Positions 1 through 64,000 of a stretch of DNA of 64,000 nucleotides are shown here, one piece after another (the stretch's first letter is position 1; each line of letters opens with the position of its first letter). The translations under genes and the position numbers were made by a program. The DNA is taken from NCBI RefSeq assembly GCF_015732185.1, contig NZ_WIQM01000008.1, forward strand, positions 434,001-498,000. Reading direction: 5' to 3'. Source of the DNA: Pectinatus haikarae (GTDB taxonomy: Bacteria; Bacillota; Negativicutes; Selenomonadales; Selenomonadaceae). Under the pieces are notes generated by a model that saw nothing but the letters and a program-made list of their open reading frames with translations, ran no database searches and had not been told where the DNA came from.

Positions 1-1543
1 TTGTTGTCATGAGGTTGGCCTGAGGAGCGGCCATTGCCTGAGACGGGTCCATATCAGAGCGGGGAAATGCGCCTGCAAAGCCGTAAGCCTGATAGAGAAG
101 ATTTAAAACAGGAGATATCACGCAGGCACCGAAAATACAGCCAATGATAAGTGCGATCTGTTGTTTCCAAGGCGTCGCACCAACTAAAAGGCCGGTCTTC
201 AGATCCTGTAGATTATCATTGGATATGGTTGCCGTAGCAAGGATTATACTGGTAATAAATATTGCAAAAGCTATAGCAAACTTTCTTCCGGCGGGGTCGG
301 CGAATATTCCCTGAGAAGAGCCGACTGCCAGAATGATTAAGGAAGAAATAATTATACCGAGCAGGCCGATGCCTGATACGGGGCTGGAGGATGAACCGAC
401 AAGACCTGCCATATAACCGCAGGCAGCCGCCACCAGAAAACCGATCAGCAGAACGAGTAAAGTGCCTATAATAGTAAAAATGATAACGGTACCGGTGGAA
501 AAAGCTGCAGCGGCTGCAAACGAGTACACGGTAAACAACAGACCTATTGTTATCAGGATAAACAAGATCGTCATAGTCTTAAGTGACAGATCCGTATCCA
601 TGCGGTGTGCGGTTTTATTGACAGTGTTATTTGCTGCATTAGCCGCCATAAGCTCTTTTATACCGGTTATCACTGGCTTCATCAGTAAGAGAAAAGTCCA
701 TAAAGCAGCGACCCCTATGGTGCCTGTACCGATGAAACGTACTTTGCTCACCCAGACAGATGAAGCAAAGCTTATGAGGTCCATGCCTTCCTTAGGAGAA
801 GCAAGTGTGGTGAAATATGGGGTAAAAACACCCCAAGCCAGAATTATACCGACAAGCATCGCTATGCCGCCTGCCAGACCGATCAGGTATCCGGCACCAA
901 AAAGTGCCAGAGAAAAGCCCATAGTGATGCTGAATACAGCTTTACCGACAGCAAAGGCCCAGCTTATTTGATCAGCGAGCAGACGAAAGCCGGCGGTGCA
1001 TAAATTTACTGCCGCGGCGAGAAATGCCCCCATGCTTATTTCTTTGAGGCCATTGTCGGAATTACTCGATTCATCATTGGAAGAACTGCCGGCTTTCAAT
1101 ATTTCAGCGGCAGCCTTTCCCTCGGGATAGGCAAGATCACTGTGAACTACCATAGCTCTTCTGAGCGGAATGGTGAATAATACACCTAGGGCACCGCCGC
1201 ACAGACAGATCATAAAAGTCTGCCACAGTGGGAAATCAGCCCAATAGCCGCTCATAAGCAGCCCCGGAATAATAAAGATAACTGCCGACAAGGTTCCGGC
1301 GGCAGATACCTGTGTCTGAACCATGTTGTTTTCCAGTATGTTTGAGCCGGCAAACATACGCAGAACGGCCATCGAAATAACTGCTGCAGGTATGGATGAA
1401 GAAAAGGTCAGCCCCACCTTTAGACCAAGATAAACATTTGATGCTGTAAAAATTCCTGTCAGCAGCATCCCTAAAAACATTCCTCTGAAAGTAAGTTCGG
1501 GTAAAGCTACATCGTTTGCCATTACATCGACCGATTTTTTCAT
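1..1543 (-). CDS. OPT-family oligopeptide transporter (3' end outside the window)
   Basis: Reads from ATG at 1543 down to base 1 without a stop (about 514 codons), so the C-terminus lies beyond the window; full OPT proteins are usually 600-700 residues. The start is set by an AGGAGG ribosome site just upstream. The protein begins with the typical OPT opening (residues LPELTFRGMFLG) followed by many hydrophobic segments; an early GLKVGLTFSSSIPAAV stretch and the later SDLAYPEGKAAAEIL motif are characteristic of the family. Members are inner-membrane, proton-coupled importers of oligopeptides or, in some branches, metal chelates; the substrate cannot be told from sequence. It follows the sensor kinase gene on the same strand, but a structured 290-base gap separates them, so it is probably a separate unit. 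Confidence 0.9.
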   Translation of the reverse strand, partial: MKKSVDVMANDVALPELTFRGMFLGMLLTGIFTASNVYLGLKVGLTFSSSIPAAVISMAVLRMFAGSNILENNMVQTQVSAAGTLSAVIFIIPGLLMSGYWADFPLWQTFMICLCGGALGVLFTIPLRRAMVVHSDLAYPEGKAAAEILKAGSSSNDESSNSDNGLKEISMGAFLAAAVNLCTAGFRLLADQISWAFAVGKAVFSITMGFSLALFGAGYLIGLAGGIAMLVGIILAWGVFTPYFTTLASPKEGMDLISFASSVWVSKVRFIGTGTIGVAALWTFLLLMKPVITGIKELMAANAANNTVNKTAHRMDTDLSLKTMTILFILITIGLLFTVYSFAAAAAFSTGTVIIFTIIGTLLVLLIGFLVAAACGYMAGLVGSSSSPVSGIGLLGIIISSLIILAVGSSQGIFADPAGRKFAIAFAIFITSIILATATISNDNLQDLKTGLLVGATPWKQQIALIIGCIFGACVISPVLNLLYQAYGFAGAFPRSDMDPSQAMAAPQANLMTT

Positions 1544-1639
1544 GGAAATCCTCCTATTTGTCGATAGTATTTATCGGGATGTGACAAATTAATCAGTAAG
1601 TGATAAGAATTATAGATACATATATTAATTTGTCCGATG

Positions 1640-1745
1640 ACTAACCCGCTCTGATACTCCCGCTTCTGCAAGCGGTGAGTAAAGAGCGGCTAACTCCCTG
1701 GATAATTTCGACTACTATTCAGGCGGCATTAAAACGCCGTCTGAA
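1640..1745 (-). other. Structured RNA-like region (possible IS200/IS605 tnpB right-end relic, or leader of the OPT gene)
   Basis: Nested inverted repeats are visible: outer arms CCGCTCT (1646-1652) and AGAGCGG (1683-1689), inner arms CCGCTT (1660-1665) and AAGCGG (1670-1675) with a CTGC loop. A separate 10-bp stem lies at 1718-1727/1736-1745. The order on the minus strand resembles the structured 3' end of TnpB-type elements, but no tnpB gene is present. A 5' leader of the OPT transporter is the alternative. No T-run follows the last stem, so it is not a typical terminator. Confidence 0.35.
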
Positions 1746-1837
1746 TTAAGTCTCCATTTATCAATATCTATAATATGATAACCTTTACTGAGGAGAATGT
1801 AAACATAAACTAAAAAATATCTTCTGTATGATACTGA

Positions 1838-3133
1838 TCAATCTTTTTGGGATAGATATAAGGTAAAGATTGTCCGTATATTTTCTTCGCTCTGCACAAT
1901 AAGCATACCATTGTTTTTTTCTGCCAATGCCTTGGCTATGGAAAGACCCAGGCCGCTTCCCTCGTACTTTTTGGCTTCAGATGATCGATAAAATCTGTCA
2001 AATACATATGGCAGGTCTTTCTCTCCTATGCCGGGACCTGTGTTGGAAACAGAAATGGCGGACATACCATTATGACAATGAGCCCGTAAAACGATTTTTC
2101 CGTTTCTTGGCGTGTATTTTACGGCATTGTCAATCAATATGGAAATGATCTGTTCAAGATGATTGCGGTCGACCCAGCCGTATAGATCAGGGACATCATC
2201 GATGACAGATAAAGCGATATTTTTATCTGCGGTTATGGTCTGAAATCGAGCTGCGGTATTTTTTAGGATGATATTAAGCCAGACACGATTTTTTTTCAGA
2301 CCGGCAGCACTGTTGTCGCATCTGGCCAGAAGCAGCATATTACTGATAAGAGCCTTCATTTTAAGAATTTCGCCTGTCATATCGCCGATTATTTCTTTGG
2401 AAAAGGCAGACATTTTATTGTCGGCATCATCTTTTAGAATATCGAGCCCTGATAAGAGAACACTCAGGGGGGTCCGCAGCTCATGAGAGGCATTTGCCGC
2501 AAAAAGAACTTGTTTTTCAAATGATTCGACAACCGGTTTCATGGCTTTGTTTGCCATAAAATTTGCGGCTTTATTGATAATAAAAAGAGTACATAACAAA
2601 AGGAGCGTTATCCAAAGAAGCAGCCTGCCAAGCAGCATCAGGTCATGGCTTATGTCAAAACCAGCATATACTTTTCCGGCATATTGGCCGTTATTCCAGA
2701 TGGATTCCCGTGTGATCACAAAAAAACGAAATTCTTTTTGCGCGGTAAAAACAATATGCATTTCGTACTGTCCGTCCTGCAACAGATCCTGAGTGGTCAG
2801 CGTTTCTATATCTGTCTTGCTCCAATCAATTTTATTGGACATTTTAAGCAGCTGATCATTTTTATCATACATATAATAAAATATTTTGTTCAAATATTTC
2901 TGACTGCTGTTATTGTCCAGCGGCAGATCGGGCAGCAGCTTTCCGTCGCTGACAATGTAGTTCAGCTCTTCAACTTCTTCCATTGCCAGAAGATGCGCCT
3001 GACTGATAAAATTGTTGTAGACGAGTGAAACAATGAAACCATAAATAAGCGTTATTAACATAAAAATGATTATACCGGTCAGCTGCATGTATCTTTTGAC
3101 TAATTTTTTGCGGAACTGTGAGAATAATTTCAT
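1838..3133 (-). CDS. Sensor histidine kinase, partner of the adjacent OmpR-type regulator
   Basis: A 431-residue membrane kinase. Two hydrophobic segments (about residues 20-40 and 168-187) enclose an extracytoplasmic domain of about 125 residues. The H-box ASHELRTPL places the phospho-accepting His at 217, followed by an N-box (DNAVKYTP) and G-boxes (GPGIGEKDLPYVFDRFYR, GSGLGLSIAKAL). Only about 25 residues separate TM2 from the H-box, so a full HAMP domain is missing. It starts 2 bases after the regulator gene stop, so the two are co-transcribed. Because the pair is divergent from the arn operon, a PmrB-like role in sensing envelope stress or cationic peptides is a reasonable inference, not proved by sequence. 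Confidence 0.9.
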   Translation of the reverse strand: MKLFSQFRKKLVKRYMQLTGIIIFMLITLIYGFIVSLVYNNFISQAHLLAMEEVEELNYIVSDGKLLPDLPLDNNSSQKYLNKIFYYMYDKNDQLLKMSNKIDWSKTDIETLTTQDLLQDGQYEMHIVFTAQKEFRFFVITRESIWNNGQYAGKVYAGFDISHDLMLLGRLLLWITLLLLCTLFIINKAANFMANKAMKPVVESFEKQVLFAANASHELRTPLSVLLSGLDILKDDADNKMSAFSKEIIGDMTGEILKMKALISNMLLLARCDNSAAGLKKNRVWLNIILKNTAARFQTITADKNIALSVIDDVPDLYGWVDRNHLEQIISILIDNAVKYTPRNGKIVLRAHCHNGMSAISVSNTGPGIGEKDLPYVFDRFYRSSEAKKYEGSGLGLSIAKALAEKNNGMLIVQSEENIRTIFTLYLSQKD

Positions 3134-3135
3134 GC

Positions 3136-3810
3136 TTATTCCTCAATTTTATAGCCGATGCCGTGCACTGTCTTGATCAGATCGTGTTTTCCTGCGTCAG
3201 CCAGCTTCTTTCTCAACAATTTTATTAATGCGTCAAGTGCATTGGAGGAGATTCCATCCTCATCATTCCATATCTTATTTATTATCTGTTCCCGCGGCAG
3301 TGTTGTTCCCTTATTCTGCAATAAAACGGACAGCAGCTGGAATTCTCTGCGCGTCAGTTGGAGGTCCTTTTCGTGAAGATATGCTGTGAATTTTGTTCTG
3401 TCAATCTTCAATTCTCCATCAAGAGAAATAATATTGTCTGTATATTGTTTATCCTGCCGGCGTAAAACGGCTCTTATCCGTGCCAGCAGTTCGGGAAATT
3501 CAAAGGGTTTGACGATATAGTCGTCAGCACCCTTGTCAAGACCGGTGATCCGATCATCAAGAGTATCCTTTGCTGTAAGCATAATGATACCGCAATTTTT
3601 ATTGCTTTGACGGATATTGACACAGACGTCAATACCGCTCTTTCCCGGCATCATCCAATCCAAGAGAACTACGTCATAGTTTGTAATGGACAGATAGCCG
3701 ATGGCATCTTCTCCGTTGTCAACTATATCGACATTGTAACCCTCCTTCTTTAATAGGAATCCAAGCATTTTTGAAAGCTTGCTGTCGTCTTCCGCCAATA
3801 ATATTTTCAT
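3136..3810 (-). CDS. OmpR/PhoB-family response regulator (probable regulator of the arn operon)
   Basis: Receiver domain with acidic pocket (EDD near residue 7 of this start), phospho-acceptor Asp in LLDWMMPG, Thr in MLTAKD and Lys in VKPFEFPELLARI, followed by a winged-helix C-terminal domain (REFQLLSVLLQNKG, KLLRKKLAD, TVHGIGYKIEE). A longer reading from GTG at 3819 is possible, but a GGAG ribosome site overlaps that GTG and sits 8 bases before ATG 3810, so 3810 is preferred (about 224 residues). First gene of a two-gene unit with the kinase. It is transcribed away from arnT; the shared intergenic region holds 6-N5-6 direct repeats of the type bound by this family. Confidence 0.92.
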   Translation of the reverse strand: MKILLAEDDSKLSKMLGFLLKKEGYNVDIVDNGEDAIGYLSITNYDVVLLDWMMPGKSGIDVCVNIRQSNKNCGIIMLTAKDTLDDRITGLDKGADDYIVKPFEFPELLARIRAVLRRQDKQYTDNIISLDGELKIDRTKFTAYLHEKDLQLTRREFQLLSVLLQNKGTTLPREQIINKIWNDEDGISSNALDALIKLLRKKLADAGKHDLIKTVHGIGYKIEE

Positions 3811-3990
3811 GGTTTTCACTCCGATTATTAAAAAATAGTAAATAACTTATATATACAGAGAAAAGTGGTTTCATCATGCCGGTACGTTCTGCAATTAATG
3901 ATCAGCAGGATATTTTATCGGCACGCGGCCGTATCCATATTTCAAAAGCAGGGGCATCTAAAAAATATCTATTTTATTTTAGCGTGCGTG

Positions 3991-4070
3991 TCTGAATTTA
4001 TTCTGAAAATTTTCAGATATAAAAGGAGCGTCAGGAAAGACTGTGAAAGTATGTTTCATAAATATTTCAT
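3991..4070. promoter_or_regulatory. Two 6-N5-6 direct repeats, candidate response-regulator sites
   Basis: TCTGAA occurs at 3991-3996 and 4002-4007 (11-bp period), and TTTCAT at 4054-4059 and 4065-4070 (11-bp period). The second TCTGAA also begins a perfect 16-bp palindrome at 4002-4017. Two half sites one helical turn apart are the usual binding architecture of OmpR/PhoB-family regulators such as PmrA. The region 3811-4178 between the regulator and arnT holds no gene. Confidence 0.45.
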
Positions 4071-4100
4071 ATCTATTGATTAAAATAATAAGAGAGATGG

Positions 4101-4140
4101 ATACTGTCAAACTTGCTTAATGACAGTATAATGATATAAT
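4101..4140 (+). promoter_or_regulatory. arn operon promoter overlapped by a perfect inverted repeat
   Basis: ATACTGTCA (4101-4109) and TGACAGTAT (4121-4129) form a perfect 9-bp inverted repeat with an 11-base spacer. Candidate promoter: TTGCTT 4113-4118, 16-base spacer, TATAAT 4135-4140; a second TATAAT lies at 4127-4132. The repeat covers the -35 side, as an operator would. No T-run follows, so it is not a terminator. Confidence 0.5.
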
Positions 4141-4178
4141 AATTCTAGTTATACGCATTTTTAGGAAGGAGTATTTTA

Positions 4179-5828
4179 TTGCATACATTGAACACTCGGC
4201 AAAAAAAAATAGCGGTGCTTGTTATCGTATTTTCTATTATTGCCCTGTATATTGTCCACATTAATGATTACCCCTTGATGGAACCGGATGAAGGCCGCTA
4301 TGGCGAGATTCCGCGAGAAATGCTGGCTACCGGAGATTTTATAACACCGCGTTTAAATGGTGTTGAGTACTTTGAAAAACCGGTTTTACAGTACTGGCTG
4401 ACGGCGGCATCCATGTATGTTTTTGGGGAAAATGAGGGTGCTACCCGTGTTGTTCCCGCAGTAATGGGGATAATGAATGTTTTTCTCACTGCATGGCTGG
4501 GAAAAATGATGTTTACCAAGCGCACTGGTCTATTGACAGCTGTTATTTTGGCGACATCGACACTGCACATCGTCGTTGGTTCGATTGACATACTTGATAT
4601 GATGATAACGATGTTTATGACACTTTCACTGGCGTCATTTTATAAAGCCCGTCTCAGCAAAAACAGAAAATGGTATCTTCTGTTTTATGCGGCAATGGCA
4701 TTGGGGCTGCTGACAAAGGGACTCATTTCCATAGTGCTTCCTTTGGGGATAATTTTTTGGTATATGATCTTTACCAGGCAGTGGAGTATTGTACGTGATA
4801 TTATATACCTGCCGGGTATTTTTTTGTTCCTGATATTAAGTGTACCATGGTTTTATCTGGTATGTCGTGCCAATCCAGATTTTTTCTATTTCTTTTTTAT
4901 ACGTGAGCATTTTTTACGCTTTGCTACTAAAATGGCGGATCGATATCAGCCATTTTGGTTTTTCATCCCCATGATAATATTGGGCATGTTTCCCTGGCTG
5001 GGTTTTTTACCCGCGCTTTTTGCAAAAAAAGGTATTGTCCGCCACATAGAATCGAATAAAAATAAACATGATATTATATTTCTGCTGACATGGTTTTTGG
5101 TTGTGTTTCTGTTTTATTCACTTTCAGATTCAAAACTGGTGCCATATATATTGCCGTGTCTTTCCGCTCTGGCAATTTTGATTGCCGCTTCAATAAGAAG
5201 ATCATCTCAGCTTGGCAGATGGATGGGCAGCGTCCTTTTGCTGAACAGCATAGGCTGGTTCATCTTTATAGCGGCGCTTATAGGATATTCGCTGCATGCT
5301 GATTACCTGAGCGCATGGCAGATATTCCGCAAGGGCTGGCTCATTTTTCTTTCTTTGACTTTCGGACTGGCAGGAGTCCTTTTTGTCTGGTTCAAGACTA
5401 AGCAGATACGCTGTACTGTTTCGGCTATGGCGGCAGTGGCATTCCTTTTTGCGTGCGGGCTGCAGTCTATTCACGGACAGGTCGCAGTTCAGAGGACAGC
5501 AGTATATGTTGCTGATGATATACGAAATATTCAGGAACCAGGAGATATTGTTGTTTCATATGGCGATTATGTGCAGGGACTTGCGTTTTATTTGCAGAAA
5601 CGTATAGTTGTGGCATCATATCTCGGTGAATTGGAATTTGGCGCAGGGCACCCTGGAGGACAGGGGTGGTTTATTGATGATGACCAGCTCACCGATTTAT
5701 GGAACAGTGACAAAAGGGTATTTATAGTATTTGATAAAAGCAAGAAAAAACTGATAAAAAATATCTTGCCCGGGGCGGTAAAAGAAATGCAGCCTAAAGG
5801 TGGATATTACTATATTGTCAATAAATAA
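4179..5828 (+). CDS. arnT: Undecaprenyl phosphate-alpha-Ara4N transferase ArnT
   Basis: Inner-membrane GT83 glycosyltransferase that moves 4-amino-4-deoxy-L-arabinose from undecaprenyl phosphate to lipid A on the periplasmic side. The 549 residues match the family length (about 550). The N-terminal block after TM1 (YPLMEPDEGRYGEIPREM, then FEKPVLQYW) carries the conserved acidic/Arg signature; about a dozen hydrophobic segments follow, then a soluble C-terminal domain. Start is TTG at 4179, 8 bases after AGGAAGGA; no better start is seen. First gene of the arn operon, whereas in E. coli arnT comes after arnD. The gap to arnB is 115 bases. Presence in a Firmicute indicates a lipid A-bearing outer membrane. 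Confidence 0.93.
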   Translation: MHTLNTRQKKIAVLVIVFSIIALYIVHINDYPLMEPDEGRYGEIPREMLATGDFITPRLNGVEYFEKPVLQYWLTAASMYVFGENEGATRVVPAVMGIMNVFLTAWLGKMMFTKRTGLLTAVILATSTLHIVVGSIDILDMMITMFMTLSLASFYKARLSKNRKWYLLFYAAMALGLLTKGLISIVLPLGIIFWYMIFTRQWSIVRDIIYLPGIFLFLILSVPWFYLVCRANPDFFYFFFIREHFLRFATKMADRYQPFWFFIPMIILGMFPWLGFLPALFAKKGIVRHIESNKNKHDIIFLLTWFLVVFLFYSLSDSKLVPYILPCLSALAILIAASIRRSSQLGRWMGSVLLLNSIGWFIFIAALIGYSLHADYLSAWQIFRKGWLIFLSLTFGLAGVLFVWFKTKQIRCTVSAMAAVAFLFACGLQSIHGQVAVQRTAVYVADDIRNIQEPGDIVVSYGDYVQGLAFYLQKRIVVASYLGELEFGAGHPGGQGWFIDDDQLTDLWNSDKRVFIVFDKSKKKLIKNILPGAVKEMQPKGGYYYIVNK

Positions 5829-5943
5829 AAACGATTCTTTTATGTATTTTTAGAAAACGATTCGGCTGCCGGTTCTGAGAACTGCTTAAATGCCGGCAGA
5901 TTTGCAAGCAGTATGAATCCTATAATCAAAGGAGTTTATTATA

Positions 5944-7101
5944 ATGAGAAAAGATTTTTTGCCTTTTTCCAAACCGTCTGTCAGTGAGGATGCCATAGCT
6001 GATGTTTGTGATTCCATACGTTCCGGCTGGCTGGCTATGGGTCCGAAAACCGTTGATTTCGAAGCAAAGTTTGCACAATACGTAGGCAGTAAATTTGCGA
6101 TATCGGTCAATTCTGCCACTGCCGGACTGCATTTGGCCGTTATGGCACTGGTGGAACCCGGCGATGAGGTTATAACCACGCCGATGACTTTTGCCAGTAC
6201 GCTGAATGCTATCATTTATTCAGGAGCTGTGCCGATTTTGGCTGATATCGATCCGCTGACACTTAATATAGATCCGAAAAGGCTGGAGGAAAAGATAACG
6301 GCTAAGACAAAGGCGGTAATACCGGTCCATTTTGCAGGCCGCCCTTGTGATATGGATGCTATTGAACAAATTGCGAAGAAACATGATATTGCGATAATTG
6401 AGGACAGCGCCCATGCGATGGGGTCTGTGTACCATGGCAGGAAGATCGGAGCAGGCAGAGGGGCCAGGCATATTGCCGTGTTCAGTTTTCATCCGACTAA
6501 GAATATGACAACAGGCGAGGGCGGCATGATAACGACTGATGATGAAAAAGCAGCAGACCGTATGTCTGTACAGCGGCAAAATGGTATGGATAAAGGGGCA
6601 TGGAATCGTTTTGGCGCAAAAGGGAAAAGTCATTATGACATTTTTGTTCCGGGACTTAAATATCAAATGATGGATATTCAGGCTGCTATAGGCCGTGATC
6701 AGCTGAAATATCTGGACGAATTCAACAAGCGCCGTGCTCAGATTGTTGCCAGATATGATGAGGCTTTTGCCTCTGTGCAGGGATTGACGCTGCCGGCAGC
6801 GGTCGAAGAGGACTGTACTCATTCATGGCATATTTATACGCCGCTTATAGAAAGCAGTGAAACAGGCTTTACCCGTGACGAATTTATGGAAAAGATGAAG
6901 CAGTATAATATAGGTACGGCATATCATTATCAGGCAGTTCACTTATTCAGCGGCTATGCAAAGATAACCGGACTGAAAAAGGGCGATATGCCGGTGGCTG
7001 AAGCGATCGGTGAAAAGATAGTATCGCTGCCTCTTTTCCCGGCAATGACGGATCAGGATGTGGATGATGTGATCGAAGCAGTACAGACTGTTTGTAAATA
7101 A
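5944..7101 (+). CDS. arnB: UDP-4-amino-4-deoxy-L-arabinose aminotransferase ArnB
   Basis: PLP-dependent DegT/DnrJ/EryC1 aminotransferase, 385 residues as in known ArnB proteins. It converts UDP-L-Ara4-ulose to UDP-L-Ara4N with glutamate as amino donor, in the cytoplasm. The PLP lysine is K186 in SFHPTKNMTTGEGGM; the cofactor Asp lies in IIEDSAHAMG and the substrate-binding block in SVNSATAGLHLA. Start ATG follows AAAGGAG. It lies between arnT and arnC in the same direction, 17 bases before arnC. Confidence 0.95.
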   Translation: MRKDFLPFSKPSVSEDAIADVCDSIRSGWLAMGPKTVDFEAKFAQYVGSKFAISVNSATAGLHLAVMALVEPGDEVITTPMTFASTLNAIIYSGAVPILADIDPLTLNIDPKRLEEKITAKTKAVIPVHFAGRPCDMDAIEQIAKKHDIAIIEDSAHAMGSVYHGRKIGAGRGARHIAVFSFHPTKNMTTGEGGMITTDDEKAADRMSVQRQNGMDKGAWNRFGAKGKSHYDIFVPGLKYQMMDIQAAIGRDQLKYLDEFNKRRAQIVARYDEAFASVQGLTLPAAVEEDCTHSWHIYTPLIESSETGFTRDEFMEKMKQYNIGTAYHYQAVHLFSGYAKITGLKKGDMPVAEAIGEKIVSLPLFPAMTDQDVDDVIEAVQTVCK

Positions 7102-7118
7102 GAGCGTGAAAAGGTGAA

Positions 7119-8063
7119 ATGATGGTTCCCGAAATATCTATAGTTATTCCTGTGTATAATGAGGAAGAATCTTTGCCCCGTCTGTTTGAGGAATTATATC
7201 CTGTAATGGAGAAATTGGGCAGAAAATATGAGATAGTTTTTGTTAATGACGGCAGTAAGGATAAATCTTTTTCCATGTTGTATGATTTTCAGAAAATGCA
7301 TCCGCATACTGTCCGGCTTATTGATTTCAACGGTAATTTTGGACAGCATATGGCGATCATGGCAGCATTTTCACATGTATGCGGGAAGTTTATAATCACT
7401 CTTGATGCCGATCTGCAGAATCCTCCTTCTGAAATCCCCAAACTTGTAAAGAAAATGGATGAAGGGCACGACGTAGTCGGTTCCTGTCGGAAAAACAGGC
7501 GAGATCCATTTTTCAGGAAAGCCGCATCAAGGGTAGTCAATAAGATAACAAACAGTATAACGGGTCTGCAGATCAATGACTATGGCTGCATGCTCAGAGG
7601 CTATGATCGCAGAATTATCGACATCATAGCGAACAGCAATGAATCAACAACCTTTATTCCCGCACTGGGTCAAAAATATGCGGTTAATCCTGTCGAGATT
7701 GTTGTAGAACATCGTGAGCGTGAATATGGGATGTCTAAATACAGCATGTTTCGTTTGATAAGACTGAATTTTGATCTTATGACCAGTTTTTCCTTGTCGC
7801 CGCTTCAGTGGGTGACGATGAGCGGGATGGGGATATCAGTGCTTAGTTTCCTGCTTGTGGCTTATATGCTGATAAGAAGATTTGTTATAGGTTCTGAGGC
7901 GGAAGGTTTATTTACGCTTATGGCCATTCAATTTTTCTTGACGGGCATTTCAATCATGAGCCTAGGAATAATTGGTGAATACATAGGGCGTATTTATAAA
8001 CAGATTCAAAAAAGACCTCGTTTTGTAATCAAAAAAATATGGGAAGAGGATATTGATGAATAA
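7119..8063 (+). CDS. arnC: Undecaprenyl-phosphate Ara4FN transferase ArnC
   Basis: GT2-family glycosyltransferase that transfers 4-deoxy-4-formamido-L-arabinose from UDP to undecaprenyl phosphate at the cytoplasmic face. The N-terminal GT-A fold shows SIVIPVYNEEESLPRLF and the metal-binding DADLQNPPSE motif; two hydrophobic C-terminal segments (about 225-250 and 262-287) anchor it. It has 314 residues, against 322 in E. coli. The start may be either of two adjacent ATGs (7119 or 7122) after AAGGTG. Its end overlaps the next gene by 8 bases, indicating translational coupling. Confidence 0.94.
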   Translation: MMVPEISIVIPVYNEEESLPRLFEELYPVMEKLGRKYEIVFVNDGSKDKSFSMLYDFQKMHPHTVRLIDFNGNFGQHMAIMAAFSHVCGKFIITLDADLQNPPSEIPKLVKKMDEGHDVVGSCRKNRRDPFFRKAASRVVNKITNSITGLQINDYGCMLRGYDRRIIDIIANSNESTTFIPALGQKYAVNPVEIVVEHREREYGMSKYSMFRLIRLNFDLMTSFSLSPLQWVTMSGMGISVLSFLLVAYMLIRRFVIGSEAEGLFTLMAIQFFLTGISIMSLGIIGEYIGRIYKQIQKRPRFVIKKIWEEDIDE

Positions 8064-9066
8064 AGCAATTGATTCCCGCCCTTCCATCGCTTTATTTGCT
8101 TACAGTCAACCGGGATTTGCCTGTCTTGAGGAGCTGATTGCCGCACATGCCAATCTGGCTGCTGTATTTACGCACACAGATTCTTCGGATGAAGAGATAT
8201 GGTTTAATTCAGTATACGATCTGGCGAAGAAAAAAAACATCCCTGTTTATAGATCAGTAAAAATAGATGAAGCGGCATTTCCTTTTTTTGCAGCGGCTGC
8301 ACCTGATATAGTTTTATCGGCATATTACAGGGCAATGATACCAAGTGAATTTTTGCGCGCGCCGCGTCTGGGCGCCTATAATCTGCACGGATCTCTGCTG
8401 CCCAAATACCGGGGCAGAGCCTGCATCAATTGGGCTGTTTTGAACGGAGAAAAACAGACAGGTGTGACTATGCATGTTATGACAGAAAAGGCCGATCAGG
8501 GGGATATAATAGCGCAGAAAATATTTCCGATCGATTTTCAGGATACAGGATATGATATTTTTCTGAAGGCCAGTACGGCTGTTAAAAATATAGTGAAAGA
8601 ATATTTGCCCCTTATCGAGAACGGAAAAGCACCGCATAGAAAACAGGATGAAACACAGGCTACAAAATTTGGCCGACGCTGTCCTGAAGATGGGATCATA
8701 GACTGGCAGGACAATGCCGAAGCTGTCTATAATCTGATAAGATCAGTAACTCATCCCTTCCCCGGGGCATTCACTTTTTTGAGAGAGCGTAAGATATTCA
8801 TATGGCAGGCATTGCCGCTGACGGATGAATTGTTTTTTCAAAAATATGGGATAAAAGATAGAGAAAATATGCCGGCTCTTATTGCGGGAAGCATCATCAC
8901 TGTGAGAACAGACGTCCTTGTAAAATGTGGCCGCGGTTTTTTACTATTAAAAGATATATCGCTGGCTGATAAATCGGACAGTCAATTACTCAGGAAGCTG
9001 TCCGGTCGTTTCTCCGCAGCAGAGAAGGTCTCGGCGCTAAAAAAATATAAGGAGCAGAATAAATGA
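8056..9066 (+). CDS. arnA: UDP-Ara4N formyltransferase (stand-alone N-terminal half of ArnA)
   Basis: Formyl-transferase fold that uses 10-formyltetrahydrofolate to N-formylate UDP-L-Ara4N. The catalytic triad of the ArnA formyltransferase domain is present: N109 and H111 in AYNLHGSLLPKYRGRACINW, and D147 in KADQGDIIA. In E. coli this is the N-terminal domain of a bifunctional 660-residue ArnA. Here it is a separate 336-residue protein and the dehydrogenase half is the next gene (4-base overlap). The ATG at 8056 is preferred over TTG 8053 because AAGAGGA lies at proper spacing. Confidence 0.9.
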   Translation: MNKAIDSRPSIALFAYSQPGFACLEELIAAHANLAAVFTHTDSSDEEIWFNSVYDLAKKKNIPVYRSVKIDEAAFPFFAAAAPDIVLSAYYRAMIPSEFLRAPRLGAYNLHGSLLPKYRGRACINWAVLNGEKQTGVTMHVMTEKADQGDIIAQKIFPIDFQDTGYDIFLKASTAVKNIVKEYLPLIENGKAPHRKQDETQATKFGRRCPEDGIIDWQDNAEAVYNLIRSVTHPFPGAFTFLRERKIFIWQALPLTDELFFQKYGIKDRENMPALIAGSIITVRTDVLVKCGRGFLLLKDISLADKSDSQLLRKLSGRFSAAEKVSALKKYKEQNK

Positions 9067-10097
9067 AAATATTTATTACCGGAATTAACGGTTTTATAGG
9101 AACGCACCTTTTGCGGGCCATATTGCAGAAAACTGATTGGCAGATACAGGGATTTGATCTGCACAATAATAATCTGGGCGAGTTTGCGGGCAATCCCCGG
9201 TTTTCGATGAAAACAGGCGACATATTCGAAGAAGAAAGCTGGCTGGAACAGGCTGTTAAAGAAAATGATGTTATTTTGCCTCTTGCCGGCATAGCACGGC
9301 CTGCTTATTATATAACGCATCCTTTGTGGACTTTTGAACTCGACTTTGAGCAAAATTTAAAGATAGTAAGACACTGTGCCAAGTATAAAAAAAGAGTTAT
9401 TTTCCCTTCTACCTCTGAAGTATATGGGATGCCCACAGAAAACAGCAAAGTAATGATCGAAGATGAAAGCACACTGACTTTAGGACCTATAAAAAAATCG
9501 CGCTGGATATACAGCTGCAGCAAGCAGATGATGGATCGTGTAATTTTCGCTTTCGGTCAGGAAAAAAATCTTCCGTTCTCTATTTTCCGCCCCTTTAACT
9601 GGGTAGGGCCGGGACTGGATACGTTCAAAGATGCCGCAGAACATAAGGCTCGTTCCATAACACAATTTATATATGATATTTTATATACGGGCAAGATAAA
9701 CCTTGTCGGCGGCGGTGCACAGAAACGGTCATTTATATGGGTGGGAGACGGGATCGACGGACTCATTGCCATAATAAAAAATGAAGACAATAAAGCCAAT
9801 GGTGAAATATTTAACTTAGGCAATCCCGCCAATCATTATTCTATTAAGGAATTGGCTTTGATGATAATAGAAGAAATGAAAAATTATCCTCAGTTTGCCG
9901 CTAAGGCAAGATCTGTTGAATTGGTGGATATACCGGCGGCCCAATATTACGGTAAAAATTATGATGATATGCAGGATCGTCTGCCATCCATACAAAAGAT
10001 GAAGGATCTGCTCTGCTGGGAACCAAAAACATCATTGCGTGAAGCTATTAAATTCACATTGGATTGGCATGCTGCACAGTTGGAAAAGGGTTTGTGA
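9063..10097 (+). CDS. arnA: UDP-glucuronate decarboxylase/dehydrogenase (stand-alone C-terminal half of ArnA)
   Basis: Extended short-chain dehydrogenase that oxidises and decarboxylates UDP-glucuronate to UDP-L-Ara4-ulose. The NAD motif GINGFIGTHL is at residues 7-16. The catalytic set matches the ArnA dehydrogenase domain: T117, S118 and E119 in PSTSEVYGM, Y150 and K154 in YSCSKQMMD, and the Arg in YDDMQDRLPS that corresponds to E. coli R619. The 344 residues correspond to one domain only; overlap with the formyltransferase gene is ATGA. Having both halves as neighbours explains how the pathway is complete without a fused ArnA. Confidence 0.92.
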   Translation: MKIFITGINGFIGTHLLRAILQKTDWQIQGFDLHNNNLGEFAGNPRFSMKTGDIFEEESWLEQAVKENDVILPLAGIARPAYYITHPLWTFELDFEQNLKIVRHCAKYKKRVIFPSTSEVYGMPTENSKVMIEDESTLTLGPIKKSRWIYSCSKQMMDRVIFAFGQEKNLPFSIFRPFNWVGPGLDTFKDAAEHKARSITQFIYDILYTGKINLVGGGAQKRSFIWVGDGIDGLIAIIKNEDNKANGEIFNLGNPANHYSIKELALMIIEEMKNYPQFAAKARSVELVDIPAAQYYGKNYDDMQDRLPSIQKMKDLLCWEPKTSLREAIKFTLDWHAAQLEKGL

Positions 10098-10100
10098 TAT

Positions 10101-10994
10101 ATGCCGAAAAAAATTGCCATTAAAATAGATGTTGACACAAAAAGAGGATATGAACAGGGCGTACCCAATATGCTGGATGTCTTTCAAAAAAATGGCATAA
10201 AGGCGACATTTTTCTTTTCGATGGGACCTGATAATTCGGGAAAAGCTATACGCCGAATTTTCCGCAAAGGGTTTTTGGCAAAAATGCTTCGTACTAAAGC
10301 ACCGTCTACATATGGATTAAAAACTATGATGTATGGAACAGTTTTGCCTGCACCGCTTATTGTGGAACCCAATACGGCACCTTTTCTCAGGGCAATGGCA
10401 GACGGACATGACTGCGGGATTCATTGCTGGGATCATGTATATTGGCAGGATAAACTTCCCGGATTGTCTGAAGAAAAAATACGCCTGCACTTGACGAAAG
10501 CTTGCCATTTATTTGAAAAAATCGCCCACAGAAAACCGCGTTTCTGCGGTGCGCCGGGCTGGCAGACGACCTATAAAAGTTTAAAAGTCCAACAGGAATT
10601 AGGCTTTGATTTCTGCTCGGATGTGCGAGGCTATTATCCTTTTTATCCGATAATGGAAGGAAAAGAATTTTCTCCGCTGCAGATTCCCGGTACTTTGCTG
10701 ACGATGGATGAAGTACTCGGTATAATGGGCGTTACTGAGAATAATATAGTAGACTACTGGCTGAAAAATTGCGATAGCATATGGAATGTGTTTACTATCC
10801 ATGCAGAGATGGAAGGCTTGTCAAAATTGGCTGTTCTTGATGATTTTATTGTCAGAGCTAAGGCTCAAGGTTTTGAATTTGTACTTTTGAAAGAAGGCAA
10901 AAACCTCCCCAATATAAAAAAATGCCGTGTTTATGCCGGAAATCTACCGGGAAGAGCAGGGACTGTTGCTCTGCAAAGTGACCCGTTGAATTAA
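10101..10994 (+). CDS. arnD: Ara4FN-undecaprenyl-phosphate deformylase ArnD
   Basis: Polysaccharide-deacetylase-fold enzyme that removes the formyl group from the lipid-linked sugar before flipping. Motif 1 is KIDVDTKRGYEQGVPN with the catalytic Asp pair, the metal-binding region is GIHCWDHVYW, and the C-terminal block CRVYAGNLPGRAGTVALQ matches the family end. At 297 residues it is about the size of E. coli ArnD (296). It starts 3 bases after the previous stop. The TAA stop (10992-10994) lies inside the outermost bases of the inverted repeat of the downstream IS, yet the protein appears essentially intact. No arnE/arnF flippase genes or ugd follow; the operon ends at the IS. Confidence 0.93.
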   Translation: MPKKIAIKIDVDTKRGYEQGVPNMLDVFQKNGIKATFFFSMGPDNSGKAIRRIFRKGFLAKMLRTKAPSTYGLKTMMYGTVLPAPLIVEPNTAPFLRAMADGHDCGIHCWDHVYWQDKLPGLSEEKIRLHLTKACHLFEKIAHRKPRFCGAPGWQTTYKSLKVQQELGFDFCSDVRGYYPFYPIMEGKEFSPLQIPGTLLTMDEVLGIMGVTENNIVDYWLKNCDSIWNVFTIHAEMEGLSKLAVLDDFIVRAKAQGFEFVLLKEGKNLPNIKKCRVYAGNLPGRAGTVALQSDPLN

Positions 10995-11003
10995 AAAGAA
11001 CGG

Positions 11004-11050
11004 GGCTGTGACAAAATGAGAAATCATTTTGTCCACAGCCTCTTTTTCTA
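11004..11050 (+). terminator. Hairpin terminator at the left IS end, downstream of arnD
   Basis: A 16-bp stem with one bulged C runs from GGCTGTG (11004) to CACAGCC (11040) with a GAAA loop, followed by TCTTTTTCT. It should stop transcription leaving arnD and entering the IS. Confidence 0.7.
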
Positions 11051-11131
11051 TACAATTTGAGGCAACAAGCAGGCAATTACTGAAAAAAGGGCATACAACC
11101 CCTTTCCCCATAAAAACTGCTTTTCTACAGT

Positions 11132-12706
11132 TTATGCGGCTTTCTTCAAGCGTAGTTTTTTATTGTGGTATTTATAAAGATTGTGCCCAATGGAAACCAG
11201 GAAAATCTCTAAACGTACCTGTTCCATGCCTTTTCGAACAATTCTTTTGTACCAGCGGTTATTTTTCATAATCCCAAAAGTACCTTCAGATTGAATCGAG
11301 CGATTCATACGAAGAAGCGCTCCTTGAATGCTTTCTAGGTTATCCACAACTTCTTGGTGTATAGAGGTTAGTTCCTGGTTAAGACGAATCGTCCTGTTTT
11401 TATCCGTCTTCTTGCACTCGGAGGCATACGGACAATCCCTGCAATTTTCACACTGGTAAACTTCTTCCTGACGTCCGTATCGATTCCCTTTTACATTTCG
11501 TCTGTATTGAAGGTGAAATGCCTGTCCGGCCGGACAGCGCAGTGTGCCTTTTTCGTCAATCTTGAAATTCACTGCCCGAAACGGATTATCTCGATACTTT
11601 GCGTCAGTAGTTTCTTTCTTGTACATAGTAAATTTCATATACTTTTCCATACCGTGTTGCTCACAGTAAATATAATTGTTGTATGAACCATATCCTGCAT
11701 CAGCAACTGGATACTTTGGATAAAATCCGTAGGTATTATGAAATTTCTCCAGTAAGGGAACAAAACAATCCATGTCTGCACGGTATTGATTTACATCAGC
11801 TACAGCTATGTATTCATCTGCAATACCAAATTGAATGTTGTAGGCTGGCAGGAGCTGGTCGTTGCCCATATAATCTGTCTTGATCCGCATGAATGTCGCA
11901 CAGTGATCTGTTTTGGAATAACTGTTCCGGTCTGGACCACAAATGGTTATCTTTTCAACATATTCTTTGAGTTTCGCTGTATATTCCTGAAGCCGTTCGT
12001 AATAGCGCTGCCGGGGTGTTTTTCGATGGCCTTTTCCATGGACAAATTTTGTTTCATCTATTTCATAGATTTTGGCATACCGATCCGTTACTTCACTTAG
12101 GTACTCAGGAACGTATTCGGAATTCGTATCAATTTTGATGCCAAAGCTGGCAAGATCGTCGTTGATTTCATCGAGTAATCCCGTGACTTTTTCAAAAAGT
12201 CTATATCTAGATTTTTCAGTCGCTTTCTTCCATACCCAGCTATATTTATTAGCATTTGCCTCAAATTTCGAACCGTCAATATACAGATGGCTCAAATCCA
12301 CATGATCTTTGGCAAAAATTTTATTGTTGATCTCGCTGAACAATTCCTCAACCGATGGTTTGAGCATAGTTTCGATAAAATAGCCGAACGTGCGATAAGA
12401 TGGAGTCTCGCGTTCCATGAGATACATAAAGCGAAGATTGACTTTACAGCTATCTTCGAGCTCACGTAGCGATATATATCCATTTGTCATAAATCCAAAT
12501 AAGATTGTTTTCAACATGCTGGTCGGGTTGTATCTGATGCGTCCGGTAACGTGTTCCGGAACATTTTTCAGGTACTTCTCCAAGTCGATTCCCCCCATGA
12601 ATCTGTCGAAAACCAGCACAGGATCACAAATATCCAGAAAATCCGAAATAAATAGTGGCAAAACTGCCTGTTTTGTTTTAAAATAATTGATGGTTGAATT
12701 TTTCAT
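11132..12706 (-). CDS. IS1182-family DDE transposase
   Basis: A full-length 524-residue transposase. The N-terminal DUF772-like domain (about residues 15-100, LVFDRFMGGIDLEKYL, TLFGFMTNGYISLREL) is followed by a DDE nuclease fold. Candidate acidic residues: first Asp in HLYIDGSKFEANANKY, second in PVADAGYGSYNNYIYC, Glu in RSIQSEGTFGIMKNNRWYKR. A Cys-rich stretch (CENCRDCPYASECKK, about residues 417-431) is typical of the group. The reading frame is uninterrupted, so the element could be active. It is transcribed on the minus strand towards arnD. Confidence 0.93.
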   Translation of the reverse strand: MKNSTINYFKTKQAVLPLFISDFLDICDPVLVFDRFMGGIDLEKYLKNVPEHVTGRIRYNPTSMLKTILFGFMTNGYISLRELEDSCKVNLRFMYLMERETPSYRTFGYFIETMLKPSVEELFSEINNKIFAKDHVDLSHLYIDGSKFEANANKYSWVWKKATEKSRYRLFEKVTGLLDEINDDLASFGIKIDTNSEYVPEYLSEVTDRYAKIYEIDETKFVHGKGHRKTPRQRYYERLQEYTAKLKEYVEKITICGPDRNSYSKTDHCATFMRIKTDYMGNDQLLPAYNIQFGIADEYIAVADVNQYRADMDCFVPLLEKFHNTYGFYPKYPVADAGYGSYNNYIYCEQHGMEKYMKFTMYKKETTDAKYRDNPFRAVNFKIDEKGTLRCPAGQAFHLQYRRNVKGNRYGRQEEVYQCENCRDCPYASECKKTDKNRTIRLNQELTSIHQEVVDNLESIQGALLRMNRSIQSEGTFGIMKNNRWYKRIVRKGMEQVRLEIFLVSIGHNLYKYHNKKLRLKKAA

Positions 12707-12727
12707 TAGACACGTAAAATTTTACCA

Positions 12728-12777
12728 CAAAAAGAGGATCACCGGCTCTTTCGAGCAAGCGATCCTCTTTTGTTTTT
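12728..12777. terminator. Bidirectional hairpin at the right IS end
   Basis: AAAAGAGGATC (12730-12740) pairs perfectly with 12761-12771. T-runs exist in both directions (TTTTGTTTTTA on plus, CTTTTTG on minus), so it can insulate the transposase gene from outside transcription. Confidence 0.6.
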
Positions 12778-12834
12778 ATAGGAGTGTTATTTCACAGCCC
12801 CGTTCTTTTTAATTTGCGGCAGACTGACGATGAT

Positions 12835-13254
12835 TTAAAGTGCCGCTTTTATTTTTTCCAGCATTTCTTTATATTCACCGTCATTGAGATGTATTTTATT
12901 GGGATTCATGGCAAAAACACCGCCCCATTCAAATTTATCTTTATATTTTGGGACGAGATGTGTATGGAGATGTTTTGCCGTGTCACCGTATGCACCATAA
13001 TTTATTTTGTCCGGATGGAAAATTTTATGCAAAGCACGGGACAAAACAGCAATGTCCCGATAATATCCGGCAATGTCGGTATTGCTGAGATCGGTGATAT
13101 TATCAATATGGTCTTTGTAGGCTGCAATGCATCTGCCCGGATGGCTTTGTTCTTTAAATAAATAGATTTTACTGTATGACAGTTCACAGATGAATATACC
13201 GAAACCTGATAATATATCATCATTGCCACAGTAAGCACAATCTGGATCCCTCAT
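12835..13254 (-). CDS. HIT-family (histidine triad) hydrolase/transferase
   Basis: Small nucleotide-binding protein of 139 residues. The histidine triad is H95-L-H97-T-H99-L-V in YGDTAKHLHTHLVPKYKD, and an N-terminal C6..C9 pair may bind zinc. HIT proteins hydrolyse or transfer nucleoside-phosphate linkages in the cytoplasm; the exact substrate is unknown. A longer frame begins at 13272, but the GGGAGG ribosome site lies inside that extension and 8 bases before ATG 13254, so 13254 is chosen. It converges on the IS end. Confidence 0.88.
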   Translation of the reverse strand: MRDPDCAYCGNDDILSGFGIFICELSYSKIYLFKEQSHPGRCIAAYKDHIDNITDLSNTDIAGYYRDIAVLSRALHKIFHPDKINYGAYGDTAKHLHTHLVPKYKDKFEWGGVFAMNPNKIHLNDGEYKEMLEKIKAAL

Positions 13255-13521
13255 AATTGTTTCCTCCCACAATATGAAAAATATATTAGTATATAATCAA
13301 TACAATTATATATTACAACAAAAAAGTAAAAATTACAATTTTTATAAAAAGTAAAAATATTATAAAATGATTATAAAAATAACAAGTTGAATATATGTAA
13401 GAATATGAACTTCGTCCATAAATTATAATGTACAGACATTTATTAATATTGAATTGCCGTGTAGTTTAGGCTGATATATGCCATACGCACTTAGAGTTTT
13501 ATTATACGCTCAGCCGAATTA
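13255..13521. other. A/T-rich intergenic region, no gene seen
   Basis: Between the HIT and EAL-HDOD genes. It probably holds the HIT promoter on the minus strand. No further coding or RNA signal is visible apart from the terminator that follows. Confidence 0.5.
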
Positions 13522-13561
13522 AAAGTCGGGAAAATAATGGAAGTATTTATTTCCTGACTTT
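13515..13561 (-). terminator. Terminator of the EAL-HDOD gene
   Basis: AAAGTCGGGAAA (13522-13533) pairs with TTTCCTGACTTT (13550-13561), with one G-T wobble, and TTTTAATT follows on the minus strand. It lies downstream of the stop at 13604. Confidence 0.6.
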
Positions 13562-13603
13562 CAATTTATTATTCAGTTGATCAATGATGCCAATAAAATA
13601 TTT

Positions 13604-14839
13604 TTATTGAATACTTCCATTTATATCTTCATTCATTTTTGTCGCCCAATGGATCACCTCATTATAAAGAGAGGCAAGTAATTCTTCAGAAAAATTATTC
13701 TCATGGCACCAGTTTTTTACCTTCATCCAATCACCGTGTTCATAATCAGTGACCATGTTGAGAAGCTGTCCCAAATCGTTTTGCCGAAACAGCAGGGCTG
13801 CTTTTATTTCCGGAGCAAGTCCCAGTTCGTCAATAATTTTTTCTATAGGCTGGTCAAGAACTACATCGGACAATGATAACATACCTATTAAAAAAGCAGT
13901 ATCCTTTTCTGAATTCTTGGCGGAAATATTTTCGGTGGTGAGTTCGCAAAACTTGGCGCGAATTAACAAAATGACGAATAATTCATTGGGTTTTTCTGAT
14001 GACAAATCCCGGATGCAGACCAGATTGACCCAATTGCGTACACCGTTTATTCCCAGCAGCGCTATTGCCTGCCTGAGATTGCGAACCTCATTGGGAATGC
14101 CTATATATGGGGAATTTATATATTTCAATAGCTTATGAATAAGAGAAAGATCATTTTTGATGATATTTTCTATACGGTTTATATCAACGTGAGTACTATT
14201 CATTTCACGCATCAGCATGAATTGTGCTGTTATATCCACGCGCGCTGTTTTCTCCGAAATAATCACAGGTTTGCAGAAGAAATATCCCTGGAACAGTTCA
14301 TAGCCAAATGATAAAGCCTGTTCATATTCTTCCAGTGTTTCGACTTTTTCTGCCAGAAGTTTGACATGGGGAGGGATGATCTGACGTATTTTTTTTCTTT
14401 CTTCAGCAGTATGGGTTATCAGAAAATCAATTTTTACTATGTCTGCCAAGTCGATGAATGGCTGATACTTCGGCTCAAATACAAAATCGTCAAGGGCAAA
14501 TGTATAGCCGTTATTCTTTAATTCTTTGCATTTGGCTAATAGGGGGGCTGTAGGTTCTGTATTTTCCAGGATTTCTATCACCACCATTTCAGGAGGTAAA
14601 AGCTCTACGTCACCATTTGTTATATTCTGTTCGGTAAAATTTACGAATACTTTTTTATTGCTGGCTAATTTACCAATACCAAATGCAACCATACTGTTTG
14701 ATAGGATCTTTTGAGTTGCAGCATATCCGTTAATTTTGTAATTCATTGAATTTTGCAGGCCATCACGAAAGAGAAGCTCATATGCCACGGTTTCTTTGCT
14801 TTGGTTCAGTATGGGTTGGCGGGCTACATATACATTCAT
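13604..14839 (-). CDS. EAL-HDOD domain signalling protein (YuxH-like)
   Basis: A 411-residue cytoplasmic protein: N-terminal EAL-type domain (about 1-200) and C-terminal HDOD domain (about 200-400). The EAL signature is degenerate (YELLFRDG), and the metal-binding DDFGTG region is replaced by DDFVFEPKY, so c-di-GMP hydrolysis is doubtful. The KIDF and LAEKVETLEEYEQALSFG landmarks remain. HDOD domains are regulatory and often tied to motility or signalling. The gene lies downstream of a chemotaxis receptor on the same strand (174-base gap); a shared role in motility control is inference. Confidence 0.88.
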   Translation of the reverse strand: MNVYVARQPILNQSKETVAYELLFRDGLQNSMNYKINGYAATQKILSNSMVAFGIGKLASNKKVFVNFTEQNITNGDVELLPPEMVVIEILENTEPTAPLLAKCKELKNNGYTFALDDFVFEPKYQPFIDLADIVKIDFLITHTAEERKKIRQIIPPHVKLLAEKVETLEEYEQALSFGYELFQGYFFCKPVIISEKTARVDITAQFMLMREMNSTHVDINRIENIIKNDLSLIHKLLKYINSPYIGIPNEVRNLRQAIALLGINGVRNWVNLVCIRDLSSEKPNELFVILLIRAKFCELTTENISAKNSEKDTAFLIGMLSLSDVVLDQPIEKIIDELGLAPEIKAALLFRQNDLGQLLNMVTDYEHGDWMKVKNWCHENNFSEELLASLYNEVIHWATKMNEDINGSIQ

Positions 14840-15013
14840 GAGATCATCACCTTCTTTTTATACCTATTATAATATATATATTATAAAAAACTACATTTTT
14901 ATAATAAAAATTGATTACATATTATGATGTAACAATATATAAGAAAAACAAGGGGATAAGTTCTTGGATACTCTTTTATCCAATAGAAAGGTAAAACAGC
15001 GGGATCATATAAG

Positions 15014-16735
15014 CTATACTTTAAAAGTTCTAATATTATTTTGTACTTCAGCAGCCATTTTAGAAAGAGCTTGACTTGCAGACGCAATTTCTTCACTGGA
15101 GGCGGATTGTTCTTCTGCGGCGGCTGAAATTGTTTGAGTTTCTGCAGATGATTTTCTGCTTTCTTTATCGGTTTCGTTTACTAATGTGGCTACATTTTCC
15201 ATATAATTTGTTATTTCGTCTACGGCATGAGCGTTATTGCCAATTTGTGTCAACATAGTATTGACCATGCTGATAATCTGTTCGAAATTTTCCCCGGCCA
15301 TACTTACAACTTCTGTTCCTTTTTCAACCTCTGCTTTTCCCTCGGTCATAAACGTCACAGCGTTATCAGTCTTATGCTGAACATCAGTAATCAATTCAGT
15401 GATTTGTTTAGCAGCATCCTGAGACTGTTCGGCCAGTTTTCTGACTTCTTCTGCCACCACGGAGAATCCTTTTCCTGCATCACCAGCTCTGGCAGCCTCT
15501 ATAGCCGCATTTAAAGCCAGCAGATTAGTTTGCCCTGCAATATTGGAAATAACATCGACAATTTTACCGATTTGCTGAGATTTATTTTCCAGATCAGTTA
15601 TTACATTGGATGTGGCATTTGTTTTTTCCTTGATAATGTGCATCTGTTCTATAGTCTTATTTATGGCAATGTCGCCTTTATTGGCAGCTCTAGTTGTTTT
15701 TTCGACAGAATCAGACAATATATTTGTATTAACCGATAACTTTTCCATGGATGTAGAAATATTTTTTACAGCACTGTCAGATTTATTACTGAGCTGAAGC
15801 TGTTTGTCTGCACTTTCCGCCACTCTAGTGACAGATGCGGCTACTTGGTTGGATGCTTGCGCTGATTGTTCGGCACTGGCGGTGAGCTCTTCCGATGATG
15901 CAGCTAATGTATCTGAAGAATGTGTAATTTTTTTTACTAAAGTGGCAATATTTTTTGTCATGGTACTAATATTTCTTGATAAATCACCAAATTCACTTTT
16001 GTCATTTAAATTATCATTGGAAATAACATTGGAAAAATCACCATTGGCCATAGCTGTGATTATTTTGTTGATTTTATTCAGACTTTTGGAAATTTGTTTA
16101 ATAATTACCCAGCCTATTAATATACTTAAGAAAATGGCTGATACAGTTATTACGATAAATAAAAGACTGCTTATTTTAAAATAATCTTCATTTTGAATAT
16201 TCATTTGATCAGCATTTTCACTGAGCTTTTTTATGAGCGTATATTGGTCATCATAAAACTGAACAAGCAGGGAATCCCCTTTTTCTTTATATAAGGAATG
16301 GCCTTGTTCATTGCTATTGTGCATGCCTAATTCAATAATTTCATTTTGAATATTGACATATTGAAGATATTTATTATCGGCATCTTTTGCAGAATCAAGT
16401 ATATCCTTATTGAGCGATAATTTTTGAAATTTACTTATGTCATTTTCTATGGTCTTTTTAGTTTCAGTGATATCATTGAAATACTGCTGCCGGTCAGCAT
16501 CATTCTTTTCAAGCAGTATACGGTACATATCTTCTTGTGTCCGGCGGATCATGGTCCTTACATCGTAAATATATTCTATAGCGAGCAAATTTTCATTATA
16601 CATTTTATTCGTTATCAAATGGCTTTTATTTAAAGAATAATAGCTGATACCGCTTAATAGAATCATAAAGAATAATAAAATAGTCACTAATAAAACGAGC
16701 TTTTCCTTTACTTTCATTTTAGTAGTAAAATTCAT
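15014..16735 (-). CDS. Methyl-accepting chemotaxis protein
   Basis: A 573-residue receptor. TM1 is at about residues 12-30, a mostly helical four-helix-bundle sensor covers about 31-185, TM2 about 188-208, a HAMP domain about 210-265, then the long MCP signalling coiled coil. The highly conserved tip is [28 protein letters not shown] (quoted in part: [20 protein letters not shown]). The sensor is small and periplasmic; the ligand is unknown. Start ATG follows AAAGGGG at slightly long spacing. It is a single gene with no che genes nearby in the window. Confidence 0.95.
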
Positions 16736-16993
16736 AGTGATGAGACCCCTTTCATAAATAAAAATTACTCTGTATAAATATTAATTCTATATAAAATATT
16801 ATTATTCCTTTTTAAACAATATTAATAATTATATTATAAATTTTCAGTTTGTTATAAATATAATATATGGTATTTGCAGTAAGCAAATATAAAAATTATT
16901 TATGTATAGATTTTTATGCATAAAAAGGTATGTATGGTTGCAATCAAGTGGCTGACAGCAGTAATATAAGATCAAATATTTCGGAGGAAAATT

Positions 16994-17902
16994 ATGAGAA
17001 AAATATTAAGCACAATTTTTTTAATTTTGATTTGCGGTGGGACAGTGGCTTCAGGAAACGTATCTGCAGATGTAATCCTGCCAAACGGTGCCGGCTCATT
17101 TGTCATACAGGAATCGGCAACAGGTGCAAATGAAGATCCGATGCCTGTTTTTTATTATCGACCTACAGCATGGACGGCGGATAGACCTGTAGTTTTAATA
17201 TTCCACGGTGTGCGCAGAAATGCCGATAAATATAGAGATGACTGGATAAAATATGCTGAGCAGTATAATATGCTGATAATATGTCCGGAATTTTCTAAGT
17301 CTAAATATCCCGGAGTGCGTTATTATAATATCGGTAATGTTGCCGACTCGGATGATGCGTCAGCAATGCTGCAGCCGAAAGAGAAATGGATTTTTCCTGT
17401 CGTCAAAGATATTATTGCTAAGGTAAAAAATTTGACAGGCGCGAAGGAAGAAAACTTTACTCTTTATGGACATTCTGCGGGAGCGCAATTCTTGCATCGC
17501 TGCCTGTTTTTCGGCGATATACCAAAGGTCCGCAATATTATTATTGCAGAAGCAGGATGGTATACAATGCCGAATAGTGATGTCGAATTTCCCTACGGCG
17601 TCAAAAATATGTATATTGGCAAAAAAAATATGGCAGAAATATTTTCCCGGTCTGTTTTTGTTATGCTGGGAGATGAGGATGTAAACAGAAGTGAGGTTTT
17701 TCGCAAAACTTCTTTGGCAGATATGCAGGGGAAAACACGTTTCGCACGGGGAAGTAATTTTTTTACCGGAGCAAAAGAGACGGCAGAAAATATAGGAGTG
17801 CCGTTTCGATGGCAGCTCTTAACAGTGCGAGGAGCAGGGCATAATGACAGTGAAATAGCAAAGGAGGCAGCCAAGCTGATTAATGACGGCGGCAATAAAT
17901 AG
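16994..17902 (+). CDS. Secreted alpha/beta hydrolase (depolymerase/esterase-like)
   Basis: 302 residues with an N-terminal signal peptide (about 1-25, RKILSTIFLILICGG then VSA). The alpha/beta-hydrolase core follows: oxyanion region VVLIFHGVRRNADKY, nucleophile S161 in LYGHSAGAQFLHR, acid Asp in MLGDEDVNRS and His in VRGAGHNDSEI. The layout resembles poly(3-hydroxybutyrate) depolymerase-like and other LpqC-type esterases; the substrate is unknown. Without a lipobox it is likely periplasmic or secreted. ATG follows TTCGGAGGAAA. It is monocistronic, divergent from the chemotaxis receptor. Confidence 0.8.
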   Translation: MRKILSTIFLILICGGTVASGNVSADVILPNGAGSFVIQESATGANEDPMPVFYYRPTAWTADRPVVLIFHGVRRNADKYRDDWIKYAEQYNMLIICPEFSKSKYPGVRYYNIGNVADSDDASAMLQPKEKWIFPVVKDIIAKVKNLTGAKEENFTLYGHSAGAQFLHRCLFFGDIPKVRNIIIAEAGWYTMPNSDVEFPYGVKNMYIGKKNMAEIFSRSVFVMLGDEDVNRSEVFRKTSLADMQGKTRFARGSNFFTGAKETAENIGVPFRWQLLTVRGAGHNDSEIAKEAAKLINDGGNK

Positions 17903-18147
17903 AAAAATGTGCCTATTATATTTTTGATAATTTATAAGAAAAATTATTGAATATAATTAAATGGCGATTGGTATAAAGTGTAATATATTTAATTATTTAA
18001 GGAAAGCCGGCAAAAGAGCAATTCTATTGCTGCAAAATTTTTTTTTAGATTTGACAATAATCAATGGCAAAATATATTATTAAGAAAATGATGATAAAAA
18101 ATACAGGCAGCAGTTTAAGGCTGTATTGATTTGTAAGTGAGGTAAAA

Positions 18148-18834
18148 ATGAAGCTTGTAACTGTCTCGGGACCACCCTCTTCAGGGAAAACAGCAGTCAT
18201 TCTGCAATTGATAGAAAGACTGAAACAGGATGAGTCAACTGCGGGAGCGGTCAAGTTTGACTGTCTGACCACTTTTGATAAAGCGGCTTATGTTTCTTCT
18301 GATGTGCCTGTACAAATAGGGTTGTCGGGGAAATTCTGTCCGGACCATTTTTATATCAGCAATATAGAAAAATGTGTTCAATGGGGCATAAAAAATAAGT
18401 TCGATTATTTGTTTACCGAAAGCGCGGGACTTTGCAACAGATGTTCTCCTCATGTGCAAGGGGTTTTGGCGATTTGCGTGATCGACAGCCTTGCCGGAGT
18501 ACATACTCCCCGAAAAATCGGACCGATGCTAAAATATGCTGATATTATAGTGATAACAAAGGGGGATATAGTTTCACAGGCAGAGCGGGAAGTATTTATG
18601 TTTAATGTGCTTCAGGCCAATGCCAAAGCTCATGTGATTTTCATAAACGGAATCACAGGCCAGGGGGCGTTCATGTTAAGGAAACATGTACAGACGGCAA
18701 GAGAAGTAGTATCCTTGCAGGATTATCGGCTGCGGTTTACAACACCGGCAGCAGTATGTTCTTATTGCACGGGCGAAACTCATATTGGCGACAATTATCA
18801 GATGGGCATGATGAAAACGATGGAATTCAGGTGA
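18148..18834 (+). CDS. P-loop GTPase of the HypB/CobW/UreG type with Cys motifs
   Basis: A 228-residue SIMIBI-type NTPase. The P-loop is at residues 8-15 (GPPSSGKT), the probable G4 base-specificity motif is TKGD (137-140), and G5-like INGITGQG follows. Notable cysteines: C39, C64, C96 and C99 (CNRCSPH) and C204/C207 (CSYC), followed by a His. Such patterns occur in metal-insertion GTPases, but no orthologue with known function is recognised. It starts after GTGAGG and ends 5 bases before a TMD-less ABC ATPase; a DUF364 protein follows. This suggests a cofactor or metal-delivery role; inference only. Confidence 0.75.
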   Translation: MKLVTVSGPPSSGKTAVILQLIERLKQDESTAGAVKFDCLTTFDKAAYVSSDVPVQIGLSGKFCPDHFYISNIEKCVQWGIKNKFDYLFTESAGLCNRCSPHVQGVLAICVIDSLAGVHTPRKIGPMLKYADIIVITKGDIVSQAEREVFMFNVLQANAKAHVIFINGITGQGAFMLRKHVQTAREVVSLQDYRLRFTTPAAVCSYCTGETHIGDNYQMGMMKTMEFR

Positions 18835-18839
18835 TACTG

Positions 18840-19862
18840 ATGGAGCAGGAAGAGTTCATAAAAAAGAGCAGCATTCTCGAAGTAAAAAAACAATATCCCC
18901 AGGCGCAGGATTTTCTTGAAAATATAGGACTGCAAAATCTGCCCGAAGACCTGTCCTTGGATGAGGCATTGCTGACAGTGCCGGAAGATGATCTGGCCCA
19001 GTTCGATCTGACGAGAAAAAGTCTGCCGGAGCAGTTGATCGAATTTATCAATACTATCAGAAAAATAAAGGGCACTTGCACACAAGTGAAAAACCTGACA
19101 ATAATAGGCGGTGAAAATAAAAACAGACAGAAGGAAAAAATAACATTGACTGTTAAGGCAGGCGAAATTATCAGTATAGTCGGCCCTACTGGTTCGGGGA
19201 AAAGCTGTCTTTTAGCAGATGTTGAGTGCCTGGCACAGGGGGATACTCCGTCAAAACGGTGTATCATGATCAATGGCGGACGGCTTAGTGATGAGGAGCG
19301 GTTTAATTTAGGGAATCGGCTGGTAGCACAATTGTCACAAAATATGAATTTTGTTATGGATGTGAGCGTGGCGGACTTTCTTTCGATGCACGCCAAAATT
19401 CGTTTGGTCAAAGATGAGCAGGCGGTGGTGAAAAAATGTTTTGATACGGCCAATAAGCTCGCCGGTGAGAAATTTTCAGATGATACCAAGGTGACTCAGC
19501 TGTCCGGCGGTCAGTCCAGAGCATTGATGATTGCTGATGCCGCCTATATAAGTTCATCGCCCATCGTATTGATAGATGAAATAGAAAATGCTGGTGTTGA
19601 CCGTCAGGAAGCTATAAAATGTCTGGCACGAAGCGAAAAGATCGTTATACTTTCAACACATGATCCCCTGCTGGCATTGGGGGCCGATAAGCGTATTGTC
19701 ATAAAGAACGGTGGAATGGATAAAATCATAACTACGACCGATACAGAGAAAAAATGCAGGAATACCATAAAACATTTGGATGATACATTATTGGATATCA
19801 GAAACCGTCTGCGCAGAGGAGAACTGATAGAAAATATCGATGAATTAAGGAACAATATTTAA
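18840..19862 (+). CDS. Soluble ABC ATPase with N-terminal DUF1858-like domain
   Basis: 340 residues from ATG 18840 (AGGTGA upstream; an upstream in-frame ATG at 18756 would overlap the previous gene by 79 bases and is rejected). The N-terminal 75 residues (SSILEVKKQYPQAQDFLENIG, shown in part: PQAQDFLENIG) resemble DUF1858-type domains. The ABC core has Walker A GPTGSGKS (115-122), signature LSGGQS (221-226), Walker B VLIDE (243-247) and H-loop STHD (His about 274). No membrane domain is fused or adjacent, so it is not an ordinary transporter. TMD-less ABC ATPases are known in metalloenzyme activation (for example methyl-CoM reductase component A2); the parallel is inference. Confidence 0.8.
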   Translation: MEQEEFIKKSSILEVKKQYPQAQDFLENIGLQNLPEDLSLDEALLTVPEDDLAQFDLTRKSLPEQLIEFINTIRKIKGTCTQVKNLTIIGGENKNRQKEKITLTVKAGEIISIVGPTGSGKSCLLADVECLAQGDTPSKRCIMINGGRLSDEERFNLGNRLVAQLSQNMNFVMDVSVADFLSMHAKIRLVKDEQAVVKKCFDTANKLAGEKFSDDTKVTQLSGGQSRALMIADAAYISSSPIVLIDEIENAGVDRQEAIKCLARSEKIVILSTHDPLLALGADKRIVIKNGGMDKIITTTDTEKKCRNTIKHLDDTLLDIRNRLRRGELIENIDELRNNI

Positions 19863-19898
19863 AAACGTTGATTATTATGAGAGGACCGGGAATAATTT

Positions 19899-20666
19899 AT
19901 GTGGGAAATTTATGACCAATTGATAAACGCGATACCGGACGGCTTAGCCGTAGAGTATGTTGTGGCAGGAACGTATCATGTGTGTGTCAGAAGCGAATTG
20001 GGAATGGGGCTGGCACCGCTCCTGCCGGGAGATATGCGCAGTGAACGTTACCCGCGGGAAATAGGGATGCCCTTGAAAAAATTGGCCGAAGCAGTTAAGT
20101 CATGGAATTTTATAGAGGCTTCAATCGGACATGCCGCATTAAACGCATATTATAATGCAATTCCCGTTGCCGGAAAGAACGGGATAGACTTCGGCAACGG
20201 GCGCCACGGTGAAGACCGCTTGAAGGATCCTTTTATTGCTTACCAAAATGCCATAAAGGGCAAAAAAGTAGCAGTGATCGGTCATTTCCATTATTTGGAT
20301 AAATTATTTGCACCAGTATGTGATCTTTCTATAATTGAGAGAACACAGCAGGAAGGAGACTATCCGCTGGAGGCAGCCGAATATATTTTGCCGCAGAGTG
20401 ATTTTGTGATAATTCCCTGTTCGTCAATTGCTTATAAAACATTGCCGCGTTATTTGGAACTTGCTGAAAATGCTTATGTAATTATGGTGGGATGTTCGAC
20501 GACATTGTCTCCGGTGCTGTTTGAAAGAGGGATTGACGATCTGTCAGGTCTGGTAGTCAGTGATGAAGAAAAGGCAAAAAATATTATCAGCGGAAATATA
20601 AAAGGCAATATTCATTTGGCTGCACAAAAAGTAAGCATGAAAAAAACTCTGTTTTTTAAACAATGA
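19899..20666 (+). CDS. DUF364/DUF4213 protein (putative metal-chelation domain)
   Basis: 255 residues. The N-terminal part (about 1-110) resembles DUF4213, an enolase-N-terminal-like fold. The C-terminal part (about 120-240) is DUF364-like, with KVAVIGHFHYLDKL, DFVIIPCSSIAYKTLPRYLELA and VGCSTTLSPVLFERGIDDLSG. DUF364 has been described as a putative heavy-metal chelation domain on structural grounds, and in other genomes such genes occur near metal uptake or cofactor genes. Third gene of the triad (36 bases after the ABC ATPase), started by ATG after GAGAGGACCGGG. Confidence 0.8.
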   Translation: MWEIYDQLINAIPDGLAVEYVVAGTYHVCVRSELGMGLAPLLPGDMRSERYPREIGMPLKKLAEAVKSWNFIEASIGHAALNAYYNAIPVAGKNGIDFGNGRHGEDRLKDPFIAYQNAIKGKKVAVIGHFHYLDKLFAPVCDLSIIERTQQEGDYPLEAAEYILPQSDFVIIPCSSIAYKTLPRYLELAENAYVIMVGCSTTLSPVLFERGIDDLSGLVVSDEEKAKNIISGNIKGNIHLAAQKVSMKKTLFFKQ

Positions 20667-20772
20667 AATATGAATTTTAAAAATTCACGTTGACCGTATC
20701 TTGGGATGATACAATTTACGCAGTAAATATTTTTATCTGCAATATAGAACAGGTTTGCAAAGGAGACGGATC

Positions 20773-21468
20773 ATGTCAATATTTTCTGTATTGATTGTTG
20801 ATGATGATGAAAAATTGGTCAAATTGCTGAAAGCTTATTTTGACAGGGAAGACTTTATTACATATACTGCCGAAGACGGACTTTCAGCTTTACAGGCAGT
20901 GAAGGATAAAAGCCCCAGTGTCATTATTCTTGATCTGATGCTGCCGGGCATGAGCGGCTGGGATGTATGCAAACAAGTAAGGCGTGATAATGACACTCCT
21001 ATTCTCATGCTTACTGCCAGAGACGAAGAAAGTGATCGATTGATCGGTCTGGAGATTGGCGCGGATGATTATGTAACTAAGCCGTTCAGCCCGCGTGAAG
21101 TGGTTGCCAGAGTGAAGGCGATTTTAAGACGTGTTGGCAATAGCGTTGTAAACAGAAGAATTTTGAAGATGGATAATATTACTATTGATCCTGAACGCCA
21201 TCAGGTATTTAATGGGGGTCTTCCGGTAGAACTCACTCCCACTGAATTTAAATTATTGGAGTTGTTGGCTGGCAATCCCGGGAAAGTTTTTACCAGACTG
21301 CAAATTGTCGAACAAACACAAGGTTATATGTTTGACGGATATGAGCGGACTATTGACACTCATATTAAAAATCTGCGTCGTAAACTGGAAGCTGATCCAA
21401 AAAATCCGCGCTATTTGCAGACCGTATATGGTATTGGCTATAAGTTTAATGGCGGCAGTAATGAGTAG
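20773..21468 (+). CDS. OmpR-family response regulator
   Basis: Receiver with VDDDEK, phospho-acceptor D54 (IILDLMLPGMSG), LTARDEE and TKPFSPREVVARV, then a winged-helix domain (PTEFKLLELLAGNPGKVF, RTIDTHIKNLRRKLE, TVYGIGYKF). Start is ATG 20773 after AGGAGACGG rather than TTG 20755. It overlaps the downstream kinase gene by 8 bases. The sequence type is close to CssR/BaeR-like regulators; targets are unknown. It follows the DUF364 gene by about 100 bases and may regulate its neighbours. Confidence 0.93.
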   Translation: MSIFSVLIVDDDEKLVKLLKAYFDREDFITYTAEDGLSALQAVKDKSPSVIILDLMLPGMSGWDVCKQVRRDNDTPILMLTARDEESDRLIGLEIGADDYVTKPFSPREVVARVKAILRRVGNSVVNRRILKMDNITIDPERHQVFNGGLPVELTPTEFKLLELLAGNPGKVFTRLQIVEQTQGYMFDGYERTIDTHIKNLRRKLEADPKNPRYLQTVYGIGYKFNGGSNE

Positions 21469-22600
21469 GTTTAATAGTATCACCGTACGGATTACGGGAC
21501 TTACCTTTGTAGCCATTGCAGTCACCGTTTTTGTGCTTATTTATCTGGCGGATGTGCAAATGGAGGAACAGTTCAAGGAATATTTGATAGTGCAGCAAAT
21601 ACAAATGCAGGGCGGAAATATGTATGACAGCGAGCATACGATGGCGCTGGTTATGGGACCGACTGAAAAAACTTTTCTGATGTCAGTTCATAATTCATTG
21701 TTCTGGGTAGGGCTGATAATGCTGCTGCTCGGATTGTTGGTAAGTTATCTGCTGGCAAGAAGTATTACTGTTCCTCTTAAAAATCTCGGGCAGGCCGCCA
21801 AGGAAGTAAAAAAAGGCACTTTTGGCAAAACCGTATCAGTCAGGACTAATGATGAGGTCGGTGAATTGGCAGATATTTTTAATCAAATGTCGCAGACACT
21901 GGCAGATAATACCAGACTTAAAAAGCAGCTGCTTGCTAATGTTGCGCATGAGCTCAGGACTCCTCTGGCAGTTATTCAAGGAAATATTGAGGGAATGCTC
22001 GACGGTGTTGTTGAGCCCAGTAAAGATCAGCTTCGTTCGCTGTATGAAGAAGCCATACGTTTGAATCGTCTTATAAGGGATTTGCGGGATCTGTCACTTG
22101 CTGAAGTTCATCAACTGACACTGGAAAAATCTCCTGCCGATATAAATAATCTGATCAACCGATTGATTGCTTCGCTGAAACCGCTGAGTAATAAAAAAAA
22201 TATAATAATCAACTTTACTAATGGTAAGGAAAAGCTGCCTGATATTTTGGTGGATCGGGATCGTATCAGCCAGGTCTTTTATAATGTTATTGTCAACGCT
22301 GTCAGATATTCACCGGAATGCAGCACTATACAGATAAAAACGGCTCTCCTGAATAAACAGGAGGGCCGTTGGGTAAAAATTTCCATAGCTGATAACGGAA
22401 CAGGTATATCAAAAGAAGATCTGCCACATGTGTTTGATCATTTTTATCGCGGCGATAAATCCAGAGACAGAAAGAGCGGAGGTTCCGGTCTCGGACTGGC
22501 AATAGTCAGACAACTGATCGAAAATCACGGCGGGAAAATAGAAGTGACCAGTACGATAGGCATGGGAACGACATTTAATATATTACTGCCGTTAAATTGA
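21461..22600 (+). CDS. Sensor histidine kinase, partner of the preceding regulator
   Basis: A 379-residue kinase. TM1 is about residues 10-30 and TM2 about 80-98, with a short 45-residue extracytoplasmic loop, then HAMP (about 99-152). H-box VAHELRTPLAVIQG gives His163; N-box NVIVNAVRYSPE; G-boxes DNGTGISKEDLPHVFDHFYRG and GSGLGLAIVRQL. ATG 21461 sits inside the last codons of the regulator gene, so translation is coupled. The short sensor loop suggests sensing within or near the membrane. Confidence 0.93.
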   Translation: MSRFNSITVRITGLTFVAIAVTVFVLIYLADVQMEEQFKEYLIVQQIQMQGGNMYDSEHTMALVMGPTEKTFLMSVHNSLFWVGLIMLLLGLLVSYLLARSITVPLKNLGQAAKEVKKGTFGKTVSVRTNDEVGELADIFNQMSQTLADNTRLKKQLLANVAHELRTPLAVIQGNIEGMLDGVVEPSKDQLRSLYEEAIRLNRLIRDLRDLSLAEVHQLTLEKSPADINNLINRLIASLKPLSNKKNIIINFTNGKEKLPDILVDRDRISQVFYNVIVNAVRYSPECSTIQIKTALLNKQEGRWVKISIADNGTGISKEDLPHVFDHFYRGDKSRDRKSGGSGLGLAIVRQLIENHGGKIEVTSTIGMGTTFNILLPLN

Positions 22601-22666
22601 CACAAGGACTATTTGTTTGCTGTGCCGCAACCTAAAGGGGCTGTCGGAATAATGCATTTTGGCAAT

Positions 22667-24031
22667 TCATCGGCCGGTTTCTTCGGCTTCTATTTCCTCC
22701 AAAGTACGGCCTCGTGTTTCAGGCACACGTATTTTCACAAAAAGCACTCCCAACATGCATATGACACCGAAAATTGCGAAGACGACTTCCTGTGGCATAG
22801 ACGCAGTCATGATAGGGAATAATAAGCCTACAAGCCATGAACCGATCCAGTTAAAAGATGAAGCCAGGCCTGCTGCTCGTCCGCGAACAGACAGAGGGAA
22901 TATCTCACCGACGATTACCCAGGTTATAGGAGCCCATGTAGCGGAATAAAAAGCAACGTAGATGCACAGAAAAAATACTATCATCATAGAGCTGGTGCCG
23001 GGTATCAGCCAATTTATAACTGCTGGCAGGATAAAAGACAGCCCCATGATGAAACCGGCTACCATCAAAAGTGTGCGTCTGTTAAATTTTTCTGCGATCC
23101 ATATATATACTAACGAACCCAGCACAAGGATCAAGCCTTGAATTATCGGCCACATTAATTCGTTGGTTGCCGCGCTTCCGGTAGCTTTTTCTACAATCAG
23201 AGGAATATAGTAAAAAATAGCATTAGCTCCTTGGAATTGCTGGAAGGCAGCGACACCGACACCGGCAATGATCAAATAGCGATATTTACTGTTTAGCAAG
23301 CTTGCCCAGCTGACTTGATGTGCTGCTTGATTTTCTTTTGCAGCGGTTTCTTTTATGTCATTCAGTTCAGCTTCGATTTCATTTTGCGGACGGACATAAC
23401 TCAATACTCTGCGGGCCTCATCATAATGGCCGTTTTTAATCAAGTAGCGCGGTGATTCCGGCAAACGCAGCACACCAAAAAATAAAATGATAGCGGGAAG
23501 GCAGGCAAAACCAAGCATTAATCGCCATGACATTTCCCCGGGGAGATCTTTCAATAAAAAATCCACAACATATGAAACAAGCATCCCTGAAACGATCATG
23601 GTCTGATTGATACCGGAAAGACGGCCGCGCAGCTTTGCCGGTGCCAGTTCAGAAATATATGCTGGTACTAATGCTGAAGCGGCGCCTACGCCAAGTCCTA
23701 AGAAAGCGCGAACTATTATCATATAAGTTTGACCGTTATCAGGAGCGATACCTGACAGTAATGCGAAAATAGCAAATAATATTGCTGAAATCAAAATCAT
23801 TCTGCGTCGTCCGAGTTTATCAGCAAGCTGTCCTGCCAAAGCTCCGCCAAAAATTGCGCCAAACATAACAGCTGAAGTGATCCATCCTATGGTAGACGCG
23901 TTTGTAAGCTGCCAATCATGGGTCAGAAAAGGCAGTGCTCCTGTCATGACGCCGATGTCGTAACCAAAGAGAATCCCGCCAAAAGCCCCAAAGAAATAAA
24001 TATAACTGCTGGATATTTTCTTCTCTTCCAA
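22667..24031 (-). CDS. araE: Sugar/H+ symporter of the MFS sugar-porter family, probably AraE
   Basis: 454 residues, about 12 transmembrane segments. Sugar-porter landmarks: FGYDIGVMTGAL in TM1, DKLGRRRMI after TM2, PESPRYLIKNG between TM6 and the central loop, IAEKFNRRTLL, and PETRGRTLEEIE at the end. The subfamily covers AraE, XylE and GalP; L-arabinose is inferred because araA, araB and araR lie directly upstream on the same strand. The gap to araA is 157 bases and holds a perfect 14-bp hairpin. Confidence 0.85.
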   Translation of the reverse strand: MEEKKISSSYIYFFGAFGGILFGYDIGVMTGALPFLTHDWQLTNASTIGWITSAVMFGAIFGGALAGQLADKLGRRRMILISAILFAIFALLSGIAPDNGQTYMIIVRAFLGLGVGAASALVPAYISELAPAKLRGRLSGINQTMIVSGMLVSYVVDFLLKDLPGEMSWRLMLGFACLPAIILFFGVLRLPESPRYLIKNGHYDEARRVLSYVRPQNEIEAELNDIKETAAKENQAAHQVSWASLLNSKYRYLIIAGVGVAAFQQFQGANAIFYYIPLIVEKATGSAATNELMWPIIQGLILVLGSLVYIWIAEKFNRRTLLMVAGFIMGLSFILPAVINWLIPGTSSMMIVFFLCIYVAFYSATWAPITWVIVGEIFPLSVRGRAAGLASSFNWIGSWLVGLLFPIMTASMPQEVVFAIFGVICMLGVLFVKIRVPETRGRTLEEIEAEETGR

Positions 24032-24073
24032 ATTTTTGCACCTCTCTATTAATTAAGAAAAAATCAGAATAGC

Positions 24074-24106
24074 AGGGATATTATTTTAAATCAAAATAAT
24101 ATCCCT
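24074..24106 (-). other. 14-bp perfect hairpin in the araA-araE gap
   Basis: AGGGATATTATTTT (24074-24087) and its exact complement (24093-24106) with a 5-base loop. There is no T-run, so RNA stabilisation, processing or partial attenuation is more likely than termination. Confidence 0.5.
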
Positions 24107-24188
24107 TGATATATCTGCATAACGGCTTCAATTGTAAATACCAAACCACATTTATAATGTTTCTGCATAGTAACGGTGACAGAAAACT

Positions 24189-25613
24189 TTATTCAATTAC
24201 AATTGATTCAATCCCAAACATTTTGGCCAAATCGTCTATTTGATTTTCTGTTAAGGCAAAGGAAAATACAGAATGGTGTCCGCCGCCGTTTTCGATCCAT
24301 TTGATAGAACCTTTTTTCAGACCCGCCTTTGGTGTCCATAATTGTTTTGCTACTGGCAGATGGGGTGTTTCTGCTTCCGGTTTATTGGCATTTACCGGAT
24401 AGCTGAGCAGTTTAAAACCATTGGCAAAGTGGGAGAGTGTCACATCAATAGCATCTCCTTCAGATCCTGTGAATACAAGACGTGCCGGAGCTTCTTTTCC
24501 GCCGATATCAAGCGGATGAACCTCAACACGTGGTTTTTCGCTGGCTATGGAAGGATCTACTTCCAGCATATGCGCTCCTAAAATTGCCTCATGTCCCTTG
24601 CGCAGATCCAGCGTGTAGTCTTCCATAAAGGCAGTGTTCTTGTTATGTGCCATGATTTTCAGTAATCTGCTCAATCCTGCGGACTTGCCGTCTCCTTCAG
24701 CACCGAATCCATACCCATCGCGCATTAACAGCTGAGTAGCCAAACCCGGCAGCTGTGCCAGTCCGTGTAAATCTTCAAAATTAGTGGTAAAAGCTGTATA
24801 GCCGCCCCGTTCCAAAAATCTTTTTATACCCAGATATTCTTTTAGTTGAACACGTACCGAATGTTCAAATTCAGCTGCACTGTTATTGCCCTGCACAAGT
24901 GTGTAATGCTTTTGCAGATCGTGGTATTCTTTGTCAACCGCGCTGTCCTCGACTTTGTCGATTTCTTCCACCAGATCGCCCACGCCATAATAATCAACTG
25001 TCCATCCCAGTACGATCTGTGCTTCTACTTTATCAAGCTCAGTAACGGCGACATTACGCATTGTATCACCGAAGCGGCATATTTTGATTTTGAAACTTTC
25101 GTTATAAGCAACAGCAACGTCTTCCCAGCGTGCTATTTCATCCTGAATATCCGTATCGCCCCAATATCCATAAACAATTTTATTATTTTTGTGCAGCCGG
25201 GCATTAATATATCCATATTCACGATCCCCGTGGGCACTCTGGTTCAAATTCATATAGTCAAAATCGATAGTGTCATAAGGGATTTTATTTAAATATTGGG
25301 TGGCTAAATGCAGTAATGGTTTTTGAAGCAGTTTTGTACCGCGAATCCAGTTTTTGGCTGGTGAAAAGGTATGCATCCAGGTAATGACACCCGCGACGGC
25401 ATCATTGTAGTTTACTTCTTTCATAAATTCTGTAATACCATCAGCAGTTGTCATAACATCCTTGAAAACTATTTTATAAGGCAGTTTACCGCTTTCGTTC
25501 AATTTATCCACTACAACCTGAGCATCTTCAGCAACCTGCCTTAACTGTTCTTCCCCATAAAGAAATTGACTGCCGGTAACAAACCAAAATTCATACTTAT
25601 TGACTGATAACAT
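24189..25613 (-). CDS. araA: L-arabinose isomerase
   Basis: Cytoplasmic Mn-dependent isomerase converting L-arabinose to L-ribulose. The 474 residues are in the family range (about 470-500). Family landmarks: [19 protein letters not shown] at the start, [35 protein letters not shown] with the metal-binding Glu, and a [13 protein letters not shown] block with metal-binding histidine. ATG follows AAGGAGTAATG-type spacing. It lies between araB (upstream) and araE (downstream). Confidence 0.95.
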
Positions 25614-25774
25614 TTTTCATTACTCCTTCTGTAGAAATATTAGATAATATTTCTTAAATTAAAAATTTTCAACTTATTATTTTTTGAGACAATGCTGTTA
25701 CCTGCCTATATATGAAGACAGGCCGGTTAAGACAAAATTGATGTCCTGCATTGCTCAATTAATACGCAAATTTT

Positions 25775-27394
25775 TCATGAAACAGGATTCTGTTGTTTTT
25801 CGGTAAGCATATCAACAGCATGGTGTTCTATGGACAGGCCGGCTCTGTAAAGATCGATAAATTGCTTACAGCCTGCAACACCCATAGGTTCGGGATTCAA
25901 TGTCAGCGTTTCCGGGTTTTCAAAAACTTTTTGATCCAGGAAATCTTCTAACCTCAAATCATTTTTTTTCACATAGGCAGCGAGCACTGCCATACCCCAC
26001 GGGCCTCCCTGACTCGCTGTTTTCATGACAGTGATAGGGGTGTTAAGTGCGTTGGCCAATGTCTGCTGGGCAATTATTGGCGTTTTAAATAAACCGCCCT
26101 GTGCTATGAGTACTTCTGTTCGAATCTGTTCTTCGTTTGTCAAAATATCCATGCCTATTTTCAGGGGAGCGAAGGCGGCATAAAGCTGTGTCAATATAAA
26201 ATTAGCCAAATTAAATTCACAATTGGCTGTTCTGACAAATAAGGGGCGTCCAGATGGCATTTTCGTAATATTTTCACCGGACAGATAACTGTAATTTACA
26301 AGGCCGCCAGCGTCAGGCCTGGCTTTAGCCGCCACAAGAAATAATGCCTCATATAATTTATCGGCCTGAAGTTCTATACCTAATCTGCCGGCAAATTGTT
26401 TAAAAATGTCTGCCCATGCATTAATATCTGAGGAACAATTGTTAGTATGAACCATTGCTACAGGCGAACCATCCGGCGTCATTACAATATCAATATCCCG
26501 ATGAACTTTTTTAAGTGGTTTATCCAGAACAACCATTGAAAAAGCGGAAGTACCCACTGAAATATTGCCTGTTTTTTTGCGGACGCTGTTGGTGGCTACC
26601 ATTCCTGTACCAGCATCTCCTTCGGGCGGAGCCATTACACTGCCGGCTGTAAGTGTTCCCTTCTCATCCAGCAGACGAGCACCTTCTTCGGTCAGATAAC
26701 CTGCGGGCTGGCCCGCTTTCAGCACTTTGGGCAAAATACTCCTTATATTCCAGGTATACGTTTTCACTTGTTCCAATTGACTGAACATTCCTAAGAATAC
26801 TGCATCGTAGTCACCGGTCTGTTCATCAATAGGAAACGCACCTGAGGCGTCACCGATGCCAAGAAATTTTTCACCGGAAAGCCGCCAATGCACATAACCC
26901 GCTAAAGTTGTCATAAAATCGATGCTGTCGACATGAGCTTCCTTGTTTAATATAGCCTGATATAAATGTGCGATGCACCAGCGCTGCGGGATATTAAAAT
27001 CAAATAGATCCGTAAGTGCATCCGTAGCAGCTTCCGTCAAATTATTTCGCCATGTCCTGAAAGGGGTCAATAAATCACCGCTGTTTGAAAAAACCAGGTA
27101 GCCATGCATCATTGCACTGACTCCGATAGAACCTATATTGATCAATGGCTGATGATATTTACTGTAGACATCAGCCGCCAATTGCTTATAGCTCTCTCTT
27201 ATTCCATCCCAAACCTGCTGCAGCGGATAGGTCCATACACCATCTTTATACTGATTTTCCCACACATAATATCCTGAAGCTATAGTGTTAAAATCATCTG
27301 TAATCAAAACTGATTTGATTTGGGTGGAGCCAAGCTCGATTCCCAACGAAATGTGCCCGTCTTTTATTGCACGAGAAGTTTCGATCAAATTCAT
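25775..27394 (-). CDS. araB: L-ribulokinase-type FGGY kinase
   Basis: 539-residue FGGY-family carbohydrate kinase. N-terminal phosphate motif LGIELGSTQIKSVLI; ADENOSINE-site GNISVGTSAFSM; C-terminal EVLIAQGGLFKTPIIAQQTLANALNTPI. It belongs to the Firmicute ATPase branch annotated as ribulokinase/xylulokinase; the ribulokinase call rests on its place before araA. Start is ATG 27394 after GGAGGTG; a longer frame to 27424 contains that ribosome site and is rejected. It phosphorylates L-ribulose to L-ribulose-5-phosphate for AraD. Confidence 0.85.
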   Translation of the reverse strand: MNLIETSRAIKDGHISLGIELGSTQIKSVLITDDFNTIASGYYVWENQYKDGVWTYPLQQVWDGIRESYKQLAADVYSKYHQPLINIGSIGVSAMMHGYLVFSNSGDLLTPFRTWRNNLTEAATDALTDLFDFNIPQRWCIAHLYQAILNKEAHVDSIDFMTTLAGYVHWRLSGEKFLGIGDASGAFPIDEQTGDYDAVFLGMFSQLEQVKTYTWNIRSILPKVLKAGQPAGYLTEEGARLLDEKGTLTAGSVMAPPEGDAGTGMVATNSVRKKTGNISVGTSAFSMVVLDKPLKKVHRDIDIVMTPDGSPVAMVHTNNCSSDINAWADIFKQFAGRLGIELQADKLYEALFLVAAKARPDAGGLVNYSYLSGENITKMPSGRPLFVRTANCEFNLANFILTQLYAAFAPLKIGMDILTNEEQIRTEVLIAQGGLFKTPIIAQQTLANALNTPITVMKTASQGGPWGMAVLAAYVKKNDLRLEDFLDQKVFENPETLTLNPEPMGVAGCKQFIDLYRAGLSIEHHAVDMLTEKQQNPVS

Positions 27395-27414
27395 TGAAGA
27401 TATACACCTCCTTA

Positions 27415-27462
27415 TAATTATCATACAACTTTATTTATATAATACAACTTATGCACCAGGAT
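27415..27462 (-). promoter_or_regulatory. Repeated TTGTAT half sites upstream of araB
   Basis: On the minus strand AGTTGTAT occurs twice about 21 bases apart, just before the araB ribosome site. AraR operators in Bacillus contain TTGTAC-like half sites, so these are candidate AraR contacts. Weak evidence. Confidence 0.3.
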
Positions 27463-27597
27463 GTAAATAAGATAATTGAAAATATTATTAAAAATTTTTT
27501 CACTATTAAAAACACTTTCACTTTTCTAAGCATATCAGAATACAAATTATTTAAAGCAATGATAATAAATTGACACTTATCGACAAAAAAACCAAAT

Positions 27598-27636
27598 AAA
27601 AACGACCTGCCAGTGAAACTGACAAGCCGTTTTTCA
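27598..27636 (-). terminator. Terminator of araR
   Basis: An imperfect stem flanked by AAAACG and CGTTTTT lies just after the araR stop on the minus strand, with TTTTTATTT following. Confidence 0.55.
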
Positions 27637-28728
27637 GCATATTTTTTTTACTGAAGTTCTTTCGATAAGTTCAGGCGGGAATTTCACATCACCGGCTGTA
27701 ACACCTTTTATTAAATCGAGCAGGGTCTCCGCAGCAACCTGACCGAGCTTTTCCTTAGGATGCCTGAAGGTTGTAAGGCTGAAACCAAATTCCATTTGAA
27801 AATCAAGATTGGAATCATCAAAACTGATCAGCGATATGTCTTCTGGTATTGTTTTGCTGTGCTTATATAAAATCCTTGTTATCTCTCTGGACATTTGATC
27901 ATTGTAGCAAATCATGGCTGTGCATTTTTCAGCTGTTTTTAAAATCCTGTCACTGAAATGCCGGGCAAATGCTTCATTTTTATCTTCTGTGGTATACCAG
28001 ATCAGATTACCTTCGGCAAAACTCATACCGTTTCTGCGTAAGGCTTCCACACAGCCGGCGTATCTCAATCTCCCCTGCATATCGTCCAGTTTGAACAAAC
28101 CGCCGATCTTTCTGTGTCCGTTCTTTACCAAACATTCAACCGCTTCTTTTCCGCAGGCATAATCATCCATAGCTACACAGGGAATACTCATGTTTGGATA
28201 AATTGCATTTATAAGAACGCAAGGAATTTTTCTGCTTATTATCTGCTCGTATATAGTTTGATTTATATTGGGCAAACCAGTTTTTGCAGGTTCAATAACC
28301 AGCCCGTCGAGGTTTTTTGCGAGCAGGTTATTAAGAATTTCGGCCTCTCTCTCCATATTGTTATATGTGAGCGACATTTGGACAAAATAATTTTTTTTTA
28401 TCAACACATCATCTATTCCCTTTATAATAGCAGGGAAAATATATTCATTAAGATATGTTGTTACAACGCCAATCGTTCGCACATTACTAACAGGAAGATT
28501 CTTATTTTCAACAGAGTATTTCACGTATGTACCTGAGCCGCGCCGCCGCTCCAGGAAACCCTTGCTTTCCAGGACACTCGTGGCCTGACGTACAGTTTGG
28601 CGGCTTATAGAAAATCTTTCCCCCAATTCATTTTCGGAAGGAATTTTTTCGCCAAAGGCCAGATCGCCATTCACGATTTCTGTTTCCAGCCAATTCATTA
28701 TCTCTACATATTTAGGAATGTTTTTCAT
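27634..28728 (-). CDS. araR: Arabinose operon repressor AraR
   Basis: GntR-type winged helix at the N-terminus (about 1-70: EKIPSENELGERFSISRQTVRQATSVLE) fused to a LacI/GalR-type effector-binding domain (about 80-360: TIGVVTTYLNEYIFPAIIKGID, LISFDDS). This chimeric layout is the AraR family, which represses arabinose genes and is released by L-arabinose. ATG 28728 is chosen over TTG 28773; 364 residues match AraR. It lies upstream of araB in the same direction, with its own terminator between. Confidence 0.92.
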   Translation of the reverse strand: MKNIPKYVEIMNWLETEIVNGDLAFGEKIPSENELGERFSISRQTVRQATSVLESKGFLERRRGSGTYVKYSVENKNLPVSNVRTIGVVTTYLNEYIFPAIIKGIDDVLIKKNYFVQMSLTYNNMEREAEILNNLLAKNLDGLVIEPAKTGLPNINQTIYEQIISRKIPCVLINAIYPNMSIPCVAMDDYACGKEAVECLVKNGHRKIGGLFKLDDMQGRLRYAGCVEALRRNGMSFAEGNLIWYTTEDKNEAFARHFSDRILKTAEKCTAMICYNDQMSREITRILYKHSKTIPEDISLISFDDSNLDFQMEFGFSLTTFRHPKEKLGQVAAETLLDLIKGVTAGDVKFPPELIERTSVKKIC

Positions 28729-28912
28729 ACAGTAAAATGCCCCATTTTTATAATCAAAATCATTTATTAACAATTATGAATGATTTTCAGCAGTTTGTCT
28801 AGGCTTTATATTTTACTGCGGCTGTGTTCCGCTGAAAAAAATATAGGGTGTATGTATTGTATGATTTGGGTTTGGTATTCTTGCATAAAATTATATATAA
28901 GCATCGGACAGA

Positions 28913-28954
28913 TAAAAATGCGGCTGGATATCTCATCAAATATCCAGCCGCATT
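28913..28954 (-). terminator. Terminator of the PTS-araD operon
   Basis: A perfect 15-bp stem (28918-28932 with 28940-28954) is followed by TTTTT on the minus strand, directly after the araD stop. It separates araD from araR. Confidence 0.85.
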
Positions 28955-28963
28955 AACGAAAAT

Positions 28964-29662
28964 TTATTTTTTCTGCCCGTAATAAGCATTTGCTCCGTGT
29001 TTTCGCAGATAGTGCTTATCTAAAAGTTCCTGCTGCATAAAAGAAGTTTTTCCTGACAGGGTCGTTGTATGATATGCCATAAAAGCTATTTCTTCAAGAA
29101 TGACTGCTTTTTTTACAGCCTTCATTGGATCTTTTTCCCAGGCGAATGGGCCGTGTGAATATACTAAAACTCCTGGAACGGCCATCATATCCAGCTGCCT
29201 GTCCTTAAAAGTTTCTATTATGACTTTTCCGGTTTCTTTTTCATAGCTGCCTGCTATTTCATTTTCTTTCATGGCTCTTGTGCAGGGGATGGAACCATAA
29301 AAATCATCAGCGTGCGTTGTACCAAGTGCCGGGATATCCTTACATGCCTGAGCCCATGAAGTGGCATAGCGGGAATGAGTGTGGACTATACCGCCTATAT
29401 CAGGGCAGGCCTTGTACAATTCTATATGCGTATCCGTATCAGAAGAAGGGTTATAATTTCCTTCAACCACGGTCCCGTCTAAATCGACTACCACCATATC
29501 CTCTGCTTTCATTTTCTCGTAGTCCACACCGGATGGCTTTATTACAACAAGTCCTTTTTCTCGGTCAATACCTGAAACGTTTCCCCACGTGAATGTTACC
29601 ATTTTATATTTTGGCAACAACAGGTTTGCTTCAAAAACAATTTTTTTCAACTCACTTAACAT
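28964..29662 (-). CDS. araD: L-ribulose-5-phosphate 4-epimerase
   Basis: 232-residue class II aldolase-fold enzyme converting L-ribulose-5-phosphate to D-xylulose-5-phosphate. The zinc site is seen in [16 protein letters not shown] and in the later [14 protein letters not shown]; substrate residues lie in [21 protein letters not shown]. Length equals E. coli AraD (231). It is the last gene of the upstream PTS operon, not of the araBA unit, so it likely serves both pathways. Confidence 0.93.
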
Positions 29663-29721
29663 TCCTGTACCTCCTATATGTATGACATATTTTATTATTG
29701 TAATACATTATATATCATTTA

Positions 29722-30768
29722 TTAATATTTGTTAACCTGCATCTTACTTATTTTTTTTGTAAAATAATCATTTATCACATCTTTCAGTAAATAAGGCGCA
29801 TAGGTGATTGCATCGATGGTATCACCGGCAATATGCGGTGTAATCGTCACATTATCCAATTTGAGAAAAATATCGTCTTTTTCCAAAGGTTCATGCCAAA
29901 ATACATCCAAAGCTGCTCCTGCAATTTTTTTATTTGACAGAGCATCCACCACGGCACTGCGATCCAATATTTCGGCACGTGCCGTATTGATAAGATAGGC
30001 ACTGGGCTTCATCAAGGATATAAGGGATTTATTTATCATTCCGGCGGTCTGTTCAGTCACGCGCATATGCAGTGATATGATATCGCATGTTTCAAATAAT
30101 TTTTCAAGCGGTAAAGATTCGGCGTTCAGGCCTTCTTCTGCCAAATCGCTTTTTTTTACGTAGGGATCATAAAAAGCGCTTTCAATTTTCAGGGCATTTA
30201 ATCTTTTCAATACTAGCCGGCCTATATAGCCTGCACCCACCAAACCGATTTTCATTCTTTTCAGTGTTGTTTTGTACGGATCGTTGGCAAACGATTTCTG
30301 CCAGATACCATTTTTCACCGCATGATGGGCTCGTGCTATATTGCGCGTTTCCGTATACATTAAGGCCAATGTGAAGTCGGCTACAGGTTCGGCATTCCTT
30401 ATGACATGAATAACAGGTATTTTGGCTTCTGTTGCCGCTTCAATATCAATATTTTCGACACCGCCCCGGCATGCACCGATCAAACGCAAGTGAGGTGCTC
30501 CTTCTATTATTTTTCTGTTGACAGGAGCTAAATGTACAAACAGAGCATGAGCTTCTTTGGTGGCATCTGACATGCCTGCGGGAAGGGTTATATTCTCCGG
30601 GCCGTTTTTTTCTATTTCCATTATCTTCTTTTGAAATTTATCCTTTGGTAGATCAGAAAACCATTCCAGCTTTTTTATTTCAAGCGTTTCGCCAAAGTTC
30701 ATCTCTCTGGCAGCTTTTTCCAAATCATCGCTTTTTACCAGCGCATCGCCCACAACTACAATTTTCAT
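29722..30768 (-). CDS. D-isomer-specific 2-hydroxyacid dehydrogenase
   Basis: 348 residues. NAD-binding motif GLVGAGYIGRLVLKRL; catalytic Arg in INTARAEILD, Glu in the DVFWHEPLEKDD region and His in TITPHIAGDT. The family reduces 2-keto acids or oxidises D-2-hydroxy acids in the cytoplasm. Its place between AraM-like and AraD genes suggests a sugar-acid or sugar-phosphate side reaction, but the substrate is unknown. ATG follows AAGGAAAG. Confidence 0.85.
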   Translation of the reverse strand: MKIVVVGDALVKSDDLEKAAREMNFGETLEIKKLEWFSDLPKDKFQKKIMEIEKNGPENITLPAGMSDATKEAHALFVHLAPVNRKIIEGAPHLRLIGACRGGVENIDIEAATEAKIPVIHVIRNAEPVADFTLALMYTETRNIARAHHAVKNGIWQKSFANDPYKTTLKRMKIGLVGAGYIGRLVLKRLNALKIESAFYDPYVKKSDLAEEGLNAESLPLEKLFETCDIISLHMRVTEQTAGMINKSLISLMKPSAYLINTARAEILDRSAVVDALSNKKIAGAALDVFWHEPLEKDDIFLKLDNVTITPHIAGDTIDAITYAPYLLKDVINDYFTKKISKMQVNKY

Positions 30769-30854
30769 AAGCTGTCATCTTTCCTTATCTTCAAAAATAT
30801 TTTGCATATATCTGCGGATGTTGACTGCCGCAGATATATGCAAACCTCTCGTGT

Positions 30855-32204
30855 TCAATTAAGTTTCATGACCTGTCCGCTGACAGCTTCTGCTGCTTTT
30901 TCAAGCTGCCCAAAATCATAAAGAAGCTGTAAAAGTCCATAACGATTACGCAGTTCTTTTGCGTATAATATTGCTATTTTCAGCATATCATCTGTTATTC
31001 CTATCTGATCAGGTCTGTAGGGTTCTTCTATTTTTTTCATTCTTTGTATCGTTTCAGTGATAGACGGCAGTTTTTTTATTAATTCCTGTATTTTTTCTTT
31101 GTTTTCAATGACTTTTTCACGCCGTTTTTTTATGTTGGCGCAATTATTTTTGCCAAACTTTTCTTCCAGCAGGATCACACCGTTTCCGGCAGGACCATAT
31201 ATCTCTGACATTTTTTCAGCCCAAGCTGCCTTGTCAAATTCAGGGACAGGAAAATCTTTTAGGCTGCCTGAAGACAGAATCTCTGCCGCATATCGGTATA
31301 AATGCAGAGCTACAATTGTGCCGACGCCGACCTTGGTGCCGTGCAGGATACCGTGTTCACCACGTTGCAAAAACTTCATTTCCCAATAATGCGACATGTG
31401 ATGTTCACTGCCGGAGGCCGGGCGTGAATTGCCGCTGTAACTCATACCGACTCCGGCCAATACCAGAGCTTCCATGACTGATCCCATGGCATCGGCATCG
31501 CGTTGAGCAATACCTGAATCGGCGGCTTTGGCAACAGCAGTCACGGCTTCATTCATGATTTCTGCAATAAAAGGACAATAATATTCGTCATTTACAATAT
31601 GTGACAGCTGCCAGTCAGTAAGGCATATATATTTGCCGAAAATATCTCCGGCACCTGCGGTTATCATTCGCAGAGGCGCATCCTTTAAAATATCTGTATC
31701 TCCTATGATTACCTTGGGTCGGCCAACTTTTTCATAGGTGGTCTTTAAGTTATTCACGATGAGCGGTGCTACGTCGGAAGCATATCCATCCATGGAAGGC
31801 GCTGTGGCGACAATGAAATAATCTTTTCCCATTTTATGCGAGCAGAATCTGCACAAATCATTTATTGTTCCGGAGCCTATGCCTATTATCAGATCACAAT
31901 CATCGGAAACCTGTGTCATTATCCGGCCTATCGCCGTTTCATCGGGGACAAGGTCTTTGTCATCAAATATAAACTTGTCATATTCAAGATCAGCATTGTC
32001 TAATGCGGCATAAACTTTTTTGCCCGCTATTTTTTCAGTATTCACATCGGCAATGATACAGATATGGGCATAGCTTTTTTCTTTTACATATCCGGTCAGC
32101 TTGGTTATTGCATTTTTACCAATGTCAATATGCCGTATATCACATTCGTGTGTATGTCCGCATGCGCAGTTTATCGTCCTGTTTAAGTACTTGTTCCAGT
32201 CCAT
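30855..32204 (-). CDS. araM: AraM-like glycerol-1-phosphate dehydrogenase family protein
   Basis: 449 residues; the fold is that of sn-glycerol-1-phosphate dehydrogenase / iron-alcohol dehydrogenase. NAD motif IIGIGSGTINDLCRFCSHKM, substrate block TAPSMDGYASDVAPL, metal ligands Asp in AGAGDIFGKY and His in GSEHHMSHYWE and LHGTKVGVG. B. subtilis AraM reduces dihydroxyacetone phosphate to glycerol-1-phosphate. In this PTS operon it may instead oxidise an imported pentitol phosphate; inference. The N-terminal CACGHTHECDI cluster is usual for this branch. Confidence 0.82.
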   Translation of the reverse strand: MDWNKYLNRTINCACGHTHECDIRHIDIGKNAITKLTGYVKEKSYAHICIIADVNTEKIAGKKVYAALDNADLEYDKFIFDDKDLVPDETAIGRIMTQVSDDCDLIIGIGSGTINDLCRFCSHKMGKDYFIVATAPSMDGYASDVAPLIVNNLKTTYEKVGRPKVIIGDTDILKDAPLRMITAGAGDIFGKYICLTDWQLSHIVNDEYYCPFIAEIMNEAVTAVAKAADSGIAQRDADAMGSVMEALVLAGVGMSYSGNSRPASGSEHHMSHYWEMKFLQRGEHGILHGTKVGVGTIVALHLYRYAAEILSSGSLKDFPVPEFDKAAWAEKMSEIYGPAGNGVILLEEKFGKNNCANIKKRREKVIENKEKIQELIKKLPSITETIQRMKKIEEPYRPDQIGITDDMLKIAILYAKELRNRYGLLQLLYDFGQLEKAAEAVSGQVMKLN

Positions 32205-32237
32205 AGATCTGCCTCCTAAATTTTATGAGCGTATAAT

Positions 32238-33659
32238 TCAGGCAGCTTCTTCGCTGCCTTCAGCACCGGCGTTTTTCATGGCCTGTTTTTGCAGATAATC
32301 ATTGATTCTGTCATTATTTTTTCTGAACAATATCCATAAGGCAAAGTACAGAATTACAGCAGCGCCTATAAAAAGAGGGCTGGCTGTAAGGAATGCCAAA
32401 AATACGAGAGCCATCAGCGGTTTTCCTAAAATATTGAAGCTTGTTATGAGCATTGCCCCTGCAGGGATGGCAACACCGACTCCCAGAGCCATATTAGTAA
32501 ACAGCGGTGCTGTGTAGGTGCATACATAAAGACCAAGACCGAACCAAATAGTCCCGGATATCAGTATTTTAGCAATATTGCCGTTATGCGTGGCTACAAG
32601 TCCCTGCACCATATAAGGCAGTGCCAGCAGATCAACCACCGGCAAGGTGCTGTTGCCGGGCAGGATTATAGCTATTACAAGCATTATTGGGATAAGCAGC
32701 AGTCCTGAAATAAGTGTTGCCGGTTCACCATAGCCAACGGCATCATTTACGGCAATATACCATTCCCTGTTGCCGCTATTTTGCATAAATTTGCGGGCAC
32801 CCTCTGTAATGGGAGCAAATGCCTGAGCAAACATACTGGCTATCTTAGGGAATATAGCCATAACGGCACTTGTCGCTACCGCTACTTTTAAAATCTGGCC
32901 CCATGCGGCTAAGGTCAAAATATCATTTATGTTACCCAGAATACCGATGAATCCACCAAGAAAAAGCCCCAGTGTCATTGGTTCACCTAAAAATCCGAAT
33001 TTTTGCTGTAAATAAACAGGGTTCAATTTGATTTTGTTGAGACCGAACATATTGTATATCGGGTCTGCAACTACCGCAAAAATACTGGCTTCGACATTAT
33101 GCATGGCAATAATAGTGCAATTAGGGTATTGATAATAGGTGGACCATCTCTTAGCTACCAGTTCAGAAATCAGCAGAGAATACAGATTGAGCAGAACCAT
33201 ACAGGCAATGCCAAGAGTAAAGCTTCCTGTGACACCGATGACCATTGCACCCCAAACCATATAAGAATAATTATTCCATAAGTCGGAGGGCTGGAAGATT
33301 TTTGTCCATTTTATCAGAAAAAGTATCGTTTGGAGCGCTATGCCCAGTCCCAGATATATCATGCCTGCGCTGGTGGAAAAAGCAACGAGTGCGGTTGCCT
33401 GCCAGCCAACATCAAATACAGGTAAATGAACCCCCGATGAATTGACCATTTGATTTATTACGGGGGTGATGATAGGTGTAAATGAATTTAAAAGCAGCGT
33501 GAATCCCTGCAAACCGACACCTGCGTAAACCGCGGAGAGAAAAGATTTTTGTGTAGATACTTTAAATATTTTGGCAATTATAAAAATTATTACCGGCACT
33601 ATTATGGCTGAACCGAATGTGTCAATAATAGACTTCATAAAAACTAATACAGCATCCAT
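32238..33659 (-). CDS. PTS EIIC, galactitol (Gat) family
   Basis: 473-residue membrane permease subunit with about 10-12 hydrophobic segments. Family landmarks: AVYAGVGLQGFTLLLNSFTP near the start (quoted in part: GVGLQGFTLL), TIIAMHNVEASIFAVV, and the NDAVGYGEPATLISG block. It transports and, with EIIB/EIIA, phosphorylates a polyol or pentose substrate. The substrate is not known; neighbours (AraM-like, AraD) favour a C5 sugar or pentitol. Confidence 0.9.
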   Translation of the reverse strand: MDAVLVFMKSIIDTFGSAIIVPVIIFIIAKIFKVSTQKSFLSAVYAGVGLQGFTLLLNSFTPIITPVINQMVNSSGVHLPVFDVGWQATALVAFSTSAGMIYLGLGIALQTILFLIKWTKIFQPSDLWNNYSYMVWGAMVIGVTGSFTLGIACMVLLNLYSLLISELVAKRWSTYYQYPNCTIIAMHNVEASIFAVVADPIYNMFGLNKIKLNPVYLQQKFGFLGEPMTLGLFLGGFIGILGNINDILTLAAWGQILKVAVATSAVMAIFPKIASMFAQAFAPITEGARKFMQNSGNREWYIAVNDAVGYGEPATLISGLLLIPIMLVIAIILPGNSTLPVVDLLALPYMVQGLVATHNGNIAKILISGTIWFGLGLYVCTYTAPLFTNMALGVGVAIPAGAMLITSFNILGKPLMALVFLAFLTASPLFIGAAVILYFALWILFRKNNDRINDYLQKQAMKNAGAEGSEEAA

Positions 33660-33673
33660 AATTTATTGCTCCT

Positions 33674-33976
33674 TTATTTCTGCATATTTTCAATTGTTTT
33701 TAAAACTTCTGCTAAAAATTCATCCTCGCCTATTCCTGTCAGGCAGGCAAATGCATTTATCGCAGGTATTCCGTAATCACCGGGGGTCAGCGGACTGGTG
33801 AATGTGATTAGATTAAATCGGCCTGATTTTGCTAAATTCAATGCTTCGGTTGGTCTTGATTCAGTTGTGGATACGATGTAGCCTTTTTCCTTTAATTTTT
33901 CTTTTAATTTACCAGCTACCATAGAAGATGTAACTGTTCCGGAACCACAGACTGATAAAATACTTACTTTTTTCAT
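33674..33976 (-). CDS. PTS EIIB, galactitol type
   Basis: 100-residue cytoplasmic phospho-carrier. Phosphorylated Cys is C10 in ILSVCGSGTVTSSM, the typical Gat/lactose P-loop-like start. It ends 14 bases before EIIC. It receives phosphate from the EIIA encoded upstream. Confidence 0.92.
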   Translation of the reverse strand: MKKVSILSVCGSGTVTSSMVAGKLKEKLKEKGYIVSTTESRPTEALNLAKSGRFNLITFTSPLTPGDYGIPAINAFACLTGIGEDEFLAEVLKTIENMQK

Positions 33977-34117
33977 AATAATTCCTCCAAATCATAAATT
34001 ATAATATATTAATCCTGCAAGATTAAAAGCATAAGACGGGGGCTATATTATATTCAGACATATTTTTAATATTGTCTGAATGGGACAGCTTTTTATAAAG
34101 CTTTAATGTACCGTCTG

Positions 34118-34564
34118 TCAGGAGATGGCTTTGTCCATAATTTGAGCTATGCTTTCTGTTTTGTCTGCTGTTTCTATTTCTTTTAATATTTCTACGTTTT
34201 TAAAAAGATCCATTAATTTAGTGAGCAGTTCTACTTGTTTTTTGGGATCCTTTACTGCCAGCAGGAAAACAACCCTGACATCGAGTTTACGCTCAGGATC
34301 GATCATGCTGCGGAATTTTACAGGATTTTTCAGGCAGCCCACCGCTATAGCCGGCATGTTGACATGTATAGGATCAGTATGCGGTATGGCCACACATGTA
34401 TCCCCTATATTCAATCCTGTGGGAAGTGATTCTTCTCTGTGCAGCACGGCATCGATATAACTTTGCTTTACATAGTTCTTCTTTTTCATTAAACTGCCGA
34501 GTTCTTTTATGACTTCCTTGTCGGTCACAGAATCCAAATTGATTTTTATTAAATCCACATCCAT
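34118..34564 (-). CDS. PTS EIIA, fructose/mannitol (PTS_EIIA_2) fold
   Basis: 148 residues. Phosphorylated His is H62 in CVAIPHTDPIHV. Passes phosphate from HPr to the EIIB gene product. It lies 141 bases upstream of EIIB and directly downstream of the PRD regulator. The gap 33977-34117 contains no gene. Confidence 0.92.
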   Translation of the reverse strand: MDVDLIKINLDSVTDKEVIKELGSLMKKKNYVKQSYIDAVLHREESLPTGLNIGDTCVAIPHTDPIHVNMPAIAVGCLKNPVKFRSMIDPERKLDVRVVFLLAVKDPKKQVELLTKLMDLFKNVEILKEIETADKTESIAQIMDKAIS

Positions 34565-34599
34565 TTTTTCATATTGCTCCTTTATTTATAAATACGGCG

Positions 34600-36519
34600 T
34601 CAAAACATACTGCTGAATTCATGCAAAAATATGTCATATGATTTATTTTTCAGCATTGACTCAACGCCATTTTTAGATCTTATATAATCATTCAGCTTGA
34701 GGAAGATTGTTTCCCACAATTTGTTGTCGCCTTTTTTTATACTTAACAAAAACACCACCTGAACAAGAAAATTCCCCCATTGTATAGGTTTGTTGAGAAT
34801 CAGGACCGATATGAAAGAAACTTCCATATCGTTATATATAGGATGCGGAACGGCGACCATATTTCCTATGGCAGTGGAAGATATGTCCTCTCTTTCATAG
34901 ACAGAGGCTCTTGTCTTTTCACTCATTAATCCTTTTTGGATGGCATTTTCGGTCAAGAAACCGATACAATCTTCTTTACTGGCAAATTCTTTATCCGTAA
35001 AAAAATTCCGCGGCTTTAAAAATTCCTGCAAGTATGCTTTATTTATGCTTGTGTTATCGAAAACAATTTTTTCTATTTTCGCAATGTCGTCATCCTGCAA
35101 TATGTTGTTTATGGTGATTATCTTAGGGGATTTTATATTGTCTATTGGTACCGTAGTAAATATATAATCTACCTTTTTTAAAATTTCTGTGGTAATGCTG
35201 TAGGTGGGCATGACTTCCAATATATCCAAACGGTTTTGAAAATGCTCTTTTATTTTTGCTTTTAACAGGACTGCTATACTCAGCCCTGCCGCGCAGGCTA
35301 TGATGATTTTTTTGGCAGAGCAGATCTTTTCATTTATTCCTTTTCTGCTTAACGCCGCCCCAAAGTGCAGAGCAATGTAGCCAATTTCATTTTCATTCAC
35401 ATCTATTTTATTTAAATTTTTGACTACTTTACTGGCTATAACGCCCATTTGAAATGCCAAGGGGTAATCATTTTTTATTGTTTCCAAGAGTTCATTGCGT
35501 ATATTCATATGAAACTGGATGCGATTTATAGCTATGTTCAAATGAAGGACAAGACCGTCTATTAAATATTCATCATCAATAAAATCAATGAGGAGTTCTT
35601 GCTTGATTTTTTCCAATACAGCATATACAATTTTTTTTGCTTCCAGGTTTTCTCCGGAGGTAGCTGTGTTGAAAAATTTCTTGCTTGCCAAAAGACATTG
35701 CGTGATGTAATAAACTTCGCTATAAGCAACATCTATTGCCAGTACGGCGTATAAATATTCTAAAATATCCTTTGCGACATTATATTCAAAGGTCTGATCA
35801 ATTTTTTTCACTGTACTGATCGGATAAGAAATGCTTTTTCCGCATTGGGCTCGTGTAATTGCTATTGCCACGTGGATACACAGGCTTGTCTTGTCTGTGT
35901 CGGGAATCTGCATTTCTCTTTCTCTCAAGACCTTGCTTATCACTTCATCAATAGAGATCATATCTGTTTCTGCAAATATTTTTTCAGCGAAGCAATCGCT
36001 TTTGTCAATATAGTCAAATATGCAGTTTCTTACCTGATTTTCATCTCCGTCTATTTGGATGCCATCTTTTTTGTAATGCATTATTTTTATATTGTATTTG
36101 CTTAAGATTTGTTTGCATTCAATAAAATTTGATTTTAATGAGGACAGGCTTATATACATTTCATCTGCCAGATATGTTTGCGTCACGGTCGTATCGGTGT
36201 AACTGTTGGTCAGCAGCCGGCATACAATATAATCAGCCGGTTCATGGCTGCATTTTATATTTACTGCATTCCGGCCCAAAGTATCGTTGATAAACTTATC
36301 AGCAAAAAAAGCTTGTTCGCACACCATCATATATCCTTTACGCGGCGCAGAATTTATGAAAATTGGATATCCTTGTATCATTTTCTCCAGTATCTTCATA
36401 TCAGAGCGTATAGTTCTTGAAGATACACCTAATTGACCGGAAATTACTTCTCCGCTGACACCGTCAGGATATGCTCGCAGTATTTCGAATACTTTTCTCA
36501 ACCTTTTTTGCTTATCCAT
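34600..36519 (-). CDS. PRD-containing transcriptional activator (MtlR/LicR type)
   Basis: 639 residues: N-terminal HTH (about 1-60, GVSGEVISGQLGVSSRTIRSDM, quoted in part as QLGVSSRTIRSD), second HTH (about 100-160), two PRDs (about 200-400), a GatB-like EIIB domain (IIACAAGLSIAVLLKAK, phospho-Cys) and a C-terminal EIIA domain (phospho-His in MVAVPHPIYNDME). Such regulators are phosphorylated by HPr and the cognate EII proteins and activate the PTS operon only when substrate is transported. First gene of the operon. Confidence 0.92.
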   Translation of the reverse strand: MDKQKRLRKVFEILRAYPDGVSGEVISGQLGVSSRTIRSDMKILEKMIQGYPIFINSAPRKGYMMVCEQAFFADKFINDTLGRNAVNIKCSHEPADYIVCRLLTNSYTDTTVTQTYLADEMYISLSSLKSNFIECKQILSKYNIKIMHYKKDGIQIDGDENQVRNCIFDYIDKSDCFAEKIFAETDMISIDEVISKVLREREMQIPDTDKTSLCIHVAIAITRAQCGKSISYPISTVKKIDQTFEYNVAKDILEYLYAVLAIDVAYSEVYYITQCLLASKKFFNTATSGENLEAKKIVYAVLEKIKQELLIDFIDDEYLIDGLVLHLNIAINRIQFHMNIRNELLETIKNDYPLAFQMGVIASKVVKNLNKIDVNENEIGYIALHFGAALSRKGINEKICSAKKIIIACAAGLSIAVLLKAKIKEHFQNRLDILEVMPTYSITTEILKKVDYIFTTVPIDNIKSPKIITINNILQDDDIAKIEKIVFDNTSINKAYLQEFLKPRNFFTDKEFASKEDCIGFLTENAIQKGLMSEKTRASVYEREDISSTAIGNMVAVPHPIYNDMEVSFISVLILNKPIQWGNFLVQVVFLLSIKKGDNKLWETIFLKLNDYIRSKNGVESMLKNKSYDIFLHEFSSMF

Positions 36520-36629
36520 TTTTTCTCTCCTTTATGAACCAATTCTAACAAATGGACATGGTTTTACATAGTTTAAGTTTTTTCCTTATAACACCTAAAA
36601 TATTTAACAAAAATTCTTTATTAAATAAA

Positions 36630-36660
36630 TTTTCCGCAAAACAAAATTCATTGCGGAAAA
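36630..36660. promoter_or_regulatory. Perfect 10-bp inverted repeat upstream of the PRD regulator
   Basis: TTTTCCGCAA (36630-36639) and TTGCGGAAAA (36651-36660), 11-base spacer. It lies about 110 bases upstream of the regulator start, so it is a candidate operator of the PTS operon (autoregulation); no T-run on either side beyond the arms. Confidence 0.45.
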
Positions 36661-36666
36661 TTTGCC

Positions 36667-36701
36667 AAAAAAAAACCTATGCAAATTTTGCATAAGCTTT
36701 T
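36667..36701 (-). terminator. Terminator of the orphan EIIA gene
   Basis: CTTATGCAAA/TTTGCATAGG stem followed by nine T on the minus strand, about 20 bases after the stop codon. Confidence 0.75.
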
Positions 36702-36725
36702 TTATAAACGCTATAATTATTTTAC

Positions 36726-37055
36726 TTATTTCTCAGACAATCTCAAATATAAATCCATTATCTCCATAGCGAATATTTTACTCATTTCCGCATTCATCAT
36801 TATGTCTTCGGCATGTACAAGCAGCAGGTCAATATCTGTTTTCCCGCCATCAGCTTCAGATTGCAGCATCTGTGTATGAACATCATGAGCCTGATTGAAA
36901 TATTCATCAGATTCGTTGATTTTTTCGACAGCCTTTTCAAATTCTTTCTGTTTTGCCAGCTGGATACTCTGCAAATAGCCTGTTTTGGCACTATTGGCCA
37001 TTTTTACGATTTCAAGGCATACGTTTTCATTATCCACAGTCTTTTTCTGTTTCAA
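36726..37055 (-). CDS. PTS EIIA, lactose/cellobiose type (orphan)
   Basis: 109-residue helical PTS protein. Phospho-His is H81 in LLVHAEDIMMNAEM, equivalent to the HAQDHLM motif of LacF/ChbA. TTG 37055 is chosen because GGGAGGAG lies 5-6 bases upstream; the longer frame to 37127 contains that ribosome site. No matching EIIB or EIIC is in the window and it has its own terminator, so it must work with partners elsewhere or be regulatory. Confidence 0.85.
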   Translation of the reverse strand: MKQKKTVDNENVCLEIVKMANSAKTGYLQSIQLAKQKEFEKAVEKINESDEYFNQAHDVHTQMLQSEADGGKTDIDLLLVHAEDIMMNAEMSKIFAMEIMDLYLRLSEK

Positions 37056-37251
37056 AAAAACTCCTCCCAACAAATGATTTATGTGCCATTTTCCCGGCGG
37101 TAATGTTTCTGTGAGCCATATAAACATTTTACACTTAAAAAAAGCACCTGACTTTTATTGTATAACTTCGCCTTGAAGATTCTTTACTCCTTTGTTTTTA
37201 TTCGTGGACAAAAAATAAATCGACGGATAAATTTAATATTGGTCAATCAGT

Positions 37252-39141
37252 TCAGCTGTTTTCAGCTATTTCTTCCAGATATGCCCAACGGGCAAGCAAT
37301 TTATCCAATTTATCTTTCAAGCCGTCCAACTGTATATTCAGTTCTCTTATTTGCGCATAATCAGCCGCATTTGCCTGCATTTGTTTTTCTACAGCCTTTA
37401 ATTCGATCTCTGTCTGTGCGATAATATTTTCGATCTGTTCATATTCGCATTTTTCTTTATAAGTGAATTTTTTTTGGACTAAAACGGGCTTCTCTTTCTT
37501 CACGAAGGCAGTTTTGTTTTCCGGTTCAAGTTTCATTTCTTTTTTTTCGTCTTCCTGCAGTTTTATTCTTGAGTAATAAGAATATCCGCCTGCATATTGC
37601 CGTAAAGAACCATCTTCTTCATATGCGAAAACTTTATCAGCAAGTCGGTCAACAAAAAAACGGTCATGGGAGACGAAAATTATCGCTCCATTGAATTTAT
37701 CGATAAATGATTCTAAAATGGCCATAGTCTGCAGATCAAGATCATTTGTCGGCTCATCCAGCAACAGCACATTGGGTGCTGTCATCAATATGCGCAGCAG
37801 ATACAGCCTCCTCTTTTCTCCGCCTGACAGTCGGGCGATAGGCGTCCACTGCAAATTCCCGTCAAATAAGAATAATTCCATAAGCTGAGATGCAGTTATA
37901 CGTGTGTTGTCTATAAGCGTGATATAATTAGCGGCTTGTTTTATATATTCTATGGCACGCAGATCTTCGTCCATTTCAGTATTTTTTTGGGTAAAATAAC
38001 CTATTTTTACAGTTTGTCCGATTTTTATACTGCCGGTTTGAGGAGTGAGTTTTCCGGAAATAAGATTAAGCAGAGTGGATTTGCCGGAACCATTTGGACC
38101 TAAAATTCCGACTCGGTCACTACGCAGTATTGTGTATGAGAAATTCTTCAGTATTATATTGCCATTTCTTTGGTAAGAAATATTGTCTAATTCGATGATT
38201 TTTCTCCCCAGACGGCTGGTTCCCAGAGCAATTTGAACTTTATCGTTCTGAGAAACAGTTTCCTGGGCATTGACTTGTTCAAAATGCTGAAGCCGTGCTT
38301 TTTGCTTGGTCGATCTGGCCTGCGCACCACGGCGTATCCATTTCAATTCATTGCGCAGGAAATTCTGTCTTTTTTGCTCAGAAGCATTTTCCCGTTCTGT
38401 CCGTGCGATTTTTTGTTCCAGAAAATCACTGTAGTTTCCCGTGTAGATATATGCGCTGCCTCTGTCAAGCTCCAGTATCTTAGAAACAGACGAATCAAGA
38501 AAATAACGATCATGAGTAATCAATATAACTGCACATTTCAGCCCCGATAAATAGGTTTCAAGCCATTCGATAGTTTCCATGTCGAGATGATTGGTAGGTT
38601 CGTCTAATAACAGCAGATCACATGGCTGTATTAACGCAGCTGCCAGCGCAAGGCGTTTTTGCTGACCACCCGAAAGTTCACCTGCTTTTTTAGAAAAATC
38701 AGTGATGCCGAGTTTGGTGAGAATGGCTTTGGCATCGCTTTCAAGCTGCCAGCCGTCAAGTTCATCAATCTTTTCTGAGAAACGCACTAATTTTTGCTGC
38801 GTTTCTTCAGATGTGCTTTCCGGGGCGCAAAGAGTCATTTCATATTCACGGAGAGCCTTCATTATATCCTGAGAACCATGAAAAGCTTCCGTAAGAACGG
38901 TGTTTTCCAAATTGAGATTTTTGTCTTGATCTAGATATTCTATACGGATGTTTTTCATGGTGATGAAATTTCCGCTGTCTGTCTGCACAAGTTTGGCAAT
39001 AGTACGCATGAGCGTGGATTTCCCTGTTCCGTTTATTCCTACTATGCCGATTTTGTCTCCCGTGTCCACAGAGAAACTGACATTTTCAAATAATATTTTT
39101 TCTCCGTAGCTTTTTGCCAAATTTTCCGCTGTTAAAATCAT
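37252..39141 (-). CDS. ABC-F family ATPase (Uup/YdiF-like)
   Basis: 629 residues with two ABC domains and no membrane segment. Walker A GINGTGKSTL and GPNGSGKSTL; signatures LSGGQQKRLALA and LSGGEKRRLYLL; Walker B LLLDEPTNHLD and LLLDEPTNDLD; a charged inter-domain linker (about 245-300, ARTERENASEQKRQNFL) and a C-terminal coiled coil (about 560-625) rich in Lys/Glu. ABC-F proteins act on ribosomes in translation or antibiotic protection. The C-terminal coiled coil points to the Uup/YdiF groups. Confidence 0.9.
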   Translation of the reverse strand: MILTAENLAKSYGEKILFENVSFSVDTGDKIGIVGINGTGKSTLMRTIAKLVQTDSGNFITMKNIRIEYLDQDKNLNLENTVLTEAFHGSQDIMKALREYEMTLCAPESTSEETQQKLVRFSEKIDELDGWQLESDAKAILTKLGITDFSKKAGELSGGQQKRLALAAALIQPCDLLLLDEPTNHLDMETIEWLETYLSGLKCAVILITHDRYFLDSSVSKILELDRGSAYIYTGNYSDFLEQKIARTERENASEQKRQNFLRNELKWIRRGAQARSTKQKARLQHFEQVNAQETVSQNDKVQIALGTSRLGRKIIELDNISYQRNGNIILKNFSYTILRSDRVGILGPNGSGKSTLLNLISGKLTPQTGSIKIGQTVKIGYFTQKNTEMDEDLRAIEYIKQAANYITLIDNTRITASQLMELFLFDGNLQWTPIARLSGGEKRRLYLLRILMTAPNVLLLDEPTNDLDLQTMAILESFIDKFNGAIIFVSHDRFFVDRLADKVFAYEEDGSLRQYAGGYSYYSRIKLQEDEKKEMKLEPENKTAFVKKEKPVLVQKKFTYKEKCEYEQIENIIAQTEIELKAVEKQMQANAADYAQIRELNIQLDGLKDKLDKLLARWAYLEEIAENS

Positions 39142-39260
39142 AATTAATCATCCTGCTATCTTTTTTCTTAATTATAGCATATTTCTTTTCGGTTCATGAC
39201 ATGAGAAGTGGGCACCGGGATGTTATGGGGATATATCGTTTATTTAACAACAAAAGCAAT

Positions 39261-39295
39261 AAAAAAAACCGTCAGAAAAATATCGCTGACGGTTT
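39261..39295 (-). terminator. Second terminator downstream of tRNA-Val
   Basis: AAACCGTCAG (39266-39275) pairs with CTGACGGTTT (39286-39295), followed by a T-run on the minus strand. Confidence 0.65.
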
Positions 39296-39321
39296 GCTGC
39301 TTCATGATCATCCGGCTGAAC

Positions 39322-39348
39322 AAAAAAAGACTCCGCAGGAGCGAAGTC
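39322..39348 (-). terminator. Terminator of tRNA-Val
   Basis: GACTCCGC/GCGAAGTC stem (39329-39348, one mismatch) followed by seven T on the minus strand, 10 bases after the tRNA 3' end. Confidence 0.75.
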
Positions 39349-39357
39349 ATGAATTAC

Positions 39358-39434
39358 TGGTGGGGTTAACAGAATTCGAATCTGTGACCTTTACGATGTC
39401 AACGTAACACTCTAACCAACTGAGCTATAACCCC
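39358..39434 (-). tRNA. tRNA-Val (anticodon GAC)
   Basis: 77 bases including encoded CCA. Acceptor arms GGGGTTA and TAACCCC pair; D-arm AGCTCAGTTGGTTAGAGT; anticodon stem TTACG/CGTAA enclosing TTGACAT (anticodon GAC); T-arm ACAGATTCGAATTCTGT. Reads GUC/GUU valine codons. Confidence 0.95.
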
Positions 39435-39455
39435 GTTAATAATTGTTGCCTTAAT

Positions 39456-39484
39456 AATATATTATAAATTTGTTTGTTTGTCAA
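39456..39484 (-). promoter_or_regulatory. tRNA-Val promoter
   Basis: On the minus strand TTGACA (39479-39484), 17-base spacer, TATATT (39456-39461), about 22 bases before the tRNA 5' end. Confidence 0.65.
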
Positions 39485-39507
39485 TCTTTTGTTTTGTCAG
39501 CATATCT

Positions 39508-39558
39508 GCTACAATTTGAGCAGTACAAATCAGATTTTTGTACTGCTCAAATTGTAGC
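39508..39558. repeat. Perfect 22-bp hairpin upstream of alr
   Basis: Bases 39508-39529 are the exact reverse complement of 39537-39558, with a 7-base loop (TCAGATT). No T-run follows on either strand. It ends 29 bases before the alr GTG start, so it is probably in or next to the alr leader. Confidence 0.8.
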
Positions 39559-39587
39559 TTGAAAATATAAATGAAGAAGGGATCCTT

Positions 39588-40757
39588 GTGGATATCACTA
39601 AAATACGTCCGGCATGGGTGGAGGTAGATCTTGATATACTTGCGAACAACATGCGGGAAATCCGCCGTCTGACAGATAAGAATGCGGAAATAACCGCCGT
39701 TATTAAAGCCAATGCTTACGGACATGGTTCTTGTGCGGTAGCAGAGCTGCTGCTGCAAAACGGTGCTGATCGTTTTGCTGTAGCGGAACTCGATGAAGCA
39801 ATCGAGCTGCGTCGTGCCGATATTACTGCACCTATTCTCGTATTGGGGCCGCTGTTTGCCGAACAGGCCCGCCCCGCTGTCCTTTATGGGATAGATGTAC
39901 CTATATTTGATTATAATACAGCGAAAGCCTTTTCCGATGAGGCGGTACGGCAGCGGCGTGATGTGCGTTTACATATAAAAATAGACAGCGGAATGGGGCG
40001 GATAGGTTATCGTCCTGCCGAGGAGAGCATTGCCGAAATAAAAAAAATCAGTAAACTGCCTAATGTTGTCATGGAAGGTATTTTTACTCATTTTGCTACG
40101 GCCGACTGTACTGATAAAAGTTTCGCGAGAGAACAATATAAGCGTTTCAGTTATGTATGCGCGCGGCTTGAAGAGGAAAAGGTAACTGTCCGCACACATC
40201 ATTGTGCCAACAGCGCCGCAATTTTGGATCTGCCTGAATACCATTGGGATATGGTCCGGGCCGGTGTAATTCTTTATGGACTGGCTCCATCAGGCGAAGT
40301 GGATATTGCAGGGACGGCGCTGAAACCGGCAATGGCTTTTAAGTGCAGGATAACGCACATAAAAAAACTGCAAAAAGGTGATAGTGTAAGTTATGGACGT
40401 AAATTTATAGCTGACAGGGAATGCACTATTGCCACCTTGCCTGTGGGCTATGCCGACGGATATACACGTATGCTTTCCGGTAAAGCACAGGTGCTGATAG
40501 GGGGGCAGCGGGCAAGCGTAGTGGGGAACATATGCATGGATCAGTGCATGGTTGATATCAGCCAAATCCAAAATGTGAAAAAAGGCGATGAAGCGGTGCT
40601 TTTCGGTTCACAGGGAAGCAGTGCCATTTCCGCTGATGAACTTGCCCGGAAACTGGGTACCATCAACTATGAAATAGTATGCATGATGGCCCGCCGCCTG
40701 CCGCGTGTGTATGTTCAAAACGGCATAGCTTCTTTCTACAGAAACTATTTATATTGA
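39588..40757 (+). CDS. alr: Alanine racemase
   Basis: 389-residue PLP enzyme that makes D-alanine for peptidoglycan. PLP lysine K40 in VIKANAYGHG; the second catalytic base Tyr lies in GDSVSYGRKF; the C-terminal block LPVGYADGYTRMLSGKA and GNICMDQCMVDI is typical. Start is GTG 39588 after AAGAAGGGA. It is divergent from tRNA-Val; single gene. Confidence 0.95.
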   Translation: MDITKIRPAWVEVDLDILANNMREIRRLTDKNAEITAVIKANAYGHGSCAVAELLLQNGADRFAVAELDEAIELRRADITAPILVLGPLFAEQARPAVLYGIDVPIFDYNTAKAFSDEAVRQRRDVRLHIKIDSGMGRIGYRPAEESIAEIKKISKLPNVVMEGIFTHFATADCTDKSFAREQYKRFSYVCARLEEEKVTVRTHHCANSAAILDLPEYHWDMVRAGVILYGLAPSGEVDIAGTALKPAMAFKCRITHIKKLQKGDSVSYGRKFIADRECTIATLPVGYADGYTRMLSGKAQVLIGGQRASVVGNICMDQCMVDISQIQNVKKGDEAVLFGSQGSSAISADELARKLGTINYEIVCMMARRLPRVYVQNGIASFYRNYLY

Positions 40758-41073
40758 AAGAAAATAAAATTATTCTGCTTAGATCTTTTTTCTTCTTTTG
40801 TACAGCTAATTGATTTTCTCTTTATTCTCGGATAAGTGTTTTATATAAAAACAGGACCGGCAGAAGGGAAACATATGCTTTTACAGGCTGAAAGCTTTCA
40901 GAAATGATACATATGATAGTGCCGCTTATGTATTACTTTTACTAATGCAATACTTTTATGTATGAAAAGTCAGTATAAATTTCTCTCCTTGACAAAAAAA
41001 ACAAAGCTTTATATCATGTATTATAGCTTTTGTTCTTTAATGAAATAATAATGTGTTTTATATAGGAGGAATA
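40758..41073 (+). promoter_or_regulatory. Gene-free region with the tonB promoter
   Basis: No coding signal is seen. Near its end, TTGACA (40989-40994), a 17-base spacer and TATCAT (41012-41017) form a good promoter for tonB-exbB-exbD. No clear Fur box was found by eye. Confidence 0.6.
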
Positions 41074-41844
41074 ATGTTACTGTCATCATCCTATCGCAGG
41101 ACCGGATGGTTTCTTTCCATGCTTCTTCATTTTATCTTGTTTTTGCTTTTGATCTTTACTGGATTTTTCTCCCGCGTCTATGATCCACAGCAAAATGATA
41201 TTGCCAACGTTGTTTATGTTGCTGACAGCAACAGCGGTTCAGAAGGGGAGTCAGGGAGCGCTTCGGACCAAACGGCACCGGCGGTGAGTGATATTGTACT
41301 CACCGGTGAGGACAGTGAACGCTTGAATTACAAAACATCGCCGTTGCAGAATGGCAGCTTCAAGTATGATACTGCCGAGTATAAAGAGAAAGGTTCAAGT
41401 CAGGCTGCACCGAAAGGGCAGTCGGGAAGCGGTACTGACGATAGTAATAGATCATCAGGCTCTGCTGTCACAAAAAATGGTGGCAGCGGCGGTGTGGGCG
41501 GCAGTAGCGGCAATAACGCTGGAAGCACATCTGACAGCGCAGATGAAGATGCTGATGCGCTTGTTGCCGTTATACCGCCGTCTGCGTTAAATGCTCCTTA
41601 TCCGTCGTATCCGGGCAGCATGAGATCATCCGGTGCAGAAGGATCTGTCAGAGTGCTTTTTTCGATAGATGCCGGAGGCAATATTGAAGATGTGTCTGTA
41701 GATGCGTCTTCAGGACAGGCTGCTTTTGATCAGGCGGCGTTGTCCGCAGCGCGTCAGTGGACCTTTTCTCCGGCCCGCAATGCCCACGGGAGGGCGGTAC
41801 GCTGTACCATCAAACAAAATTTTCATTTCAATCTTTATGATTAA
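41074..41844 (+). CDS. tonB: TonB family energy transducer
   Basis: 256 residues: N-terminal membrane anchor (about 13-32, FLSMLLHFILFLLLIF), a Ser/Gly-rich flexible region (about 50-165) in place of the usual Pro-rich spacer, and a C-terminal TonB domain (about 175-255, PPYPSYPGSMRSSGAEGSVRV in part: YPGSMRSSGAEGSVRV, ARQWTFSPARNA). It links ExbB/ExbD to outer-membrane receptors, supporting a diderm host. ATG 41074 after GGAGGA is preferred to GTG 41053. Confidence 0.88.
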   Translation: MLLSSSYRRTGWFLSMLLHFILFLLLIFTGFFSRVYDPQQNDIANVVYVADSNSGSEGESGSASDQTAPAVSDIVLTGEDSERLNYKTSPLQNGSFKYDTAEYKEKGSSQAAPKGQSGSGTDDSNRSSGSAVTKNGGSGGVGGSSGNNAGSTSDSADEDADALVAVIPPSALNAPYPSYPGSMRSSGAEGSVRVLFSIDAGGNIEDVSVDASSGQAAFDQAALSAARQWTFSPARNAHGRAVRCTIKQNFHFNLYD

Positions 41845-41886
41845 TAAAACCCAGTGTTCATCTGGCAGTAATTAGGAGGAGCTTCT

Positions 41887-42516
41887 ATGGATTTCGTCGC
41901 ACAAGGTCTGGAGTATTTTCATAAGGGCGGTTTTGTAATGTATATTTTGCTCTTATGCTCTGTTTTTGTTGTTTCTATAGGTATAGAACGTGCTCTTTAT
42001 TTCTCTAAGGCAGATTCGGGGCGTAAATTTACCGAAAAATTTTATCATCTTATGTCCAACGGAAAAACAGACGAAGCAAAAACTCTTACCGCTCAGACTA
42101 AAGGAGATCTTGCACTGCTGTTGCATCTTGGTATGGATAAAATGCGTAAAGGCATAAGTCCTGTGCACTTTTTTGAAATACAATCCGGCATTGCATTATC
42201 TAAATTGCGCGCCCGTCTTTATTATCTCAGCGTGATTGTAACGATGGCACCACTACTCGGTCTTTTGGGCACGATCAGCGGCATGATATCCTCTTTCAGT
42301 GTCTTTAATCTGCAGGAAGGCCAGGCCAGCACGATAACAGGCGGTGTGGGAGAAGCTCTTATTGCCACTGCCATGGGATTATGCGTTGCGATCGCGGCAC
42401 TTGCCATACACGCTTATTTTATGCAGCGAATAGATAATATAGTGACTGATATGGAGCAGACTTTTTCCCTGATAGAAAGCAGCGACAGCAGAGGTGATAC
42501 TAATGCGTCTGCGTGA
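41887..42516 (+). CDS. exbB: ExbB/TolQ-type proton channel subunit
   Basis: 209 residues with three hydrophobic segments (about 17-35, 114-135, 158-178). The MotA/TolQ/ExbB signature is seen in MAPLLGLLGTISGMISSFS and GVGEALIATAMGLCVAIAAL. With ExbD it uses the proton gradient to energise TonB. Follows tonB by 42 bases, preceded by AGGAGG. Confidence 0.93.
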   Translation: MDFVAQGLEYFHKGGFVMYILLLCSVFVVSIGIERALYFSKADSGRKFTEKFYHLMSNGKTDEAKTLTAQTKGDLALLLHLGMDKMRKGISPVHFFEIQSGIALSKLRARLYYLSVIVTMAPLLGLLGTISGMISSFSVFNLQEGQASTITGGVGEALIATAMGLCVAIAALAIHAYFMQRIDNIVTDMEQTFSLIESSDSRGDTNASA

Positions 42517-42910
42517 CCGCCGTTCTTTTCAAAAACCGGAAGTAATGATTATTCCGATGATAGATATCATGTTTTTTCTCCTTGTATTTTTTATGCTCAG
42601 CACCTTATATATGGTAAACATTAAAACAATTCCCGTAAATATGCCTAAAACACAAAATGCCCAAATGCAGGCACGGGTTAATTATCTGGTATCCATGCGC
42701 AGAGATGGTACCTTGTATCTGGAAGATAAGGCGATTGACGAAGGGACACTGCTGACTCAGGCACAGGCAGAAAACAAAAGAAATCCAAATTTTGCAGTCG
42801 TTATACGTGCTGATAAAGATATCGACTATGCGCAGCTGATGTCATTTCTGGATAAACTGAAGGGTGCGGGGATAACACGGTTCGGCCTTGCTTCTGATGA
42901 TAAAAAATAA
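42503..42910 (+). CDS. exbD: ExbD/TolR-type subunit
   Basis: 135 residues: single N-terminal TM (about 15-38) with the functional Asp in IPMIDIMFFLLVFFML, then a periplasmic domain ending in DYAQLMSFLDKLKGAGITRFGLAS. ATG 42503 has GAGGTG at good spacing; GTG 42494 is less likely. Overlaps exbB by 14 bases. The operon contains no receptor gene. Confidence 0.92.
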   Translation: MRLRDRRSFQKPEVMIIPMIDIMFFLLVFFMLSTLYMVNIKTIPVNMPKTQNAQMQARVNYLVSMRRDGTLYLEDKAIDEGTLLTQAQAENKRNPNFAVVIRADKDIDYAQLMSFLDKLKGAGITRFGLASDDKK

Positions 42911-42950
42911 TAACTGCGAAAAGGACCTGCCGCTGACGGTAGATTCCGGC
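42910..42950 (+). repeat. Left copy of a 23-bp inverted repeat (hairpin-like)
   Basis: Bases 42910-42932 are the exact reverse complement of 46051-46073. The following bases complete an imperfect hairpin (CGG.AG.TTCC). It starts at the last base of exbD. Confidence 0.8.
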
Positions 42951-42957
42951 TCGAAGA

Positions 42958-42992
42958 CAAAAGCACCTGTATCTATGTAGCAGGTGCTTTTG
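42958..42992 (+). terminator. Terminator of tonB-exbB-exbD
   Basis: AAAAGCACCTG and CAGGTGCTTTT form a perfect 11-bp stem with a short loop, ending in T residues on the plus strand. Confidence 0.8.
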
Positions 42993-43060
42993 CTATAATT
43001 ATCCAGAAAAATTTTTCCCATCAAAAACAATAATGGCATTTTCCTCATAACAAGTCTTTT

Positions 43061-43356
43061 TATTTGATATTGTTAGAAACAACGATCTTCATAGCCTTGA
43101 CTAATTGCCTCGCGCTCCGATAACCCGGGTTACGCTACTGTCAGCTCGAAAATCTTAAAAATATCGATTTCTAAAATCCCCTTAAAATATAAGTTTCCTC
43201 CGGTGACTGTGCCGTTGATCCCAGCGGTCGATACACCGGTTTACCAGTAATAAGGTGGTATTGTTCTATGCAATCGCCACAAGCATAGATATCAGGCATA
43301 TTCGTTTGCATCTGCGGATTACTCGAATTTAAACTCAAGGTTACTTGAATTGGCAT
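43061..43356 (-). pseudogene. Decayed FAD/NAD(P) disulfide oxidoreductase (CoA-disulfide reductase-like)
   Basis: An intact ribosome site (AGGAGGTG) and ATG at 43356 lead into a 61-residue frame that jumps to a C-terminal segment (MQTNMPDIYACGDCIEQYHL, then ITGKPVYRPLGSTA), so about 270 codons are missing inside. After GSTA the frame shifts; VTGGNLYFKGIL, KIFELTVA, GLSEREAIS and VVSNNIK can be read in other frames with stops between. Such oxidoreductase genes often follow arsA in Firmicute ars clusters. Clearly non-functional. Confidence 0.85.
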
Positions 43357-43379
43357 TGCTTTTCACCTCCTGACTTAAA

Positions 43380-45125
43380 TCATTTGCGGATATTTTCAAT
43401 TGATGCCTCTTGCAGCCAGGGAATCGCAACAAGATTGCCACTGCTGATTTCACTTACTTTCTCCAGCCACTGTTTTTCCGTATTGGCACGTGCCATCAGC
43501 ATCGGATTCTCCGTTTTTGTCATAGAAAGACATTGATTGACCACCCACCATTTGTTTTGGATGCCCGCTCGCAATAAATCATCACGCAATCTTGCCGCTT
43601 CAAAGACCGGCGTTGCCTCCGGCAGTGTAACAATAATGACTTCCGTCTGCTGTGCATCACGAAGTCTCGGTAAAAGACGCTGGACAGAAATCGGCGTTTC
43701 ACCTTTTGTTCTCTGTACTTCCCTATGATAGCTCTGCGTTGAATCTAATAATAAAAGCGTGTGGCCCGTGGGAGCGGTATCAATTACCACGACTTCATTT
43801 TCTGCTTTATCGACAATCTCTGCAAACGCTCTAAATATCGCAATTTCCTGCGTACAGGGTGATCTTAAATCCTCTTCAATATAAGCGATATCCTCATCCG
43901 TCATGGTTTCGCGCGCTTTACGCAATACTTCATCTTGGTAGTTCTGTAGTTCCTGCGCCTCATCAATGTGGCTGAGTGTGATATTTTCTTTTCCCGCAAT
44001 GATATAGCGTAGATGATCAGCTGGATCGGTTGAGGTTAAATGTACCTTTGCCCCTTTTTCGGCAAGAGCTAAAGCAAGCACGGCAGCCATCGCTGTTTTG
44101 CCAACGCCTCCCTTGCCCATCGTGAAGATAACTTTTTTCCCCGTTCTGTGCAAATCTTCAATTAACGTATCTATGGAAAGATACTCTTCTGCTTTTATCT
44201 TTGAGGCAATCTTTTCATATGCATCACTCTGAAAAAAGGCCCGAATCTTATCCAGCCCTAAAATATTATAGGAGCGCAGCGGCAGAGAAAAGGTTCTAAG
44301 TTGTTTCAGACCATGCGGTATATTTTCCATGGCTGCACGCTGTTTATTCAGGATTTTTTGCGAAACATCGTCCGAAGCTTCCCCTAAGACACCATTGATA
44401 AGTAAAAGCTGATTGCATATTCCCAGTTCACGCAATTCAATACTGGAACGCTCTGCTTCCAGAAGTGGTGTTTTTTCTGGCCGTGAAACTAAAAGCAGCG
44501 TTGTTTTCGTTGAATCGGACAAATTGCTGACTGCATCCTTATACATGCCTTTTTTCTCTTCAAGACCTGCCAATTGCCCTAAACAAGAAGCCCCGTGTGT
44601 ACTTTCACTGATAAAATCACTCCAGGCCGAAGGAAGTTGCAGCATGCGCAGCGTATGCCCGGTCGGTGCTGTATCAAAGATGATATGATCATACTGACTG
44701 GCAGCTGCCTTATCCGTGATGAAATGTGAAAATTGGTCAAATGCAGCAATCTCGACGGTACAGGACCCGGAAAGCTGTTCCTCCATATTAATAAGAACGC
44801 TTTCCGGCAATTTTCCCCGATAAGGCCCAATGACTGACTCCCTGTATGCTCTTGCTGCTTCCTCTGGATTCAGATTGGCAACAAGAAGTTCCGGAACACC
44901 GTCAATCGCAACGCCCTTGCCGTCAAGCTCGGTATGAAAAACATCCTGCAGATTGGATGCCGGATCGGTACTGACCAAAAGAACCTTTTTGCCCTGATCC
45001 GCTAAATTCACAGCAACAGCACAGGCCGTAGAGGTTTTTCCGACACCACCTTTACCGGTGAAAAACAAATACTTCGTGAGATTTATTTTGTCTAATGCAA
45101 ATGGTTCGTATATAAGATTTATCAT
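43380..45125 (-). CDS. arsA: Arsenite-stimulated ATPase ArsA
   Basis: 581 residues, two homologous halves. Walker A GKGGVGKTS and GKGGVGKTA; DTAPTGHTLRML and DTAPTGHTLLLL signal regions in each half. Metal-binding cysteines equivalent to E. coli C113, C172 and C422 are seen in GSCTVEIA, HGASCLGQ and RSPCTQEIA. It normally drives the ArsB or Acr3 pump. ATG 45125 lies 1 base after the arsD stop; the longer frame to 45188 overlaps arsD. No pump gene is in the window. Confidence 0.93.
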   Translation of the reverse strand: MINLIYEPFALDKINLTKYLFFTGKGGVGKTSTACAVAVNLADQGKKVLLVSTDPASNLQDVFHTELDGKGVAIDGVPELLVANLNPEEAARAYRESVIGPYRGKLPESVLINMEEQLSGSCTVEIAAFDQFSHFITDKAAASQYDHIIFDTAPTGHTLRMLQLPSAWSDFISESTHGASCLGQLAGLEEKKGMYKDAVSNLSDSTKTTLLLVSRPEKTPLLEAERSSIELRELGICNQLLLINGVLGEASDDVSQKILNKQRAAMENIPHGLKQLRTFSLPLRSYNILGLDKIRAFFQSDAYEKIASKIKAEEYLSIDTLIEDLHRTGKKVIFTMGKGGVGKTAMAAVLALALAEKGAKVHLTSTDPADHLRYIIAGKENITLSHIDEAQELQNYQDEVLRKARETMTDEDIAYIEEDLRSPCTQEIAIFRAFAEIVDKAENEVVVIDTAPTGHTLLLLDSTQSYHREVQRTKGETPISVQRLLPRLRDAQQTEVIIVTLPEATPVFEAARLRDDLLRAGIQNKWWVVNQCLSMTKTENPMLMARANTEKQWLEKVSEISSGNLVAIPWLQEASIENIRK

Positions 45126-45126
45126 A

Positions 45127-45492
45127 TCAGCAACACCCATCAGAATCACAGCAGCATCCGCCTGTCTTTTCTGGCTGCTTTGTCTCAACTTCTACCCCAA
45201 GCCACGCAGATAATTCCTTATTTGTAGGATATTCCTTCGTTTTAGCAATCTCACCATCAATAAGCGTTACCGGCAAAACGTCGGCTCCTTCTTTTTGAAG
45301 AATGTCATTGATTACCTTGTTGTCAACAAAATCCTGCGGTTCGCCAGACAGACCATGCCTCTTGATAAATATGTCTTTTTCTTTTAATGAATTAATTACC
45401 GTTGCCATCCGCAGAAGCTCCGAATCAATCGACGGACCACATACACCGGTAGAACAACACATCGCCGGATCAAAAATTTCCATTTTTTTCAT
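45127..45492 (-). CDS. arsD: Arsenite metallochaperone ArsD
   Basis: 121 residues. The As(III)-binding Cys12, Cys13 and Cys18 are present in IFDPAMCCSTGVCGPS, and two further vicinal Cys pairs lie at the C-terminus (GGCCCDSDGCC). It delivers arsenite to ArsA and weakly represses the operon. The ATG directly follows the arsR TAA stop. Confidence 0.95.
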   Translation of the reverse strand: MKKMEIFDPAMCCSTGVCGPSIDSELLRMATVINSLKEKDIFIKRHGLSGEPQDFVDNKVINDILQKEGADVLPVTLIDGEIAKTKEYPTNKELSAWLGVEVETKQPEKTGGCCCDSDGCC

Positions 45493-45852
45493 TTAGAATC
45501 TCTCCTCTACATTTTCATCACAATAACTGTTTTTTTGTTCTAGCCATTTATTTAAATTTTCCAAATCGCCCTGATATAATTTCATACCTCTCAAATTGTC
45601 ATAAACCAGACTGTCAATGAAATTCAAATGTTTACCTTTTTGCGTAGTGTAATATGACCATTGTGCTTGCCTTCTATCTTTTACCAGTCCGGCATTTTTC
45701 ATGTAAATCAAATGTCTGGATGCTTTTGCCTGCGTAATCTGTAAAGTTTCCATAACATCGCAAACGCATAATTCCCGCTCATATAATAGATTTAGTATTC
45801 TTAGCCGAGTTTCATCCGACAGCGCTTTTAAAACCTCTACCAGCTTTTCCAT
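45493..45852 (-). CDS. arsR: ArsR-family arsenical repressor
   Basis: 119-residue winged-helix repressor. The metalloid site ELCVCDVM (canonical ELCVCDL) contains the inducing Cys pair, followed by the recognition helix TQAKASRHLIYMKNAGLV. ATG 45852 after AAGGAAG. First gene of arsRDA. A perfect palindrome just upstream is the likely operator. Confidence 0.95.
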   Translation of the reverse strand: MEKLVEVLKALSDETRLRILNLLYERELCVCDVMETLQITQAKASRHLIYMKNAGLVKDRRQAQWSYYTTQKGKHLNFIDSLVYDNLRGMKLYQGDLENLNKWLEQKNSYCDENVEERF

Positions 45853-45868
45853 GTATGCATCTTCCTTT

Positions 45869-45906
45869 CATAATCACATAATCGCTTAAACGATTATGTG
45901 ATTATG
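45869..45906. promoter_or_regulatory. ArsR operator (16-bp perfect inverted repeat)
   Basis: CATAATCACATAATCG (45869-45884) and its exact complement (45891-45906), 6-base spacer, 17 bases upstream of arsR. It is the ATAATC.n.GATTAT type of ArsR/SmtB operators. Confidence 0.85.
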
Positions 45907-45976
45907 TTACCATTATTAATGTAAAAATACAAGCTGAACAACTAATTTATTTTCCGTTTACAAAACATGTATCAAA

Positions 45977-46019
45977 AAATCCACCCCCATATGATTTCAA
46001 CATACGGGGGTGGATTTAG
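45977..46019 (-). terminator. Terminator downstream of leuB
   Basis: AAATCCACCCCC pairs with GGGGGTGGATTT (one base offset in the loop side), followed by TTTTTT on the minus strand. It separates leuCDB from arsR. Confidence 0.75.
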
Positions 46020-46033
46020 GAATTGTCTACACT

Positions 46034-46073
46034 CTGGAACCTGCCGCTGACGGCAGGTCCTTTTCGCAGTTAT
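46034..46073 (-). repeat. Right copy of the 23-bp inverted repeat, with perfect hairpin
   Basis: Bases 46051-46073 match the reverse complement of 42910-42932. ACCTGCCG-CTGA-CGGCAGGT (46039-46058) forms a perfect 8-bp stem. It lies just after the leuB stop. Together the two copies flank the ars cluster. Confidence 0.8.
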
Positions 46074-46095
46074 GTGGTTTTGGGATAGAAATAAT

Positions 46096-47166
46096 TTATT
46101 TGATATTTGCTAAAACGGCTTCTGTCATTCCGGCGGTATCGACTTTTTTAGAACCGGCACTGAAAAGGTCGGCTGTCCGGTACCCATCTGACAAAGTTTT
46201 TTTGACGGCACTTTCTATATCGTCAGCTGCGGCTGATGCGTCGAGTGAATAACGCAAAAGTAATGCCGCTGATAAGATGGTCCCTAATGGATTGGCGATG
46301 CCCTTACCCGCAATGTCAGGCGCTGATCCGTGGATAGGTTCATAAAGACTGGTCTTCTCACCGATACTTGCTGACGGCATAAGACCGATGGAGCCTCCTA
46401 AAACGGCAGCTTCATCGCTTAAAATGTCGCCGAACAGATTCCCGGTGACGATAACGTCGAAGCGCGTAGGCTTTATAGCCAGCTGCATTGCACAATTGTC
46501 GACATACATATGATCCAGCTTTACTTCAGGATATTTTTCCGCTACTTTAGCGGCTGTTTTTCGCCAAAGACGTGAAGTGGCTAAAACATTGGATTTATCA
46601 ACGGAAGTTACGCTGCCTTTGCGTTTTAAAGCAGCTTGCATGGCAAGTTCAACGATTCTTTCCACTTCAGGAATACTGTAATTTTCTAAATCCCATGCTC
46701 TTATTGTGCCGTTATATTCTTCCCGTTCGCATTTGTCGCCAAAATAAATGCCGCCGATAAGCTCTCTGACGATCAGAACATCTGTGCCGCGGACAATATC
46801 AGGCCGCAGCGGTGAATAATCAATGAGTTCATCCATCGTCTGCACCGGCCTGAGGTTAGCGTATAACCCCAGGCCCTTTCTGAGACCGAGAATAGCTCTT
46901 TCCGGCCTCAGCTGAGGTTCGACATTATCCCATTTGTCGCCGCCGACTGCGCCGAAAAGTACTGCATCCGCGGCTTTAGCTGCGTTCAGCGTATCATCCG
47001 GCAGTGGAACCCCAAATTTATCATAGGCGGTACCGCCTGCATCATAAAAGGAAAAGGTCAGATCAATCCCGTATTTTTTGTCTATTTTTTTTAAAACGTC
47101 AACGGCAGCGTCGGTTATTTCTTTACCTATCCCGTCTCCCGGTATAACGACAATATTTTTAGGCAT
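46096..47166 (-). CDS. leuB: 3-isopropylmalate dehydrogenase
   Basis: 356 residues. Oxidises and decarboxylates 3-isopropylmalate in leucine biosynthesis. Landmarks: VIPGDGIGKEI at the start, RPERAILGLRKGLGLYANLRP in part (LGLYANLRP), the catalytic Tyr/Lys, VIVTGNLFGDILSDEAA metal block, and HGSAPDIAGKGIANP for NAD. Overlaps leuD by 8 bases. Confidence 0.96.
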   Translation of the reverse strand: MPKNIVVIPGDGIGKEITDAAVDVLKKIDKKYGIDLTFSFYDAGGTAYDKFGVPLPDDTLNAAKAADAVLFGAVGGDKWDNVEPQLRPERAILGLRKGLGLYANLRPVQTMDELIDYSPLRPDIVRGTDVLIVRELIGGIYFGDKCEREEYNGTIRAWDLENYSIPEVERIVELAMQAALKRKGSVTSVDKSNVLATSRLWRKTAAKVAEKYPEVKLDHMYVDNCAMQLAIKPTRFDVIVTGNLFGDILSDEAAVLGGSIGLMPSASIGEKTSLYEPIHGSAPDIAGKGIANPLGTILSAALLLRYSLDASAAADDIESAVKKTLSDGYRTADLFSAGSKKVDTAGMTEAVLANIK

Positions 47167-47662
47167 TTATCTTTTTCTCCTTGATGTAGTTAATAAGTCC
47201 GCCCGCTTTTGCTATATCCTCAACAAAACCCGGCAGAGGCCGTGCATGAAAAATATCTCCCGTCGTGAGGTTTTTGATTTCTCCTGTGGAAGTATCTGCA
47301 CTAAGCCGGTCACCTGCGCTTATTTTTTCTACATCATCGCCTATTTCCAACAGCGGCAGGCCTATATTGATGCCATTGCGGTAAAAGATACGCGCAAAAC
47401 TTGCTGCTATTACTACGGGTATTCCACTCGCTTTTATGGCGACGGGAGCATGTTCGCGTGAAGAGCCGCAGCCAAAATTTCTGCCGCCCACCATAATGTC
47501 TCCCGCTTTTACGTTTTGGGCAAAACTTTCGTCTATATCCACCATGCAATGCGATGCCAGTTCCTGAGGATCAAATGAAATCAGATAACGTGCCGGTATT
47601 ATTACATCTGTATCTATATTATCGCCGTACCGCCATACTTTCCCTGTTAATGCCATATTCAT
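47159..47662 (-). CDS. leuD: 3-isopropylmalate dehydratase small subunit
   Basis: 167 residues, swivelling domain of the isopropylmalate isomerase. Landmarks: [15 protein letters not shown] and [16 protein letters not shown]. Forms the enzyme with LeuC. Starts after AGAAAGG, 69 bases after leuC. Confidence 0.95.
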
Positions 47663-47731
47663 CGAACCTTTCTCTTATATATATAAACCCCGTTTTTTTA
47701 GTTATCCTGCCGATCGGCTATTACTGATATT

Positions 47732-48991
47732 TCAGCGCAGATCTCCGGGCTGAGCTATTTTTCCCAATATGGCACTTGCGGCAGCGACCTGTGGGCCAGC
47801 CAGATAGACTTCGCTGTCTACGTGTCCCATTCTGCCCCGGAAATTGCGGTTCGTTGTTGAAACGCAGCGTTCGCCGGAGGCAAGGATGCCCATATGTGCG
47901 CCGAGACATGGTCCGCAGGTAGGTGTGCTGACGGATGCGCCCGCGTCGATAAAAATATCTATATAGCCGCTTTTGACAGCTTCCTTATATACCTGCTGAC
48001 TGCCCGGAATAACGATGCATCGTACATCTTTATGCACCGTATGTCCTTTCATTACCTGTGCGGCAATCCGCATATCCTCAATACGTCCGTTTGTACAGGA
48101 GCCGATAACGACCTGATCTATTTTTATATCGTCTATTTCAGCCACTTTTTTTGTATTGCCGGGCAGATGAGGAAAAGCGACAACGGGTACAAGGTCATTT
48201 AAATTTATTTTTACTGTATCGCAATATTTTGCATCTGCATCAGCTTCAACTATGGTATACGGTTTTTTTACTCTGTCTTTGATATATTCCATTGTCAGTT
48301 CGTCAACGGGGAATATCCCATTTTTGCCGCCGGCTTCTATAGCCATATTGGCAATGGTAAAACGATCATCCATGGAAAGGGAATGCACTCCTTCACCGGA
48401 AAATTCCAATGTTTTGTATAGGGCTCCGTCCACGCCGATCATACCGATCAAAGTAAGCATTACGTCCTTGCCGGTTATATCGGCAGGTTTATCGCCCGTC
48501 AATTCGACCTTTATTGCCTCAGGAACTTTGAACCATGCTTCTCCCGTGGCAAGTGCCACAGCCAGATCCGTCGTTCCCACTCCTGTGGAGAAACCGCCAA
48601 GAGCACCATATGTGCAGGTATGTGAGTCGGCACCGATTGTGAGCATACCCGGTGCGACAATACCTTTTTCCGGCAGAATAACATGTTCGATTCCGCCTCT
48701 GCCTACTTCAAAATAATTTATGATATTATATTTATTGGCAAAATCACGCACTGCCTTGGAAAGACCGGCTGATTTGATATCCTTATTTGGTGTGAAGTGA
48801 TCCGGTACAAGAGCAATTTTGGTATTATCAAAAACGGGTCCGCCTATTTTTTCAAATTCTTTGAAAGAGGGCGGCGCGGTAACATCATTCGCCAGAACCA
48901 TATCAAGTTTACATGTCACCAATTGTCCGGCGGATGCTTCTTTCAATCCTGCATGCGCGGCAAGAATTTTTTCCGTCATATTCATTCCCAT
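47732..48991 (-). CDS. leuC: 3-isopropylmalate dehydratase large subunit
   Basis: 419 residues, the prokaryotic small LeuC form. 4Fe-4S ligands lie in [16 protein letters not shown] and in [13 protein letters not shown]; substrate block [21 protein letters not shown] 48991 after GGAGGAA. First gene of leuCDB; leuA is not in the window. Confidence 0.96.
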
Positions 48992-49140
48992 AAATATTCC
49001 TCCAATTATTTCTGCAATATTCTATTGTCCTCACCAATATATTTTCTGTTTCATATTTTATGAAAATCATCAAAAGATATAATTTTACCAATACTTTTCG
49101 CCAGAGTATTTTTTGTAAAAATGTAAACAAGCCTGTATGC

Positions 49141-49170
49141 TATGATAGTACATTGATAATCGTTTTGTCA
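49141..49170 (-). promoter_or_regulatory. leuCDB promoter
   Basis: On the minus strand TTGACA (49165-49170), 18-base spacer, TATCAT (49141-49146). The roughly 140-base leader shows no T-box consensus by eye. Confidence 0.55.
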
Positions 49171-49220
49171 AGATTGCATGCTGCATTAATAGCAGCGAAT
49201 GTAACTTTTTCCTTATATTT

Positions 49221-50393
49221 CTAGGCCATTATTTTCAGATAATCAGCAATATAGAAAGCCATCATTAAATTAAAGCATGTAACGGCATCGCCGAGATCGC
49301 ATTCGAGTATTCTGCGCACCTTCGCCATACGATAATTTATTGTGTTTCTATGAGTAAAGGCAATATCGGCAGTTATTTTCAAGCTATTATTATGGAAAAG
49401 ATATATGTGAAGTGTGTCGTATAATTGGGAGTGATGTTTTTTATCATATTCAAGAAGCGAAGCGAGCAGCGAGTCATGTATTTTTTTCAGCAATTCTTTG
49501 TCCGAGGCAGCGAAAAGCAGTCTATAAGCTCCGAGTTCATCAAAAAAAGCTGTCCTTTTTTGCAGGACAGTTTCAGGTACGGCAGCAGCCATTGCCGCTT
49601 CGCGAAAAGCATTATAAATTTTGAGAACATCTTCATAATATGAGCTGATGCCGCAATGAGCTTTGTCCTGAGTGACGGATTTATCATAGAGAGCAATATT
49701 TTGTGTTATTATTTTTTGCAGTTCGTTCTTTTCCACTGAAAAGATTACCATTATAAGCATATTTTTTTGCCAAAAAATAATGTAATCCAATTTCATTTGA
49801 TTTAACATATTCTTAGTTTGCAGGAGAAGCGAGATCTTTATTCTTTTAGCCAGGGCAGTATTTTCAAAATTGAATACAGACATATAAAAAGGTTTTCCCA
49901 GTAAATCATGCAGTTCAAATTCTTTTTCGCAGCGTTTGACTTTTTCTGGTTCAAAAACAGCCATGCGGACAAGTTCAGTTATATCATTTTCTTCCTGAGT
50001 AGCCAAAAATAATCTGTTCAAATAATCCTGCATAATATCAGCAAGATGTATACGCCATGGCATTATAAATAGAGGAAAATTATTTTTATTGCACATATTG
50101 ATTATTTTTTCGTCAAGTTCCTGCGGTTGAATATATTTTCCTGTATTGATAATAAGGCCTGCCGCTCTTCTCGCTATAAGTTCTTCGATAAAGCTGCCCA
50201 CCCATGTTTTATCATTGCTGCAAAGTCCCGTTGTGATGATCAATTCACTGCCTCTTAGAAAATTAGAGGTGGCTATATCCTCTGTATATTGTACCCACAC
50301 TATTTCACTGTCCAGTCCCAAATAACCTGCAAGCAGCTTCAGTTGATAGACTTCAGCCGTTTCATCAAAAAGTTTTTTTAATTGAATGGACAT
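49221..50393 (-). CDS. PucR-family transcriptional regulator
   Basis: 390 residues. N-terminal PucR ligand domain (about 10-120, GSELIITTGLCSND), a GGDEF-like middle region, and a C-terminal HTH of the HTH_30 type (about 335-385, LKITADIAFTHRNTINYRMAKVRRIL in part: TADIAFTHRNTINYRMAKV). Divergent from gabT and 4-hydroxybutyrate dehydrogenase, so probably their activator, responding to GABA or a related amine; inference. Confidence 0.9.
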   Translation of the reverse strand: MSIQLKKLFDETAEVYQLKLLAGYLGLDSEIVWVQYTEDIATSNFLRGSELIITTGLCSNDKTWVGSFIEELIARRAAGLIINTGKYIQPQELDEKIINMCNKNNFPLFIMPWRIHLADIMQDYLNRLFLATQEENDITELVRMAVFEPEKVKRCEKEFELHDLLGKPFYMSVFNFENTALAKRIKISLLLQTKNMLNQMKLDYIIFWQKNMLIMVIFSVEKNELQKIITQNIALYDKSVTQDKAHCGISSYYEDVLKIYNAFREAAMAAAVPETVLQKRTAFFDELGAYRLLFAASDKELLKKIHDSLLASLLEYDKKHHSQLYDTLHIYLFHNNSLKITADIAFTHRNTINYRMAKVRRILECDLGDAVTCFNLMMAFYIADYLKIMA

Positions 50394-50429
50394 TTTTATC
50401 CTCCGTTTTTATTTACATGATACAGTAAA

Positions 50430-50456
50430 ATCATTTGTGCGTAAAGTACAAATGAT
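50430..50456. promoter_or_regulatory. Candidate PucR-type operator
   Basis: ATCATTTGT (50430-50438) and ACAAATGAT (50448-50456), perfect 9-bp inverted repeat with a 9-base spacer, 37 bases upstream of the regulator start. Confidence 0.5.
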
Positions 50457-50493
50457 CGGCGAAAAATTAGTTTCTCATACCGTTGCACAGCCC

Positions 50494-50522
50494 TTGTCTC
50501 TGGACTACTATATAGGTATATC
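50494..50522 (+). promoter_or_regulatory. Possible gabT promoter
   Basis: TTGTCT (50494-50499), 17-base spacer, TATATC (50517-50522), within the divergent region. Confidence 0.4.
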
Positions 50523-50639
50523 AAACATGTAACTGTACGGCAATGAAGCCTGTTTATCCGCAGTTAAGCTGACCGGATAATAATGTGCTTTGATGCGTGC
50601 AGTTTTTTACTATGCTGGTTTTTCAAGGAGGGTACGTCT

Positions 50640-52019
50640 ATGTTGAAAGATGCAATGCCTGAAATAATTACAAATTGTTTGCCGGGCCCAAAATCGGCGC
50701 AGGTTATAAAGAGAAGAAATGAAGCTGTTCCGAGTGCTATACGCTGCGGTTATCCCGTGGTTATAAAACAAGGCGCAGGTGCTGTTATTGAAGATCTTGA
50801 CGGTAATCGGTTTTTGGATTTCATTGGCGGTGTGGGTGTTCTGAATATCGGTTTTAGCCATCCTGAAGTGGTGGAAGCTGTGAAGGCGCAGGCCGATAAA
50901 TATTTTCATGGTATGTTCAATGTTGTCACGCATGAAGGCTATGTGAAGCTGGCAGAAACTATCAACGCCCTTGCTCCTGTCAAAGGCGATAAAAAACGTA
51001 CATTTTTTGCGAACAGCGGCGCAGAAGCAGACGAAAATGCTGTAAAGATTGCTAAGGCATTTACAAAACGCCCCAATATCATTGTTTTTTCGGGTGCATT
51101 TCATGGGCGGACACTTTTGACTATGTCTATGACAGCAAAAAAAGCTTATGCCAAAGGGATGGGGCCTTTTCCGGACGGAGTGTATCGCGCCGAATTCCCC
51201 TATACATACCGCAGACCGGAAGGTATGCCGGAGGAAAAAGCGATAGGCTATTACATAGAAAAGCTTTACGAAACATTCAATGACTGTTCTGACCCTGAAC
51301 ATGTGGCAGCAATTGTTGTTGAACCACTGCAGGGCGAAGGCGGTTTTATACCGGCACCTCTTGAATGGGTAAAGGCTGTCCGCAAAATTTGTGATGCACA
51401 TGGGATTTTGTTGATAGCGGATGAAGTGCAATGCGGTTTTTGCCGTACAGGACGTATGTTTGCCACAGAATATTGGCAGGATGCCGGCGTGCAGCCGGAT
51501 ATCATAACAATGGCAAAATCTATCGCGGGCGGTGTGCCGCTCAGCGGAATCACGGCGCGTGACGAAATAATGCAGTCCGTACCCGGAGGAGTTATTGGCG
51601 GTACCTACTGCGGTAATCCGCTGGCATGTGCGGCAGCTTTGAAGGTCATAGAAATAATGCAGCGCGATAAACTTGCCGAACGCTCCGTCGAAATAGGAAA
51701 AAAAGTCATGGCACGTTACCGTGACTGGATGGAAAAGTATGCCATCATCGGTGATGCACGCGGTATGGGCGGCATGATCGGTATCGAATTTGTCAAGGAC
51801 AGAACGACAAAAGAACCAGATGCGCAGCTTGTGGGCCAGCTTATAGCTGAAGCCGCACAACATGGGCTGTTATTGGAAAATGCCGGCATTCATGGAAATG
51901 TTATTCGTTTTCTTGCTCCGCTGGTAATAAGTGACCGGCAGCTGGATGCGGGGCTTGATATATTCGAATCAGCTATAAAAAAATGCACGGGAAGTAAAAT
52001 AACCAGTCAGGCTTGTTAG
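50640..52019 (+). CDS. gabT: 4-aminobutyrate aminotransferase (class III)
   Basis: 459 residues; transfers the amino group of GABA to 2-oxoglutarate, giving succinate semialdehyde. PLP lysine in IITMAKSIAGGVPLSG, cofactor Asp in LLIADEVQCGFCRTG, FFANSGAEADENAVKIA and the GGTYCGNPLACAAALK block. ATG 50640 follows AAGGAGGG; the longer frame from 50583 lacks a ribosome site. The next gene uses its product. Confidence 0.88.
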   Translation: MLKDAMPEIITNCLPGPKSAQVIKRRNEAVPSAIRCGYPVVIKQGAGAVIEDLDGNRFLDFIGGVGVLNIGFSHPEVVEAVKAQADKYFHGMFNVVTHEGYVKLAETINALAPVKGDKKRTFFANSGAEADENAVKIAKAFTKRPNIIVFSGAFHGRTLLTMSMTAKKAYAKGMGPFPDGVYRAEFPYTYRRPEGMPEEKAIGYYIEKLYETFNDCSDPEHVAAIVVEPLQGEGGFIPAPLEWVKAVRKICDAHGILLIADEVQCGFCRTGRMFATEYWQDAGVQPDIITMAKSIAGGVPLSGITARDEIMQSVPGGVIGGTYCGNPLACAAALKVIEIMQRDKLAERSVEIGKKVMARYRDWMEKYAIIGDARGMGGMIGIEFVKDRTTKEPDAQLVGQLIAEAAQHGLLLENAGIHGNVIRFLAPLVISDRQLDAGLDIFESAIKKCTGSKITSQAC

Positions 52020-52050
52020 AGGCTGTTTGAACTATAATGATTGAAAATAA

Positions 52051-52096
52051 TTATCCGATGCTTATTTCATTGATATGAGAAACAAGCATCGGATAA
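52051..52096. other. 13-bp perfect hairpin between gabT and 4-hydroxybutyrate dehydrogenase
   Basis: TTATCCGATGCTT (52051-52063) pairs with AAGCATCGGATAA (52084-52096), with further TTTC/GAAA pairing inside. No T-run follows; it may tune expression or mRNA stability. Confidence 0.6.
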
Positions 52097-52112
52097 ATTC
52101 TTTGGAGCGAAA

Positions 52113-53228
52113 ATGAATAATTTTTTTATCAGGCCCAAAATTACTGTCTGTACTTCCGCAGAAGAATTTTGCCTTTCTTATAATATAGGCAGCGGAGATC
52201 TTGTTTTTGTGAGTGAAGGTACCCGCCGACGAAACTTTGCCAACGCTTTTGCAGGTGCATTGGTAGTAGACTACAGAAAATATGTCATTGGTGAACCAAC
52301 TGACATAATGATCGAAGACATCAGCAGGATCATAGGCAGTCAAAAAATCAGCAGGATTTTTGCCATAGGGGGCGGTACGATTCTTGACGCCGCCAAACTT
52401 TTTGCGTTAAAGCAAAATATTCCTGTGGACAAATTATTTAATGGGGAAATATTGCCGCAAAAGGATAAAAAACTTTTTCTCATACCTACCACCTGCGGTA
52501 CAGGCAGCGAAGTGACTGACATATCGATTTTGGAACTAACTAAAAATAAGACGAAACTGGGTCTTGCCAATGAAGCGCTTTTTGCTGATGAAGCGATTCT
52601 TATTCCTGAGCTGCTGCAAAATCTTCCGTACAAATTTTTCGCTGCCAGTTCCATGGACGCGCTCATTCATGCGGTAGAATCTTATACTTCACCTAAAGCC
52701 ACCGAATTTACACGTATTTTTTCTGCTGCGGCTATAGAGAAAATAATATCGGGCTACAAATTAATTACCTCTGAGGGTAAAAAAGTGATCCCATCGCTGC
52801 TCAGGGATTTTCTCACGGCCAGCACTTACGCCGGCATTGCTTTTGGCAATGCCGGCTGCGCTGCGGTACATGCGCTTTCTTACCCGTTGGGGGCGGCGCG
52901 GCACGTACCGCACGGCGAGGCAAACTACGCGTTTTTTATTGAAGTATATAAGACTTATGCCAGTATTCGTCAGGATGGTTCCTTTGAGCTTTTAAAACAA
53001 TTTTTGGCAAAACTGCTTGCCTGTACGCCGAATAATGTTTTGGCGGAGCTGGAAACATTGCTGGAAAATATCATCCAACGAAAAACTTTGCATGAATACG
53101 GTGTAATAGAAGAAGAGCTGCCGCGTTATACTGGTATTGTCATGGAAAAGCAGGGACGTCTTATGTCTAATAATTATGTGCCGCTCAATAGGGATAAAGT
53201 ATTGGGTATCTATCAAAAACTTTTTTAA
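52113..53228 (+). CDS. 4-hydroxybutyrate dehydrogenase (iron-type alcohol dehydrogenase)
   Basis: 371 residues, the same length as the Clostridium kluyveri enzyme. Reduces succinate semialdehyde to 4-hydroxybutyrate with NADH. NAD motif IGGGTILDAAKL, TTCGTGSEVTDIS, metal ligands Asp/His in SSMDALIHAVESY and His in AVHALSYPLGAARHVPHGEANY. Directly downstream of gabT, forming the first steps of GABA fermentation to butyrate. Confidence 0.88.
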   Translation: MNNFFIRPKITVCTSAEEFCLSYNIGSGDLVFVSEGTRRRNFANAFAGALVVDYRKYVIGEPTDIMIEDISRIIGSQKISRIFAIGGGTILDAAKLFALKQNIPVDKLFNGEILPQKDKKLFLIPTTCGTGSEVTDISILELTKNKTKLGLANEALFADEAILIPELLQNLPYKFFAASSMDALIHAVESYTSPKATEFTRIFSAAAIEKIISGYKLITSEGKKVIPSLLRDFLTASTYAGIAFGNAGCAAVHALSYPLGAARHVPHGEANYAFFIEVYKTYASIRQDGSFELLKQFLAKLLACTPNNVLAELETLLENIIQRKTLHEYGVIEEELPRYTGIVMEKQGRLMSNNYVPLNRDKVLGIYQKLF

Positions 53229-53271
53229 AAGTATGTCTATTTTAATTTGCAACGTGTTTTTCAGAAAATTT

Positions 53272-53332
53272 TTTCTTATACCAAAGCTGACTGTATGTTT
53301 TCGTGCAGTCAGCTTTGGTATAAGAAATTTTT
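53272..53332 (+). terminator. Long terminator hairpin (22 bp) after 4-hydroxybutyrate dehydrogenase
   Basis: Bases 53272-53293 are the exact complement of 53306-53327 with a 12-base loop, followed by TTTTTG. Flanks outside the stem are also partly complementary, so a MITE origin is possible. Confidence 0.75.
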
Positions 53333-53472
53333 GTTTCATGAATTTTGCAACATGAATTTATTTGGATTTTAATACATTTTATCTTTTTGTTAAAAAATTT
53401 TTTTTTCATATTAATTTCATTTTAACAGAATATAATAGTAATATTCACGAATACATTTCAGAGGGAATATGT

Positions 53473-53799
53473 ATGCAATTAGAATGGATCTATCTCATAA
53501 CAGCTGGTTTTTTAGAAATATCTTGGGCGGTATCGCTTAAATATACAGCCGGTTTTACTGTTCTGCTGCCGTCGCTGTTTACGGCAGCGGCGATGCTGGG
53601 CAGTGTGTATCTGCTTGATCTGGCCACGAAGGAGATTCCCATAGGTACTGCCTATGCCGTATGGACAGGGATCGGTGCAGCGGGTACTGCTGTGGCGGGA
53701 ATTATTCTATTTGGAGAATCTCATGAACTATGGCGGTTTTTTTGTATTTTCCTTATCATTGCAGGAGTTGTGGGACTTAAAATCAACATTGGCGGCTGA
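53473..53799 (+). CDS. SMR-family exporter of the SugE/Gdx type
   Basis: 108 residues, four membrane segments. Essential Glu14 lies in TAGFLEISWAVSLKYTAGFT, and the GTAYAVWTGIGAAGTA motif is typical of SugE/Gdx, many of which export guanidinium; other SMR proteins export quaternary ammonium drugs. Start ATG after GAGGG; the open frame extends upstream but without a ribosome site. No guanidine riboswitch is recognisable upstream. It lies 39 bases before the next gene. Confidence 0.88.
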   Translation: MQLEWIYLITAGFLEISWAVSLKYTAGFTVLLPSLFTAAAMLGSVYLLDLATKEIPIGTAYAVWTGIGAAGTAVAGIILFGESHELWRFFCIFLIIAGVVGLKINIGG

Positions 53800-53838
53800 A
53801 CACCGCTTATATATTACTAATGTTTAAGGATGGTGCTT

Positions 53839-55098
53839 ATGGAAAAAATGGCTGTACCCGCGAAGAAGATATTTCAAAAGCAGGAAGATTCATGGGGGTT
53901 TGAAAGTTTTACAACGTCTGCCTTACAGGAAGGTTTTTTTCATGATATTTTAACGACAACCAGACCGGTAGGTCCGACAATAACATATGACAATAAAGAT
54001 TTCATTAATTTTGCCAGTATCAATATTCTTGATTTGCATCAGGAAAAAGATGTGCTTGGGCATTTTCATGAGGCTGCTGATACTTATGGACTGACAACAG
54101 GCGGTTCGCGCGTTACACAGGGTGTCTGCAAAGCACACAAAGAGATGGAAACAAAACTTTGTCGGTATGTGGGAAAGCAGCGCGCCATTTCATTTGCCAG
54201 CGGACTGTTGGCAAATGTAGGATTTATTAATGCTATGTCTTGTAATTTTCACTTCAGTGAAAGCTGCAATATCAGTAACAGCGATGCAGTTTTTATATTG
54301 GACCGTGATTGTCACTGGAGCTTGTGGAAGGCAGCATCGCATTTAAAATTCGGAAAGCAGCTTTTTTCTTTTCGACATAATAATCCGCAAGATCTGGATA
54401 AATTATTGAGAAAATTGTCGGTTTCACACACTAAAATAATTGTGATATTTGAAAGTGTATATTCTGCCGATGGGTCTGTTGCACCTATGCGGGAATTGTT
54501 TGATGTGTGCGAACGTTATCATGCGCTGAGCTATGTTGATGACGCGAACGGTTTTATGATATACGGTCCTCAAAACCGTCTTTTTGCGGAGGAATTTGCG
54601 CAGCTCAGACGTGCTACTTTCGTCATGGTGTCTTTTTCCAAGGCTGTTGGAATGGAAGGCGGCGCTATTGCCGGACCGGAAAATTATATACATGCTTTTG
54701 AAGTTCTTTCGGGCACTTCTTTATTTACTGCTGCCATTCAGCCGCCTACAGCCAGTACTATTTGTTATATAATGGATAAATTATCGGCATGTCCGTCAAT
54801 TATGGACAGTTATCTTGAACGGTCATTGGATCTGCGTAAACGGCTGACCAAGCTCCAATTTGTCTTGAATGATGCATCATCTTATATTATTTCCGTTATT
54901 ATCGGCAATGATGAAAAAGCCGTGAGTGTATATAATGAATTTCTGCAAGAAAAAATGATCGTACCGATGTTCCGTTATCCCGCAGTGAAACCTGATCATG
55001 CACTTATACGAATCATGCTGAATGCTCATCATACGCAGGATCAAATTGACCGCCTGGTTGATGTTCTCAAGCGGCTGCAGAAAAAATATGATTTTTAA
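53839..55098 (+). CDS. Alpha-oxoamine-synthase-family PLP enzyme, atypical active site
   Basis: 419 residues, fold type I PLP enzyme related to AONS, KBL, ALAS and SPT, which condense an amino acid with an acyl-CoA. H159 (DRDCHWSLW, stacks on PLP), D234 and Schiff-base K268 (VSFSKAVGMEGGA) are in place, but the usual DEAH is DDAN, so the second catalytic His is N237. No acyl carrier or biotin/heme genes are nearby. ATG 53839 after AAGGA is preferred to 53830. Product unknown; it may be a variant synthase or a PLP enzyme of another reaction. Confidence 0.78.
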   Translation: MEKMAVPAKKIFQKQEDSWGFESFTTSALQEGFFHDILTTTRPVGPTITYDNKDFINFASINILDLHQEKDVLGHFHEAADTYGLTTGGSRVTQGVCKAHKEMETKLCRYVGKQRAISFASGLLANVGFINAMSCNFHFSESCNISNSDAVFILDRDCHWSLWKAASHLKFGKQLFSFRHNNPQDLDKLLRKLSVSHTKIIVIFESVYSADGSVAPMRELFDVCERYHALSYVDDANGFMIYGPQNRLFAEEFAQLRRATFVMVSFSKAVGMEGGAIAGPENYIHAFEVLSGTSLFTAAIQPPTASTICYIMDKLSACPSIMDSYLERSLDLRKRLTKLQFVLNDASSYIISVIIGNDEKAVSVYNEFLQEKMIVPMFRYPAVKPDHALIRIMLNAHHTQDQIDRLVDVLKRLQKKYDF

Positions 55099-55167
55099 TT
55101 TTTTGCTCAGGAATTGCTGCTTAGTTTAAGATACGCAGCATACTAAAAAAGGGCAGAGTATAGAAAT

Positions 55168-55211
55168 GGCCTCTCTTAAGTCAGTGCTTTAGAACTGACT
55201 TGAGAGAGGCC
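55168..55211. terminator. Shared terminator between convergent genes
   Basis: An 18-bp stem with one wobble (55168-55185 with 55194-55211) lies between the alpha-oxoamine-synthase-like gene and the convergent patB-like gene. Confidence 0.7.
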
Positions 55212-55239
55212 GTTTAGCTTCTTTATGGTGTTTTTATAT

Positions 55240-56421
55240 TTATATATTTTCAGTTTGCAGTGTGTGTACAGCTTCTGCTATCTGCTGCAGCGCTTTTTGC
55301 AGCGTATGCCGGGGACAAGCTGCATTGAGGCGCATGTATTGTTCAAGTGTATTACTGAACCAAAAACCATCATCAAGTGCCACTCGGGCCTTATTTACCA
55401 TAAAATCATGCAGCTGTTTTTGATCAAGACCTAATTGCCTGCAATCCAGAAGAACAAGATATGTCCCCTCCGGATAATTAGGTTTTATAGCCGGAATATT
55501 ATTTTTGCAATAATCGTTTATATATTTAAAATTGCCCTCAATATATTTTAAAACATTTTCGAGCCAGGCTCTTCCCTGTCTGTAGGCTGCCTCAACGGCC
55601 ACGAGATTAAAGCAGCTGTTTCTTTTTATGTCCAGCACACCGAGAATGTCATCAAATTTATCACGTTCTTCTTTGGTAGGGAAAATTATTATTGAAGCCT
55701 GCAGTCCTGCCAAATTGAATGTTTTGCTCGGTGCCAGGCAGGTAATCGTAATCCGAGACAACAGAGGTGAGATGCTTGCGATAGGCACATGCTTATGCCC
55801 GGGAAATACAATGTCTGCATGTATTTCATCGGCTATAATGCGTACCTTGTATTTCAGGCATATTTCGCCTATGCGCTGAAGTTCTTCTCTGGTCCAAACT
55901 CTGCCTACGGGATTATGCGGACTGCACAGCAAAAACCATTTAGCACCGTTTTGGGCCTGCTGCTCAAAATCAGCGTAATCCATTTCATAATGTCCGTTTA
56001 CTTGTTTGAGCGGATTTTCCACTAATTTGCGATCATTATTTTTGATAACATCAAAAAACGGATAATAAACGGGTGTCTGAATAATTATCTTATCGCCCGG
56101 CTGCGTAAAATTCTGAATAAGCATACTGAGCGAGACAACCACACCAAGATTGTGCAGCATGAGCTGCTTTTCCGGTCGCCAACCATGATATTTTTCGAGC
56201 CAGTCGCAAACTGCTTCATAATATGAATCAGGTCGTGACGTATAACCGAATATGCCCTGGTCCGCACGTTGCTTTATCGCTTCAATGATTGGCTCTGCTG
56301 TTCTGAAATCCATATCGGCTATCCAAAGCGGTATTAAATCACTGCGCCCGAATTTTTGTTTAAGTTCGTCATATTTTGCTGCAAAATTATTTTTTCTATC
56401 TATTATTTCATCAAAATTCAT
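55240..56421 (-). CDS. patB: MalY/PatB-type C-S lyase (cystathionine beta-lyase)
   Basis: 393-residue aminotransferase-fold PLP enzyme. Start block IPLWIADMDFRTAEPI, Asp in RIIADEIHADIVF, PLP lysine in CLAPSKTFNLAGLQ. Cleaves cystathionine to homocysteine, pyruvate and ammonia. It starts 18 bases after the cystathionine-synthase-like gene, in the SAM-riboswitch operon, which supports the methionine role over a MalY-like one. Confidence 0.88.
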   Translation of the reverse strand: MNFDEIIDRKNNFAAKYDELKQKFGRSDLIPLWIADMDFRTAEPIIEAIKQRADQGIFGYTSRPDSYYEAVCDWLEKYHGWRPEKQLMLHNLGVVVSLSMLIQNFTQPGDKIIIQTPVYYPFFDVIKNNDRKLVENPLKQVNGHYEMDYADFEQQAQNGAKWFLLCSPHNPVGRVWTREELQRIGEICLKYKVRIIADEIHADIVFPGHKHVPIASISPLLSRITITCLAPSKTFNLAGLQASIIIFPTKEERDKFDDILGVLDIKRNSCFNLVAVEAAYRQGRAWLENVLKYIEGNFKYINDYCKNNIPAIKPNYPEGTYLVLLDCRQLGLDQKQLHDFMVNKARVALDDGFWFSNTLEQYMRLNAACPRHTLQKALQQIAEAVHTLQTENI

Positions 56422-56439
56422 ATATTTGTCTCTCCGTTT

Positions 56440-57573
56440 TTATTCTAACGCTTGTTCCAGGTCGCTGATTATATCCTGATAATTTTCTATTCCGACTGAA
56501 AGCCGCAGCAACTTATCCGTAATGCCCAGTTTATGACGTATTTCCTCAGGAATATCCGTATGGGTTTGACATGAAGGAAATGTTATCAGACTTTCCACAC
56601 CGCCCAGGCTTTCCGCAAATTGAATGAATTTGACACTGCTTAGTATTCTGGGTACCAGATCAGGATTATCGACTGCAAAAGAAATTATTCCGCCGCAGCC
56701 TGAAGCTTGTTTATTATGGATTTCCCTTCCCGGATGATCTTCCAGTCCGGGGTAATATACATGTTCTATATGCGGTTGACCGTTAAGCCAATAGGCTATT
56801 TTTTTCGCATTTTCATTGTGTTTTTCCATACGCAGACCTAAGGTTTTCAAGCCTCTTATCAGAAGCCAGCTGTCACTTGGACTGAGTATATTCCCTGTAG
56901 CATTCTGGATAAAACGTATTTTTTCACCGATAGTTTTTTCACGTGTTACGACTATCCCGCACAAAAGGTCATTATGTCCGGCCAGATATTTGGTCCCGCT
57001 GTGAAGGACAATATCTGCGCCAAGTTCAATAGGACGTTGAAAATACGGTGTCAAAAAAGTATTGTCTACGATAAGCTGTATTCCACGTTTTTGGCATATA
57101 GCCGCAAGTGAAGCTATATCTGTGATTTTCATCATCGGATTAGTAGGCGTTTCTATGAATATGGCTTTTGTATTTTCCTTTATTGCTGACATTACCGATT
57201 GCTGTGAACTGGTATCGGCTATGGAAAAACTTATACCGTAATTGATAAAAATCTGGCTGAATAGTCTGTATGTCCCGCCATAGCAGTCATCTGTCAGGAT
57301 AATGTGATCGCCTGGCTTATATAGCATCAATACAGCTGTGGCAGCAGCCATTCCGGAAGAAAAAGCAAATCCGTCACTGCCGTTTTCTAAAAGGGCCAGT
57401 CCGTCCTCTGCTACTTGACGCGTTGGATTTTTGCTTCTGGTGTAGTCAAAACCCGTACTTTTTCCCAGAGCCGGATGGGCAAAAGAAGCAGTATTGTAGA
57501 TAGGTGTGCTTATCGCTCCGGTTTTTTCGTCAGAATTTATTCCTATATGGACAATTTTGGATTCTAAATCCAT
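56440..57573 (-). CDS. metI: Cystathionine gamma-synthase / O-acetylhomoserine sulfhydrylase family (MetI-like)
   Basis: 377-residue Cys/Met-metabolism PLP enzyme. PLP lysine K195 in LHSGTKYLAGHNDLLCG; YTRSKNPTRQVAE and AFSSGMAAATAVL motifs. It joins an activated homoserine with cysteine (or sulfide). Sequence alone does not separate the synthase from cystathionine gamma-lyase; the riboswitch and the neighbouring beta-lyase favour synthesis. Similar to the metI-metC arrangement of Bacillus. Confidence 0.85.
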   Translation of the reverse strand: MDLESKIVHIGINSDEKTGAISTPIYNTASFAHPALGKSTGFDYTRSKNPTRQVAEDGLALLENGSDGFAFSSGMAAATAVLMLYKPGDHIILTDDCYGGTYRLFSQIFINYGISFSIADTSSQQSVMSAIKENTKAIFIETPTNPMMKITDIASLAAICQKRGIQLIVDNTFLTPYFQRPIELGADIVLHSGTKYLAGHNDLLCGIVVTREKTIGEKIRFIQNATGNILSPSDSWLLIRGLKTLGLRMEKHNENAKKIAYWLNGQPHIEHVYYPGLEDHPGREIHNKQASGCGGIISFAVDNPDLVPRILSSVKFIQFAESLGGVESLITFPSCQTHTDIPEEIRHKLGITDKLLRLSVGIENYQDIISDLEQALE

Positions 57574-57596
57574 GTATAACCCTCCTAAAATATACT

Positions 57597-57741
57597 AAAA
57601 AAGACCCTTCCAAAAGAAGAAGGGTCTTTTCGACGCATCCTCTCATTTTTCAGGATTTCTCCTGCAGGAATTAGCACCTTGCGTAAACGCCGGTTGCTGG
57701 GTGTCATCGGGCCAGTCCCTCCACCACTCTAAATAAGAGAT
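57597..57741 (-). promoter_or_regulatory. SAM-I (S-box) riboswitch with terminator
   Basis: Read on the minus strand: CTCTTATTTAGAGTGGTGG, then GAGGGACTGGCCCGATGA, CACCCAGCAACCGG, AAGGTGCTAATTCCTGC and ATGAGAG closing P1, all S-box consensus blocks. It is followed by a terminator AAGACCCTTC/GAAGGGTCTT with a T-run (57597-57631), 24 bases before metI. High SAM should stop transcription of metI-patB. Confidence 0.95.
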
Positions 57742-57799
57742 AATATATGTTTATTATAAAGCAAAAACGATTAAATGTAAATTTTATTATTTATGAAAA

Positions 57800-58681
57800 T
57801 TATTTTTTTACTTCTCCGCCTTCAACAACAAGATCATCGGGGCTGACCGCAGTACCGTACACCGGAGCCAGTGTTTCTTCATAATCCTTGTGGAAGAAAT
57901 TTTCACCGGCCAGTTTTTTGATGTCGTCATTGATAAAATCAAGCAGTTCTTTATTACCCTTATGCACAGCCGCAGCTATGGTATCGGTGTCACCCAGCGA
58001 TGTTATGCCAACAGTAAAGCCCTTGTTTTTTAAAGCCCAGGCCAGAACTTCTGTATTATCGGTCGAAAATGCGTCACCGCGTCCATCGACAAGTGCATTG
58101 TAGGTTTCGGTATATTGGTCAAATTTCAGGAGATTCACATCAGGATAATGTTTTGTGAAATAAGTTTCGGCAGTAGTTCCCTTGGCGACAATAAGTGTCT
58201 TTCCTTTAAGCTGGTCAGGACTGGTTATAAGTGCGCCGTCAGGCGATACCACACCAAGAGCCACTTTCATATATGGCAGTGCAAAATCTACCTGTTCGGC
58301 ACGTTCCGGCGTAACCGTGAAGTTAGCCAGGATTATGTCCACTTTGCCGGTCTTCAGATACTCGACACGATTAGCCGGTTCGACGGAGACATACTTGACC
58401 TTTACTCCCAGATCCTTTGCCAGCCTGTTGCCGAAATATACGTCATAGCCCTGATAATTCCCCTCTTTGTCGATATAACCGAAAGGAGCTTTATCGCTGA
58501 ATACGCCGACAATGACCTCACCGCTTTTCTTGATTTCGTCCAGCGAACGGAATGCAGTTTCTCCCGAACCCGTACTCTGCTGACTGTCTGTGGCAGCTTC
58601 ATTCTTGCAGCCGCCCGCAAAAACAGCAGCGGCAATAATTGCAAGTGCGGCCAGCAGTAGATATAATTTCCTGATTCTCAT
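57800..58681 (-). CDS. Polar amino-acid ABC transporter, substrate-binding lipoprotein (operon 1)
   Basis: 293 residues. Signal peptide with lipobox (VFAGGC, Cys at about 25), then an SBP family 3 fold: GVFSDKAPFGYIDKEGNYQGYDVYFGNRLA (in part: APFGYIDKEGNYQGYDV) and DIILANFTVTPERAEQVDFALPY (in part: TPERAEQVDF). Binds an amino acid outside the membrane; specificity unknown, although the nearby sulfur genes make cystine or methionine plausible. Last gene of the four-gene unit. Confidence 0.9.
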   Translation of the reverse strand: MRIRKLYLLLAALAIIAAAVFAGGCKNEAATDSQQSTGSGETAFRSLDEIKKSGEVIVGVFSDKAPFGYIDKEGNYQGYDVYFGNRLAKDLGVKVKYVSVEPANRVEYLKTGKVDIILANFTVTPERAEQVDFALPYMKVALGVVSPDGALITSPDQLKGKTLIVAKGTTAETYFTKHYPDVNLLKFDQYTETYNALVDGRGDAFSTDNTEVLAWALKNKGFTVGITSLGDTDTIAAAVHKGNKELLDFINDDIKKLAGENFFHKDYEETLAPVYGTAVSPDDLVVEGGEVKK

Positions 58682-58718
58682 GTTAATTTACCTCTTTTCC
58701 TTTGTCTATTGTAAATAC

Positions 58719-59477
58719 CTATTTTACCTTTACAGAATTAAACTTAAAGCTATTTAAAAATTGGCCGGCCCGTTCGGTTCCCGGTTTATCGAAAAACCGT
58801 TCCGGAACATTTTCCTCTATGATTTGACCGTCGTCAAAGAAAAAAATACGGTCTGCTACCGCACGGGCAAATGACATTTCATGTGTGACGATCAGCATTG
58901 TCATTCCCTGTCTGGTAAGCCCGATTATCACATCAAGGACTTCACGCACCATTTCTGGATCCAGTGATGCGGTTACTTCATCAAAAAGCATTACTTCGGG
59001 ATTGAGAATAAGTGCCCGGATCATGGCAATACGCTGTTTTTGGCCGCCGGACAGCTGACGGGGGTAGGCAGTTTCCTTATCCGCGAGTCCTACTCTTGCC
59101 AGCAGCCTGCGTGCAGCCTGTTCTACTTCGGCTTTCTTCCTGTGCTGCACCTGTATGGCAGCCAAAGTAATATTGTCTATGACCGTCAGATGATTAAAAA
59201 GATCATAGCTCTGAAAAACCATACCGATATGCTGGCAGATGACCGCTCTTGATATATTTTTGCCGCTGATGCATTCGTCTTTAAAATAAACGGCGCCGCC
59301 GTCAATTGTTTCCAGATGGTTGAGACATCGCAGAAAAGTTGACTTGCCGCAGCCGGAAGGGCCGATGATCACGATAACCTCCCCTTTTTTCACTTCCATG
59401 GAAATATCCTTTAAGATGGTATGATCACCGAATGTCTTTTTCAGGTGCTCTATTCTCAGCAGCGTTTTATTTTCCAT
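58719..59477 (-). CDS. Polar amino-acid ABC transporter, ATPase (operon 1)
   Basis: 252 residues, GlnQ-type. Walker [14 protein letters not shown], signature LSGGQKQRIAM, Walker B VMLFDEVTASLDPEM, H-loop VTHEMSFA. The Walker B Asp is followed by EVTASLDP where EPTSALDP is usual. Starts one base after the permease stop. Confidence 0.95.
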   Translation of the reverse strand: MENKTLLRIEHLKKTFGDHTILKDISMEVKKGEVIVIIGPSGCGKSTFLRCLNHLETIDGGAVYFKDECISGKNISRAVICQHIGMVFQSYDLFNHLTVIDNITLAAIQVQHRKKAEVEQAARRLLARVGLADKETAYPRQLSGGQKQRIAMIRALILNPEVMLFDEVTASLDPEMVREVLDVIIGLTRQGMTMLIVTHEMSFARAVADRIFFFDDGQIIEENVPERFFDKPGTERAGQFLNSFKFNSVKVK

Positions 59478-59478
59478 A

Positions 59479-60156
59479 TTACTCCTTCCACCTTTTTTCC
59501 AGGCAGTTTGCCGCCAGTGTCAGCGGCCAGCAGGAAAAAAAGTACAAAAAAAATATTGCGCCGTAAATCCAAAGAGCTGCTGTCGGTGCGGTATAGCGGT
59601 TTGCTTCAATGATCTGCTGGCCCACCTTAAGCATCTCGACAACACCGATCAATACAACAAGAGAGGTAGTCATGATCATGCGTGTAGCCAGATTCATCGC
59701 CGGCGGTATCAGACGGCGCAGTGCCTGCGGCAGGATAATGAATCGATACAGTTGAATTTTGGAAAATCCCAGTGCCGCACCGCTTTCGTATTGATTCCTG
59801 GGTATAGAAATAAGTGCGCTGCGTACCAGATCTCCCATTTCCGCGGTACCCCACAGAATAAATACGATCACAGCTGCTGTAAAGCCTGATAAGTTTATGC
59901 CGGCTGCTCTCGTCAAGCCGAAATAGGCTATAAATAAGAGAACCAGCTGAGGCATAATGCGGATAAATTCCAAATAAATGCGGGTAATAAAATGGACGGC
60001 AGGGTGGCGCAGGGTCATAAGCATTCCCATAATAGTTCCCAATATGCAGGAAGCAATGATAGTAATGACTGATAGTTTTATGGTGACCAGCAGCCCCAGC
60101 AGAAGACGAATGCCGTTTTCACCTTCAAACAATACCCGTATTCCCAAATCCTGCAT
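59479..60156 (-). CDS. Polar amino-acid ABC transporter, permease (operon 1)
   Basis: 225 residues with about five hydrophobic segments and the EAA-loop motif ESGAALGFSKIQLYRFIILPQALRRLIPP (in part: GFSKIQLYRFIILPQALR). Inner-membrane channel subunit. Overlaps the other permease gene by 32 bases. Confidence 0.93.
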   Translation of the reverse strand: MQDLGIRVLFEGENGIRLLLGLLVTIKLSVITIIASCILGTIMGMLMTLRHPAVHFITRIYLEFIRIMPQLVLLFIAYFGLTRAAGINLSGFTAAVIVFILWGTAEMGDLVRSALISIPRNQYESGAALGFSKIQLYRFIILPQALRRLIPPAMNLATRMIMTTSLVVLIGVVEMLKVGQQIIEANRYTAPTAALWIYGAIFFLYFFSCWPLTLAANCLEKRWKE

Positions 60157-60802
60157 AACGGATTCTCCTTTCCAGTAACGATGCCAGCAAGGAAACGGGC
60201 AGTAAAATAATCAAATAAGAAATAACCAGCAGCAAAAGGGCTTCATCTGTTTTATAGTACAACCCGATAAGATCTTTTGCTACATAGACAAGGTCTGACA
60301 GAGCCACAACACTGAAAACAGAAGTTTCCTTGATAAGAAAAATCACGTTGGCGCACAGCGGCGGGATCGATACAGCCAATGCCTGCGGCACTATTACATA
60401 ACGCATTATCTGCATATGGGAAAAGCCCAGCGCCTCTGCTGCCTCTATCTGGCTTTTAGAAACGGAACTCAGACCTGCTCTGAATGCTTCGGCCATATAG
60501 CTGCCTCCCAAAAGGGTGAGACCTGCAATGGCACATGCGGGACCGGAAATATGAATCCCCAGCTTAGGCAGACCGAAATAGAGGAAAAACAGTTGAACCA
60601 GAAGAGGTGTGTTGCGAAAGAGTTGCACATAAGCAAAAAACAGCTGAGATAGTACCGGGATTTTTCTGTAACGTACAATACTGACTAAAAGACCGGTCAG
60701 TATTGCCATTACTATTCCCGTACAGGCCAGCTGTACTGTAATGACGGCTGCCTTGGCATACATGGGAGCAAATTTTTGGATAAACAATAAATCCAAATGC
60801 AT
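60125..60802 (-). CDS. Polar amino-acid ABC transporter, permease (operon 1)
   Basis: 225 residues from ATG 60802 (AAAGAAG upstream). EAA loop EAAEALGFSHMQIMRYVIVPQALAV in part (GFSHMQIMRYVIVPQAL). The longer reading to 60868 passes through the leader hairpin and is rejected. First gene of the unit. Confidence 0.92.
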   Translation of the reverse strand: MHLDLLFIQKFAPMYAKAAVITVQLACTGIVMAILTGLLVSIVRYRKIPVLSQLFFAYVQLFRNTPLLVQLFFLYFGLPKLGIHISGPACAIAGLTLLGGSYMAEAFRAGLSSVSKSQIEAAEALGFSHMQIMRYVIVPQALAVSIPPLCANVIFLIKETSVFSVVALSDLVYVAKDLIGLYYKTDEALLLLVISYLIILLPVSLLASLLERRIRYAGFGNTGIV

Positions 60803-60822
60803 CAACTTCTTTCCGTATTCAA

Positions 60823-60865
60823 TAAAAAAGGCCGGACACGATAAGTAAATACCGTGTCCGGCCTT
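60823..60865 (-). terminator. Leader terminator/attenuator before operon 1
   Basis: AAGGCCGGACACG (60828-60840) pairs perfectly with 60853-60865, followed by TTTTTT on the minus strand. It ends only 20 bases before the first start codon, leaving no room for a promoter after it. Confidence 0.75.
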
Positions 60866-60900
60866 CAATTTTTTTGATCAGCCGACATATATGCTTTTGA

Positions 60901-60960
60901 TTGACAACATATTATCACGCAGTTAATATATTGTCAATCAAAATATCATCGGTTGATGAT
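60901..60960. promoter_or_regulatory. Symmetrical bidirectional promoter with two palindromes
   Basis: Plus strand: TTGACA 60901-60906, 17 bases, TAATAT 60924-60929. Minus strand: TTGACA 60932-60937, 17 bases, TAATAT 60909-60914. The two lie within one 18-bp near-perfect inverted repeat. A second palindrome (AAAATATCATC, GGTT loop, exact complement) follows at about 60939-60964. Confidence 0.6.
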
Positions 60961-61051
60961 ATTTTAATTATAGTTCTATATTCTCTTTAATAATACAGGA
61001 TTTTTTCTGAATGATCGCAAGCGTGTTTTTATTTGTACGGTTTATTCCCTA

Positions 61052-61948
61052 TTATTTTACGTTCTGTGTTTTAGCTTCATCGGCTGACAGTACCATATAA
61101 TTTTCGGGAAGTCCGTATTTTTCAAGAATTGTTTTGAGCGTGCCGTCACTGCGCATTTTTTCCAGTTCACCGTTCACGGCATCAAGCAGATCCTTATCGC
61201 CGAAACGTATTGCAGCACCGATTTTCCCTGATGCTTCCGGTGTATATGGACTCAAGATCTGCAAATCAAGTGATGCGTTTTGCTTGAGTGTATAACCGGC
61301 AACTATACCGTCCGTTATGCATGCATCGATTTTGCCTGTATTAACTGCCATCATCAATTCAGCTTGACTGTTGAATACTTTAACATCTTTGACCTCGCCG
61401 GCATCTTTCCATTTGTTGGCAAGTTCAAGGAATGTCACGCCCTTTTGTCCGCCTATAACTTTGTCTTTAAGATCAGCCTTGCTTTTTATCGGCGAATCTT
61501 TTTTTATAACGACAGCTTCGCCTTCTGTATACCAGATATTGGTGAACGATGCTTTCTGCAGACGTTCGGGTTTGATATACATGGCATCAGTAACCATATC
61601 TATAGAGCCGTTGTCAAGTTCCACCAGCAGATTTTCAAAAGGAACCTGTTTCATTTCTACCTTTGGGATGTTTAGTCTCTTTGCTATTTCTTCGATTATT
61701 TCAGAGTCTACACCGGAAAACTTATTTGTTTTAGTATCCATGTAAGCAAATGGTGCATCATTGGAGGAACCCACTACCAATACGCCTTTTTCGCGTATTT
61801 TGGCAAGTGTGTTCCCGTCTCCGGAAGAACTTGAGGCGGATGAGCCGGGAGCAGGCTTTGCATCTTCGGAACCGCAGCCTGCGAGAAGGAAAAGTGAAGA
61901 TAATACCAGGACAGTAAGGATAAAAAGCTTTTTACAGGAATTTTTCAT
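61052..61948 (-). CDS. Polar amino-acid ABC transporter, substrate-binding lipoprotein (operon 2)
   Basis: 298 residues from ATG 61948 (AAAGG upstream). Lipobox LLAGC, then Ser-rich linker and SBP family 3 domain: GSSNDAPFAYMDTKTNKFSGVDSEI (in part: NDAPFAYMDTKTNKFSGVD) and DMVTDAMYIKPERLQKASF. Specificity unknown. Third gene after ATPase and permease. Confidence 0.9.
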   Translation of the reverse strand: MKNSCKKLFILTVLVLSSLFLLAGCGSEDAKPAPGSSASSSSGDGNTLAKIREKGVLVVGSSNDAPFAYMDTKTNKFSGVDSEIIEEIAKRLNIPKVEMKQVPFENLLVELDNGSIDMVTDAMYIKPERLQKASFTNIWYTEGEAVVIKKDSPIKSKADLKDKVIGGQKGVTFLELANKWKDAGEVKDVKVFNSQAELMMAVNTGKIDACITDGIVAGYTLKQNASLDLQILSPYTPEASGKIGAAIRFGDKDLLDAVNGELEKMRSDGTLKTILEKYGLPENYMVLSADEAKTQNVK

Positions 61949-61991
61949 GATAAACCAGCCTTTCATATTCATTTAAATGATTAAATAATAA

Positions 61992-62705
61992 CTACCTGTT
62001 TGAAGAAGACAGTTTGTACTCAATGAATTTTACACAATGTGACAACGGAACACTTAAAATAAGATAGAACAATGCCAGATAAGTGTATGCTTCGATAGTA
62101 TAAAAGGTTTGCGAGGCAAAAGTCTGTGTACGCAGCAGCAGTTCATTCACGGCGACATAGGCCAGCAGCGAAGTATCCTTGATCATCATGACAAGATAAT
62201 TTCCCAGTGAGGGTATTATGCTGCGCAGAGCCTGCGGCATTATTATGCGGAACAGAGCTTCATAACGTCCAAAACCCAAAACGAGAGCGGCTTCTGTCTG
62301 TCCCTTGTCGATGGATACTATACCGGCACGTATAACTTCCGACATGTAGCAGCCATAATTGACAGCCAGCCCTGCTATGCCGGCAGTGAGCGGATCTATT
62401 TGGACATCTGTTTTATAACCCAGCATGGCGGCAAGAAGATTGATAATAAGCGGGACTACATAATAAATATATACGAGCTGCACAAGCAAAGGGGTACCGC
62501 GTATAATTTCCAGAAAAACATACAAAAAGGCTTTTACCGGCTTCCAGGCAAAAAGGCGGCCGATAGCAATGAAAATACCGACAATAGTGGCCAGTATAAA
62601 ACCGAAGATCGTAGCTTCCAAAACAACACCGATACCGTGAATCAGTGATGGTACAAGATATTCTGCCGCTGCAGCAAAATGCAGCTGCGAAAGTAAGTTA
62701 TTCAT
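61992..62705 (-). CDS. Polar amino-acid ABC transporter, permease (operon 2)
   Basis: 237 residues, about five to six hydrophobic segments, EAA loop [25 protein letters not shown] in part ([18 protein letters not shown]). Overlaps the ATPase gene by 8 bases. Only one permease gene, so it likely works as a homodimer. Confidence 0.93.
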
Positions 62706-63435
62706 AGCTTACACCTCCAAGTACTCTGTTTAAAAATTGCTGTGTACGTTCCTGCTTGGGATGGTTGAATATCTCGGCAGGAAGTCCTTCTTCAACAATA
62801 TATCCCTTATCCATGAATACGACTCTGTCTGAGACATCTCTTGCAAAGCCCATTTCATGCGTTACCACGACCATAGACATACCGTCTTTTCTAAGATTTT
62901 TCATTACGGTAAGCACCTCGCTGACAAGCTCCGGATCAAGGGCGGATGTAGGCTCATCGAAAAGCAGCATCTTTGGCTGCATGGCGAGCGCTCTGGCTAT
63001 GGCCACACGCTGCTGCTGCCCGCCGGAAAGCTGCGATGGATAAGAGTCTGCTTTGTCGGCAAGTCCGACTTTTTCTAAAAGATTACGTGCGATCTCTTCA
63101 GCATCTTTCCGCGCCGTATGTTTGACATGCATCGGTGCATACATAACATTCTTTAGAACGGTAAACATGGGAAACAGATTGAATTTCTGAAAAACCATGC
63201 CGACTTCTCTGCGCAGGCGTTTGCTGTCAAGCTTATTGTCAAGTATAGTTCCATTATAGTAAATCTGTCCTCCTGTGGGTTCTTCCAACAGATTCAGGCA
63301 GCGTAAAAAGGTGCTTTTGCCGGAACCGGATGGGCCGATGATGCAAATTACTTCACCGTCATCAATCCGCATTGTTATGCTTTTCAACACTTCTGTCTTG
63401 CCATAGTTCTTTTTTAGATCAAATATATTGAACAT
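62698..63435 (-). CDS. Polar amino-acid ABC transporter, ATPase (operon 2)
   Basis: 245 residues from ATG 63435 (AGAGGTGG upstream; TTG 63441 overlaps it). Walker [14 protein letters not shown], signature [12 protein letters not shown], Walker [17 protein letters not shown]-loop VVTHEMGFA. First gene of the unit. Confidence 0.95.
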
Positions 63436-63499
63436 AAACAACCACCTCTTTACAATAGGAGATAGACAGAATCATATTTCGGCAGCAGCCTGAAATTTA

Positions 63500-63540
63500 T
63501 AAAAAAAGAGCACTCATCCCCTGGTACAGGGAATGAGCGC
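63500..63540 (-). terminator. Leader terminator/attenuator before operon 2
   Basis: GCACTCATCCCCTG (63510-63523) pairs with CAGGGAATGAGCGC (63527-63540) with few mismatches, followed by TCTTTTTTT on the minus strand. It lies between the promoter and the ATPase gene. Confidence 0.7.
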
Positions 63541-63572
63541 CCTTGCTCTGTATATTCTCAATTATTGGGTCT

Positions 63573-63602
63573 ATTCTATCATGTGCCGCCTAAACAAGTC
63601 AA
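63573..63602 (-). promoter_or_regulatory. Promoter of operon 2
   Basis: On the minus strand TTGACT (63597-63602), 18-base spacer, TAGAAT (63573-63578). The rest of 63603-63795 is A/T-rich with no recognisable gene. Confidence 0.5.
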
Positions 63603-63795
63603 TGTATATAAGCACAATTTTTGAATAAAATTTTGGTATTCTAGCACAATAAACTAATATATTTAGCTGATATGCCATTAATATATAATAAATATAATTT
63701 TTAAATGCTAAATTGTTTTTGAGGAAATACTGACAGCAGGATTTTTATATATATTTTGTAAAAATGTTTCACAGACAGAGCGGCAATGCCGATGA

Positions 63796-64000
63796 TCATA
63801 TCTGTTCATAGGGAAGTATTTCCGCCAGATATCCTTTTTTGTGCAGAGCTGATTCTATTTCTGCCAGCGCTTCCTGTGAATCTGCAGATACAGTGTGAAA
63901 GTGATATCCTGAGGTTATATTCATCAGCGGTGTGGATTTTCCCATCTTTATATCCTGCATGAAATTATTCACGTCACGCCGGCTGTGGATATTAAGCCGG
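63796..64000 (-). CDS. niaR: NiaR-type niacin-responsive repressor, C-terminal part (5' end outside)
   Basis: The last 67 or so codons of a minus-strand gene ending at TGA 63796-63798. The text RRDVNNFMQDIKMGKSTPLM and GYHFHTVSADSQEALAEIE matches the 3H domain of NiaR/YrxA, including the histidines of YHFHT. NiaR represses NAD-synthesis and niacin-uptake genes with nicotinate as co-repressor. The HTH half lies beyond the window. Confidence 0.82.
   Translation of the reverse strand, partial: RLNIHSRRDVNNFMQDIKMGKSTPLMNITSGYHFHTVSADSQEALAEIESALHKKGYLAEILPYEQI

Follow-up and report, generated by a model that had tools for sequence, protein, structure and literature searches.

How does a Firmicute that bears lipopolysaccharide control the modification of its lipid A? 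The control of the outer membrane in such bacteria has been little worked out. Among the matches listed for our literature searches on Pectinatus response regulators and on regulons, response regulators and polymyxin in Negativicutes, no paper dealt with outer-membrane control, and the search on Pectinatus lipid A retrieved none on that subject. The lipid A of Pectinatus carries aminoarabinose. The question is raised here by an intergenic region (3811-4178) in the 3.1-Mb genome of Pectinatus haikarae, a beer-spoilage bacterium of the Negativicutes; all positions refer to the window, i.e., the whole stretch of 64,000 nucleotides that was analysed. Minus-strand genes for an OmpR-type response regulator and a histidine kinase lie on one side of this region, and a plus-strand arn operon lies on the other. 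The genes are as follows.

1838-3133, minus strand: sensor histidine kinase, 431 aa (Pfam HisKA and HATPase_c)
3136-3810, minus strand: OmpR/PhoB-family response regulator, 224 aa (Pfam Response_reg and Trans_reg_C, both above cut-offs)
4179-10994, plus strand: arn operon (best NCBIfam matches are Arn families; same gene order in the genomes of genus g7, see below)
4179-5828, plus strand: arnT (Pfam Arnt_C above cut-off)
5944-7101, plus strand: arnB
7119-8063, plus strand: arnC
8053-9066, plus strand: formyltransferase part of a split arnA
9063-10097, plus strand: UDP-GlcA decarboxylase-type part of the split arnA (PRK11908, 450.8 bits against a cut-off of 294)
10101-10994, plus strand: arnD

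Homologues of arnB, arnC, arnA, arnD and arnT are thus all present together in the operon, as judged with NCBIfam and Pfam. Only the decarboxylase scores above a curated NCBIfam cut-off (PRK11908), while the other Arn proteins match the right models below theirs. The gap between the end of arnD (10994) and a transposase-like ORF starting at 11132 contains no ORF for an ArnE/ArnF flippase. The latter ORF (11132-12706), which we take to be an IS1182-type transposase, abuts the 3' end of the operon. The start of the response regulator was taken as the ATG at 3810; the ORF list gives a GTG at 3819. Its homologues in four other Pectinatus genomes are 84, 74, 72 and 69% identical.

The first-pass annotation described two direct repeats in the intergenic region, TCTGAA-N5-TCTGAA and TTTCAT-N5-TTTCAT, as separate elements. 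Both are real and were located at 3991-3996 and 4002-4007, and at 4054-4059 and 4065-4070, respectively. They are, however, two orientations of a single box: on the minus strand, TCTGAA-N5-TCTGAA becomes TTTCAG-N5-ATTCAG, which is the same motif as the second repeat. The two copies stand back to back on opposite strands, and the distance from the first base of the box to a TAAAAT hexamer is 27 bp in both. This common motif and its equal register to a -10 element had been missed in the earlier reading. The elements of the region, with promoters as predicted, are listed below.

3976-3981, minus strand: TAAAAT, -10 element for the response-regulator gene, at 10 bp from box A
3992-4008, minus strand: box A, TTTCAG-AATAA-ATTCAG, facing the response-regulator gene
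4054-4070, plus strand: box B, TTTCAT-AAATA-TTTCAT, facing arnT
4081-4086, plus strand: TAAAAT, -10 element of P1 (the distal, box-dependent promoter of arn), at 10 bp from box B
4101-4129, no strand assigned: 9-bp inverted repeat flanking the -35 element of P2, common only to the nearest species
4113-4140, plus strand: proximal arn promoter P2, TTGCTT followed after 16 bp by TATAAT (4135-4140); a TG at 4132-4133 extends the -10 element

Among 3000 dinucleotide shuffles of 3811-4178, at least one perfect 6-N5-6 direct repeat was obtained in 402 and at least two in 32. The composite TTTCAK-N5-WTTCAK-N10-TADAAT on both strands was obtained in none of 20000 shuffles of the same region.

Conservation was assessed in seven genomes, namely five of Pectinatus (the window's own and four others) and two of genus g7, whose ArnT proteins are 50-51% identical. 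The comparison with related genomes that the first-pass annotation had proposed as a check upheld the direct repeats, which are kept in all four other Pectinatus; two of the copies carry mismatches (two in the box A copy of G046 and one in the arn-facing copy of G043). The arn-facing unit, comprising box B and its -10 element, was present in all seven genomes. The divergent unit (box A with its -10 element) was present in five of five Pectinatus and in neither g7 genome, and the -10 element at the box A register reads TAAAAT or TAGAAT in each of the five. The arn operon, the regulator and the kinase remain neighbours in all five Pectinatus. In G043, the divergent genes are uppP followed by the regulator and the kinase, and the box A copy faces this uppP-response-regulator pair. 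Autoregulation is not universal, since the response-regulator genes of both g7 genomes have no box despite the box at arn. The g7 genomes possess two arnT genes each, with an EmrE-like ORF near the arnT genes (loci L150 and L151), and the second arnT of G039 is also preceded by a box: TTTCAGCTTCTTTTCAG, N10, TAGTAT (L150, 1487-1519).

Downstream of box B, a promoter scan offered the pair CTGTCA-N17-TATAAT (4104-4132), the -10 element of which reads TATGAT in G043. P2 was instead placed at TTGCTT/TGnTATAAT because TTGC and TGnTATAAT are kept in five of five Pectinatus and the -10 element offered by the scan is not. The distance of P2 from the -10 element of box B varies from 36 or 54 bp at the lower end to 222 bp; P1 and P2 are therefore taken to be separate arn promoters.

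The pattern TTTCAB-N5-WTTCAB-N10-TANAMT was then searched with zero mismatch in 189 genomes of the order. A total of 90 sites was found in 69 of these genomes, part of them inside coding sequence or pointing away from genes; several of the 55 loci examined had no downstream gene or lay in coding sequence (e.g., L155, L164, L183, L193 and L202). The reversed pattern gave 2 sites in the same genomes. This control leaves room for opposite-strand matches to start codons of the ATGAAA type; both spacing controls, however, retain those half-sites. Widening the gap between the half-sites to N6 reduced the count to 19, and widening the gap to the -10 element to N14 reduced it to 6. Both distances therefore matter, and this dependence fits a dimeric activator that would touch RNA polymerase. 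With up to one mismatch, 21 matches against 2 for the reversed pattern were found in the seven genomes of Pectinatus and g7. A search for the box alone, likewise with up to one mismatch, gave 75 against 22. A two-mismatch pattern (108 against 43 reversed in five genomes) was discarded as too noisy, with many matches in coding sequence. Counts for the regulon include only intergenic sites that face a gene.

In Pectinatus, the genes with an intergenic box in the right orientation include the regulator, arnT, an extra undecaprenyl-diphosphatase gene (uppP), an operon with an SMR-family transporter and a predicted amidase. The SMR operon is located in the window, downstream of a third box.

53404-53436, plus strand: third box with -10 element, TTTCAT-ATTAA-TTTCAT-N10-TATAAT, a perfect copy
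53473-53799, plus strand: SMR-family transporter
53830-55098, plus strand: BioF/serine palmitoyltransferase-like alpha-oxoamine synthase

This operon is boxed in all three Pectinatus that possess it (the window's own genome, G045 and G046); at the threshold used, the alpha-oxoamine synthase was not found in G043 and G044. The SMR gene is boxed also outside Pectinatus (G047; genus g9, L187). The extra uppP is boxed in the window's own genome and in G045. In G043, the uppP before the response regulator has a box, and the orthologue of the extra uppP (contig 57) has none. Undecaprenyl phosphate is the carrier of the arn pathway, and the box ties the extra undecaprenyl-diphosphatase to arn as a user of this carrier. 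The amidase of the window's own genome is a predicted secreted protein (Amidase_2), with TAGCAT as the -10 element. Further boxed genes are a diacylglycerol glycosyltransferase-like gene in G043 (box with TAAAGT) and a lipid A acyltransferase gene in G015.

In genus g6, the box stands just upstream of the nearest homologue of the response regulator in 14 of 14 genomes, and the nearest homologue in G012 is boxed as well. For the closest regulator of most other genera, the full unit is approached to within two to six mismatches. Among the seven other OmpR-family regulator genes found in the window's own genome, none has the full unit within three mismatches, and the box alone is likewise absent from them. 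In genus g10, boxes were repeatedly seen before genes for small secreted proteins (L189, L190, L191 and L195). The one such protein that was scanned (G061) contains a 3D domain, which suggests that the targets in g10 concern the cell wall. The window holds a further gene for an OmpR-type response regulator, which lies at about 20785-21447 (G000:C4:454785-455447) and has no box upstream.

Which protein would read these boxes? The product of 3136-3810 belongs to the OmpR/PhoB family: it consists of a receiver and a winged-helix Trans_reg_C domain, its partner has HisKA and HATPase domains, all passing Pfam cut-offs, and tandem half-sites about 11 bp apart occur in the target promoters. The first-pass annotation had suggested a PmrA-like activator. 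The family, the direct-repeat sites at an arn operon of a diderm Firmicute and a PmrA-like role agree with this suggestion, while the identity with PmrA itself does not hold: the regulator scores 179.2 bits on the PmrA (BasR) model PRK10643, the cut-off being 330. It also remains below the cut-offs for PhoB (TIGR02154, 207.7 against 296.2 bits) and for RppA, its best NCBIfam match (NF041734, 222 against 250 bits). Another regulator of the same genome reaches 247.8 bits on TIGR02154, also below the cut-off. A tree of the regulators contains long-branched paralogues and was left out of the argument.

The reading that we consider probable, although not certain, is that of an OmpR/PhoB-family activator that controls its own gene together with genes for lipid A modification and the envelope, with one regulator serving the divergent promoters. 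The boxes, their mutual identity, their register, their conservation and their enrichment are observations; from them we infer which protein binds, in which direction it acts and what it responds to. The kinase (1838-3133) would phosphorylate the response regulator (3136-3810), which would bind the TTTCAK-N5-WTTCAK boxes as a head-to-tail dimer. In class II activation by PhoB-type regulators, the site usually lies at a fixed 10 bp from a -10 element that has no good -35, and the box, 10 bp upstream of the -10 element, would here stand in for a good -35 and lead to activation of this class. Box A would drive the regulator and kinase genes in positive autoregulation. Box B would drive the arn operon, the products of which place 4-amino-4-deoxy-L-arabinose on lipid A, and P2 probably supplies basal arn expression. 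The regulator would drive the extra undecaprenyl-diphosphatase gene, the SMR/alpha-oxoamine synthase operon and the secreted amidase as well. In seven aligned kinases (five from Pectinatus and two from g7), an E-E-x-E-[ED] motif follows the first hydrophobic segment at a distance of about 12-15 residues, and E-E-x-E is invariant in all seven. Because of this ExxE motif and the target genes, our guess at the signal is a stress on the envelope, for example Fe3+/Zn2+ or cationic peptides. A circuit of this design would be of an ordinary kind and new in this setting, and the comparative evidence for it appears good.

Three described systems invite comparison. PhoB acts through pho boxes whose direct repeats of 11-bp period replace the -35 element about 10 bp from the -10 element, as here; the pho half-site is TGTCA rather than TTTCA, and PhoR has a PAS domain. 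In the Pfam scan, by contrast, the window kinase shows HisKA and HATPase domains and no PAS domain, and the predicted targets are envelope genes. PmrA-PmrB (BasR-BasS) of enterobacteria resembles the window system as an activator of arn (pbgP) that acts via two hexamers 5 bp apart, and among the relatives of the window regulator with solved structures, BasR is one of the best. The PmrA box is given as CTTAAG-N5-NTTAAT in PMC3973317; TTTCAT-N5-TTTCAT has equal spacing and other half-sites (yTTAAk in the PmrA box versus TTTCAK here). The window system also has another gene neighbourhood and additional targets.

ColR-ColS shares with the window system an OmpR-family regulator, head-to-tail half-sites that are based on TTCA and recur every 11 bp, targets in the envelope and lipid A, and a kinase ExxE motif outside the membrane. 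The consensus of Pseudomonas putida ColR, as stated in PMC2689224, is YYNASNNYTTTTT(C/G)AC (16 bp), with TTCA cores 11 bp apart in sites such as TTTCACGTTTTTTTCAC at PP0737. Counted by hand, each of the two intergenic boxes deviates from this consensus at four informative positions and the g6 boxes at two. The register of the box and the TTCA cores agree. According to PMC4074579, the ExxE motif of ColS senses Fe3+ and Zn2+ and sits near the second membrane segment, and colRS expression is unaffected by metals; the ExxE motif of the window kinase, in contrast, comes just after the first hydrophobic segment, and the gene of the window regulator is itself boxed. As a motif, the box is nearest to the register of the published ColR consensus, nearer than to the PmrA box. 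The regulator is best read as PmrA- or ColR-like in its presumed role and is classed under neither.

A wider reading, which we put forward as doubtful, is that TTTCAB-N5-WTTCAB boxes and one OmpR-type clade define a family-wide envelope-stress regulon of diderm Firmicutes, which would couple lipid A aminoarabinose, the recycling of undecaprenyl diphosphate and the SMR/alpha-oxoamine synthase operon. Because the half-site core matches that of Pseudomonas ColR, the circuit may descend from an older form of lipid A control that predates the split of the phyla, or may have moved with the arn genes. The box makes it possible to ask whether the control of lipid A charge in Firmicutes and Proteobacteria has a common origin, and it offers a concrete candidate regulator, a candidate regulon and a testable promoter design.

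The boxes might instead be read by another OmpR/PhoB-family regulator, for example a PhoB-like one, with the neighbouring two-component system being merely a target. Eight such regulators were detected in the genome at the threshold used, three of which outscore the window regulator on the PhoB model, and the sites of this family are in general direct repeats of about 11 bp (PMC2689224). We regard this as unlikely nonetheless: the box accompanies this regulator's gene in Pectinatus and the nearest homologue in all 14 g6 genomes, is found at none of the seven other regulator genes, and the arn operon, the regulator and the kinase adjoin in every Pectinatus examined, with uppP between them in G043. 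Distinctly unlikely, in our view, is a box that serves as a repressor site, by which the regulator would block both promoters until a signal removes it. The box does cover the place of the -35 element, and ColR is described as both activating and repressing (PMC2689224). Against repression, the fixed 10-bp gap to a -10 element without a good -35 is a class II layout, and repressor sites need no fixed register, yet the N14 control falls from 90 to 6. Activation by the neighbouring regulator remains the preferred reading of the boxes.

Two palindromes occur in the region. An 8+8 palindrome, TCTGAAAA/TTTTCAGA (TCTGAAAATTTTCAGA), at 4002-4017 overlaps box A; it is confined to this genome, being absent from P. 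cerevisiiphilus, and was rejected. The perfect 9-bp inverted repeat noted in the first-pass annotation is indeed present (ATACTGTCA at 4101-4109 and TGACAGTAT at 4121-4129, with an 11-bp loop). In shuffles of 3811-4178, a 9-bp inverted repeat with a loop of up to 20 was obtained in 230 of 3000 (7.7%), and the palindrome alone is weak evidence. Genome-wide, it shows no excess: 12 strand-hits (6 places) were counted at up to three mismatches, compared with 22 when the pattern was reversed. The two most similar copies elsewhere in the genome both fall within coding sequence. A second regulator at this palindrome, as suggested in the first-pass annotation, here taken to be dimeric and probably a repressor and to act next to an OmpR-family activator at the repeats, is very unlikely: arm pairing, complete here (9 of 9), falls to 1, 2 and 6 of 9 in three other Pectinatus, and the apparent conservation is inflated by the overlap of the right arm with conserved letters of the promoter. 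In favour of some function, the repeat is perfect and flanks the -35 element of the conserved promoter P2, and P. cerevisiiphilus retains 8 of 9 pairs, including one in which both partners have changed. A role of the palindrome in P. haikarae and P. cerevisiiphilus as a pair is possible.
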